The position numbers and the translations under genes were made by a program. The notes beneath the pieces are model-generated. The model did no database searches, had not been told where the DNA came from, and worked only from the letters and a program-made list of their open reading frames with translations. Source: Myxococcota bacterium (GTDB lineage Bacteria; Myxococcota_C; UBA6777). Taken from it: a DNA stretch of 41,767 nt. This document shows positions 1 to 41,767 of this stretch, piece by piece. The DNA is taken from assembly GCA_023150835.1 (NCBI GenBank), contig JAKLKB010000053.1:1-41767 (forward strand). Reading direction: 5' to 3'. Each line of letters opens with the position of its first letter. Positions within the stretch are counted from its first letter, which is position 1.

Positions 1-154
1 GCGCTTCGCCATCCTTCCCTCCCTCCCAACACACGGGCACTTCACCCGCCTACACTTCGGCCCAACCTACGGGCGCTTCGCCATCCTTCCCTCCCTCCCA
101 ACACACGGGCGCTTCGCCATCCTTCCCTCCCTCCCAACACACGGGCGCTTCCCC
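1..154 (+). repeat. 36-bp coding tandem repeat (12 aa)
   Basis: Four units of 36 bp (starts near -1, 35, 71 and 107) plus a partial fifth at 143. They encode a Pro/Ser-rich 12-residue unit (HTGASPSFPPSQ) in the frame of the giant ATPase. The second unit is diverged, the others nearly identical. This shows that the frame continues beyond the left edge. Confidence 0.85.
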
Positions 155-3100
155 CACGTATTCTCCGTCACGAAGCGTCTCTCCTGTCCATCAGCCCGAT
201 CCCACCACGGTGGCCCCGCTGGATCGGGACGCTTGGAAAAAAGCTGTTGAACAAGCACTCGCACAGCGCATCGAACAACGCACCCGCGAACAAGGCCCAC
301 CGCCTCCTGCCCCTCCCCCCACCGCAGCCAACACACAATCCACCACGCCCGAAAACCGGACGGCTGGACACTTGCGACTTCCCACTCCCGCCAATCCCAA
401 CCGTTCGGGCGAAACAGACGAATTCAGCCCCAAAAGCACTTCTTCACGAACATCTCCGCCCCCCTCCACCCAACAAACCCAACAAACTCTTCCTCCCCCC
501 CCCACTTCGCGGCCCACACGCACCCCTTCTGCTGCACAGCCACAAACGCGATCAGCCTTGCATCCCCCCACGTCCCCCCCATCAACAAAAGTCCATCGCC
601 CCGAAGCCACCGAGCAGATCCACATCACAAAACTCCGCCAAGAACTGCGCGATGGCCTTCTTTCCCCCCAAGAAACTGGCGTTCTCGAAGAAGTCCTCGA
701 TGAAGACGACGGCGCTCTCTCTTCCCCACCCACCGAAAACAGCCTCCCGCTGCTTTTCTCCACTTCGCCACGCCCTTCACCACTCCACCAACCCGCTCAA
801 ACCACCGAAACCACACGCCCTTCACCACTCCACCAACCCGCTCAAACCACCGAAACCACACGCCCCTCACCACTCCACCAACCCGCCCAAACCACCGAAA
901 CCACACGCCCTTCACCACTCCACCAACCCGCCCAAACCACCGAAACCACACGCCCTTCACCACTCCACCAACCCGCCCAAACCACCGAAACCACACGCCC
1001 TTCACAGGCTCCCCCAAAACCTTCCCCATCGCAGACGTCTCACTCCACCCAACAAAAAGCCCATCAACCCGAAGAATCCACCGATCCAAGCATCCAGATC
1101 CAACTCCCGTGGGAACAGATCGAAGCGGATGCCCTCGACGCCTCCCTGCCCCCACCCACCCTCCAGCCCCAAACGCCTCTCTCCGAGCGCTCGGGACTCC
1201 ACGAACCGAGCGACGCCTACGAAAAACTGCTCGAAGAAGCCCAATTCATCGACGAATACGAACAGCCCACACAACTCAATCGCGTCTCTCCATCTCACAC
1301 CACAACGCCCCTTCCCTTCGCCCCCATCGATCCATCCAAACCTCATCCCTTCGCCCCTTCCGAACGCGGCCAGTCGCACCCTCACCCGCACACTTTTGAA
1401 GAAGAAGACCTCGACAGCCCCACCCACCACCACGAAGACGCACTCGATCTCTCCGAAGACAACGGCTCCAAACCCATCGCAGTTCCCGACGAATTCGATC
1501 TCTCCGCAGTTCCCGACGAATTCGATCTCTCCGCAGTTCCCGACGAATTCGATCTCTCCGCAGTTCCCGACGAATTCGATCTCTCCGCAGAAAACACAAA
1601 CACCGCAGATCACCAAGAAGAACAAGAAAAACACGCAGATCTCGACTCTGTCGGCACGTATAGCGACGATCTCGCCGAAGATCTCGCCACCCGCGAGATC
1701 CGCCGCCCACTTCTGCCCTCCACTTCCCCGATGCACCGCTCGGCCTCCTCTGACCCCGCTCACCAAGACGCACAACACGCCGCCGATCTCGATCTCCCCA
1801 CCCACCCCCACGATCCAGACGATCCAGACGATCCCGCCTCCTACCTTGATCCCGAAGATCAATACATGGACCCCGATGATGGGGACGATCTGCTTTCTCT
1901 CCACCGCCTCGAAGACGATCCCGCACTCCCCGAAGAAAACACCAGCGGCCTCGATCTCCATACCCTCCACTCCCTCATGCTCGACCCCCACCGTGACCCC
2001 AGCCAAGCCCTCTGGGCCTTCTTTGATGGCACCCACGAACTCGAAGAACTCGGCGCTCCCCCCGAAGAATCCTCCGCTCCCAAACGAAAAAAACACGCCA
2101 ACACTTACACCCCCACCGCTTCCTCCTACACGACGGCTCCCCTCTCTTCCGCAACAACCACCCCCCCCACCGACCCCGAAGACGCCATCCTCCAAGAGAT
2201 CCACCCACACGATATCCCTCTCGTTCCTTCTTCGGGCCGCGACACCACAGGCCCCATCACCCACAATAGCCTCGAAGACGTCGCCAACTACAGCGCCCTC
2301 CAACTCTGGGTCCAACTGGATGTCGAGATCCCACGACGCGGACTCTCCCTCCCCCTCAGCCAACAATGGATGCTCCTCAGCGACCTCAGCGAACAACTCG
2401 CCGATCGCATCCGCGAACACGGACTCTCCCTCGACGAACAACGCCCCGATCGCCTACACGCCCACTCCCGTCAAGGTCTCCCATGCCTCCTTCGCACCCT
2501 CCAAGCCGCTCGTACCATCCAAGATGTCGTGTACGCTCACCCTCCCCTCGCCCAAGATGCCCGCGCTCGCGCTCGTTGTGTCCTCACCCTGCTCACCGAT
2601 GACACCTCCGAAAACGAGTCCCGCGACACCGCACAACGCCTCTTCCAACACGCACCCGTCGGCCAGATCTGGCTCGATTGGTCCGCACAACTCCTGCTCA
2701 AAGAACACGAATCCCTCCACGAGATCGCCCTCCCTGACCTCGAAGAACCTGCCTACCAACTCGCATGGGAACCCCAAACCACCGCCCAAACCACCGACGA
2801 AAAAGGCGACGCCAAACTCCCCTTCCTCGGACGCCTCGACATCCTCCGCTCTCTCGAACAGGCATGGGTCCACACCCAACACGGCAATGTCCAGATCGTC
2901 TCTCTCGTCGGACAATCCGGCAGTGGACGCAGCCGCATCCTCCAGCAATGGCGTAACCTCCAACAACCCACCCTCCTCTTTTGGGGACGCGCCGAAGATT
3001 GCCCCCAAGAACGCAGCCCCTCCCCCTACCTCCAAAGCCTCCTCCAAAGCCACCTCCACCACCTCCACCTCGATGGCCCCCAAGCCCTCTACCAATCCAT

Positions 3101-5462
3101 CGCCACTCACGCACAAGGCGACCCCCACTGGCAAGCGTGGACCTCTCTTCTCTTTGAACTCTGGAACCCCGAAGCCTCCCGCGATCGACAAATCGAAGAC
3201 GCCATGCGCTGGTACATCCACCTCTGCGCACAACGCGCTCCCGTCGCCCTCCTCCTTGATGACCTCTTCCTCCTTGACCTGCGCAGCCAACGCTTTCTCG
3301 ATGCACTCCTACGCGACCCCCCCCCCCGACTCTTTGTCCTGATCGCCGCTGCACCCGGCGAATTTGACAGCCTTTCCCTCTCTCTTCGACACTCCCCCAC
3401 CACGCTCGAAGTCCCTCCCTTCACCCCCGAAGAAAGCCGCGCACTCCTGCGCAACGCCTCCCTCGACTCCCCCCTCTCCCCTCGCCAACAAGAACAACTC
3501 CTCCTCGAAAGCGAAGGAAACCCCCGCATCCTCCTCTCCCTCCTCCAAAGCGTTCAGCGCCAATTCGACCAACGCGAAACCCTCTCCGATAACCTCCGCA
3601 TCCCCCAAACCGTCGAAGGCATCCTACTCAAACATCTCCAAGGACTCAGCAGCATCGCCCAAGATACCCTCCGAAAAGCCGCCATGATCGGCGATATCTT
3701 TTGGCAAGGAGCCATCGAAAGCCTCGAACGCATGAACCTCGCCGAAGGCTCTTGGGGACTCCAAGAAGGCATCGCCATCGCCCAACTCGACGACCGCTCT
3801 CACGTTCTCCTCGAACTCGTCGACAAAAAACTCATCCAAAAACAACTCCAGTCCTCCCTCCCCGGCGAAACCGAATTCCGCTTCCACCAAAAACTCCTCC
3901 GCCAAATGATGCTCCAACAAATCCCCCTCTCCATCCGACAACAAATGCACCGCCGCGTCGCCGAGTGGATGCAGCTCCAAGACCAAGATGGCCTCCTGAT
4001 CGAACCCATCGTCGCTCACCTCAAACAAGCCGACGCCCGCAACGAAGCCGCTCGCACTCTCTTTGAAGCCGCCAAAAAACAACGCAGCCTCGGCAAAAAA
4101 CAAGAAGCCCTCCGCCTCATGGGCGAAGCTCTCGAAGAACTCAGCACCCCCCAACGCGCCACCCGACTCCTCTGGCTCGATACCATGCTCCGCACCGCCC
4201 TTCAACTCGGCGATATCCACGCCACCGCACATCTCTCCCAGCTCGCCCTCCAACTCTCTTGGCGCTTCAACAACATCCGCTGGGCCGCACAAGCCTACCT
4301 CCACCTCGGCATCTGCGCTCGGATGCTCTACCAAACCAACCCCGCACGCGATCACCTCCTCAACGCACAAGCCCTCGCCGAACGACAACACGACGATGTC
4401 CTACGCATCGAATCTTGGCTCCAACTCGCCCTGCTCGCTCTCGACGATGGACAGCGCGATGAAGCCCATCGCTGTATGCAAGCCGTCGACGTCATCCTCG
4501 AATCCCCTCCACCTTTCCCTCCCCCCACTTCACCCCACTTCGTCCGCTCTCATCTCGCTCGCATCGATGGCCGATGGGCCGACGCCGATCGACACCTCCA
4601 ATCCGCTCGCTCCGACGCCAGACGCGAATCCTCCGGCTATCTCTACGCCCGCAACCTCCTCAAAGAAGCCGAACTCTACCTCCTCGCCGCCGACGACGAA
4701 GCCGCCCTCCGCCTCCTCGGCGAACCCACCGAAACCTTCCGACGACAAGAGTGTCTCCTCGATCTCACCCAAGCCCTCCTCCTCGCCTCCCAAGCCCTCC
4801 TCCAACAACGCAAAACCCAACAAGCCCACGAACGCCTCCTCGAAGCTTGGCAGGCCACCCAGATCACCGCCTTCGACGTCCACATCGGACAAGTCGCCGC
4901 CGCTCTCGCTGCCTCCCACACCCTCCAAAACCAAGCCGACGCTTCCATCCACTTTGCCCACATCACCGAACAAAAACTCCGCACAGGCTCCCCCGCCGAA
5001 CGCGCCCTCATGTACTTCTTTCTCGGCGAAGCCTGCGCCGGACTCCCCAAAAACCGACGCAATGAACTCCTCTCCCGCCTACCCCAACGACTCCCCGAAG
5101 GCGGTCTCAGCACCTTCCTCTTCCTCAAATCCGTCGAACTCTTCCAAAAAGCCAAAGACACTCCCCGCCACTGCAACGCTCTGCTTTCCCTCGGACGCGC
5201 TCTCCTCAACGACGGACACCTCGATATCGCCTACAACGTCCTCGAACGCGGCTCCCGCGAAGCCCATGACGCCGGACTCTCCCTCCTCTCCAAACGCTTT
5301 GAAAACCAAAAACGCCTCCTCTCCGATGACGTCCCCCCTCCTCCCGATCTCCATCGACCTTCCTCCGCAACCCTTGTCGTCCGTGTCGACCGACTCAAAC
5401 CCACCTCTGTCCCCCCTATCCCCGAACTCCCTCAACATCTTCAGAAAAAGAAACCTTCTTGA
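3..5462 (+). CDS. Giant signalling ATPase: degenerate cyclase-like domain, AAA ATPase and TPR region (5' partial)
   Basis: The frame is open from the window edge, so the true start lies upstream; the GTG at 210 is only the first internal start-like codon. About 1819 residues are visible. The first third (to about nt 2200) is low-complexity Pro/Ser/Thr/Glu linker with three tandem arrays. Nt 2280-2790 encodes a region whose end (DTAQRLFQHAPVGQIWLDWS) resembles class III nucleotide cyclase domains, but I see no catalytic Asp/Lys set, so it is probably a dead cyclase fold. An AAA/NACHT-type ATPase follows: Walker A GQSGSGRS near nt 2905 and Walker B LLLDDLFLLD near nt 3245. The rest (about nt 4000-5300) is helical, TPR-like. 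The order linker, cyclase-like, AAA, TPR matches large myxobacterial regulators, which often begin with a Ser/Thr kinase; the kinase is inference. The mature protein is probably cytoplasmic. Confidence 0.8.
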   Translation, partial: ASPSFPPSQHTGTSPAYTSAQPTGASPSFPPSQHTGASPSFPPSQHTGASPTYSPSRSVSPVHQPDPTTVAPLDRDAWKKAVEQALAQRIEQRTREQGPPPPAPPPTAANTQSTTPENRTAGHLRLPTPANPNRSGETDEFSPKSTSSRTSPPPSTQQTQQTLPPPPTSRPTRTPSAAQPQTRSALHPPTSPPSTKVHRPEATEQIHITKLRQELRDGLLSPQETGVLEEVLDEDDGALSSPPTENSLPLLFSTSPRPSPLHQPAQTTETTRPSPLHQPAQTTETTRPSPLHQPAQTTETTRPSPLHQPAQTTETTRPSPLHQPAQTTETTRPSQAPPKPSPSQTSHSTQQKAHQPEESTDPSIQIQLPWEQIEADALDASLPPPTLQPQTPLSERSGLHEPSDAYEKLLEEAQFIDEYEQPTQLNRVSPSHTTTPLPFAPIDPSKPHPFAPSERGQSHPHPHTFEEEDLDSPTHHHEDALDLSEDNGSKPIAVPDEFDLSAVPDEFDLSAVPDEFDLSAVPDEFDLSAENTNTADHQEEQEKHADLDSVGTYSDDLAEDLATREIRRPLLPSTSPMHRSASSDPAHQDAQHAADLDLPTHPHDPDDPDDPASYLDPEDQYMDPDDGDDLLSLHRLEDDPALPEENTSGLDLHTLHSLMLDPHRDPSQALWAFFDGTHELEELGAPPEESSAPKRKKHANTYTPTASSYTTAPLSSATTTPPTDPEDAILQEIHPHDIPLVPSSGRDTTGPITHNSLEDVANYSALQLWVQLDVEIPRRGLSLPLSQQWMLLSDLSEQLADRIREHGLSLDEQRPDRLHAHSRQGLPCLLRTLQAARTIQDVVYAHPPLAQDARARARCVLTLLTDDTSENESRDTAQRLFQHAPVGQIWLDWSAQLLLKEHESLHEIALPDLEEPAYQLAWEPQTTAQTTDEKGDAKLPFLGRLDILRSLEQAWVHTQHGNVQIVSLVGQSGSGRSRILQQWRNLQQPTLLFWGRAEDCPQERSPSPYLQSLLQSHLHHLHLDGPQALYQSIATHAQGDPHWQAWTSLLFELWNPEASRDRQIEDAMRWYIHLCAQRAPVALLLDDLFLLDLRSQRFLDALLRDPPPRLFVLIAAAPGEFDSLSLSLRHSPTTLEVPPFTPEESRALLRNASLDSPLSPRQQEQLLLESEGNPRILLSLLQSVQRQFDQRETLSDNLRIPQTVEGILLKHLQGLSSIAQDTLRKAAMIGDIFWQGAIESLERMNLAEGSWGLQEGIAIAQLDDRSHVLLELVDKKLIQKQLQSSLPGETEFRFHQKLLRQMMLQQIPLSIRQQMHRRVAEWMQLQDQDGLLIEPIVAHLKQADARNEAARTLFEAAKKQRSLGKKQEALRLMGEALEELSTPQRATRLLWLDTMLRTALQLGDIHATAHLSQLALQLSWRFNNIRWAAQAYLHLGICARMLYQTNPARDHLLNAQALAERQHDDVLRIESWLQLALLALDDGQRDEAHRCMQAVDVILESPPPFPPPTSPHFVRSHLARIDGRWADADRHLQSARSDARRESSGYLYARNLLKEAELYLLAADDEAALRLLGEPTETFRRQECLLDLTQALLLASQALLQQRKTQQAHERLLEAWQATQITAFDVHIGQVAAALAASHTLQNQADASIHFAHITEQKLRTGSPAERALMYFFLGEACAGLPKNRRNELLSRLPQRLPEGGLSTFLFLKSVELFQKAKDTPRHCNALLSLGRALLNDGHLDIAYNVLERGSREAHDAGLSLLSKRFENQKRLLSDDVPPPPDLHRPSSATLVVRVDRLKPTSVPPIPELPQHLQKKKPS
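771..1005 (+). repeat. 45-bp coding tandem repeat, 5 copies
   Basis: Five 45-bp units (771, 816, 861, 906, 951) plus a 10-bp partial. Each encodes the 15 residues RPSPLHQPAQTTETT. Copies differ by only a few synonymous bases, so expansion looks recent. It lies in the linker of the giant ATPase. Confidence 0.95.
1479..1586 (+). repeat. 27-bp coding tandem repeat, 4 copies
   Basis: Four identical 27-bp units encoding AVPDEFDLS, an acidic nonapeptide within the linker of the giant ATPase. Each unit contains an EcoRI-like GAATTC and a GATC. Confidence 0.95.
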
Positions 5463-5646
5463 GCTCTCTCAAATAGAAACTGCGTCACCCCTCTCTCTTT
5501 TCTTCTTGTGCCTCCCCCTCTTTCCGCGCTAAAACCATGCCTCAACTCTTCTCCGCCCACCACCGCACGTCATTCATCCCCAGCGGGCGTAACCCAATGG
5601 CCCACCCCACCGCTCTTTTCGGGCCTTGCCGCAGAAAGGAACCCCC

Positions 5647-7515
5647 ATGCACATGGCTTGCCCAAACCAACGAACGTCCCCGATCCAACACGCCGATCGA
5701 ATCCCACGCCCCTTCGCCTCCTCCCTCTCCCCAAGTTCTCGCCCCTTCACACCCTCTGTTCGCCCAAGTTCCCGCCCCTTCACACCCTCTGTTCGCCCAA
5801 GTTTGATCGCCCTCTTCCTGCTGCTGATCGCCTCCGCACTCTTTGTTCTCGCTTGCGATCCCACCCCACCCACCGAAACCACCACCGAAACCACCACCGA
5901 AACCACCACCGAGATCTCCGCTGAATCCACCCCTGACGCACAACCCGACAACACCACAGGCCCCGACAACACCACAGGCCCCGACAACACCACAGGCCCC
6001 GACAGCACAACCGAATCCACTCTCCCCGAGACCACTCCATCCGAAGCGCTGCCCGAAGAATCCGGCCCCATCGATGTTTCCGAGATCACTCCCGAAACCA
6101 CTCTCCCCGAAACCACTCTCCCCGAAACCACCCTCCCCGAAACCACGCCCGAAACCACTCCGCTCCAACAGATCGCCTTGCAAGCACGCGCTCTCGCCCA
6201 ACAGACGGGCAACTTGCTGGTCTCCAACGGCATCCCATTTGCTTCGGGGCAACTCACCTCGATCTCAGGACTCACCCTCAAAAGCGGCAACCAAGAGATC
6301 GCTCTCTTCGCCAAGATCCTCGCCCGCTGGCAAGACCAATCCATCCGTGCGATCCTGCTTCAATTCCAACGGCCTTCCACCCAATTCCCCGCCACACTCA
6401 CGCTCGAACTCAATGGCTCCCCCCAAATCGCCCGACGCGCAGAAACACCCATCACATGGACGCTTCCACAAGCCATCGCATTTCCCGATAAGACCGCTCT
6501 TTGTGACTCCATGATCGGCGGCCCTTTGATCCCGCACAACACCAACCCCACCTTCCAAGCCTACGACACCAACCAGACGACCTATTACAACCAACTCAAA
6601 GGCAACACCGAATGGGGCAATGATGCTCGCCTTGATGGCTATTACTCGACCGCGCTCACATGGTACTTGCTGTTTTTGCGCACAGGAGACTCCGAGATCT
6701 TTTCGTGGGCGCGCCGCGAAGCCGTCCACTACCGCGACGATCAGATCATCCAAAGCGGCCCCAACATCGGTCGGATGAACGGACGCACCGAGCCTCGCTA
6801 TCTTTATCTGCGTGCAATGGAACTGGACTACCTGCTCACAGGCGATCCCAAAACCCTCCAAGTCTCCGAGATGATGGCCGAATATCTTTACTCGCTCCAC
6901 CCAACCGACTGGTATCACTACAAAAAAACCGACCGACGCTTTTGGACCGAACGCCGCGCTGGATTCGCTCTTCTCGGCCTCTTGGTCTATGGCCGATTCA
7001 GCGGCAAAACCAAATACACCGACCGCGCCAAAGAAATCCTCACCAAGATCCTCGCCACCCAAGCCGAATGGCCAAACGGTGGCTGGATTCATGGGTTGTA
7101 TTATCACGACTCTGCCGAATGTGCCGACCAAAACGCCTTCGGCGGCTCGCCCTTTATGACGGGACTTCTCTACGAAGGCTTGCTCGCTGCCCATCACTGG
7201 CTCCAAGATCCCCGCATCCTCCCCGCCATCCGCCAATCCACCGAGTGGCTCTGGACCCAAGGCTGGCGACAAACCGGCTTCCTTTATCTGATCGGTTGCG
7301 GAAATAGCTATACCGACGCCTCCCCCGACCTCAACCTCTTGCTCTCTCACGGCTTCGCTTTCCTCTATTGGGCCGACGGCAAAAAACCCACCGACCTCCA
7401 ACGCGCACAAAGCGTCTTCCAAGAAGGCGTTAAAAACGCCTACCTCAAAGCCCGAAAACAATACAACCAAAACTACCGCTCCAGCGGCGCAACCCTGTAT
7501 TACCTCACCAAGTGA
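5647..7515 (+). CDS. Putative lipoprotein with RIFT-barrel / alpha-toroid glycan-active fold
   Basis: 622 aa. The ATG at 5647 is chosen because AGAAAGGAA lies six bases upstream. A long 50-residue N-region with an 11-residue duplication (SSRPFTPSVRP) precedes a hydrophobic segment and lipobox FVLAC (Cys70), so it is probably an outer-membrane or surface lipoprotein. A Thr/Glu/Pro tether (residues about 72-175, made of TTE, GPDNTT and LPETT repeats) follows. The next ~100 residues (VSNGIPFASGQL onward) resemble the N-terminal RIFT barrel of PcRGLX-type exo-rhamnogalacturonan lyases, and the remainder is a helical, Trp/Tyr-rich region like an (alpha/alpha)6 toroid with several YYH and HDSAEC-type motifs. 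The likely role is binding or cleaving an external polysaccharide; the substrate is unknown. Family assignment rests on eye-level similarity only. Confidence 0.6.
   Translation: MHMACPNQRTSPIQHADRIPRPFASSLSPSSRPFTPSVRPSSRPFTPSVRPSLIALFLLLIASALFVLACDPTPPTETTTETTTETTTEISAESTPDAQPDNTTGPDNTTGPDNTTGPDSTTESTLPETTPSEALPEESGPIDVSEITPETTLPETTLPETTLPETTPETTPLQQIALQARALAQQTGNLLVSNGIPFASGQLTSISGLTLKSGNQEIALFAKILARWQDQSIRAILLQFQRPSTQFPATLTLELNGSPQIARRAETPITWTLPQAIAFPDKTALCDSMIGGPLIPHNTNPTFQAYDTNQTTYYNQLKGNTEWGNDARLDGYYSTALTWYLLFLRTGDSEIFSWARREAVHYRDDQIIQSGPNIGRMNGRTEPRYLYLRAMELDYLLTGDPKTLQVSEMMAEYLYSLHPTDWYHYKKTDRRFWTERRAGFALLGLLVYGRFSGKTKYTDRAKEILTKILATQAEWPNGGWIHGLYYHDSAECADQNAFGGSPFMTGLLYEGLLAAHHWLQDPRILPAIRQSTEWLWTQGWRQTGFLYLIGCGNSYTDASPDLNLLLSHGFAFLYWADGKKPTDLQRAQSVFQEGVKNAYLKARKQYNQNYRSSGATLYYLTK
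5734..6155 (+). repeat. Cluster of coding micro-repeats in the lipoprotein tether
   Basis: Four separate in-frame arrays: 33 bp x2 (5734-5799, SSRPFTPSVRP), 12 bp x3 (near 5874, TTET), 18 bp x3 (near 5945, DNTTGP) and 15 bp x4 (near 6097, LPETT). All lie before or just after the lipidated Cys, so they change only tether length. Confidence 0.85.
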
Positions 7516-7572
7516 GCGCAAGCGTGGAGAGGGGAAAAGGCAAAACCCGATGGTTCTAGGGGGGTCGCTTTT

Positions 7573-7643
7573 TTACATGGGACTTAAGAATTTCGATAGC
7601 TTTTGTGGGGTTTCACCCCATACGCGCCTTGTTAAGGTGGAAA
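7573..7643 (-). repeat. Truncated, reversed copy of the hairpin-rich module
   Basis: Read on the minus strand it begins CTTAACAAGGCGCGTATGGGG-like, has the GGGGTGAAACCCC hairpin, and ends AAGTCCCATGT, the same edge as the copy near 12640. The middle of the module is missing. Confidence 0.55.
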
Positions 7644-7692
7644 CCTCGTAGAGTCGGTCTTGATCGCCTTTTTTTTCTCTCCCCCCCTCAAT

Positions 7693-7834
7693 CCCCCCGT
7701 GAACGGGGGGAAGTTGGAACGGGCAGCGTCTGCGTCTCGTGCAAACAGCGTGCGTCATGAAAAAACAAAATCCCCGAGGCTTCCGACTTTCGCTCCCTCC
7801 CCTGTTCACGGGGGAGGGCGGGGTGGGGGGCTTT
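7693..7834. repeat. Pair of G/C-rich palindromes
   Basis: 7693-7710 is a near-perfect hairpin CCCCCCGT-GA-ACGGGGGG. 7795-7822 has CCCTCCCC and GGGGAGGG around TGTTCAC, followed by a G-run tail. They share the core GTTCACGGGGG in inverted orientation, so the two may bracket a unit. Neither has a U-tract in the right place for an intrinsic terminator. Confidence 0.5.
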
Positions 7835-7838
7835 CCTC

Positions 7839-7992
7839 CGCTTAACCTAACGCCTATGGGGTTTCACCCCACACCCCACAAGGGACCGATGGCCCCTTGA
7901 CCCCATGTTGGCGAAAAGATCAATGGTTTTCCAGACGGACGCCTCTGTCGCTTCAAGCAGTGCGAGCACGGGTTTTTTTCGCCAATCGCGTA
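7839..7992 (+). repeat. Hairpin-rich intergenic module, copy 1
   Basis: Begins CGCTTAAC, then a GGGGTTTCACCCC hairpin, an AAGGG...CCCCTT hairpin, GGCGAAAAGATC, and a tail with a T-run. The same order of blocks occurs at 30438-30589 (+) and 12637-12785 (-). It joins directly to a MITE-like element at 7993. Confidence 0.75.
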
Positions 7993-8170
7993 ATACGAAA
8001 TCCGCCCATTGTGATCATAAAACGTAGGGGCAGCCCCCTGTGGCTGCCCAACAATAGGAGGGAAAAGATACAGAGGTGGACGACGATGACTTGCGGCAGC
8101 CCCCTGTGGCTGCCCAACAATAGGGCGTCTACGTACTGCCCTTTGTGTACACATCTTTCGGATATCGTAC
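7993..8170 (+). repeat. MITE-like element, copy A
   Basis: Bounded by ATACGAAATCCG (7993-8004) and CGGATATCGTAC (8159-8170), which are inverted repeats of each other with one or two mismatches. Inside are two copies of a GGCAGCC-CCCTGT-GGCTGCC hairpin followed by CAACAATAGG, and the palindrome TGTGTACACA. No coding capacity. Confidence 0.75.
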
Positions 8171-8453
8171 AACTCCTATTTACAGAGAGCTACGCTCTTG
8201 CAGAAAGCTTCGCTTTTCTCCCCCCTCTCCCCGCAGATGAGGGGGAGAAAAAACACCGCCATTCTTCGAGGTTTCCGCCTTGAGTTTGCGCCCCTAGTGC
8301 CCTCCGCTGTGCTGTGTCTTCTTTTTTCTGGAGAACTTGACAATCTCGCGGTCCTACGGTCATCTTGCGCGAGCGCCGTTTGAGCGTTTCCTGCCCACAG
8401 GCCGAAACACCACCGTTGATGCGCCCCGTCGCCCAAACACGGAAGACACCCGT

Positions 8454-10661
8454 ATGTTGTACTATTGCGATGACGAATCCCTCCTTTGGTCCGATGCTTT
8501 CGGCATCAGTCGCCTTGCCTCTTCGCGGATCAAAACCCTCCCCCAAGGCAGCGCTCACCCGATGTCCACCCTATCACTCGATCAGCGCGCAACCACCGCG
8601 ATGTTGTACGATGCCGCCCGCGAAGAAGCCTGCTTCTACAGCATCCCTGACCTCGAACGAACGAAACGCCTTACGAACCTCCGCCGATGCCTCGAACTTT
8701 CCTATCCCACCGAACGCACCGCGATCTTTCTTCATCCCCAAGGCAACGCCCTGATCGTCTGGCAAGATGCACCCTACAACGAAGACGGATTGATGGGCCT
8801 TTTGGCCTACAACGACGAAACCGATCAAGAAGCTTTCTATCCGCTCGATTTCTCCGCCATCCCCAGCGCGCCCGACACGACTGTCCCCTTGCACCTCGGC
8901 CCCACCGCCTCCCCGGACCTCTTGCAACAAGCTCCGCTTTGCCCGCCCTTTGCCATCGCCCAAGATGGTCGATTCATCGCCTATTCTCAGCGCGAACACC
9001 TCTTGTTTGGCGGTTTTTGGGCGACGGCTGGCGCTCCCCCCACCTTGCTTTGGAAACTCTCCTTGACCGTCCATCCACGCTCGCACGCACAGATCTTCAC
9101 AAACACCTCAGGAAACCTCTTCGCGCTCTATGACCAAAGCCGTTATCTGCTTCATCTTTTGCACGTCGATCACTACGGCACACACCGATCTCGCCAGCTT
9201 CCTGCACGCGGTCTTCCCGCCTTTTACGAACGCACCTTGGCCTACCAGCGCGATGTCGAAACCATCGTCCGCGTTGACCTCGACACCCAAGAGATCGAAG
9301 AATCCACCCTTCCTGCCGCCCTTGTCGGCGATGGACGTCTGTTTCTGGGCCCCGATCGCCTGTTCTTTTCTCCCCAACACGGCGAATCTCTCTACGAGAT
9401 CGGCCCCCAAAAACTGCGCATACGCCGCCTCCCCGAAACCGACAAACCTCTCCGCGATCTGTTTTTTTCCAAGATCCGCGAATACGAAACCATCGGACGC
9501 AGCGCTAGAATGGTCGTTTCTCTCGATCACTTCCAACGCAAAGAACGCAAAGACGGGCCTGCTGTCGTTTACAACCTCACCGCTTTTGGCGAAAGCGACC
9601 GACTCTTGAGCGCTTTTGCCTTCTATCACTTCCAACACAACGACCTCTCCGCCTTGGCCCAGACTCACGGCGTAATCGTCGAAGAAGGCAGCCAACAATG
9701 CTACGATAGCACCCCACATCCGCGCCTCGACACTCTCGAACAGACCTTCTCGCTCGAAGAACAGCACGAAGTTCTCCGCTTTGCCCAACGCCACGCCTTT
9801 GACCTGATCGCCTTCGCACCTTTTTTACGCGATCTCCATGATGCCCGACACGGCTACACTTCGATCGGCGCACATATCTCCTTACATCCATCGGGACTTC
9901 CGCTTTTCTCTCACCACGATCTTCTCACATGGTTCGATCTCTTTCACCAGATCGCTCTCTCCCAAACCGCCTCCCTATCGGCCTTTGAACGCTTTGCCAC
10001 CTCGCTTCTGCTCTCCTTTGAACAAGCCCTGCCCACCTTCCAAAAGGTCCTCGATCACGCCGAATCCTCCCGCATATCCGCAACCTTTGGACTGCTGCTT
10101 CGCCTCGCCTTCTCCGCATGGCAAGCCGATCTTTCCACGCTTCTGATCGCTCTCCTCCACTCCCGTCACTCCGCTCTTTGCGCCACTTGCTTGTTTGATA
10201 TCGCGGTCATGGCCTTGCGTTGCTCCCGCCTCTTCCCCGAAACCACCCAACCCCTCCACAAAGCTTTCCTCCAATGGCTCGAACACACCACCGATACCGA
10301 CGCCCGATGGAATGTCGAACAAGTCATCCAAGCCCCCGATATCCTCAAAAAACGACTCAAACTCCCCAAAGAACCCAAGCCCACCACAAAACCCCCATCA
10401 CCCAAACCCGCCACAAAAATCCCCTCTTCTAATCCCACCACAAAACCCCCATCGCCCAAACCCGCCACAAAAATCCCCTCTTCTAAGCCCGCCACAAAAA
10501 TCCCCTCTTCTAAGCCCACCACAAAAACCACCTCACCGAACCCCACGACAACAACACAAAAGCCCGCTCATTCGGAAAAAACCACACCCTCCAAACCCAC
10601 CGACAAACCCACCCCGCACAAACCCACCCCAAAGGCCCCTCCCCCTCAAGAAAAAGGTTGA
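8454..10661 (+). CDS. Unrecognised 735-aa protein, possible beta-propeller N-half with Lys/Pro-rich tail
   Basis: I do not recognise the family. The ATG at 8454 is preferred over a TTG at 8337 because the extra N-terminus is low quality and GGAAG sits about nine bases upstream of 8454. Residues 1-360 are rich in short beta-like strands with recurring DGRFIAYS / GNLFALYDQ / GDGRLFLGP segments, the pattern of WD40-like propeller blades that report stored values. Residues 400-640 are helical. The last ~95 residues are a basic tail of KP, TK and SP units with no predicted fold. There is no signal peptide or membrane helix, so it is probably cytoplasmic. It is followed after 73 bases by the acyltransferase gene. 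The propeller idea is inference. Confidence 0.7.
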   Translation: MLYYCDDESLLWSDAFGISRLASSRIKTLPQGSAHPMSTLSLDQRATTAMLYDAAREEACFYSIPDLERTKRLTNLRRCLELSYPTERTAIFLHPQGNALIVWQDAPYNEDGLMGLLAYNDETDQEAFYPLDFSAIPSAPDTTVPLHLGPTASPDLLQQAPLCPPFAIAQDGRFIAYSQREHLLFGGFWATAGAPPTLLWKLSLTVHPRSHAQIFTNTSGNLFALYDQSRYLLHLLHVDHYGTHRSRQLPARGLPAFYERTLAYQRDVETIVRVDLDTQEIEESTLPAALVGDGRLFLGPDRLFFSPQHGESLYEIGPQKLRIRRLPETDKPLRDLFFSKIREYETIGRSARMVVSLDHFQRKERKDGPAVVYNLTAFGESDRLLSAFAFYHFQHNDLSALAQTHGVIVEEGSQQCYDSTPHPRLDTLEQTFSLEEQHEVLRFAQRHAFDLIAFAPFLRDLHDARHGYTSIGAHISLHPSGLPLFSHHDLLTWFDLFHQIALSQTASLSAFERFATSLLLSFEQALPTFQKVLDHAESSRISATFGLLLRLAFSAWQADLSTLLIALLHSRHSALCATCLFDIAVMALRCSRLFPETTQPLHKAFLQWLEHTTDTDARWNVEQVIQAPDILKKRLKLPKEPKPTTKPPSPKPATKIPSSNPTTKPPSPKPATKIPSSKPATKIPSSKPTTKTTSPNPTTTTQKPAHSEKTTPSKPTDKPTPHKPTPKAPPPQEKG
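10379..10560 (+). repeat. Interleaved coding repeats in a Lys/Pro/Thr tail
   Basis: Two alternating units encoding KPTTKPPSP and KPATKIPSS recur about seven times at the 3' end of the 735-aa gene. Sequence identity between units is high, and the array is in frame. Confidence 0.8.
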
Positions 10662-10721
10662 TCCACGCCCAACGCAGCGCTATCGTCCTTGCGGCGTTGC
10701 TTGTAGCACCTCAACACAAAG

Positions 10722-10727
10722 AAAGGG
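10722..10727 (+). promoter_or_regulatory. Ribosome binding site deciding a TTG start
   Basis: AAAGGG, seven bases before TTG at 10735. No comparable site precedes the ATG at 10756, so the acyltransferase probably starts with TTG. Confidence 0.55.
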
Positions 10728-10734
10728 TACGCCG

Positions 10735-11316
10735 TTGCGCAAGTGGTTCGGCAAGATGTTACTCAAACTCGTGGGATGGAAGGCCGAAGGCACTCTCCCC
10801 GGTAAAAAGGTGATCCTGATCACCGCTCCTCATACAACCAACTGGGACTTTTTCTATATGATCCTGATGGCGATGTATTTTGATATCCAGATCTCTTGGA
10901 TGGGAAAACACACGCTGTTTCGCTTCCCTTACGGCTGGTTTATGCGCTGGATGGGGGGGATTCCCATCGACCGCCGCGCCAACCACAACATCGTCACCGC
11001 GACCGCCGAACAATTCAAAAAAACCGACGCTCTGATCCTCGGCATCCCCGCCGAAGGCACCCGAAAATATGTCGATTATTGGAAATCTGGCTTTTACTTC
11101 ATCGCCAAAGAAGCCCATGTCCCGATCGTCCTTGGATTCCTCGATTACGAAAAAAAGATCGGTGGCTTCGGCCCTTCTCTCATCCCCTCGGATGATCTTC
11201 GCGCTGACATGGACAAGATCCGCGCCTTTTACAAAGATATCAAAGGCAAATATCCCGAAAAGTTCGGACGCATCCGCCTCCGCGCCGAAGATGAAACCGA
11301 AACCAAATCTCAATAA
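10735..11316 (+). CDS. Lysophospholipid acyltransferase-family protein (PlsC-like)
   Basis: 193 aa from the TTG at 10735. This is the PlsC/LPLAT fold. Motif I HTTNWD (His33 and Asp38, the HX4D catalytic pair), motif II region GGIPIDRR, and motif III EGTR (107-110) are all present in the usual order and spacing. It transfers an acyl chain from acyl-ACP or acyl-CoA to a lysophospholipid or similar acceptor at the inner face of the cytoplasmic membrane. The short form with EGTR and no long N-terminal helix is the small bacterial subgroup, whose acceptor need not be 1-acylglycerol-3-phosphate. It ends nine bases from the convergent lipoprotein gene. Family assignment is firm, substrate unknown. 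Confidence 0.85.
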   Translation: MRKWFGKMLLKLVGWKAEGTLPGKKVILITAPHTTNWDFFYMILMAMYFDIQISWMGKHTLFRFPYGWFMRWMGGIPIDRRANHNIVTATAEQFKKTDALILGIPAEGTRKYVDYWKSGFYFIAKEAHVPIVLGFLDYEKKIGGFGPSLIPSDDLRADMDKIRAFYKDIKGKYPEKFGRIRLRAEDETETKSQ

Positions 11317-11325
11317 AATCCGATT

Positions 11326-12549
11326 CTAAGGAACGACAACATTATCTTGCGAAGCCTTGTTCCCGCTTCCCCCGCAAACATGCCCATAATCCGCCTCGGA
11401 CGAGCTATAACGCCCACCCCCGACCGTCGACCAACTCTTCATCGCTTTGTTGTCCCTGCCTCCTAAGATCACAGCAAAAGCGCCGTACGTCTGATTGGCT
11501 TCACCCCCGCAAACCGTCGAAAGAGCCGCGCTGGTCAGATTGTTTTCTCCGCCCAAGATGGTGGAGCGGTCCCCGACACTCTTGTTGCTTCGGCCTCCGC
11601 TCACATGGCTCATCGCCCCTCCGGCTTGATTTTGCCACCCGCCCCCGATATGGCTGCTCGGGCCTGACGCGATGTTCTCCGAACCACCCGAGACCGAAGC
11701 ATAATCCCCGTTGGCGATGTTGCTGCTGCCTCCGCTTACATGCCCGTAGTCTTTCGTCACTTTGTTTCGCTCCCCGCCGCTGATCTGCCCGTGCAGCCCG
11801 GGCGCCTCGATGGCATTTTTGAAACCACCGCTAATGTTTGCGTAATTTGCACGCGCTTCGTTGTACCTCCCTCCGCTTACACTCGAAGAACTACCGAGCG
11901 CCTTGTTCTCCGCTCCACCGCTCACATGCGCAACCGCCCCCTGTACAACGTTTTCTGTCCCGCCGCTCACACTTGCTGCCTCACCTTCGATCAGATGGAA
12001 GCTACCCCCTGACGCGCTCGCGTACGGCCCGACCAAACGACTGCCTTTTCCAGCCAACAAACCTCCATAACTCTCGTAACTCTGGCCGTCCCCAACCACC
12101 ACATTGTGCGATCCTTGCCCACCCACAGGCACAGGAACCCCATTTTTTTGAACGACTTCATTGTACCCAACAATCAGGTTTCCAAGACCATTTAATTCAG
12201 AAGATTTCCCTGTGCCGTTGACGATCTGTAGACTGGCTCCAGACAACGTCACCAGCTTCTTCTTTTCATCAACGCGCAAGTGTTGAAGAAAAGAGCGCAA
12301 CACCGCGATCTCTTGCTCTTTTAACCCATCCGATGGAGGTGTCGGACGATTGAACAAGCAGCGATACAACGCAGCATTTTCGCAATATCCCTTGCCTTCG
12401 GCATCTTTGACGCAAGCATGGCCGCGCACACAGTCCGAATCCGCAGCGCAGCGCGCACAAGGCGGCGGCTCCTCCACTCCACAGCCCCCCACGACACGAA
12501 TGAGGCCCAACACCAAAACCCACCACAGCACACCACGCTCCCACCGCAT
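11326..12549 (-). CDS. Lipoprotein with YadA-head-like repeat array
   Basis: 407 aa. The ATG at 12549 has AAAGGAG nine bases upstream and gives a short signal peptide (MRWERG, hydrophobic run, lipobox VGGC, Cys23). A Cys-rich segment (CARCAADSDCVRGHACV) follows, then about 50 residues of mixed sequence. From about residue 140 to the end there are some 15-17 units of roughly 14 residues with the pattern SVSGGxxNxAxG. YadA-type trimeric autotransporter heads use a 14-residue unit of similar spacing (SVAIG..S.A.G) that forms a left-handed beta-roll, so a beta-solenoid is likely. There is no C-terminal translocator, and the lipid anchor replaces it. Surface adhesion or matrix function is inference. 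Confidence 0.75.
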   Translation of the reverse strand: MRWERGVLWWVLVLGLIRVVGGCGVEEPPPCARCAADSDCVRGHACVKDAEGKGYCENAALYRCLFNRPTPPSDGLKEQEIAVLRSFLQHLRVDEKKKLVTLSGASLQIVNGTGKSSELNGLGNLIVGYNEVVQKNGVPVPVGGQGSHNVVVGDGQSYESYGGLLAGKGSRLVGPYASASGGSFHLIEGEAASVSGGTENVVQGAVAHVSGGAENKALGSSSSVSGGRYNEARANYANISGGFKNAIEAPGLHGQISGGERNKVTKDYGHVSGGSSNIANGDYASVSGGSENIASGPSSHIGGGWQNQAGGAMSHVSGGRSNKSVGDRSTILGGENNLTSAALSTVCGGEANQTYGAFAVILGGRDNKAMKSWSTVGGGRYSSSEADYGHVCGGSGNKASQDNVVVP

Positions 12550-12636
12550 CCTTCCAAACTCCTTTGATGGCCTCGGCTCTCTCGCTTCGTTTGACCTCAC
12601 CAACCCGATCTCCGTATCCTCTGCGCCGCCCCTATC

Positions 12637-12785
12637 AGATGGGACTTACGCAGTTGCCAAAAAAAGCCGTGTTCGCGAACGCCCGAGCGACAGAGTCGTT
12701 GTTTTGAAAGACCTGTGATCTGTTCGCCAAATACGGGGTCAAGGGAGCCGCGCTCTATGGCGGGGCGTGGGGTGGAACCCCACTT
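12637..12785 (-). repeat. Hairpin-rich intergenic module, copy 2 (reversed)
   Basis: On the minus strand it reads GGGGTTCCACCCC, then CCCTTGACCCCGTATTTGGCG, then the T-run tail, matching copies at 7839 and 30438. Its right end (12739-12785) lies inside the reading frame of the next gene and supplies that gene's last residues and stop codon. Confidence 0.7.
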
Positions 12786-14049
12786 GACTCGATATCGACG
12801 GAGTGTTCGCTTTCGTCAGGGAAACGGTGTCCTTTTGGGCGATAGCCGCGATCCCCAAACCAAGCGCAACCGCAGCGATCCCTCCCGAAACAACATACAG
12901 CGCACGACCGATATCTCTTGCCTGCAAGGCTTGTTCATAAGAGGCCCGCCATGTGGTCTCTTTGTAAGCGCTCTGCTTGGCGTCCTGCAACGTCGCCTGA
13001 CTCATCCCCCCCAGCAGGACTCCCCCCGCCAACGCCACAACAGCCACCCCCACCGTCACCCCCGAAGCCACCCACAGACCGCGTTTTAGACCACTCGCTT
13101 CTTGTGGAACCGTAGGCCGCTGTACCACCGAACGGATCGGCCTTTTGGCAGGAAGCCGCACAGCCACAGCACGCCGAAAAAGCTCTGACCAATCGCTCTG
13201 TCGGCGCTCTTGGCTTTCCGACAAAGACAGCCGTATCCATCTCTGCACCGCCGATCCGTCAGCAGCTTTCAGATGAACACGATAACATCCCGCAGGAAGC
13301 CACAATCGATCTTTCTTGACAAAAGACTCTTTTCGGACAAAAGCATAACCACAAGTCTGTAAATCGGCGAGCGGTGTTTTTTTGGATCGACACTGCCACA
13401 ACGCAGCGGGATAACGGGCCGCGCATCGAACTGTGGCTCCTTCGATCCGCACGTCCGCCCTTTCGATACGCACATCCGCCCTTTCGATACGCACATCCGC
13501 CCTTTCGATACGCACATCCGCCCTTTCGATACGCACATCCGCTCCCCTCGACGACGCCGCTTTTGTGGATCGCAACAACGGCCAAGGCAGATCACGGCTT
13601 GCATCCCGCAGCCGCTGGACTTCGGTGATGATCTGCTCTGATTCGAGGGCCGAACGGGCTTTGGGATCACGGCGGCGCAAAAAAGAGTCGTAAGCGAGAT
13701 AACTTGCGATCGCTTGTTGGCGCAACAGCAGCGCAGAAGAAGGGCATACCTTGCTCTGTGCTGCTTGGAAGGCCGCAAGCGCCTGAACTTTTGCAAGATT
13801 TTTGAGCTGATAGGGATCGTTGGTCGCCCGATACAACGCGCAAAAACAACGCTGCGCTCGCTGCCATCGCCCTTTTTGCTTGTGCTCCACACAAGCCGCA
13901 AAGCTGACAGCAGGCTGCGATGTCTGTGCCGAAGCAGCGCTCCAAACCCCGCTGCTTCGGCCTCCACAAAAAGCCACCAGCCCAAAAACGGCCCACCCCA
14001 CCCCACCCCGGCCCAACCTCCGAAAAAACCACAAAAACAGCGACCACAC
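12739..14049 (-). CDS. PEGA-like exported membrane protein with two C-terminal helices
   Basis: 436 aa from GTG 14049, chosen because AAGGAG lies six bases upstream; the longer TTG start at 14103 would overlap the previous gene. A signal sequence (WSLFLWFF..AVFGLVAFCGG) is followed by a helical, Cys-containing region (CVEHKQKGRWQRAQRCFCAL) like a short TPR, the five-copy ADVRIER array, a beta-rich segment with LPAGCYRVHL like a PEGA domain, then two hydrophobic helices (GLWVASGVTVGVAVVALAGG and YVVSGGIAAVALGLGIAAIA). The layout is common in Myxococcota genes beside Ser/Thr kinases. It is last in a four-gene operon. The final ~15 residues are encoded by the inserted repeat module, so the ancestral C-terminus is probably lost. 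Confidence 0.7.
   Translation of the reverse strand: MWSLFLWFFRRLGRGGVGWAVFGLVAFCGGRSSGVWSAASAQTSQPAVSFAACVEHKQKGRWQRAQRCFCALYRATNDPYQLKNLAKVQALAAFQAAQSKVCPSSALLLRQQAIASYLAYDSFLRRRDPKARSALESEQIITEVQRLRDASRDLPWPLLRSTKAASSRGADVRIERADVRIERADVRIERADVRIERADVRIEGATVRCAARYPAALWQCRSKKTPLADLQTCGYAFVRKESFVKKDRLWLPAGCYRVHLKAADGSAVQRWIRLSLSESQERRQSDWSELFRRAVAVRLPAKRPIRSVVQRPTVPQEASGLKRGLWVASGVTVGVAVVALAGGVLLGGMSQATLQDAKQSAYKETTWRASYEQALQARDIGRALYVVSGGIAAVALGLGIAAIAQKDTVSLTKANTPSISSQVGFHPTPRHRARLP
13441..13545 (-). repeat. 21-bp coding tandem repeat, 5 copies
   Basis: Five 21-bp units encoding the charged heptapeptide ADVRIER. Units are almost identical; only the outer ones carry a substitution. It sits between the helical and beta-rich parts of the PEGA-like protein. 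Confidence 0.95.
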
Positions 14050-14055
14050 GCACAG

Positions 14056-14061
14056 CTCCTT
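14056..14061 (-). promoter_or_regulatory. Ribosome binding site deciding a GTG start
   Basis: AAGGAG on the minus strand, six bases before GTG 14049 and overlapping the region just before the upstream gene's stop at 14067. It argues for translation restart within the operon rather than the overlapping TTG at 14103. Confidence 0.6.
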
Positions 14062-14066
14062 GGGTA

Positions 14067-15503
14067 TTACGGCCTTTTCTTTTGCAACGCCGACGCAAGA
14101 CAATAACTTGGGCCGCTCACCATCTCCTCATGCTTCTGCAAGGGACGCAGCCGCAACACGCTTGTACCAAGAGAAACACTCAAGGTACAGATCTCATAAG
14201 CCATCTTGGCTGTGCGATGAACCACCACCACTTCGATCAAGGGCCGATCATTGGGGATCTTGATCTGTGCGGAACCCACCGAAACTCCTGCGGGTACTCC
14301 GAGATCATGCGTACTCAGATAACCGACAGGCTGGATCTCTACCGTCCAAAAAGCCGCAGCATCGGCCTTTGCGTTAGGCGACGTGCGTTTCTTTCGTTTG
14401 TGTTTTTTCCAACGCGACCGATACTTCGGTGCTTTGAAAGAAACAGATCGAGGCGAGGACAAGTCTCGGACGAGACGAGGCTTGGAAGAAATATTGCGTG
14501 TAGAAGCAGGCTGCGGATCTGCCGAAGTGTTGCGTACAGAAGTAGGCTGCGGATCTGCCGAAGTGTTGCGGGCTGGGGCAGGTTGCGGATCTGCCGAAGT
14601 GTTGCGTGCAGGGGTGGGTTGCGGATGAGGAGAAGTGTTGCGTGCAGGGGTGGGTTGCGGATGAGGAGAAGTGCTGCGTGTGGAAGTAGGCGGTAGATCA
14701 GCGGAAGCTGAAATAGGGGAAGGAGACGAGCGGGAGTCGTGTGTGTGGAGAGAAGATGCCACCCGAGGAGGCGAGGAAGAGCGATACCACCCCACGCCCA
14801 CGGAAAGCAAAAGCAACGCGACGAAAGCAACGATCTGTAGGCGTGGTTTCGGCTCAAAGATGCGTTCGTTGCGCAAGGAAGAGACCAAAGCAGGCAGTTG
14901 GTTGATCTTCACAAACAAGATCAGCGGATGGTCGCCAACAGCGGGCGACTTGGAAGGTTCAAAGAATTCAACTTGTGCAACCGCCCCCAACGGACTTTCG
15001 AGGATCTTCTTGACCTTTTGCAACGAGACCGCAGGCAAGAGAAAAACTCCGGGTCTTCCGCTGCCTTGGTCGGTTTGGCAACGCTCCAAAAAAGCACGTA
15101 GTTTTTGGGGGAGAAAGTCAACCTCTTGGATGTGCGCGTGCTCTCCGTGCGGAGAGAGAGCCGCTGAAGCCCATAGCTGCTCGGTATTCAGCCAACGCGC
15201 ACGAAAGGGCTTTTTGGCGTGTGCCATCGCAAGGAAGGTCGCAAGATTGGCGGAAGCCCCGTTCCATCGGCGCGGATCGTCCACCCGTACAGATTGTGAA
15301 CTGCACGGATGCGCGATCCAACAAAGAGGCCCCGGCCAATGTTCGTGCGGAAACAACAACGCCCACGAATTGAGCGCATTGTCGACCGCAAAGCGATCGT
15401 GAGGAAGAGCTTCCGATACATCTTGTTCCCCGATGAAGACCTCGGCACATCCGAGGGATTCGCCGTCGCGTTGAGGTGAGACTACGGGGAAGAAGATCTG
15501 CAT
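14067..15503 (-). CDS. Single-pass membrane protein with Lon-S16-like N-terminal domain
   Basis: 478 aa. Residues 60-170 resemble the Lon/S16 proteolytic domain: GASANLATFLAMAHAKKPFR fits the strand-helix around the catalytic Ser of Lon (GPSAG), TEQLWASAALSPHG fits the 'tG.l...G' strand, and LPQKLRAFLE fits the Lys helix. Ser84 and Lys134 would be the dyad, but the flanking Gly is replaced by Asn, so activity is doubtful. A transmembrane helix (LQIVAFVALLLLSVGVGWY, about 224-242) follows, then a Ser/Pro/Thr linker with five 12-residue repeats, a Lys/Arg-rich patch (RSRWKKHKRKKR) and a beta-rich C-terminal domain. The N-terminus is probably cytoplasmic and the C-terminus periplasmic. It starts five bases after the upstream stop, so co-translation is likely. 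Protease similarity is by eye. Confidence 0.65.
   Translation of the reverse strand: MQIFFPVVSPQRDGESLGCAEVFIGEQDVSEALPHDRFAVDNALNSWALLFPHEHWPGPLCWIAHPCSSQSVRVDDPRRWNGASANLATFLAMAHAKKPFRARWLNTEQLWASAALSPHGEHAHIQEVDFLPQKLRAFLERCQTDQGSGRPGVFLLPAVSLQKVKKILESPLGAVAQVEFFEPSKSPAVGDHPLILFVKINQLPALVSSLRNERIFEPKPRLQIVAFVALLLLSVGVGWYRSSSPPRVASSLHTHDSRSSPSPISASADLPPTSTRSTSPHPQPTPARNTSPHPQPTPARNTSADPQPAPARNTSADPQPTSVRNTSADPQPASTRNISSKPRLVRDLSSPRSVSFKAPKYRSRWKKHKRKKRTSPNAKADAAAFWTVEIQPVGYLSTHDLGVPAGVSVGSAQIKIPNDRPLIEVVVVHRTAKMAYEICTLSVSLGTSVLRLRPLQKHEEMVSGPSYCLASALQKKRP
14509..14688 (-). repeat. 36-bp coding tandem repeat, 5 copies
   Basis: Units at 14509, 14545, 14581, 14617 and 14653, encoding variants of RNTSADPQPAPA in the periplasmic linker of the S16-like protein. 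Two copies carry SPHPQP in place of SADPQP. Confidence 0.9.
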
Positions 15504-15508
15504 CCGCT

Positions 15509-16042
15509 TTAACCGGGGTAGACGACAAATTGAAAAGGCGAGGCAGCAGGATCAAAACCAAGTTCTTCTTGGGTCAAAAACAGATCGAACCCTTTTCGCT
15601 CGCCAGCAAGTTTGGTTAAGCAAGCGTATTCTTGGTTTTCATGAAGAAAAATAGCCAGCCACCAACCTTGTTCGTGGAAGGTGTCGGATTGCCACGAAAC
15701 CCGCAAAGATCCGATGGGATCGTCGTCTTCGCGGATCAGTCGCATCGAAAGTTGCACACAACCCAACCCACGCCGTCGAAAATCAAAGGTGTGCTGTGTT
15801 TCTTCAAACGCAGCATGGGCGAATTGAAGCTGCCACTGTTGAACCCAGTTCGGGAACACCGCAAACTCACGAAAAGCCTGTGCTTTGAGGCGAGCGATCT
15901 CTAGCGTAAACCGACGTTCCGCCTCAGGTCGCAACAAGCCCAGATTTCGGGCCTGTTCAAACACCGCGATGGCGGCTTCTTGGGCTTCTGCCGGAGATAT
16001 CTTCTCTTCCGAGTCCTTTTTGTCGCGCTCACGAAATCTCAT
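15509..16042 (-). CDS. Hypothetical 177-aa protein of the HTH/S16-like operon
   Basis: I do not recognise this family. The ATG at 16042 (or GTG 16045) is chosen because AGGAGGAG lies 10-12 bases upstream, inside the end of the HTH gene, with a 14-base overlap; a longer start at 16072 would remove that site. The first ~60 residues are helical and charged (RERDKKDSEEKISPAEAQEA). The C-terminal ~100 are beta-rich with several aromatic residues (FPNWVQQWQLQF, WQSDTFHEQGWWLAIFLH), like a ligand-binding or FHA-sized beta-sandwich. No signal peptide or membrane helix, so it is cytoplasmic. Gene order suggests it works with the membrane proteins encoded downstream. Confidence 0.7.
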   Translation of the reverse strand: MRFRERDKKDSEEKISPAEAQEAAIAVFEQARNLGLLRPEAERRFTLEIARLKAQAFREFAVFPNWVQQWQLQFAHAAFEETQHTFDFRRRGLGCVQLSMRLIREDDDPIGSLRVSWQSDTFHEQGWWLAIFLHENQEYACLTKLAGERKGFDLFLTQEELGFDPAASPFQFVVYPG

Positions 16043-16427
16043 CACCAGCGCGCTCCTCCTGTTCGTGTTCATCCACCGGCGTCAGTACAAAACGCATACG
16101 AAACCCCAAGATGTAGCAATAGGTCGCCATCAACTTGCGGTTGCAAGGGATCCCATTCTCCAAGCGCCAGAGAAAAGTTGTACTGAACGCCTCTTGGATC
16201 TCATGGGGCCGATCAGCCAATTCCATCAAAAAGTGGCTGAGTTCCGAAAGCTCACGGTGCGTCCAACCGACATCAGGGCGTTGGGACCAACAAACCATGC
16301 CTTCGCGTTCAACCAAAGAGCGGATCCGAGGATGTAGATCTCGCAGATTGTGACGGACCTCCGCCAACAACCGCCCAAGCAATACGTACGGGTCCACGCG
16401 CTTACCTCTCTCTATACCACGCGCCAT
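16029..16427 (-). CDS. Putative Xre-like HTH regulator
   Basis: 132 aa from the ATG at 16427 (AAGG just upstream). The segment STTFLWRLENGIPCNRKLMA resembles the recognition helix and following turn of Cro/C1-type HTH domains (S..TISRIENG....). The preceding helix-rich stretch (THRELSELSHFLMELADRPH) would be helices 1-2. It is the first gene of a four-gene minus-strand operon, and the next start codon overlaps its end by 14 bases. It could regulate the operon or act as an adaptor. The N-terminal 60 residues (VLLGRLLAEVRHNLRDLHPR) look helical and unassigned. Confidence 0.6.
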   Translation of the reverse strand: MARGIERGKRVDPYVLLGRLLAEVRHNLRDLHPRIRSLVEREGMVCWSQRPDVGWTHRELSELSHFLMELADRPHEIQEAFSTTFLWRLENGIPCNRKLMATYCYILGFRMRFVLTPVDEHEQEERAGDEIS

Positions 16428-16795
16428 CCTTGGCGCTGTTTCACTTTCTGAAAAACACCTCAGCCTATTTACCGCTGCGCTGCGATCGGTTCGTTGTTTC
16501 CGCGATATCGAAGATTCCTCTCGCGCCCCAAAAAAACCACCACACACAACAAAGGACGATCAACCCACAAACAACAACAAAGCAAACCATCTGCCCAACG
16601 CGCTGTCAAGGCGACCCCACGCCCCCCAGAACCTAACGAACGACCAGCGCTTCTCGCAAGTCGCTTGGTGAAACTCCCTTCGGTCGTTTTGCGCCGTTAT
16701 TTGCTTTTGTCAAGGCATCCCGCCCTGCCCAAACGCGACCTCTTCGGCCTACTCGACGGGCGCTCTCCATAAAATACATGGATTTGCAAACCGCA
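16428..16795. other. 368-bp intergenic region upstream of the HTH operon
   Basis: No gene seen. On the minus strand a TTGACA (complement of 16604-16609) is followed after 17 bases by TTTGCT, a possible but weak promoter about 140 bases before the HTH start. A second TTGACA (complement of 16709-16714) has no good -10. The plus strand is A/C-rich and unstructured. Confidence 0.35.
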
Positions 16796-18160
16796 TTAGA
16801 TGGTCATGGAAAAGATCTGCGTCTCGGGTTGTTTGCGCCACAGACGCAGATCAAAGGCCATGCAGATATTGCGCACAAACGCCCGTCCTTCGGTCGTCAC
16901 ACGCAATCCATCGGGCAAGATCTCGACCAGTCCATCGGCGGCCAGTTCCTGCAAACGCTCCAGCACTTGTGGTAGATCGACAAAGCGCTGCGAAGCCTCC
17001 GACCAACGGGTCTCCCAGTGACACATCACATCCAAGATATGCTGACGGATCAGCAGATCTTCGTTGTCCAACAAATGCCCCCGAAACACGGGAAGTTCCC
17101 CAGCCTCTAGCCGCTCTCGATACGCTTCGAGCGTTTTCTCGTTTTGTGCAAAAGCCCCCCACGCATCGCCGATCGCGGACACCCCCAACCCCACAAGCAA
17201 CGTCGTTTTGGAAGATGTGTAGCCCATAAAGTTCCGATGCAGGCGACCTTCTCGCGCAGCCTTTGCCATATCGTCCGAAGGTAGGGCAAAGTGATCCATC
17301 CCGATCTCGTTGTAGCCCAAAGATTCCAACCTCTGCTTGCCATGCTCGTACAAAGCCCGCTTTTGCGCATCTTTGGGCAGATCTTCTTCCGAATATCCCC
17401 GCTGCCCAACGCCTTTTACCCAAGGCACGTGCGCATAACTGTAAAAGGCGATCCGATCAGGACGCAATCTCCCCGTCTGTTCGATGGTTGCCGTCATGCT
17501 CTCCAACGTCTGAAACGGCAAACCATACACCAAGTCGTGACTCACCGAAGTATACCCGATATCCCGCGCCCACAGCGTCACGCGCTCCACATGCTCACGC
17601 GGTTGGATACGGTTGATCGTCTTTTGCACCTTCTCATCGTAATCTTGCACACCAAAGCTCACACGCCGAAATCCCAGATCATACAGCGTTTGCAGATGCT
17701 CTCGCGTGGTGTTGTTTGGATGCCCTTCCACGCTAAAGTGAACTTCTTCGCAAAGCTCCGATCCTGCAAAGATCCCTTCAAGCATCCAACGCAGATGGGC
17801 AGGAGAAAAAAACGTCGGCGTCCCCCCGCCCAAGTGGATCTCTCGGATACGCGGCCTTCGTGGAAACAAAGACCGATACATCTCCCACTCCCGCAAGATC
17901 AATTGTAGATAAGGCTCTTCCACATCATGATTGCGGGTAATCCGACGATTGCAGCCGCAAAAAGTACACAAACTCTCGCAAAAAGGCAGATGGATATAAA
18001 GGCTGATCCCTTCGTTCTCGTTGCTCTGCTCAAACGCTTGCCACACCGCTGCTTTCCAGCGCGGTATTTGGAAGCTCTCCGTGTCCCAATACGGAACGGT
18101 CGGATAACTCGTATAACGCGGCCCTGCTACATTGTACTTCTGGATCAATTCGCTCTGCAT
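16796..18160 (-). CDS. hemN: Oxygen-independent coproporphyrinogen III oxidase
   Basis: 454 aa, nearly the length of E. coli HemN. This radical-SAM enzyme decarboxylates coproporphyrinogen III to protoporphyrinogen IX without oxygen in haem synthesis, in the cytoplasm. YNVAGPRYTSYPTVP near the N-terminus is the hallmark HemN start. The cluster motif is CESLCTFCGC: Cys61, Cys65 and Cys68 bind the 4Fe-4S cluster and Cys70 is the extra conserved Cys. GGGTPTF is the SAM-binding glycine motif. The C-terminal HemN domain (GMDHFALPSDDMAKA, GYTSSKTTLLVGLG) is intact, so this is a true HemN rather than HemW. It lies 96 bases downstream of an unknown gene on the same strand. Confidence 0.95.
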   Translation of the reverse strand: MQSELIQKYNVAGPRYTSYPTVPYWDTESFQIPRWKAAVWQAFEQSNENEGISLYIHLPFCESLCTFCGCNRRITRNHDVEEPYLQLILREWEMYRSLFPRRPRIREIHLGGGTPTFFSPAHLRWMLEGIFAGSELCEEVHFSVEGHPNNTTREHLQTLYDLGFRRVSFGVQDYDEKVQKTINRIQPREHVERVTLWARDIGYTSVSHDLVYGLPFQTLESMTATIEQTGRLRPDRIAFYSYAHVPWVKGVGQRGYSEEDLPKDAQKRALYEHGKQRLESLGYNEIGMDHFALPSDDMAKAAREGRLHRNFMGYTSSKTTLLVGLGVSAIGDAWGAFAQNEKTLEAYRERLEAGELPVFRGHLLDNEDLLIRQHILDVMCHWETRWSEASQRFVDLPQVLERLQELAADGLVEILPDGLRVTTEGRAFVRNICMAFDLRLWRKQPETQIFSMTI

Positions 18161-18256
18161 TCGCCCTGTTCTCCGTCTTTGCGCGCTCTACCGATCATCT
18201 CGCGCTTTTTGCTCCTTCCCCATACCACACAACCTCCCCCCACAAAAGGACGGATT

Positions 18257-18871
18257 TCACTCGTAGATCTGTCCGCACATCAAAAAGTCTTCAAAGTCTT
18301 CCCAAGTAATCGAAGACAGCGCCACAATGGGTTGTTCGATATCTTGTGGATCGACCGTCGCGATCTCGCCCGACTCTTCCATGACAGACACAGGCCCGGG
18401 CACCAAGACGCGCCCTGTGCTGTCGCCTTGTTGCCAGCCACCAAACGACCCCGCCATCGCGCATTCAAGATAAGCAAAGATATCAAAGTTGTACCAATGC
18501 GCCCCTCGCGGCGCGCTCATCCCAAAGTACCGATCTTCCTTTGCCAACAAGCCCGCTTCTTCCATCTCGCGCAGATCCACAATCTGACGGATCAATGTCG
18601 CCCGCCAGCCGCGATAATCGTCGCCTTCTTCTGCGCGCTGATCGTATCGCTCACGCCACGCCTCTTCAAACGGGGCGGCCTCTCCACCAAGCGCCCCGCT
18701 TAGCATCGACCACAACGCCTCGACAGAAAGCCGCTCTTCCTGTGCATAGCCTTGGGAGATCCCCAACAATGCGCGAAGATACTCTTCTAAAGAACGTGTC
18801 AGGCCCTTGTATTCGGAACGCAACCGCCCGATCGCAAGATACAGATCGCGGTTGGTTTGCAACGTCACCAT
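18257..18871 (-). CDS. Hypothetical 204-aa protein upstream of hemN
   Basis: I do not recognise it. The ATG at 18871 has AAGGAG seven bases upstream. It is acidic, soluble and without signal peptide. The first 130 residues are mostly helical (NRDLYLAIGRLRSEYKGLTR, then EEYLRALLGISQGYAQEERL), with FEEAWRERYDQR and a Trp-containing helix; the C-terminal part has an aromatic stretch (GAHWYNFDIFAYLECAM) and an acidic end. It precedes hemN by 96 bases on the same strand and may be co-transcribed, but nothing links it to haem. Confidence 0.75.
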   Translation of the reverse strand: MVTLQTNRDLYLAIGRLRSEYKGLTRSLEEYLRALLGISQGYAQEERLSVEALWSMLSGALGGEAAPFEEAWRERYDQRAEEGDDYRGWRATLIRQIVDLREMEEAGLLAKEDRYFGMSAPRGAHWYNFDIFAYLECAMAGSFGGWQQGDSTGRVLVPGPVSVMEESGEIATVDPQDIEQPIVALSSITWEDFEDFLMCGQIYE

Positions 18872-19007
18872 CGGAGACTCCTTGTGCTACACCGTGTTTT
18901 GGGAAAATGAGCGCTCTAGCTCAAGATCCACTCACGCAGCATCTTGCCGATGCACGACAATCACACAACCCCCCCTCTCCTGCTTTGTTGCATTTGCTCG
19001 CTTTTGC

Positions 19008-19036
19008 TTGACATTTTGCGATACACGCCGCAAATG
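19008..19036 (+). promoter_or_regulatory. Possible sigma-70 promoter, good -35 only
   Basis: TTGACA at 19008-19013 is a perfect -35, but the hexamer 16-17 bases on (GCAAAT/CAAATG) is a poor -10. It would transcribe the saccharopine-dehydrogenase-family gene with a leader of about 125 bases. The rest of the 293-bp divergent gap shows nothing else. Confidence 0.3.
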
Positions 19037-19164
19037 CGTCACCACAAGCATCGCAGAACGACAAACCAAGCACCGCAACCAAAGACAAAGCATCTCACCA
19101 CCAGCACCAACGCGCTGCCACACAATGAGCTTTCTTCACCCTTTCCACCGCAAAGGAATTTTGC

Positions 19165-20418
19165 ATGACCGCAGAACGCAAGTACGACGTGATCTTATGG
19201 GGAGCCACCGGTTTTACGGGGCAACTCGTGGCCTCTTATCTCGCTCGCCAGTACGGGACGGACGGCACCCGACTTCGTTGGGCGATGGCGGGACGAAACC
19301 AACAAAAACTCACGCAAGTCCGAGACAGCTTGTTGCCGACTCCCTCGGAAAGTGCGCAGATTCCTCTCTTACAAGGGGATAGCGACGATCTCGACAGCCT
19401 CAAAGCCCTCGCCAAACAAACGCGAGTGATCTGCACCACCGTCGGACCTTACGCAAAATACGGCGAAAAACTGGTTGCGGCTTGCGTTGAAGAAGGTACG
19501 CATTATTGCGATCTAACGGGCGAACCACAGTTTATTCGCCGCATGATCGACGCCCACCACGACCAAGCCCAAGCCAACAAAGTCCGCATCACGCATTGTT
19601 GCGGATTTGATTCGATCCCTTCGGATATCGGAACCCTGTTGGTACAAGAAGAGATGCACAAGCGCCACAACACTTACTGCGAAGAAGTCAAATACTACGC
19701 TGGCCCTTCTTCGGGAGGCTTTAGCGGCGGCACGATCGCAAGCATGATGGTGTTACTCGAAGAAGCCAAAGACAAAAAAGTGCGGCGCATCCTCGGTGAC
19801 CCCTACGGTCTTAACCCCAAAGATTCCCCACGTGGACCCGATGGTTCCGATCAAATGAACGTGCGGTGGGACGCTGATCTCCAGCGATGGACCGCTCCGT
19901 TTGTGATGGCCAGTATCAACACCCGCATCGTCCGACGAACCAACGCCTTGCTCGGTTTCAAATACGGCCAAGATTTCCGATACAGCGAGGTGATGAGTCT
20001 GCCCAAGGGATGGCGCGGCTGGTGGATGGGCCAAACCGTCTCCCTCGGAATGCTCGGATTTACCGCTGTCTCCTCGATCAAGCCCCTGCGAAAACTTCTC
20101 CAAGCCACGATCCTCCCCGCCCCGGGACAAGGCCCCTCCCCCGAAGCCCAAGAAAAAGGCTACTTCACCACCTATCTGCTCGGAAAAGCCAAAGAACACC
20201 GACTCTACGGATTTATTCGTGGAGAACGCGACCCCGGCTACGGAAGCACCGCCATCATGCTTGCAGAGTCCGCCATCTGCCTCGCCAAAGATCAAGCCAA
20301 ACTCCCCCAACAATACGGCATCCTCACCCCTGCCACCGCCATGGGACACCCGCTGATCGAACGCTTGCGCGCCGCTGGCTTCACCCTCGAAGTCAATGAA
20401 TCCTTCCGCGCACGTTAA
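19165..20418 (+). CDS. Saccharopine dehydrogenase-family NAD(P)-binding protein (trans-acting enoyl reductase-like)
   Basis: 417 aa, ATG with AAAGGAA upstream. The N-terminal Rossmann motif GATGFTG (residues about 13-19), AGRN, TTVGPYAKYG, CDLTGE and HCCGFDSIPSD are the signature of the saccharopine-dehydrogenase-like family that includes mycobacterial trans-acting enoyl reductases and eukaryotic SCCPDH. A hydrophobic stretch (WWMGQTVSLGMLGFTAVSSI) in the second half is typical of the membrane-associated members. The likely role is lipid or polyketide reduction rather than lysine metabolism; this is family knowledge, not proof. The stop TAA at 20416-20418 abuts a repeat element whose other copies begin TAATACGA, so the stop may come from the insertion. 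Confidence 0.85.
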   Translation: MTAERKYDVILWGATGFTGQLVASYLARQYGTDGTRLRWAMAGRNQQKLTQVRDSLLPTPSESAQIPLLQGDSDDLDSLKALAKQTRVICTTVGPYAKYGEKLVAACVEEGTHYCDLTGEPQFIRRMIDAHHDQAQANKVRITHCCGFDSIPSDIGTLLVQEEMHKRHNTYCEEVKYYAGPSSGGFSGGTIASMMVLLEEAKDKKVRRILGDPYGLNPKDSPRGPDGSDQMNVRWDADLQRWTAPFVMASINTRIVRRTNALLGFKYGQDFRYSEVMSLPKGWRGWWMGQTVSLGMLGFTAVSSIKPLRKLLQATILPAPGQGPSPEAQEKGYFTTYLLGKAKEHRLYGFIRGERDPGYGSTAIMLAESAICLAKDQAKLPQQYGILTPATAMGHPLIERLRAAGFTLEVNESFRAR

Positions 20419-20611
20419 GACGAAATCCGCCCGTTGTGTGATCGTAAGGCAGCCCCCTGTGGCTGCCCAAGAATCGGGCGTCTACGAATGATGCTTTGTG
20501 TACTCATACGAAATCTGCCCGTTGTGTGATCGTAAGGCAGCCCCCTGTGGCTGCCCAAGAATCGGGCGTCTACGTACTGTCCTTTGTGTACACACCACTC
20601 GGATATCGTAT
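20419..20611 (+). repeat. MITE-like elements, tandem copy B
   Basis: Two units in a row. The first begins GACGAAATCCG at 20419, directly after a stop codon; the second begins ATACGAAATCTG at 20506 and ends CGGATATCGTAT at 20600-20611. Each has the GGCAGCC...GGCTGCC hairpin followed by CAAGAATCGGGCGTCTACG, which is almost identical between units. Confidence 0.75.
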
Positions 20612-20626
20612 CACTCGGATATCTGT

Positions 20627-20672
20627 AAAAGCACAAAAGCCCCGATACATCAAGTGTACCGAGGCTTTTGTG
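20627..20672 (-). terminator. ssrA: Intrinsic terminator of the tmRNA gene
   Basis: On the minus strand CACAAAAGCCTCGGTAC and GTATCGGGGCTTTTGTG pair around CACTTGAT with a G-U pair or two, and the transcript continues into TTTT at 20627-20630. It starts six bases after the tmRNA 3' end. Confidence 0.8.
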
Positions 20673-20677
20673 TACTG

Positions 20678-21030
20678 TGGAGGTGGCGGGAATCGAACCC
20701 GCGTCCGAAGACATTCCGCAGATGGGTCTACGTGTGTAGTCATGTCCTTTAATCCTCATCCTCGGGACGCCGACGTGACAGGCTGCCGTTGGACCAGCTT
20801 CGATTTTTCTCATGTCTGGGCCTCGGAGCCAAACCCAAACACCAGCCCGCTAATGTGACATCTCTCTTGGTTCGCAGACATCACCAAGAAAAACGCTAAC
20901 TGTTCTTAGGCAGCTAGAGCAAGTTCAACGTTGTCGTTGGCACTTGAAAGTTTTCGGGTTGTTACAGGGCCACCCGATCCCTGACACGCACCATGTGCCT
21001 CCTGATCCCCGTCGAAACCTGAACACCCCC
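20678..21030 (-). ncRNA. ssrA: Transfer-messenger RNA (tmRNA)
   Basis: 353 nt, single-chain type. The 5' end GGGGGTG (21030-21024) pairs with CACCTCC near the 3' end (20685-20679) as a 7-bp acceptor stem, with the G3-U70 wobble that alanyl-tRNA synthetase reads; the discriminator A is 20678 and CCA is not encoded. GTTTCGACGGGG near the 5' end and GGGTTCGATTCCC near the 3' end are the conserved D-like and T-arm elements. The tag frame runs 20941-20906 and encodes ANDNVELALAA followed by TAA, with the usual charged start and ALAA-type degradation end. tmRNA with SmpB rescues stalled ribosomes and tags the product for proteolysis. Confidence 0.95.
20906..20941 (-). other. tmRNA proteolysis-tag reading frame
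   Basis: Resume codon GCC at 20941-20939, then 10 codons and TAA, giving ANDNVELALAA (plus Ala from the charged tmRNA). The closely spaced hydrophobic ALAA end is the ClpXP/ClpAP degron. Confidence 0.9.
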
Positions 21031-21324
21031 ATACGAGGGCAGCTTCGAGGACGGCTGCATCATGTAAACGGCTTCGAGACGCGCTTTCTGACAAAAAAGT
21101 TCATCTCCCCACCGCCAAGACGCACAAAGCATAAAGCCTTTCTCAAAGAGCGCAAGTTTTTTCTTTCGACACACCGCGCCAAAAAGAACCCCTCGCAGCC
21201 GATCGCCCCCGTCATATCCGCACAAATCGTTCTAAAGCGTTCCAACTCCCCGTACCCTCGGCTCATATAGACTTCAAACGTTCCAATCCACCGCTCTCTC
21301 CGCACAGGCTGTTCTTCATCTTTC

Positions 21325-22182
21325 CTAAAGCCCTGTCATCTCCGCACTGATCGACCACAACCGCTCTTGTTGTGTTCGATCATAAGAGATCTTTGAGGTG
21401 CGGCGGGCTTTTTTGTCCATAAAGTATTGTCCTGTGACGCCTTTGACTTCGGGAGAGATCGCAAGATAGACCGAAGTGGCGGCTCCTTTGCTGTTGTTGC
21501 GAGCAAACAGTTTTTGGGCCAGTTTTAAGACAGGCACAAAAAAACTCCGCACGTTGTGGCCAAAGCCCGTATCCACAAAACCCGGGTGCAGGGCGTTCAC
21601 GCAGATCCCCGTCCCTTCGAGACGACGCGCCATCTCGTAAGTGAACAAGACATTCATCAGCTTGCTTTCGCCATAGCGTCCCATCGCAGAATACGCCTTT
21701 GTCGCGTGGATATCTTCAAACGCGATCCCCTTGCGCGCAACGGCGTGCGCCCCCGAAGACACGTTGATCACCCGCGCCTCACCGTAGGTCTGGGCTGTTT
21801 GTTTCAAGCGCTCCAACAGCAGATTTGTCAACAGAAAATAGCTCAAATGGTTGAGCGCCATCGTCATCTCGTAGCCATCTACGGTCAACTTGCGCTCTTC
21901 GTAGATCGCCCCTGCGTTGTTCAGCAGCACGTCCAGCCGATCATAGCGCGCTAAAAAGGTCTCTGCGAGTCGGCGAATCTCCGACATCACGGACAGATCG
22001 GCCAGAATCGAATCTACCCGCGAATGCCCACAAACCGCTTGAATCTCTTTGACCGTAGCCTCGGTCTTTTCCGCACTTCTCCCCACCAACACCACCGTTG
22101 CACCAGCTTTGGCGATCTCCGTCGCGGCTTGCTTTCCGATGCCGTTGGTGGCCCCTGTAACAAGGACAACTTTCCCTTCCAT
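21325..22182 (-). CDS. Short-chain dehydrogenase/reductase (retinol-dehydrogenase-like)
   Basis: 285 aa. The ATG at 22182 has AGGAG six bases upstream. Classical SDR: TGATNGIG (9-16) binds the nicotinamide cofactor, NNAG at 88-91, and the tetrad Asn111, Ser142, Tyr170 and Lys174 (YGESK) is complete. Arg35 just after the second strand (VLVGRS) suggests NADP(H). The LSYFLLTNLLLERL segment and the long C-terminal part fit the retinol dehydrogenase / WW-domain oxidoreductase-like subgroup, used on lipophilic alcohols or ketones. It lies 42 bases after the COG0523 GTPase on the same strand, so they may share a transcript. Substrate unknown. Confidence 0.9.
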   Translation of the reverse strand: MEGKVVLVTGATNGIGKQAATEIAKAGATVVLVGRSAEKTEATVKEIQAVCGHSRVDSILADLSVMSEIRRLAETFLARYDRLDVLLNNAGAIYEERKLTVDGYEMTMALNHLSYFLLTNLLLERLKQTAQTYGEARVINVSSGAHAVARKGIAFEDIHATKAYSAMGRYGESKLMNVLFTYEMARRLEGTGICVNALHPGFVDTGFGHNVRSFFVPVLKLAQKLFARNNSKGAATSVYLAISPEVKGVTGQYFMDKKARRTSKISYDRTQQERLWSISAEMTGL

Positions 22183-22224
22183 GCACGCTCCTGTTTGTTT
22201 TGTTCTCTCGGTGCTGCCTTCGAC

Positions 22225-23682
22225 TTACTTGGTGGGGACTTCGAGATACTGGCGATCTTCGAGCTTGACGCGGCGCTTGAATTCCTTGGGAGTCATCAAG
22301 CAGGTCTCCAAAGCCCGACGCAACGCAGCCTCATCCAGATTGATCCCGATCATCACGATCTCTTGGCGGCGATCTCCATAAGGGGCTTTCCAGATCTTCT
22401 TGACGCCATCGGGCATCTCGCTGAGTTTGACCTCGCCTTGATGCAAGCGTGTGGCCCACCAAGGCCCCACAAATGAACAAGACGACGCATCACCCGCCAC
22501 CGACACAAAGCCGACCATATCGCCATAATCCCAGATCCAAGCAAACCCCTTGGCACGCAAAAGCCCGGGAAATGGCTTCTCCCAAAATCGCCCAAATCGC
22601 GCCGTGTCAAAAGGCAACCGCGCCTCGTACACAAACGACCGTAGTCCGTACTTTTTCTGATACGAAGGGACGTGATCGTGGGTGGGATCGTCGCACGTTG
22701 GATCGCCGCAATGCTGATGTCCGTGTTCGTGCGAATGCCCGTGTTCATGGGTATGATCATGATCGTGTTCACAGGCATGATCATGATCGTGTTCACAGGC
22801 ATGATCATGATCGTGTTCACAGGCATGATCATGTTCATGCTCGTGCGAATGCTCGTGTTCATGGGCATGATCATGTTCGTGGTGAGCCTCGGCATGGGCG
22901 TGTTCGGTGGCGGGTTCTTCTTGATGTTCGGCGTGATCTTCGAGGATCTTGATCCAAGTCGCCCCATCCAAGGTCTTTTCAGGATGAAATCGGCGTGTCA
23001 ACAAGATCTTCTTGGGATCGACGATCGAATGATTCGTACGGATCATCTCGGCGTGTTGATTGAGCGTGCGGATCATCGCTTCGAGGCGACCGAGTTCTTC
23101 CACTGACAGCAGATCCGATTTGTTGAGCAAGATCACATCTGCGCACTCGACTTGTTCGACCAGTAACTCAAACAGCGGTCGTTGGTTGGTTTCGAGCGGG
23201 GGCTGTTGACCCGCTTGAATTCGATCCCAATGGCCCAAGAAAAACTTGGAATCCACCACCGTGACCAGCGTATCCACCCGTACGATCTCCGCCAGCCGCT
23301 TCCCTTGGGCGTTTGGCTTGTAAAAGCTTTGCACCACGGCCAACGGCTCTGCGACGCCTGTGCATTCCACCAACATCGCATCATACGCCCCTTCACTGGC
23401 GAGTTTTGAAACCGTCTCCGCAAGATCGTCTTGAATCGAACAACACACGCAACCGTCGCTTAACTCGACCACTTGACCGGGAGGAAGCTGCGTTTGTTGC
23501 GAGCCTTCGCGGATCAACGAGGCGTCGATATTGATCTCGCCCATATCGTTCACCACGATCGCCACCCGCGTCCCATCCAGATTCTTCAACAAGTGATTGA
23601 CCAGCGTCGTTTTTCCCGCCCCCAAAAATCCCGAAAAGATCGTGACCGCAGGGCGCTTGTCTAACAAAATCGAATCGTTCAT
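22225..23682 (-). CDS. COG0523 (CobW/ZigA-type) metallochaperone GTPase with His-rich loop
   Basis: 485 aa from the ATG at 23682 (GGGGAG upstream); a longer start at 23793 adds a poor N-terminus. G-domain motifs: Walker A GFLGAGKTT (18-26), the diagnostic CxCC as GCVCC (Cys78, Cys80, Cys81), ECTGVAEP, and NKSD for guanine. A loop of about 65 residues (258-322) is almost all His, Asp and Glu with a few Cys (HDHDHACE x3) and precedes a CobW C-terminal domain (LRSFVYEARLPFD, WWATRLHQGE). COG0523 proteins deliver Zn, Co or Fe to client enzymes; His-rich inserts of this kind favour zinc. No Zur-like palindrome was recognised upstream. It probably acts in the cytoplasm. Confidence 0.9.
   Translation of the reverse strand: MNDSILLDKRPAVTIFSGFLGAGKTTLVNHLLKNLDGTRVAIVVNDMGEINIDASLIREGSQQTQLPPGQVVELSDGCVCCSIQDDLAETVSKLASEGAYDAMLVECTGVAEPLAVVQSFYKPNAQGKRLAEIVRVDTLVTVVDSKFFLGHWDRIQAGQQPPLETNQRPLFELLVEQVECADVILLNKSDLLSVEELGRLEAMIRTLNQHAEMIRTNHSIVDPKKILLTRRFHPEKTLDGATWIKILEDHAEHQEEPATEHAHAEAHHEHDHAHEHEHSHEHEHDHACEHDHDHACEHDHDHACEHDHDHTHEHGHSHEHGHQHCGDPTCDDPTHDHVPSYQKKYGLRSFVYEARLPFDTARFGRFWEKPFPGLLRAKGFAWIWDYGDMVGFVSVAGDASSCSFVGPWWATRLHQGEVKLSEMPDGVKKIWKAPYGDRRQEIVMIGINLDEAALRRALETCLMTPKEFKRRVKLEDRQYLEVPTK
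22753..22824 (-). repeat. 24-bp coding tandem repeat, 3 copies
   Basis: Three identical 24-bp units encoding HDHDHACE in the metal-binding loop of the COG0523 GTPase. Expansion changes the number of His and Cys ligands, so here repeat copy number may change metal capacity. Confidence 0.9.
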
Positions 23683-23846
23683 CGAAAAAGTCTCCCCAGA
23701 CAGAAAGCATGAGCCTCCCACAAGCCGCACCAATACGCCTCGTTTGCGCGAAAGCTCCCTCAAAAGAGGTGGCATCATAATGCCCGCCCCCACGTTCGTC
23801 TATGACCAGCTTTCGTTTTCTGTTCCTTCAACGCAGCAACGGAATG

Positions 23847-24032
23847 ATCCGAGATCCGCCGATCATCAAGACGTAGGGGCAGCTCCCTGTGCCCAACAAC
23901 AGGGCGTCTCCAGCGGATCGCACAGACTCGAAAAGATCAGCACGGACGGCGAAAGGCGGTAAAATCGCCCAACAACAGAGCGTCTCCAGCGGCTCGCACC
24001 GACCCAACGTGTACGTTACTCTCGGAGATCAT
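23847..24032 (+). repeat. Degenerate MITE-like element, copy C
   Basis: GAGATCCGCC near 23847 and CTCGGAGATCATC near 24020 resemble decayed inverted ends. Inside, GTAGGGGCAGCTCCCTGTGC and CCCAACAACAGGGCGTCTCC match the core of other copies, and the CAACA(A)CAGxGCGTCTCC block occurs twice. The 375-bp gap 23683-24057 holds nothing else. Confidence 0.6.
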
Positions 24033-24057
24033 CTACGCTGTAGATGAAACGGAGCCG

Positions 24058-26121
24058 TCATGGATTCGATGGCTGCAATGGAATCGAGGATCGGTTCGAT
24101 GGCTGCGAGAAGAGAGAGGATGGATGCGAGAAGAGAGAGGATGGATGCGAGAAGAGAGAGGATGGACGCGATAACGCCGATGGCCGCGATAACGCCGATG
24201 GTGGGCGCGAGGTCGGCAACGTTTGAAGCGCAAAGAACAGACGCTGTGCAGGCGCATAATCGGGAGAAAGCGCCAGCGCCTCCGTCACTTCTTTGAGGGC
24301 TTCTGAGTGCTGCTGCGTAAAAAACAAAGCCAGTGCCAGATTGTAACGCATCCGCGCAACAGAAGGCGCACGCTTGACCGCTTGTCTCGCGGGTTCGAGC
24401 GCCTCTCGGTAGCGCTTGATCTCCAGCAAACAGCCCGCCGCATTTTGCCAGCTTCGCAGATAGGTCGGATCGAGATGAGCCGCCCGCAAAAACAGACCTG
24501 CGGCCTGCTGACAACCCCCACGCATCCGCACCGCGTGCGCAAAATGGTACATCGCCCGCCCGTTGCTCGGATCGCGCATCACATCCGCCCGATACAACGT
24601 CAGATTGTCTTTCCAATGCCCTGCTTCTTGCGCCGTCGCCACACCGCCCCAAATCACCACCATCACCACCATCCCCCCGACCACCCGCCGCATCGAAACA
24701 GAAACAACCTCACGCATCACAACCGCCGCACCCATCGCCACGATCACCAACAACACCCACGGAAAATAAGCATAACGATTCCCCCAAAGCCCGATCATCG
24801 GCATCGACAACAGATGCGGTCCCCAACACAAACCGTAAGCCACCAACCCCCACAAGATCAAACCCCATGCACGCGCATCCAAATCCGCCTCACCCAACAC
24901 ATCGCTTGCCTCGGAGCCTTCGCCCTTCTTGCACTCGCCCCCCTTTACAAGAACTTCATCCATCCCCTCGGATGCCTCGCCCTCTTTGCACACTTCCATC
25001 CCCTCGGATGCCTCGCCCTCTTTGCACACTTCCATCCCCTCGACCTCTGCGCCCTCTTTGCACACACCCATCCCCTCGACCTCTGCGCCCTCTTTGCACA
25101 CATCCATCCCGACAAACACTCTATCGATTCTCTCGGATGCCTCGCCCTCTTCGCACACTCCCCTCTCCGCAAGAAGCCTCTCGACATGACGGTGCGACCG
25201 CCGCCATCGCCACACCACCCACACCATCACACACCCCACCAACGCTGCGCCACTGCCCCACAACCACGCAGGCATCGGATTATACGGCGCGATCGTTGGT
25301 GCGCCTTGCCACGAAAGCAACTGCACAGCATAACGCAGCCCGATCGTAAAAAAATGTTGGAGATGCTCCATGATCGGCGCATCGAGCTGCGCACTGTCTG
25401 AGCTAATCCCCAAGCTCCGTCGCACGACCATTACCATAAACACCGAAAAAATCGGCAAGATCGACAACACGAGGCTCCAACGAACACGACGCATCGGAGA
25501 GGACAAACACCATGGCAACAACGCAAGCAACAGCGGAAGCACCAGATAAGGCTCTTTGCACAACAACGCCCCCGCACAACACAACGCAGCCAACACCGCC
25601 GAAAACAACGTCCTCCAACGAAATGCTCCCTCTATCGGCCAAAACCACAACGCCAGCATCGCCAAAAACACCGCCATACCATCGTGCCGCCCCGTCAACC
25701 ACATCACCGTCTCCGTCATCAACGGATGCAACCAAAACAAAAAAGCCCCCAACCACGCCAACAGACGCCCACCCAACCAACGCCGCAGCAGCCCCCACAG
25801 CAACACCCCCACCCCCACATGCAACAACCCATTGATCAAACGGGCCTTGTGGACTTCTAATCCCCACCACCGCGCTTCCAACCAAAAACTCCACATCGGC
25901 AGCGGATGATACAATTGTGAAGAACGACCCGTCGCACCGCCCCACAAATCCGTCATCCACAACACCCGCCATCCGTCCGCACTCCGCAACGCAGGGTGGT
26001 ATTGCACCAGATACACATCATCCCAAACATACGCTCCCATCAGGTGCGGGCCGTACACCAACAAAAAACACAACATCCCCGCCACTCCAACAAAATACAC
26101 CTCCATTTTTTTCCATAACAT
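24058..26121 (-). CDS. TMTC-like GT-C membrane protein with TPR C-terminus
   Basis: 687 aa from the ATG at 26121. The longer start at 26340 would overlap the divergent gene. About ten hydrophobic helices. FxWDD-type motif YVWDDVYLV in the first loop and HPLMTETVMWLTGRHD between helices are the two signatures of TMTC / DUF1736 O-mannosyltransferase-like proteins of the GT-C superfamily. A soluble insert of about 110 residues (near nt 24900-25190) carries acidic repeats. Residues about 530-650 form three TPR units (GRAMYHFAHAVRMRGGCQQA onward), then an Ser/Pro tail of repeats. It would transfer sugar from a polyprenyl donor to exported protein or lipid. It is transcribed divergently from a GT87-like gene. 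The family is clear, the donor and acceptor are not. Confidence 0.75.
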   Translation of the reverse strand: MLWKKMEVYFVGVAGMLCFLLVYGPHLMGAYVWDDVYLVQYHPALRSADGWRVLWMTDLWGGATGRSSQLYHPLPMWSFWLEARWWGLEVHKARLINGLLHVGVGVLLWGLLRRWLGGRLLAWLGAFLFWLHPLMTETVMWLTGRHDGMAVFLAMLALWFWPIEGAFRWRTLFSAVLAALCCAGALLCKEPYLVLPLLLALLPWCLSSPMRRVRWSLVLSILPIFSVFMVMVVRRSLGISSDSAQLDAPIMEHLQHFFTIGLRYAVQLLSWQGAPTIAPYNPMPAWLWGSGAALVGCVMVWVVWRWRRSHRHVERLLAERGVCEEGEASERIDRVFVGMDVCKEGAEVEGMGVCKEGAEVEGMEVCKEGEASEGMEVCKEGEASEGMDEVLVKGGECKKGEGSEASDVLGEADLDARAWGLILWGLVAYGLCWGPHLLSMPMIGLWGNRYAYFPWVLLVIVAMGAAVVMREVVSVSMRRVVGGMVVMVVIWGGVATAQEAGHWKDNLTLYRADVMRDPSNGRAMYHFAHAVRMRGGCQQAAGLFLRAAHLDPTYLRSWQNAAGCLLEIKRYREALEPARQAVKRAPSVARMRYNLALALFFTQQHSEALKEVTEALALSPDYAPAQRLFFALQTLPTSRPPSALSRPSALSRPSSLFSHPSSLFSHPSSLFSQPSNRSSIPLQPSNP
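24098..24160 (-). repeat. 21-bp coding tandem repeat, about 3 copies
   Basis: Encodes SRPSSLF/SHPSSLF units in the C-terminal tail of the TMTC-like protein, followed by two 18-bp units (SRPSAL). It is the last sequence before the stop, so copy changes only lengthen the tail. Confidence 0.85.
24961..25104 (-). repeat. 36-bp coding tandem repeat, 4 copies
   Basis: Units at 24961, 24997, 25033 and 25069 plus a partial one. They encode variants of the acidic EGMEVCKEGEAS with one Cys each, in the loop insert of the TMTC-like protein. Confidence 0.9.
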
Positions 26122-26218
26122 CGGTATGTCTGCTCTCTGTGTTTTTTGGGTATGCACCACGCTCGCTTTTCTCCTTCTTTTCTTTGCAACGTCTCGATAC
26201 TTCGCCTTTTCTCTGTTT

Positions 26219-26247
26219 TTGATTCTTTCCTTCAACACCGCGATAAC
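26219..26247 (+). promoter_or_regulatory. Probable sigma-70 promoter of the GT87-like gene
   Basis: TTGATT (26219-26224), 17-base spacer, GATAAC (26242-26247). Both hexamers match consensus at four of six positions. It lies 59 bases before the ATG at 26306 in the divergent gap. Confidence 0.35.
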
Positions 26248-26305
26248 GCTATATTCTCCGCTGGTTCGCCCAGATCTACTCTCTTCCTCTCGCAGGAACG
26301 CAAGC

Positions 26306-27748
26306 ATGCCCAAGATCGCCCTCCCCGAAAAGATACGCAACCTCCTCGAACACCCTTGGCTCCCTTGGCTCGGACTTTTGCTCTTGTGGTCGGGATGGCT
26401 GCTCCATCCTCGCCCCTCCCATGACGAAGGTCTCTATATTCGGGCTTTTCAAGCTGTCCAACAGGAGCGCTCTCCCTACTCTCTTTTCGGCTACCTCTAT
26501 CCACCCCCTCTGGCTTACCTCGGAAGTACCGCTCTGTCCCTCCTTGGATACCAAACAACACTCTCTCTCCTGCGCCTACTTAACCTGCTCGCGGGTTTCT
26601 GGATCATCCGACTGGCCCTTCAACCCTTCCAACTTCGCCCCATCCCCCTACTTTTTGTCTCTCTTTGCGCGATCGCCATCCTCCCGCCTGTCGCGCATGG
26701 TCTCGAAGTCAACAATCTCTCCATTTTGACGGCTGCGCTGGGCATCGCAGCGCTCCGACGTTGGCCCACTTCACCTTGGCGTGCCGCCTCGCTCCTTGCA
26801 GCGAGTCTTCTGATCAAACCGATCTTTGCGGTGGCATGGCTGCTTTTGCTGTTCTACCCCCACGCTCACGCCCGAAAAACGGCGTTGCTCTCTGGCGCGT
26901 TTTGCGCGACGTGCCTTGCCTCTGTTGGGTGGGAGATCCCGGCAATGCTGCATCAAATGGCCCACAACACCATGCAGCATACCCAATTGTTGCTTTCATG
27001 GCGCAATCTTTGTTCGCTTTTTGGCCTTTCTCTTCCCGGCTGGAGCATCGCTGTGTTTTGGTCTGGCGTCGGTATCCTTTGGCTTCGCCTCCAACGCCCC
27101 AGCCCTGCTCAACTCGAACCGATCGCGATCCTGCTCTCCCTCTACAGCCTGCCGCTCGTTTGGGACCATACACTCACCGCGATCTTGCCCATGATGATGG
27201 CCGTTTGCGCTCATTGGTTTCACCAATACCCCATCCATCCGACATCCCCGTCACTACCCACCCATCCGCTATCTCCGCTCCCGCCCACCCATCCGACATC
27301 TCCGCCCCTACCCACCCATCCGACATCTCCGCCCCTGCCCACCCATCCGACATCTCCGCCCCTACCCATCCATCCGACATCTCCGCCAATGCCCACCCAT
27401 CCGACATCTCCGTTCCCGCCTATCAATCCGACATCTCCGCCCCTGCCCACCCATCCGACATCTCCGCTCCCGCCCATCCATCCGACATCTCCGCCCCTGC
27501 CTTCGGCATCTCCCATCGCGACCGCTTCACCTTCTCTTTCTGCACCCCCTGACTCCGCGCTCACAAGCGACGCCACAAAGGCTTGGCTGCTTCGGGGTCT
27601 TGGACTTTTCGTGATCTGCCTTGCTCTTCTTTTTAGCGATCGGCTCGGAGATATGATCGATTTGCCTCACCTCATCCGCGCTATCGCTCTCACCGCGCTG
27701 ATCGCCGCTCTTGGCTTTCTGGCCTTTCTCCACCAACGCTGCGCATAA
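26306..27748 (+). CDS. GT87 / DUF2029-like polytopic glycosyltransferase
   Basis: 480 aa from the ATG at 26306 (AGGAACG upstream). About nine membrane helices. PSHDEGLYIRAF near the N-terminus gives an acidic loop motif, and VNNLSILTAALGIAALRRWP followed by AASLLAASLLIKPIFAVAW matches the 'GQxN.l' and 'alKp.p' blocks of GT87/DUF2029 mannosyltransferases that use polyprenyl-phosphate sugars at the outer face of the cytoplasmic membrane. A Pro/Thr/His loop of about 90 residues (THPTSPPLP repeats) separates the last two helices. It is divergent from the TMTC-like gene and followed by galE after 176 bases. A part in envelope glycan synthesis is likely, details unknown. Confidence 0.7.
   Translation: MPKIALPEKIRNLLEHPWLPWLGLLLLWSGWLLHPRPSHDEGLYIRAFQAVQQERSPYSLFGYLYPPPLAYLGSTALSLLGYQTTLSLLRLLNLLAGFWIIRLALQPFQLRPIPLLFVSLCAIAILPPVAHGLEVNNLSILTAALGIAALRRWPTSPWRAASLLAASLLIKPIFAVAWLLLLFYPHAHARKTALLSGAFCATCLASVGWEIPAMLHQMAHNTMQHTQLLLSWRNLCSLFGLSLPGWSIAVFWSGVGILWLRLQRPSPAQLEPIAILLSLYSLPLVWDHTLTAILPMMMAVCAHWFHQYPIHPTSPSLPTHPLSPLPPTHPTSPPLPTHPTSPPLPTHPTSPPLPIHPTSPPMPTHPTSPFPPINPTSPPLPTHPTSPLPPIHPTSPPLPSASPIATASPSLSAPPDSALTSDATKAWLLRGLGLFVICLALLFSDRLGDMIDLPHLIRAIALTALIAALGFLAFLHQRCA
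27231..27503 (+). repeat. 27-bp coding tandem repeat, about 10 copies
   Basis: The longest array of the window. Each 27-bp unit encodes THPTSPPLP or a close variant in an extracytoplasmic loop of the GT87-like protein. Third positions and a few residues vary between units. Confidence 0.9.
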
Positions 27749-27924
27749 CCCTCCTCCAACAGCATCGCTCTCCCTTACCACTCCAAGAAAACAATCCTCC
27801 ATCACGCCCAGAACATCCCCAAGCTATCCACTCTCCAGCCTCTTGCTTGTCGAAAAAGGCTTGTGTACACATCGCCTTGTTTCGGGAAGATCACACCAAC
27901 GGACAACGAAAGGAACAGAACAAA

Positions 27925-28917
27925 GTGAGCAAAGTGATGGTCACAGGCGGAGCGGGCTACATCGGCTCGCACACGATCCGACAACTTCAACGATCGGGGT
28001 ACAGCGTCGTCGTAGTGGACAACCTTTCACGGGGCTATCGTGCCGCATTACCCGAAGGAATCACGTTTTATCACACCGATATCGGCGACACACAACGCAT
28101 CCAAGAGATCTGCTCGCAAGAACAAGTGGACGCAGTCATCCACTTTGCCGCTCTGATCGAAGTCGGGATCTCACAAAAAGAACCCTTCTCGTTTTATGAA
28201 AACAACGTCAAACAAACTCTCGGCTTGTTGGCGGGGATGCGCCGATCTGGGGTCCGAAGGATGATCTTTTCTTCGACGGCTGCGGTCTACGGTGTGACGG
28301 AACCCAAAGCCTTGCGCGAAGAATCTCCCAAAGCCCCCGCAAGCGTCTATGGCCGCAGCAAATACATGATCGAACAGATCCTCTCGGATCTATCGATGGT
28401 GGGCGAGCTAGACGTGATCGCGCTGCGATACTTTAACGCCGCAGGTGCCGATGTCTCGGGTGATATCGGAGAAAGTCACCGCCCCGAAACCCACCTCGTC
28501 CCGCTGATCTTACAAGTCGCCCTCGGCCAACGCCCCTCGATCTCTGTTTTTGGCAACGATTATCCAACTCCCGATGGCACCTGCATTCGTGATTACATCC
28601 ATGTCACCGACCTTGCCGAAGCCCACGTCATGGCGCTGCGCTATCTCGAACAAGGCGGAGCCAGTGATGCTTTCAACGTCGGTTCGGGCTGTGGCTACTC
28701 CGTTCAGGAAGTGATCGCCTGTTGCCGCGAAGTAACGGGACACCCCATCCCCACCCACCATGCCCCCCGCCGTGATGGCGATGTCCCCGTCCTTCTCGCC
28801 GATACACAACGCATCCAACAAGCCCTCCGTTGGCTCCCCCAATACAACCTCCGTCAGATCGTCGAAACCGCTTGGCATTGGCACAGCCGCCATCCACACG
28901 GCTTTCCACTGCCTTAG
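27925..28917 (+). CDS. galE: UDP-glucose 4-epimerase
   Basis: 330 aa, the usual GalE length. GTG 27925 is chosen: AAAGGA lies 10 bases upstream, and the product then begins directly at the Rossmann strand (MSKVMVTGGAGYIG). The NAD motif TGGAGYIG is at 7-14; the catalytic residues are Thr118 in SSTAAVYG and the Tyr142-Lys146 pair in YGRSK. RYFNAAGAD and the PTPDGTCIRDYIHVTDLA block are GalE hallmarks. It interconverts UDP-glucose and UDP-galactose (and may accept the N-acetyl sugars) in the cytoplasm. The neighbouring GT-C genes fit a role in supplying sugar for surface glycans. Confidence 0.95.
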   Translation: MSKVMVTGGAGYIGSHTIRQLQRSGYSVVVVDNLSRGYRAALPEGITFYHTDIGDTQRIQEICSQEQVDAVIHFAALIEVGISQKEPFSFYENNVKQTLGLLAGMRRSGVRRMIFSSTAAVYGVTEPKALREESPKAPASVYGRSKYMIEQILSDLSMVGELDVIALRYFNAAGADVSGDIGESHRPETHLVPLILQVALGQRPSISVFGNDYPTPDGTCIRDYIHVTDLAEAHVMALRYLEQGGASDAFNVGSGCGYSVQEVIACCREVTGHPIPTHHAPRRDGDVPVLLADTQRIQQALRWLPQYNLRQIVETAWHWHSRHPHGFPLP

Positions 28918-28946
28918 AACGATTCTTCGCAAGAGCAAAGCACAAA

Positions 28947-28990
28947 AAGAAGCCGAGGTTTGACAAAAGCTCAGAAACTCTTCTTTTTTT
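28947..28990 (+). terminator. Possible intrinsic terminator after galE
   Basis: AAGAAG...GAG pairs with CTC...CTTCTT over a 12-base loop, followed by a T-run at 28985-28990. The stem has an internal mismatch, so it is moderate at best. The rest of the 204-bp convergent gap to the MOSC gene shows nothing. Confidence 0.4.
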
Positions 28991-29121
28991 CCTCCACACG
29001 CCATGCCGCATCATGGATAGACTTGGCCAGACGACGGTTTTTCACTGTAGCATCTGATGAAAATGTTTCAGACAACGGCTGCCTCATTTCGTATATTCGT
29101 CTTCTTTTTTGTACCCACAAG

Positions 29122-29841
29122 TCACTTCGCTGAACTCTCGCCGCTTTCTTCACCAAGGCGCTCCGACCAATCCTCCACGCTCCGCGTTTCTAAGCGCCGA
29201 TTCGCCAAACGCCGCCAACTTTCACTTAACCAAGGCATCGCACGCAAAGCCTCCAAAGCCTCGGTGTTTTGGGTATCCACATACAAGATCTGCTGCACTC
29301 GGGAGATCGGCCACTTGGGAGCAGGACGCTTTTCCAAGATCATCGGATCATCCGCACAAACAAAACCCGCCGTCAAGACACGATAATACCAACCCGTTCG
29401 CCCCGTCGCTTGGACTCTTCGCGCCATCTGCTTGTGCCCAAATTGGATATTCAGCTTAAAACAGGGCTGGCGCGCTTGGCAGACTTGCAAGAAAGCCTCG
29501 CCCCATCGCACGATATCTCCCAAACAGACCTCCTCTTCTGTCCAGCCAAGACTTGAGATATTTTCTCCAAATGCCCCTCCCTCCCCCAAAAGTTCCGCAG
29601 CATGGGGAAGTTCTTCGCGCCACACTGCATAGTGATCCAATGCGTACTGAAGCACAGCCTTCTCACGCCCCCCGTGATGCTCCGTGTCCGCTTGCGCATC
29701 CCCCTCCAAACCTTCCCATCCCAAGTAAATACGCCCTTCCACTGGCATCTTGCGCATCGCACTCAGGGTTTCGCTCTCCCTCAAACGCTCGATCTTTCCA
29801 CACCGCACCGATTGGACCTTTGCTTCTCTCATCAACGACAT
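29122..29841 (-). CDS. MOSC-domain protein, YiiM-like
   Basis: 239 aa. ATG 29841 is favoured because GGAG lies six bases upstream; ATG 29853 is also possible. YiiM-type MOSC protein: LEGDAQADTEHHGGREKAVL, GGAFGENIS and the conserved Cys in QARQPCFKL (Cys127) that binds the molybdenum cofactor, followed by the C-terminal 3-alpha helical domain (LEALRAMPWLSESWRRLANR). YiiM reduces N-hydroxylated bases such as 6-hydroxylaminopurine using a Moco and an electron-donor partner. It is convergent to galE. Confidence 0.85.
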   Translation of the reverse strand: MSLMREAKVQSVRCGKIERLRESETLSAMRKMPVEGRIYLGWEGLEGDAQADTEHHGGREKAVLQYALDHYAVWREELPHAAELLGEGGAFGENISSLGWTEEEVCLGDIVRWGEAFLQVCQARQPCFKLNIQFGHKQMARRVQATGRTGWYYRVLTAGFVCADDPMILEKRPAPKWPISRVQQILYVDTQNTEALEALRAMPWLSESWRRLANRRLETRSVEDWSERLGEESGESSAK

Positions 29842-29866
29842 CGTTCTCTCCATCCTACGCGGCTTC

Positions 29867-30020
29867 CCGCACCACACACCCAACAACCGCACCACACACC
29901 CAACAACCGCACCACACGCCGCCTCTCCAACACGCACAAGACAAAAGCGCAACTCGTTCTCTTCCAACATGACGGCCAAGCAAAAATTCTCCAACACGCA
30001 CAAGACGAAAGCGCAACTCT
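29867..30020. repeat. Short direct repeats upstream of the MOSC gene
   Basis: A 20-bp unit (ACCGCACCACACACCCAACA) is present about 2.5 times from 29867. A 32-bp block starting CTCCAACACGCACAAGAC occurs at 29924 and 29988 with one change, 64 bp apart. The gap 29842-30980 has no intact gene. Confidence 0.7.
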
Positions 30021-30113
30021 TTGGAGCGCGAAACACCTAAACCACAATCTTTTCCTTGATCGGGTGGTGGGGTGGTATATCCTAACGATCACCCCTTCCC
30101 AAAAAAAGGACGG

Positions 30114-30192
30114 ATACGATATCTGTGTGATGTGTGATCGAAGGGTCGTACGTAGACACCCGATTGTTGGGCAGCCACACCTGTCTGCCCCC
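30114..30192 (-). repeat. MITE-like element, partial copy D (reversed)
   Basis: ATACGATATCTG (30114-30125) is the right end of the element read on the other strand. The GGGCAGCC...GGCTGCCC-like core is present as TTGGGCAGCCACACCTGTCTG. The left end is missing. Confidence 0.65.
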
Positions 30193-30224
30193 ATACGCGC
30201 TAGGTTTACGAGCGCCTTTGCTCT

Positions 30225-30413
30225 TTACAGCCCCTGTTGCGGGAGCTTTTGCATACTCTGTCCGAGAACTCTCTCAAACTGGTCCAGAATTCGATCTTTT
30301 TGTTCGACGCTTATCGTCTCTGTCGATGGTTCAACCCGAGGATTTGCAGGACTTGCCTTCTTTTTCGGAGTCCTTTCATCTGGAACACCACGAACTGACA
30401 AACTGCGCGTAAG
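30225..30413 (-). pseudogene. Possible gene remnant between repeats
   Basis: An open stretch of about 55 codons ends with KDRILDQFERVLGQSMQKLP and a stop at 30225. The residues look like a real basic and helical protein end (RTPKKKASPANPRVEPSTET precedes it). Upstream the frame runs into a dispersed repeat and no start with a ribosome binding site is seen. It may be the tail of a gene cut by insertion of the module at 30438. Confidence 0.3.
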
Positions 30414-30437
30414 AGTGCATAGAAAACAAACCTTTAT

Positions 30438-30589
30438 GCGCTTAACAAGGCGCGTATGGGGCTTTGCCCCACGCCCCACAAGGGAACTGCGTCCCCTTGA
30501 CCCCGTATCGGCGAAGAGATCTCTGTTTTTCAAACAGACGACTCTCTCGCTTGAAACGACGCGAACACGGGGGTTTTCATCAAGTCCTA
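30438..30589 (+). repeat. Hairpin-rich intergenic module, copy 3
   Basis: GCGCTTAACAAGGCGCG (itself palindromic), GGGGCTTTGCCCC hairpin, AAGGGAACTGCGTCCCCTT hairpin, GGCGAAGAGATC, and a T-rich tail. The loops differ from copy 1 (TTTC versus CTTTG) while the stems are kept, and a change in one arm is matched in the other, which suggests the RNA or DNA fold is maintained. Confidence 0.7.
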
Positions 30590-30706
30590 CGAAATCTGCC
30601 CGTTGCGTTGTCGTAAAGAGGTAGGAGCAGCCCCTTTGGCTGACCAACGAACAGGGCATCCACGTACTCTCCTTTGCTGTGTACATCACTAAGATACCGT
30701 ACTAGC
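30590..30706 (+). repeat. MITE-like element, copy E
   Basis: Begins CTACGAAATCTG and ends AAGATACCGTAC. The core is AGGAGCAGCCCCTTTGGCTG, with more mismatches than copies A and B. It is fused to the module ending at 30589, as at 7992/7993. Confidence 0.65.
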
Positions 30707-30710
30707 CCTA

Positions 30711-30929
30711 TCACATTCGAAATTTTGCAAGATCCCAAAATAGTTTTCGGAATGTTGTCAGCATCTCAAAACATTCGTCGTCTTGTTGTATGTGTTCGCG
30801 ATCAACGTCCGCGAGCAAGCGAGCAAAAGAGTAAAGAGTGCTTGGACGTTGGCGTATGTTAGGATCGAGAAACGACATGACCCTTCGACTCACAGAGCAC
30901 TTCTCCGTTGACAAAAGATCTATGACGCA
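30711..30929 (-). pseudogene. Possible protein-kinase C-lobe remnant
   Basis: About 72 codons open between stops. The segment RRVMSFLDPNIRQRPSTLYS fits kinase subdomain XI ('cl..dP..RPs'), with a helix (FARLLADVDREH) after it, as in the end of Hanks-type kinases. No upstream catalytic lobe is present, no good start is seen, and the 5' side overlaps the promoter of the RNase H-like gene. It is best read as a decayed end of a kinase gene, with chance resemblance not excluded. Confidence 0.35.
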
Positions 30930-30936
30930 TTAGAAA
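30908..30936 (+). promoter_or_regulatory. Promoter of the RNase H-like / chaperone cassette
   Basis: TTGACA (30908-30913), 17-base spacer, TAGAAA (30931-30936). The -35 is perfect, the -10 matches at four of six. The expected start is near 30943, giving a leader of about 38 bases with AGAAGGA before ATG 30981. Confidence 0.55.
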
Positions 30937-30980
30937 AAAAGATGCTCTGTTTTTCTTTACACAAGAAGAAGGAACAGCCC

Positions 30981-31754
30981 ATGCAACCCATCAAATCGGA
31001 TCTGCTTCAAGATGTACACCTTTGGTTGGGAAGTTCGAAGATCGACGTAGGCTGTTGCATTGCGTGGCTAGAAACGCAATCTCAAAGCCTCTTGCGCTCC
31101 GATATGCCGACGCTTCAAGCACTGGGGCGCGGCGTGGTCGCTTGGCTAAAACGCGATCTCGACGCTGCCCGAAAAGCATGGCGCGAAGCGTGGACACTTG
31201 GCCTCCAAAAACCGCAACTCGCTTGCTTGCTCGGGCTTGTTGAGCCAACTCCACCAAGCACAGCCCATACCTACCCCACCTCCAACAACAGACACCTCTC
31301 TGGAACGAATCCCGCACCCAGTCTTATACAAGAGCGCCTTTGTGTGTACGTCGACGGTTCGTTTTGTCCACGAACCTCCGCTGGTGGGGTTTCCTGTGTT
31401 TATTGGTTGGATGGGCGGATGGTTGTTTTGTCCGAATCTTTGCCTGCACCCGTGTCATGCAGTAACTACGCAGAAATAAAAGCGATTTATCTCGCCATCT
31501 CGACTCCTGTGCTTGAACCTTACCCGTTGGCCATCTTCACAGACAGCCAAACCGCCTATATGGCCGTGTCACCCGATCATCCCTCACCCAAATTGCTCCC
31601 CGTGATGCAGCGCCTCGCAGAAGAAGTCAAAAAACTTCTTTTGCAAAGGAACGCCAAGATCGCATGGATCAAATCGAGGATCGGAAACGTTCTGCATAAC
31701 CAAGCCGATCTTTTCGCTGGACAGATATCAAAGTTCGCACAAACAACCTTTTAG
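30981..31754 (+). CDS. RNase H-fold protein with helical N-terminal domain
   Basis: 257 aa from the ATG at 30981 (AGAAGGA upstream). The C-terminal ~135 residues form an RNase H domain: YVDGSF (first catalytic Asp, about 125), SNYAEIKAIYLAI (Glu, about 164), IFTDSQTA (Asp, about 188) and NVLHNQADLFA (last Asp, about 242, with the flanking His/Asn). The four acidic positions are kept, so it could be active on RNA-DNA hybrids. The first ~100 residues are helical (SDLLQDVHLWLGSSKI, RDLDAARKAWREAW) and unlike the usual RNase HI hybrid-binding domain. It is 134 bases upstream of the GrpE-like gene on the same strand, so it may belong to the same cassette. Confidence 0.75.
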   Translation: MQPIKSDLLQDVHLWLGSSKIDVGCCIAWLETQSQSLLRSDMPTLQALGRGVVAWLKRDLDAARKAWREAWTLGLQKPQLACLLGLVEPTPPSTAHTYPTSNNRHLSGTNPAPSLIQERLCVYVDGSFCPRTSAGGVSCVYWLDGRMVVLSESLPAPVSCSNYAEIKAIYLAISTPVLEPYPLAIFTDSQTAYMAVSPDHPSPKLLPVMQRLAEEVKKLLLQRNAKIAWIKSRIGNVLHNQADLFAGQISKFAQTTF

Positions 31755-31888
31755 CTGACGAACCGCCTTCAGTCAAAATATACAGATTCTGCGGGCAAAA
31801 TCGAATATATTCGCGTCATCACTTCTCTGCTTTGACACGCACTTTCTATTCGGACGCTCGCTCTACCGCTCACATCAACAGGTGAATC

Positions 31889-33697
31889 ATGACTGACAGA
31901 AATCGAAACAACTTTCGCACAAACAACTCTTACGATGCTCCCACACGCCGAACGAACAACACCTCCCACCACACACGACACGAAGCTGAAGTGCGCAGGG
32001 GGTATCGGAGAGACAACGCCCCCTCCAACGCACCACACAACCCTCACAAGCTCTCGGACAATTATCATCGCCTGCTTGAGGAGGGAGGTTGGGACAAGTA
32101 CCACCGAATTCGATCCGATCTAAAGAACCACGGGGATAACCAACAACTGAGCAAATTAGATGAAGCTGCGACCGAAGAGTTAGTGAGAGCTTCGGATGCC
32201 GAGATATTGATCCTTGTGTACCAACTTCTTCATGGAGAAACATTTCACTCGGAAAACTTGAACTATCGCCCAGAGTGGTGGGAAGGGCCTTTGTTTGGCA
32301 TCATTTTTTCTTCTCAATTTTTTTCAAAACCGCCTTACTACGTCTTTATAAAAAAGATATGTTCTAAGGTAAAGTCTGATTTTGAATCAAACTTTGATAC
32401 TGTTCTTGGGTGCAAAAGACAAATCGTTACAGAACAACAAATTCCCCAAGAAATCACCGTTCAACAATGTAAGATTTTAAGCATTTGGATGTTTTTGAAA
32501 ATAAGGAAGAACTCGAATCAAGTTGATCAACGCTATGATTTGCGGCAGAAAACAGAAAACCTTTTCAACAAACTGTCAAGCTTGCCACCCCCTGATCTGC
32601 TTACCCGACATGAATCAGCCCAAAAAGATTGGGAAGATTTCTGCCACCAGTTTTTTGAATCGGAAAGACACCTCGCGACGAAACAAGAAGCATCCCGCAT
32701 CGCCCATCAAAAGGCTCTTGCAGAAAAGCAAGGCCAACAAATCCCAAAAATACACGCCGAGCTGCCTATTTCTTTGGATACGCAAAGCTCCGTTGATACG
32801 CAAAGCTCCGTTGATACGCAAAGCTCCGTTGATACGCGAAGCTCCTTGGATGCCGAAGAAAAACAATCGCCGCAAAACCATGCTCCAGCCACAAACCTCG
32901 GTGGTTTTGGACAAAAAGCAACGCACCAAGAAACAACAGAGCAAAAGCATCAAAAAATCTCAGATCATTCCTTAAACAAAGAGCACAAAAGCGAGCCCGC
33001 CCAAGACAGTGAATCCGCCCAAGACAGTGAATCCGCCCAAGACAGTGAATCCGCCCAAGACAGTGAATCTGCCCAAGGCAGCGAGTCCGCCCGAAAAGGC
33101 TTCAAAAACAAGCCATCAACCAAAAAACACAAGCAAATTGACCACCTTGCGTCGCTTTTAAGCCAAGCCATCGGTTCAAAACAAGACGTCTTGCAATTGC
33201 AAGCAAACGTCGAGCAGCTACAAGCAGAGATCCAAGAGTTGCGAGAGGAAAAGAAACAAATTCAAGGCGATTTACAGGAACTCGCAAGCCATGTAGATGG
33301 ACTCCGAGACTATTCGCAAACAAAAAAAAGCGATCATCAGATGCTTGAAAAACAATTCTCTGTAGCAAAGCAGGTCGCAAAGAACGAATTGTGCGAAGAT
33401 CTGCTCAAAAGCCTAAACGAAGTATTTGGACTGATCGAATCAGAAATTGGGCAAAAGAATTCGGATTGGCTGGATCTGTACGATGCTCTAAAAGATGCTC
33501 TACAAGAGGGCTTGCACATCGAGGCCACAGGTCGCGTGGGTGAAGAATTGATTGTGGGAGCAAAAGAAAATTTGCGTTCCAAAAATCAAAAGATCGCTGA
33601 AGGCCAAATTGTCGAAACCATCGGCTATGGTTGGAAAATGCGCAAAGAGGACGGAAACTACAAAATCCTCAGAGAAAAGCAAGTGAAAATACTGTAG
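31889..33697 (+). CDS. Oversized GrpE-like coiled-coil protein
   Basis: 602 aa. ATG with AGGTG close upstream. Residues 1-270 are a polar N-terminal part with an unassigned aromatic-containing helical region (YHRLLEEGGWDKYHRIRSDL, then GIIFSSQFFSKPPYYVFIKK). Residues 295-400 are a low-complexity linker with two 18-bp arrays. Residues 415-490 are a strong coiled coil (VLQLQANVEQLQAEIQELRE), then a four-helix-like part. The last 45 residues, with AEGQIVETIGYGWKM and then YKILREKQVKIL, match the beta-domain end of GrpE ('pg.V..v...GY......lR.a.V.V'). GrpE is normally about 200 aa and releases ADP from DnaK. Followed by an Hsp70-like gene, so it is probably that protein's exchange factor. Base composition is more A/T-rich than the flanks. 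Confidence 0.7.
   Translation: MTDRNRNNFRTNNSYDAPTRRTNNTSHHTRHEAEVRRGYRRDNAPSNAPHNPHKLSDNYHRLLEEGGWDKYHRIRSDLKNHGDNQQLSKLDEAATEELVRASDAEILILVYQLLHGETFHSENLNYRPEWWEGPLFGIIFSSQFFSKPPYYVFIKKICSKVKSDFESNFDTVLGCKRQIVTEQQIPQEITVQQCKILSIWMFLKIRKNSNQVDQRYDLRQKTENLFNKLSSLPPPDLLTRHESAQKDWEDFCHQFFESERHLATKQEASRIAHQKALAEKQGQQIPKIHAELPISLDTQSSVDTQSSVDTQSSVDTRSSLDAEEKQSPQNHAPATNLGGFGQKATHQETTEQKHQKISDHSLNKEHKSEPAQDSESAQDSESAQDSESAQDSESAQGSESARKGFKNKPSTKKHKQIDHLASLLSQAIGSKQDVLQLQANVEQLQAEIQELREEKKQIQGDLQELASHVDGLRDYSQTKKSDHQMLEKQFSVAKQVAKNELCEDLLKSLNEVFGLIESEIGQKNSDWLDLYDALKDALQEGLHIEATGRVGEELIVGAKENLRSKNQKIAEGQIVETIGYGWKMRKEDGNYKILREKQVKIL
32777..32848 (+). repeat. 18-bp coding tandem repeat, 4 copies
   Basis: Units encode DTQSSV (last one DTRSSL) in the linker of the GrpE-like protein; the first three are identical at the DNA level. 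Confidence 0.9.
32999..33088 (+). repeat. 18-bp coding tandem repeat, 5 copies
   Basis: Five units encoding AQDSES (last AQGSES) immediately before the coiled coil of the GrpE-like protein. Four are identical. Confidence 0.9.
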
Positions 33698-33753
33698 TGT
33701 CTTTGATTGTAAGACTTGACAAATCCCATCACGAGAAAGAATGGCAACGGGCG

Positions 33754-33884
33754 ATACGAAATCCGCCAAGTGTGTACACGGAAGGTGGTGGGGCAGCAAG
33801 GTGTGGCTGCCCAAGAACACGACCGCCTCAGCAAATCGTGCCGATGTTTCGATCACGCGCCTCTCGGATTTCGCCTAAGCCTTC
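33754..33884 (+). repeat. MITE-like element, copy F
   Basis: GATACGAAATCCG at 33754 and CTCGGATTTCGCC near 33872 are inverted ends. The core is GGGGCAGCAAGGTGTGGCTGCCC. It separates the GrpE-like and Hsp70-like genes and is the main content of that 247-bp gap. Confidence 0.7.
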
Positions 33885-33944
33885 TCTTTTGATGAGATTC
33901 GGATCGATTTTCTGAAATTTTCCAAAGAAAAAGGAGAGGCATCC

Positions 33945-36710
33945 ATGCAATTCAAGCCGGGTATGTATGTGGGAATCGACTTGGGAACAACCAATACGGT
34001 GTTGAGCCGCTGCCTTGTGGATCCACACGGCGATCTGCTCGCTCCGAAAACCATCCCCATCGCACAACAAACCGATGAACTGGGCAATATCGAAGAGAGA
34101 GAAAAACTGTGTTCATCGATCTTTGTGGACGAAGAAGGCCAGATGTTTCCAGGCGAATATGCACAAAAGCGCTTGATGAGCCGTCAAGACGCCCACGACG
34201 TCATCGCTTGGTGGAAAAATGATATCGGGCTTCGGAACAAAGACGGGGAGCTTCGCACTTGGGAGATCCATCACCGACAGATCGACGCAAAACAAGCAGC
34301 ATCTTGCGTCTTAAAGCATATCCGCAAGCAATTCGAAGAAAAGTACCCCGGAGTGCGAGTCGCTCCTGTGATCACGGTTCCAGCGTCTTTTCCCGAGCAG
34401 ATGAAGCAAGCAACGCTCGAAGCCGCCTATGATGCGGGATGGTTCGAAGAGAAACAAAGTCCGATTCTTCTTTACGAACCCATCGCTGCTTTGATTGCGT
34501 ATCTTTCATGGTACGAATCAGAACAGATGCCATTGCCTCCTGAGAAGCGTTCACCTGATCTGCAACAAGGCGGTCGTTTGTTGGTGTTTGACATCGGCGG
34601 AGGAACGGTCGACGTTACCATCGCACGCATCGAGTCTTTTTTATTTCAAGGCCAAACCAAGATGCGGGCTTATGTCGAAGATTACGCGCCGCATACACTA
34701 CTCGGCGGATATCGCTTTGACACGTTGTTTGCGGATGGGGCGTTGTGCTTTTTTTGTAAGGAAAACGGTATATCACCCGAAAAATTACCTCAAGAAGATC
34801 GAGATTCGCTCTATGGAGAACTCATCGAGTGGAGCGAAAAAGCCAAGATCAGCCTATCTAGCGGGCAATCCAGCGTTTCAAGAAGGCTCAACATTCCGCC
34901 CTCACTGCGCGGACCCGACGGAAAGCGGATCGCCACGCTCACGGTAGAGGCAGAAGATTACAAGCAATACATCTCGCCGTTGTTGGGTGGGACGCTTTCG
35001 CTAAACAGCGTTTTGCCGAAGAGCGAAACAAGACACATCGGAGAGGCCGAAACCATTGTTGAGCCGATCATCCGACTCATGCAGCGCCATCAATTGCGCC
35101 CAACGGATCTTGCGGGCTGCCTTTTGGTGGGAGGGATGACCTACCTCCCAGCTTTGCGTGAAAGGCTCGAGCATTTGTTCGAGTACAAAACACCGCTGAT
35201 CTGGGGTCAAATCGATCCCCTCAATGCTGTCGCCTACGGAGCGGCGATCCACAACGCCCAAGTCTTAAACGGCGTTTCGCCTCACATGGCAGCCATCCGC
35301 CCCGTTGAATTGTTGGTTCACCAGCAAAAAACACGCAGTACGGAGTGGGTTGCGGTGATCGAAAAAAACCAATTTCTGACGTATGGCGAAAGCCTTCACA
35401 AACAAAGCCCTACGCTGTTGTTCCCACGAGGCCAGCGCGAGATCAGCCTGAGATTTCGCTACGGCGGGATTCAACGTCGAGGATTAAAATTTTCCTATCC
35501 CGAAGAACTTACAAGCGAGCAAGAGCGGGCTTTTGTTTGCAAGCTGTCGGTTGACAGCCGGACACACATTTTGCGTATTCATGCGTATTTGTTAGACTTT
35601 CCAGACGTCAAGCTCGAAGTCGATGTTGACGAAACACCCCAACAAGCCGAAGAAGTCGCCGAACCTCTTGCGACGTTTCCACCTTCTCTTGCGACAAAAG
35701 TGCTTCCTCCTCGCCACTTGCCACCCGCCCAAGATCCCGAATTGAATCGACAAAGCAAAGATCTCGGCAAGATGCTTCGGTGGTTAAAAAGTGCCAAAGA
35801 CAGCCATATCGCTTCCACAAACAGAAAAGAGATCGAGAAATCTTCTCACGCAGGCATGATCGTGCCGGATATCGTTGCAGAACTAAAAAATAACGAAGAG
35901 CTTTCAATTGATGGGAAAACGCACATGGTGTTGTTGGTCGGGCGTCTTTATGAGCGCTATACCTACGGCAACGCAATCAACCCTCAAACATCAAAAGAAG
36001 TCGCCGACAAGATGAAAGGTGCCTTGCCGCAAGTGCTTTCGTTTTTGCAGGGGCTGTTGCTTGATCCTTACGCGCACGCCACGATGCGCCAAAACGCAGC
36101 GGTTGCGCTCGGGTTTGCTGGGCTATGGAATACTTCTTTAATCAAAACACCGAAACTCCTGAACATGATCGAGGGAGATTCATCCAAGTATTTTCTGCGA
36201 GGTTCCGGTCCTTCGATCAAAACCGAGATACTCCGAGCCATCGGTAGAACGCTGCATACACAAGAAGATTGGTATACTTTTTTGCGGTCGTGGTGCAAAC
36301 AAGGACAAGAACACGTGGCGCTGATCGAGTCGGCGTGTTGGGCGATCGCTCGGATCTTGACTCGGGAGCCGCTTCTTTTGAAACAAACCGACCTGCAACT
36401 CGTGGAGAAAACGTTGTCCGAGATCAAAAACAAAGCGTTGACCCACGATAACCCAAGTGCTCGGATCATGGGTTGGAACGCAGTCGCTCTGTTCAGTATG
36501 ACCCACGACATCGGATTGGAACGCCCGATCTACGAACAAAGCGCACAAGCTTTGTTGGATTGGCTGTTTGAGCTCGCAAACAAGATCAAAAACTCCCCGA
36601 AAACTTCGTCGATTTGGCGCAACGTGGATTTCTTTTTGCGGGCAGCGGCGGGGCAAAAAATGGCGGAAGAGATGGCACACGAGCTAGAAAGCCTTCCTGT
36701 CTTGCGTTAG
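33945..36710 (+). CDS. Hsp70-like ATPase with non-canonical helical C-terminus
   Basis: 921 aa, about 280 longer than DnaK. ATG with AAGGAGAGG upstream. The nucleotide-binding domain is complete: phosphate-1 GIDLGTTNT (10-18), connect-1 VITVPASFPEQMKQATLEAA, phosphate-2 FDIGGGTVDV (about 215-224), and adenosine motif LLVGGMTYLPALRERL (about 392-407). A short degenerate beta region (about 470-570) replaces the DnaK substrate-binding beta-sandwich; there is no lid with EEVD-like end. Residues 600-921 are helical and HEAT-like (MRQNAAVALGFAGLWNTSLI, then ESACWAIARILTR). Probably a specialised chaperone or scaffold whose client site is the helical-repeat domain. It is next to a GrpE-like gene, without dnaJ. 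It ends 15 bases from a convergent gene. Confidence 0.8.
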   Translation: MQFKPGMYVGIDLGTTNTVLSRCLVDPHGDLLAPKTIPIAQQTDELGNIEEREKLCSSIFVDEEGQMFPGEYAQKRLMSRQDAHDVIAWWKNDIGLRNKDGELRTWEIHHRQIDAKQAASCVLKHIRKQFEEKYPGVRVAPVITVPASFPEQMKQATLEAAYDAGWFEEKQSPILLYEPIAALIAYLSWYESEQMPLPPEKRSPDLQQGGRLLVFDIGGGTVDVTIARIESFLFQGQTKMRAYVEDYAPHTLLGGYRFDTLFADGALCFFCKENGISPEKLPQEDRDSLYGELIEWSEKAKISLSSGQSSVSRRLNIPPSLRGPDGKRIATLTVEAEDYKQYISPLLGGTLSLNSVLPKSETRHIGEAETIVEPIIRLMQRHQLRPTDLAGCLLVGGMTYLPALRERLEHLFEYKTPLIWGQIDPLNAVAYGAAIHNAQVLNGVSPHMAAIRPVELLVHQQKTRSTEWVAVIEKNQFLTYGESLHKQSPTLLFPRGQREISLRFRYGGIQRRGLKFSYPEELTSEQERAFVCKLSVDSRTHILRIHAYLLDFPDVKLEVDVDETPQQAEEVAEPLATFPPSLATKVLPPRHLPPAQDPELNRQSKDLGKMLRWLKSAKDSHIASTNRKEIEKSSHAGMIVPDIVAELKNNEELSIDGKTHMVLLVGRLYERYTYGNAINPQTSKEVADKMKGALPQVLSFLQGLLLDPYAHATMRQNAAVALGFAGLWNTSLIKTPKLLNMIEGDSSKYFLRGSGPSIKTEILRAIGRTLHTQEDWYTFLRSWCKQGQEHVALIESACWAIARILTREPLLLKQTDLQLVEKTLSEIKNKALTHDNPSARIMGWNAVALFSMTHDIGLERPIYEQSAQALLDWLFELANKIKNSPKTSSIWRNVDFFLRAAAGQKMAEEMAHELESLPVLR

Positions 36711-36725
36711 AGCAACACAAAAAGC

Positions 36726-39602
36726 CTATCGACGAGGGTTTCGCAGGAAGATCAGCAGCACGAACATCCAAAGCAGCATCAGCGAAGCATCCGAGGAGGC
36801 CCCTTCACAACCGCATCCGCCGCTGGTTGCGCCGTCGCCTGCTTTTTCAGGGTCATCCACCGCCGTGCCTTTTTCTACGGCCTGTTCGCCTGTTGTGCTG
36901 TCTGTTGTCTGTTCGGCTGCGGTTTCCCCCATCGTCTCGGAAGGTTCAACGCTGCTTTCGGTGCTTCCGTCCACAGCACCCTCGGCGCTGCCTTCGGATG
37001 GGGACTCGGTGACGCCTTCGGGTGTGGACTCGGTCGGAGGTTGGGGATCTTTGCACGATCTGCTGATCGAGTCGCAGGACTGACCAAGCGGACAAGCACA
37101 GTCGACGGGACAAGTCGCGCAGTTCTCGTCTTTTGCCGCATCACAGGCTCCATCCCCGCATGAATCGATCGCAACGCATTGTTTTTGTTTGCAAGACTGG
37201 CCCGCAGGACAGCCACAGTCCGCAACGCATGCCTCGCAATCTTCGCCCTGTGCCGCTTCGCACACCCCGTTGCCACAAGCTGTCGCCGCAACACAGGCGT
37301 TGTTTTGGCACTGTTTCCCCGCTGCACAGCTACAATCTGTTGCGCAAGATCCGCAGTTTTCGCCGCTTGCTGCATCACAAGTCCCATTTCCACAAGTGGT
37401 CAACGCAACACAAGCATTGTTTTGGCAAGCCTGACCCGTCGCACAGGCACAGTCGGCTGCGCAAGATCCGCAGTTTTCGTTGCGTGCAGCTTCACATACA
37501 CCGTTTCCACACGGGTCGACTGCGACACAGCGATCATTGGAACAAGCCTGACCCGCAGGGCAGCCACAATCCGCCGCGCAAGAATCGCAGTTTTCGCCTT
37601 GTGCGGCATTGCACACCCCATCCCCACAGGTGGTCAGAGCCACACAAGCGTTGTTGCGACAAGCCAGACCCGTTGCACAGGCACAGTCTGCGGCGCAAGT
37701 TCCGCAGTTTTCGCCAAGAGCCGCTTCGCACACACCGTTTCCACAAGGGTTGCTGACTTGACAACGATCTTGTTGACATTGTTGTCCAACAGGGCAAGTG
37801 CAATCTGCTGTGCAGGTTCCGCAGTTTTCACCTTGTGCAGGATTGCAGAGGCCGTCTCCACAGTTCGGCGTGGCGATCTGACAAGCGTTGTTCTGACAGC
37901 GTTGTCCCGTCGGACAAACACAATCCGCTGCGCAAGATCCGCAATCTTCACCACGAGCAGCCTCACACGTCCCGTTGCCGCAAGTCGAGATCACTGCGCA
38001 TGTTCCGTTGTTTTGGCATTGTTGGCCCGACGGGCAAGCACAGTCTGCTGGACAGCTTGCGCAGTTCTCTCCGCCCGCTGCATCGCACGTCCCGTTGCCA
38101 CATGTCGAAGGCGGCGCTGCACAAGCGTTGTTCACGCAATTTTGACCTGTCGGACAGCGGCAATCCGTCGGACAAGTCGCGCAATTTTCCCCCGCTCCAG
38201 CATCACAAGTCCCATTGCCACATGCGCTAAGTGCCGTACATACGTTGTTTTGGCATCGTTGACCGACCGCGCAGACGCAATCCGACGGACAGCTTGTGCA
38301 GTTTTCACCCAGCGAGCTTTCGCAAGTCCCGTTGCCGCAACGCTGAACGGCGACACAAGTGTTGTTTTGGCACGATTGCCCCGAAGGACACGCACAATCC
38401 GAAGCGCAGCTTGTGCAGTTCTCACCACTTGCGGCATCGCAAGTCCCGTTGCCACACGTCGAGATCGCCGTACACGCCCCTGCCGTCGAACAAGACTGCC
38501 CCGTTGGACAGATACAATCTGCCGGACACGTCGAACAATTTTCACTGCGCGCAGCCTCGCAAACACCGTTTCCGCAAGGATTCACGACGCGACAAGCGAG
38601 GCGATCACAGATCGCTCCGCTTGGGCAGCGACAATCTGACGGACAGGTCGAGCAGTTCTCAAGACTTGCAGCTTCGCACACACCGTTTCCGCAAGTCGAG
38701 ATCGCCTTACATTGGCCGTTTTCGCATTGCTGGCCGGGCGCACAAGCACAATCCAACGCACAGGAATTGCAGTTTTCACCGTTGGCCGCTTCACAAGTCC
38801 CGTTGCCGCAAGTGTTGTTGGCGCGGCAAAACCCGCTGCGGCAGATCTCACCGTTGGGGCATTTACAGTCTTTCGGACAGCTTTGGCAGTTTTCGTTGGC
38901 CGCCGGATCGCAAGTCCCATCCCCACAAGAAGCCAACGCAGTACACGTCCCATTCGCCCCACAGGTCCGTCCGGGTGGACAACGACAATCTCTTGCACAA
39001 GTGCTGCAATCTTCTCCGCGATTGTTTTCACAAACACCGTTTCCACAAGTCGCCATCATCCGACAAGCATTGTTTTGACATTGCTGGCCCGCAGGGCAAG
39101 GGCAATCCGCTGCGCACGTCCCGCAGTTTTCGCCGATATCGCAGATGTTGTTTCCGCATTGGCCGGGCGACACACAAGCATTGTTTTGACATTGCTGTCC
39201 CGCAGGGCAAGCACAATCCGCCGCGCATGTCCCGCAGTTTTCTCCTTGCGCAGCGTCGCAAGTGCCGTTGCCGCATTGCGTGAGAGCAACACAAGCATTG
39301 TTCTGACAGACTTGGCCGGCTACGCACTTACAATCTCGTCCACAAGTTCCGCAGTTTTCGCCTATCGCGGCATTGCACACACCATCACCGCAAGGATTGG
39401 CCCCACGACATTGATTGCCAACACACTGCTGACCTGCGGGGCAGCCACAATCTGCGGGGCAGTTGGCACAATGTTCTGTCGGTTCGCATGTCCCGTCTCC
39501 GCAAACCGCCCATGCTGCCGAAGGAAACCACACCATCGCCATCAAGATCCACCCGACGGCAAAAGAAAAAACTCGAAAAGAAAGGCGCACACAAGGCAAC
39601 AT
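36726..39602 (-). CDS. Surface protein of 21 eight-cysteine repeats with MYXO-CTERM-like tail
   Basis: 958 aa. ATG 39602 has AAAGGAG eight bases upstream and gives a signal peptide (LSFRVFSFAVGWILMAMVW, cut near AAWA). Then 21 tandem repeats of about 39 residues, each with eight Cys in the pattern CGxGxC, ENC, C, DC, C, C, C (for example CGNGTCDAA then GENCGTC), some 168 Cys in all. An acidic Thr/Ser/Glu linker (about 110 residues) follows, then GGCGCEGASS, a hydrophobic helix (LMLLWMFVLLIFL) and RNPRR, which fits the MYXO-CTERM sorting signal, whose Cys is cut and anchored by a rhombosortase-like enzyme. Repeats are diverged in DNA, so the array is old. Four disulfides per repeat would make a stiff rod exposed on the cell surface. 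Function unknown. Confidence 0.85.
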   Translation of the reverse strand: MLPCVRLSFRVFSFAVGWILMAMVWFPSAAWAVCGDGTCEPTEHCANCPADCGCPAGQQCVGNQCRGANPCGDGVCNAAIGENCGTCGRDCKCVAGQVCQNNACVALTQCGNGTCDAAQGENCGTCAADCACPAGQQCQNNACVSPGQCGNNICDIGENCGTCAADCPCPAGQQCQNNACRMMATCGNGVCENNRGEDCSTCARDCRCPPGRTCGANGTCTALASCGDGTCDPAANENCQSCPKDCKCPNGEICRSGFCRANNTCGNGTCEAANGENCNSCALDCACAPGQQCENGQCKAISTCGNGVCEAASLENCSTCPSDCRCPSGAICDRLACRVVNPCGNGVCEAARSENCSTCPADCICPTGQSCSTAGACTAISTCGNGTCDAASGENCTSCASDCACPSGQSCQNNTCVAVQRCGNGTCESSLGENCTSCPSDCVCAVGQRCQNNVCTALSACGNGTCDAGAGENCATCPTDCRCPTGQNCVNNACAAPPSTCGNGTCDAAGGENCASCPADCACPSGQQCQNNGTCAVISTCGNGTCEAARGEDCGSCAADCVCPTGQRCQNNACQIATPNCGDGLCNPAQGENCGTCTADCTCPVGQQCQQDRCQVSNPCGNGVCEAALGENCGTCAADCACATGLACRNNACVALTTCGDGVCNAAQGENCDSCAADCGCPAGQACSNDRCVAVDPCGNGVCEAARNENCGSCAADCACATGQACQNNACVALTTCGNGTCDAASGENCGSCATDCSCAAGKQCQNNACVAATACGNGVCEAAQGEDCEACVADCGCPAGQSCKQKQCVAIDSCGDGACDAAKDENCATCPVDCACPLGQSCDSISRSCKDPQPPTESTPEGVTESPSEGSAEGAVDGSTESSVEPSETMGETAAEQTTDSTTGEQAVEKGTAVDDPEKAGDGATSGGCGCEGASSDASLMLLWMFVLLIFLRNPRR

Positions 39603-39621
39603 CTTGATCACTCCTTTTGTC

Positions 39622-39810
39622 CTAGCAAATCGATGTTTTGCAAGGTAGATATCCTCTGCGAAACAGTTGTCGTGCAGCCTTCGCAAAGGTCTCAAATTCA
39701 GACAAAAGGATCTCTGGCAAACCCGACTCCACGCCGATGTCCAGCTTTTTCCTTCCATTCGTCACTTTAACGACGAAGGATGCGTCGGTCCCGTCGAGCA
39801 TCTCTTGCAA
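39622..39810 (-). CDS. Small 62-aa ORF in frame behind the CorA-like gene
   Basis: TTG 39810 (or ATG 39801) to a stop at 39622. It encodes a basic and acidic mix (VVKVTNGRKKLDIGVESGLP, then SEFETFAKAARQLFRRGYLP) that looks like a real protein. It is in the same frame as the CorA-like gene, just after that gene's TAA, and no ribosome binding site is clear. It could be a separate small gene, a readthrough extension, or the old end of the CorA-like gene after a nonsense change. I know no family match. Confidence 0.35.
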   Translation of the reverse strand: MQEMLDGTDASFVVKVTNGRKKLDIGVESGLPEILLSEFETFAKAARQLFRRGYLPCKTSIC

Positions 39811-39831
39811 TGGATCGCCCGCAAAGCCTGA

Positions 39832-40569
39832 TTAGCGCTGTTTCGGAGGACGAGCCAGCAGCATCGTCACAAGCAACCCACCTAGCGCGCTCACGCCCAT
39901 GATGATCAAGAATGTTTCGAGCGAAACTTTCTTCTCTAAGACTTGGTTGTAGGCAACACCCGAAAGAGACACCAACAACGTAAAGGGGAAGAAAAAAGCC
40001 GCCATCAGATTGAGACGGTGGGCCGAAGCAGCCATCTGATAGCTGTTTCGGGCCTGTTCCTCGGCGCGCATCGCCACCCAAAATTCGAGCGCATGTTTGG
40101 CTTCATCGTAGAGCAAGCCTGCCGAACGCTCCAAGGCATACGCTCGATCCCGCAAATCGATCAGTTCTTTCACATCGGGCATGGCTTGACGGGCATTTTG
40201 GAGGACTTGGTGGAGATGCAAGATCGTGCGATGCAACGGCGTCAAAGACTCGATCACCACCGCATAATCTTCGACACCTTTGGCCTTTTCTTCGCGGTTA
40301 TCCAAAACGGCCAACTTTGCGGCGCAATCATCGAGATGTTCGCTGACGCTCTTGATCTTGGCGTCGTTGGACAACCACATCCCGTTCGGCTTTCGCCAAA
40401 ACAACCGACCTTCGCGCTTTTGCTCATCGGGTTCAGGGGGGCCATGCAAGACCAACAACAAGTGTCCCTCTGCGACCATCTCGCGTTGACGGCCCACTTC
40501 GCTTCCCAAACGGCTTCGAAACAATGCAGGGATCTCCGTCCATGCCATCGGTAACAACGATTTTTCCAT
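39832..40569 (-). CDS. CorA-like two-helix membrane protein
   Basis: 245 aa from ATG 40569, with GAGGGG just upstream. The N-terminal half is a soluble alpha/beta domain, the middle is long helices (LHRTILHLHQVLQNARQAMP, DRAYALERSAGLLYDEAKHA), and the end has two membrane helices (LMAAFFFPFTLLVSLSGVAY and ETFLIIMGVSALGGLLVTML). This is the CorA arrangement; helix 1 is preceded by basic residues (SAHRLNLM). The CorA GMN loop is replaced by GVAYNQ, so magnesium selectivity is not supported, and it may be a ZntB-like or other CorA-fold channel. Its stop is followed in frame by 70 more codons. Confidence 0.7.
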   Translation of the reverse strand: MEKSLLPMAWTEIPALFRSRLGSEVGRQREMVAEGHLLLVLHGPPEPDEQKREGRLFWRKPNGMWLSNDAKIKSVSEHLDDCAAKLAVLDNREEKAKGVEDYAVVIESLTPLHRTILHLHQVLQNARQAMPDVKELIDLRDRAYALERSAGLLYDEAKHALEFWVAMRAEEQARNSYQMAASAHRLNLMAAFFFPFTLLVSLSGVAYNQVLEKKVSLETFLIIMGVSALGGLLVTMLLARPPKQR

Positions 40570-40803
40570 CTTCCCCTCGCTTACCATTCCAGACGAAAAG
40601 AACTCACCCAAGCCAAACCATTTCGGCAAAAAGAACCATACCTGCAACAATGCTTGTGATGCAAGTTTTCTTTGCTCGGCCATCGGAAGCAACCGCCGTC
40701 AAAAAGCAATCGATTCGCCTACCATAAACGGCCCATCTTCCGCCCTCAAGATCAGGTGTGCAGAAACAGGCAATTCTGTAAGAAACGGTGGGTTGCCAGC
40801 ATT

Positions 40804-41195
40804 ATACGAGATCCGCCTATTGTATGATCGTAAAAATGTAGGGGCAGCCGTCCGTGAAGTACGTGAAAAAGTAGGGGCAGACAGGTGTGGCTGCCCAATC
40901 ACAGGGCGTTTACAACAAACCGCATCGACGCTTATGGGTACGCTTTTGACGGATATGGTAGGAATGATGATCGCAAACGAATGGCATGAGTTGGTCCAAG
41001 TGACAGGTGTGGCTGCCCAATCACAGGGCGTTTACAACAAACCGCATCGACGCTTATGGATACGCTTTTGACGGATATTGTAGGAAGGATGATCGCAAAC
41101 GAATGGCATGAGTGGGTCCAAGTGCCCCCTGTGGCCGCCCAAGAACAGGGCGTCTACGCACTATCCTACGGGAACACATCACACGGATATCGTAT
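40804..41195 (+). repeat. MITE-like composite element, copy G
   Basis: Begins ATACGAGATCCG (40804-40815) and ends CGGATATCGTAT (41184-41195). Inner ends (GACGGATATGG near 40947, GACGGATATTG near 41070) show that it is built of three nested units sharing a core of the type GGTGTGGCTGCCCAATCACA. No gene in the 609-bp gap 40570-41178. Confidence 0.75.
40880..41123 (+). repeat. 122-bp tandem duplication inside copy G
   Basis: Block starting GACAGGTGTGGCTGCCCAAT at 40880 is repeated at 41002 with only a handful of differences. The period of 122 bp and the high identity point to a recent event. Confidence 0.85.
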
Positions 41196-41697
41196 AAGTC
41201 CTATCGAAGAGCGGATAGGTTTGGGCTGTGGGTTCGTTTACTTTTGCTCCAGCGTCACTAAACCGTCCGCGCTTTTGCCTTCTGGAGATTTTTTCGATCT
41301 TTTCATCAGACCATGTGGAAGATATCTCACGCAGAATTTCTTCTAATCGAGGATTTATCGAGAGATTCCTTTCTTCTTTTCTGCGCAAGATGCCTTTGCA
41401 CCCTGTGGGTGTGATATAGAAGTTCTCTGTAGCGTTGACATCGATCACGTTGAAAAGATTACCGAAAACAGGATCCAAGGGTTGCTCTGAACCATTGATC
41501 GTCCGTCCGTTATCCACCAGTACGGGACTTTTTGAAAGATCAATTACAGTACATTCTGGAGAGACACGGATACAGGAAGAAAGCAACCCGGTGTCGGGAT
41601 CTGCCAAAACGATTGTTTTATCTCCTTGCCCACCTTCCGCACTGAACATTTGAAGTATGAGGAATAAGAGACCGGCGTTTGGGTTGGCAAAAAGCAA
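41179..41697 (-). CDS. Hypothetical secreted or membrane-linked protein, end inside a repeat
   Basis: 172 aa if started at TTG 41697; ATG 41649 would give 156 aa. Neither has a good ribosome binding site. The first ~20 residues are hydrophobic (LFLILQMFSAEGG), perhaps a signal sequence that lost its proper start. The body (CIRVSPECTVIDLSKSPVLV, then ENFYITPTGCKGILRRKEE) has three Cys and reads like a real protein. The last residues (TYTISV and stop) are encoded by the terminal inverted repeat of copy G, so the original end is lost. It may be a decaying gene. No family recognised. Confidence 0.45.
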   Translation of the reverse strand: MLFANPNAGLLFLILQMFSAEGGQGDKTIVLADPDTGLLSSCIRVSPECTVIDLSKSPVLVDNGRTINGSEQPLDPVFGNLFNVIDVNATENFYITPTGCKGILRRKEERNLSINPRLEEILREISSTWSDEKIEKISRRQKRGRFSDAGAKVNEPTAQTYPLFDRTYTISV

Positions 41698-41712
41698 GGA
41701 GCGAGATAGAGT
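41684..41712 (+). promoter_or_regulatory. Promoter of the gene that leaves the window
   Basis: TTGGCA (41684-41689), 17-base spacer, TAGAGT (41707-41712): five and four matches to consensus. The start would be near 41719, 35 bases before ATG 41754. It overlaps the start of the minus-strand hypothetical gene. Confidence 0.5.
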
Positions 41713-41753
41713 TGCGCTTTGGTTTGTTTTGGCCGAAACAAAGGAGCGCTCTC

Positions 41754-41767
41754 ATGAATATGCAAAC
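41754..41767 (+). CDS. Start of a gene cut by the window edge
   Basis: AAAGGAG (41740-41746), seven bases, then ATG at 41754; only MNMQ is visible. The good promoter and ribosome binding site make a real start likely. Nothing can be said about the product. Confidence 0.5.

Follow-up and report, generated by a model that had tools for sequence, protein, structure and literature searches.

An orphan Hsp70 variant with a HEAT-like tail and a possible private exchange factor in one genus of Myxococcota

Bacteria with complex life cycles commonly encode accessory Hsp70s (PMC8265645, PMC11019930), and Myxococcus xanthus provides a precedent in DnaK2/SglK (MXAN_6671), which carries a locus tag neighbouring that of a GrpE paralogue, MXAN_6672 (PMC8265645, PMC11019930). 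SglK belongs to the canonical DnaKs (PRK00290) and can rescue an E. coli dnaK mutant; the Hsp70 described here, ORF 3, is far more divergent. HSP70 is also found beside GrpE in the GAP1-N2 GTPase conflict systems (PMC7159879), although the cassette studied here lacks a GTPase, FNIII or J-domain component. In DnaK, the K55-E267 and R56-E264 pairs slow ADP release, and R167, Q378 and the linker touch the J-domain (PMC8215388). Both the GrpE-signature loop and the salt bridges of the cleft are associated with GrpE dependence, and HscA and HscC, which have no signature loop, are not expected to bind GrpE (PMC8215388). A further comparison was offered by 80 loci in many phyla that encode DUF3731-type Hsp70s (PF12531, 'DNA-K related protein') or related Hsp70s; usually a ~610-aa Hsp70 comes first, and the next, of ~930 aa, carries DUF3731 at its C-terminus. 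A literature search found no paper naming DUF3731 or DUF2760.

We analysed a window of 41,767 nucleotides, which is one whole contig of a Myxococcota genome of 7.56 Mb in 239 contigs. The phylum was sampled by five genomes, all of one family, and the four others, one of them from the same genus, formed the comparison set. Three ORFs lie on the forward strand of the window. ORF 1 (30942-31754, 270 aa) encodes an RNase H domain protein, for which the start at 30981, with AAGAAGGAA upstream, is better than that at 30942 and gives 257 aa. ORF 2 (31889-33697) encodes a protein of 602 aa, and ORF 3 (33945-36710) the divergent Hsp70 of 921 aa. The codon-use score was highest in its own frame for each ORF and, with the ORF list, confirmed the three same-direction genes, including the 602-aa and 921-aa products, proposed in a sequence-only reading of this DNA. 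The same reading had described the 602-aa gene as A/T-richer than its flanks, in agreement with a GC content of 45% compared to 55% in the window. All three ORFs are below the GC content of the genome, and the cassette also shows weak codon adaptation. In contrast, the strong promoter proposed ahead of ORF 1 was not recovered: a perfect TTGACA is present at 30909, but the -10 element is TAGAAA, and a promoter scan returned no good promoter on the forward strand.

The ORFs are separated by 134 nt (ORF 1 to ORF 2) and 247 nt (ORF 2 to ORF 3). A REP-like palindromic hairpin, GGCAGACAGGTGTGGCTGCCC, which has 210 copies in this genome, 20 in the same-genus genome and none in the other three of the phylum, was located by repeat search upstream of ORF 1 (30164..30191, core 30169-30189, reverse strand) and within the gap between ORF 2 and ORF 3 (33790..33817, core 33792-33812, forward strand), the next copy in the window being at 40876-40896. 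The idea that dispersed repeats bound the cassette is consequently right for the upstream copy and wrong for the other side, where one copy is internal and the next is distant. Because a REP hairpin occupies the 247-nt gap, co-transcription of ORF 2 and ORF 3 is doubtful. A variant of the repeat, GGCAGCCCCCTGTGGCTGCCC, has four copies between 8029 and 20556 of the window, and a dispersed repeat of ~122 nt at 30457-30577 recurs at 7857-7980 and 12659-12783 and has a single copy in the same-genus genome. Adjoining the cassette is a galE-MOSC pair that is 93% identical to the same-genus genome; the match stops at ~29,860, just before the cassette. Given this synteny and the genus-specific REP repeat on the contig, an assembly or binning artefact was ruled out. 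Elsewhere in the window, a tmRNA gene is located at 20675-21030 (reverse strand), and 36726-39758 (reverse strand) encodes a 1010-aa Cys-rich repeat protein (CGNGTCDAA...GENC) that ends in a MYXO-CTERM-like tail and has no Pfam match.

ORF 3 belongs to the Hsp70 family, although it has diverged strongly. It matched Pfam PF00012 (HSP70) with E 1e-27, as expected from its earlier description as a 921-aa Hsp70-like ATPase, and the catalytic elements GIDLGTTN, E178, D216 and GGGT are all kept. An AlphaFold2 model computed with 52 aligned relatives had a mean pLDDT of 69, with most of the nucleotide-binding domain (NBD) at 80-90. Comparison of the model with DnaK (Foldseek was also run) gave Z 32.7 with 471 residues aligned over 5-594, indicating that ORF 3 has the beta-sandwich as well as the ATPase domain. 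The ATPase domain (residues 5-441) alone reached a structure Z of about 30. The SBD-beta-like sandwich extends to ~560, with eight strands at 456-560 where pLDDT is 50-65, and the DnaK alignment runs to 560-594. Overall identity to DnaK is ~25%.

Beyond SBD-beta, residues 598-915 are predicted to be helical, with no recognisable SBD-alpha lid, and match the Pfam HEAT_EZ family (E 1e-5), suggesting from the model that a HEAT-like helical tail stands in place of the Hsp70 lid. The tail also bears a remote similarity to DUF3731. The Pfam match was E 0.06 and 13.6 bits, where the cut-off is 25, and hhalign placed the tail first of 292 against the DUF3731 profile, with a score of 29.2 (controls 15.2 ± 2.9, maximum 24.3). 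No match to the tail was found in plasmids, and none below E 0.02 in 386 genomes (mostly one per family). Searches by peptide patterns found no close homologue of ORF 3 in genome contigs or viral contigs.

To relate ORF 3 to the mechanism described for DnaK, its NBD was aligned with DnaKs from this genome and from others, and E. coli numbering was assigned by counting from conserved motifs. The GrpE-signature loop (DnaK 290-295) is present at full length in ORF 3, with low residue identity, whereas it is shortened in the DUF3731 Hsp70s. The cleft glutamates are kept (KEAAEKAK is replaced by IEWSEKAK, E264/E267-type), and the alignment is ambiguous at the equivalents of K55 and R56. The J-domain contacts, on the other hand, are lost: R167 is replaced by Ile and Q378 by His, and a VLLLD-type linker is not recognisable. 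Since the GrpE-type features are kept and the J-domain contacts are lost, ORF 3 is most likely an exchange-factor-dependent, J-independent Hsp70. The retained loop and glutamates would fit an exchange factor, and ORF 2 could possibly be that factor.

In the NBD tree, DUF3731 proteins and their partners formed a clade with 100/100 support that does not contain ORF 3, which is a long lone branch attaching just outside it. Constraining the ORF 3 NBD with the canonical DnaKs alone was not rejected (AU p 0.10). A join between the ORF 3 NBD and a divergent 838-aa Hsp70 of another genome was dropped, the program having flagged it as a long-branch join. The deep lone branch, the HEAT-like tail, the kept loop and the lost J-domain contacts lend support to the earlier idea that the Hsp70 is specialised and runs an ATPase cycle of its own. 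Other Hsp70 arrangements were seen in the surveyed genomes. Two other genomes of the family (L051 6322-10121; L052 172-4964) carry tandem Hsp70 genes, the first of which (751 and 723 aa) has a C-terminal vWA-like domain recognised by eye (DCSAS/DTSAS), and in an unrelated genome (L050 460-4715) an 838-aa Hsp70-like protein is encoded beside a protein-kinase/AAA+ fusion.

The 602-aa product of ORF 2 had been said to end in a GrpE-type beta-domain, and a profile match of its C-terminus to GrpE had been named as the check on that claim; the check was run and failed. ORF 2 has no GrpE match in Pfam or NCBIfam, even at E 10, and a PF01025 search of the whole genome recovered four real GrpEs with ORF 2 not among the matches. 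A GrpE HMM built here scored the C-terminus at 2.4 bits, and shuffled sequences reached up to 3.8. In hhalign, the last 122 residues scored 20.5 against a GrpE profile and ranked 12 of 1,166 C-termini, below the four true GrpEs and seven others (some of them duplicates); the score was equalled or beaten by 7 of 1,161 other protein ends. The C-terminus nonetheless weakly resembles the last two GrpE strands: the last 35 residues alone align with GrpE, and because both C-termini are in register, ORF 2 is possibly a degenerate GrpE. A single-sequence fold of residues 411-602 (pLDDT 54) predicted a coil, helices and a C-terminal strand pair, and this model had no match in the PDB. The remainder of the protein comprises a probably globular N-terminal part (~residues 45-265) of no known family, without matches in plasmids or Pfam, a low-complexity linker holding two arrays of 18-nt tandem repeats, and a coiled coil at ~428-478 followed by the short C-terminal region.

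Oversized and private GrpEs do occur in this lineage, since the same genome encodes on contig C13 a genuine GrpE of 551 aa whose N-terminus is long and of low complexity (L056 6732-8387, reverse strand) and on contig C86 a grpE directly before dnaK. The gene of the 551-aa GrpE sits between FHA-like and sigma-factor-like genes.

ORF 1 matched Pfam PF00075 (RNase_H) with E 4.4e-11 over residues 131-261, nearly the full model, and a PHROG RNase H with E 3.5e-9. The four acidic residues can be read as D (YVDGS), E (YAEIK), D (FTDSQ) and D (NQADL), in keeping with the RNase H fold assigned earlier, and an Arg occupies the position of the RNase HI active-site His. The RNase H domain is C-terminal; the N-terminal 100 residues are TPR-like by eye and have no TPR match in Pfam. 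ORF 1 matched RNase H in general and nothing narrower, with no near relative in 386 genomes, plasmids, phages or viral contigs; the best outside matches were a 30% fragment in one genome (E 9e-4) and a weak phage match.

None of the three ORFs has a homologue at useful significance in the four other genomes of the phylum, and neither the trio nor the pair of ORF 2 and ORF 3 was found in any genome searched. The 80 DUF3731-type loci had no relatives of ORF 1 or ORF 2 (RNase H, GrpE-like) beside them, viral contigs had no relatives of ORFs 1-3 in scans that detect near relatives only, and the best PADLOC match (E 0.034, 10.8 bits) was not meaningful. With no recurring neighbourhood homologous to the cassette, and with the wide gaps and the REP between ORF 2 and ORF 3, the proposed link to nucleic acid processing or defence is unsupported, as is a role of the RNase H alongside ORF 2 and ORF 3. 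Horizontal acquisition, also suggested earlier, fits the absence from the other phylum genomes, the low GC and the weak codon adaptation, but rapid divergence or loss fits as well. Rather than an established new machine, the three genes look like lineage-specific extras of a single genus that is poorly sampled.

We tentatively favour the explanation that ORF 3 is a lineage-specific, diverged Hsp70 with GrpE-type exchange and no J protein, the exchange factor being ORF 2 or an ordinary GrpE. The fold, catalytic residues and full loop of ORF 3, the rank of its tail, the in-register C-terminus of ORF 2 and the 551-aa GrpE and grpE-dnaK pair of the genome count in favour; the missing significant GrpE profile match and poor model of ORF 2, the 247 nt with its REP, the ambiguous K55/R56 positions and the lack of any homologous pair count against. 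A serious contender, though also short of probable, is that the cassette is a chance grouping, within a variable region, of three unrelated accessory genes, namely a stand-alone Hsp70, a coiled-coil scaffold or adaptor instead of a GrpE, and an independent RNase H. Chance would account for three genes without homologues in the phylum set, for the same-genus synteny that ends just before them, for the hairpin and wide gaps between them, for the failed GrpE tests and for the general nature of the RNase H match. It accounts less well for their common strand and low GC, or for a GrpE-like C-terminal register in ORF 2 next to a GrpE-competent ATPase domain in ORF 3.

Another view is that ORF 3 is a divergent DUF3731-type Hsp70 whose usual partner was lost, which we consider unlikely. 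ORF 3 shares with that group its length (~920 aa) and layout, the NBD motif VPASF and a tail that, in the right place, resembles DUF3731 above all 291 controls, as well as the weak Pfam match; however, its NBD falls outside the clade, it keeps the loop that the group lacks, the tail match is under the Pfam cut-off, and no Hsp70 partner gene adjoins it. Still less credible is a J-independent, HEAT-tailed Hsp70 driven by a dedicated 602-aa GrpE relative and acting on RNase H-bound or RNA-DNA hybrid clients, as a three-gene machine of one uncultured genus. The least probable reading is a chaperone-based anti-phage or conflict module with an RNase H effector: HSP70 and GrpE genes occur in ~14% of GAP1-N2 GTPase conflict neighbourhoods (PMC7159879) and the region is patchy and A/T-rich, but no GTPase-plus-vWA, tubulin or DnaJ-type gene adjoins the cassette, and the defence and neighbourhood searches, and the viral-contig scans for near relatives, were negative.

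Returning to the favoured diverged Hsp70, we infer its whole cycle, and the pairing of ORF 2 with ORF 3, from the observed domains, residues and gene order. The ATPase domain would bind ATP as DnaK does, SBD-beta would bind short peptide segments, and the HEAT-like tail, replacing the lid, may provide client or partner binding. ORF 3 appears to keep the features that make ADP release in DnaK slow and GrpE-responsive, but the principal contacts for a J-domain are gone. Its cycle therefore most likely relies on a GrpE-type exchange factor and on no J protein. Exchange could be carried out by ORF 2, as a degenerate GrpE that a long disordered linker joins to an N-terminal domain of no known family, or by one of the genome's four ordinary GrpEs; the RNase H gene may be no more than a neighbour. 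We conclude that the locus encodes an orphan variant of Hsp70, possibly served by an exchange factor of its own.

Hsp70s encoded next to an exchange factor have been described before; less usual is the combination of a HEAT-like tail with a GrpE-competent, J-uncoupled ATPase domain. If the pairing is true, ORF 3 would still depend on an exchange factor but have given up J-domain coupling. HscA and HscC show the reverse, with J proteins kept and GrpE dropped (PMC8215388), and ORF 3 would then offer a test of which half of the Hsp70 cycle can be dispensed with. The widespread DUF3731 Hsp70 pairs also deserve notice in the light of this finding.
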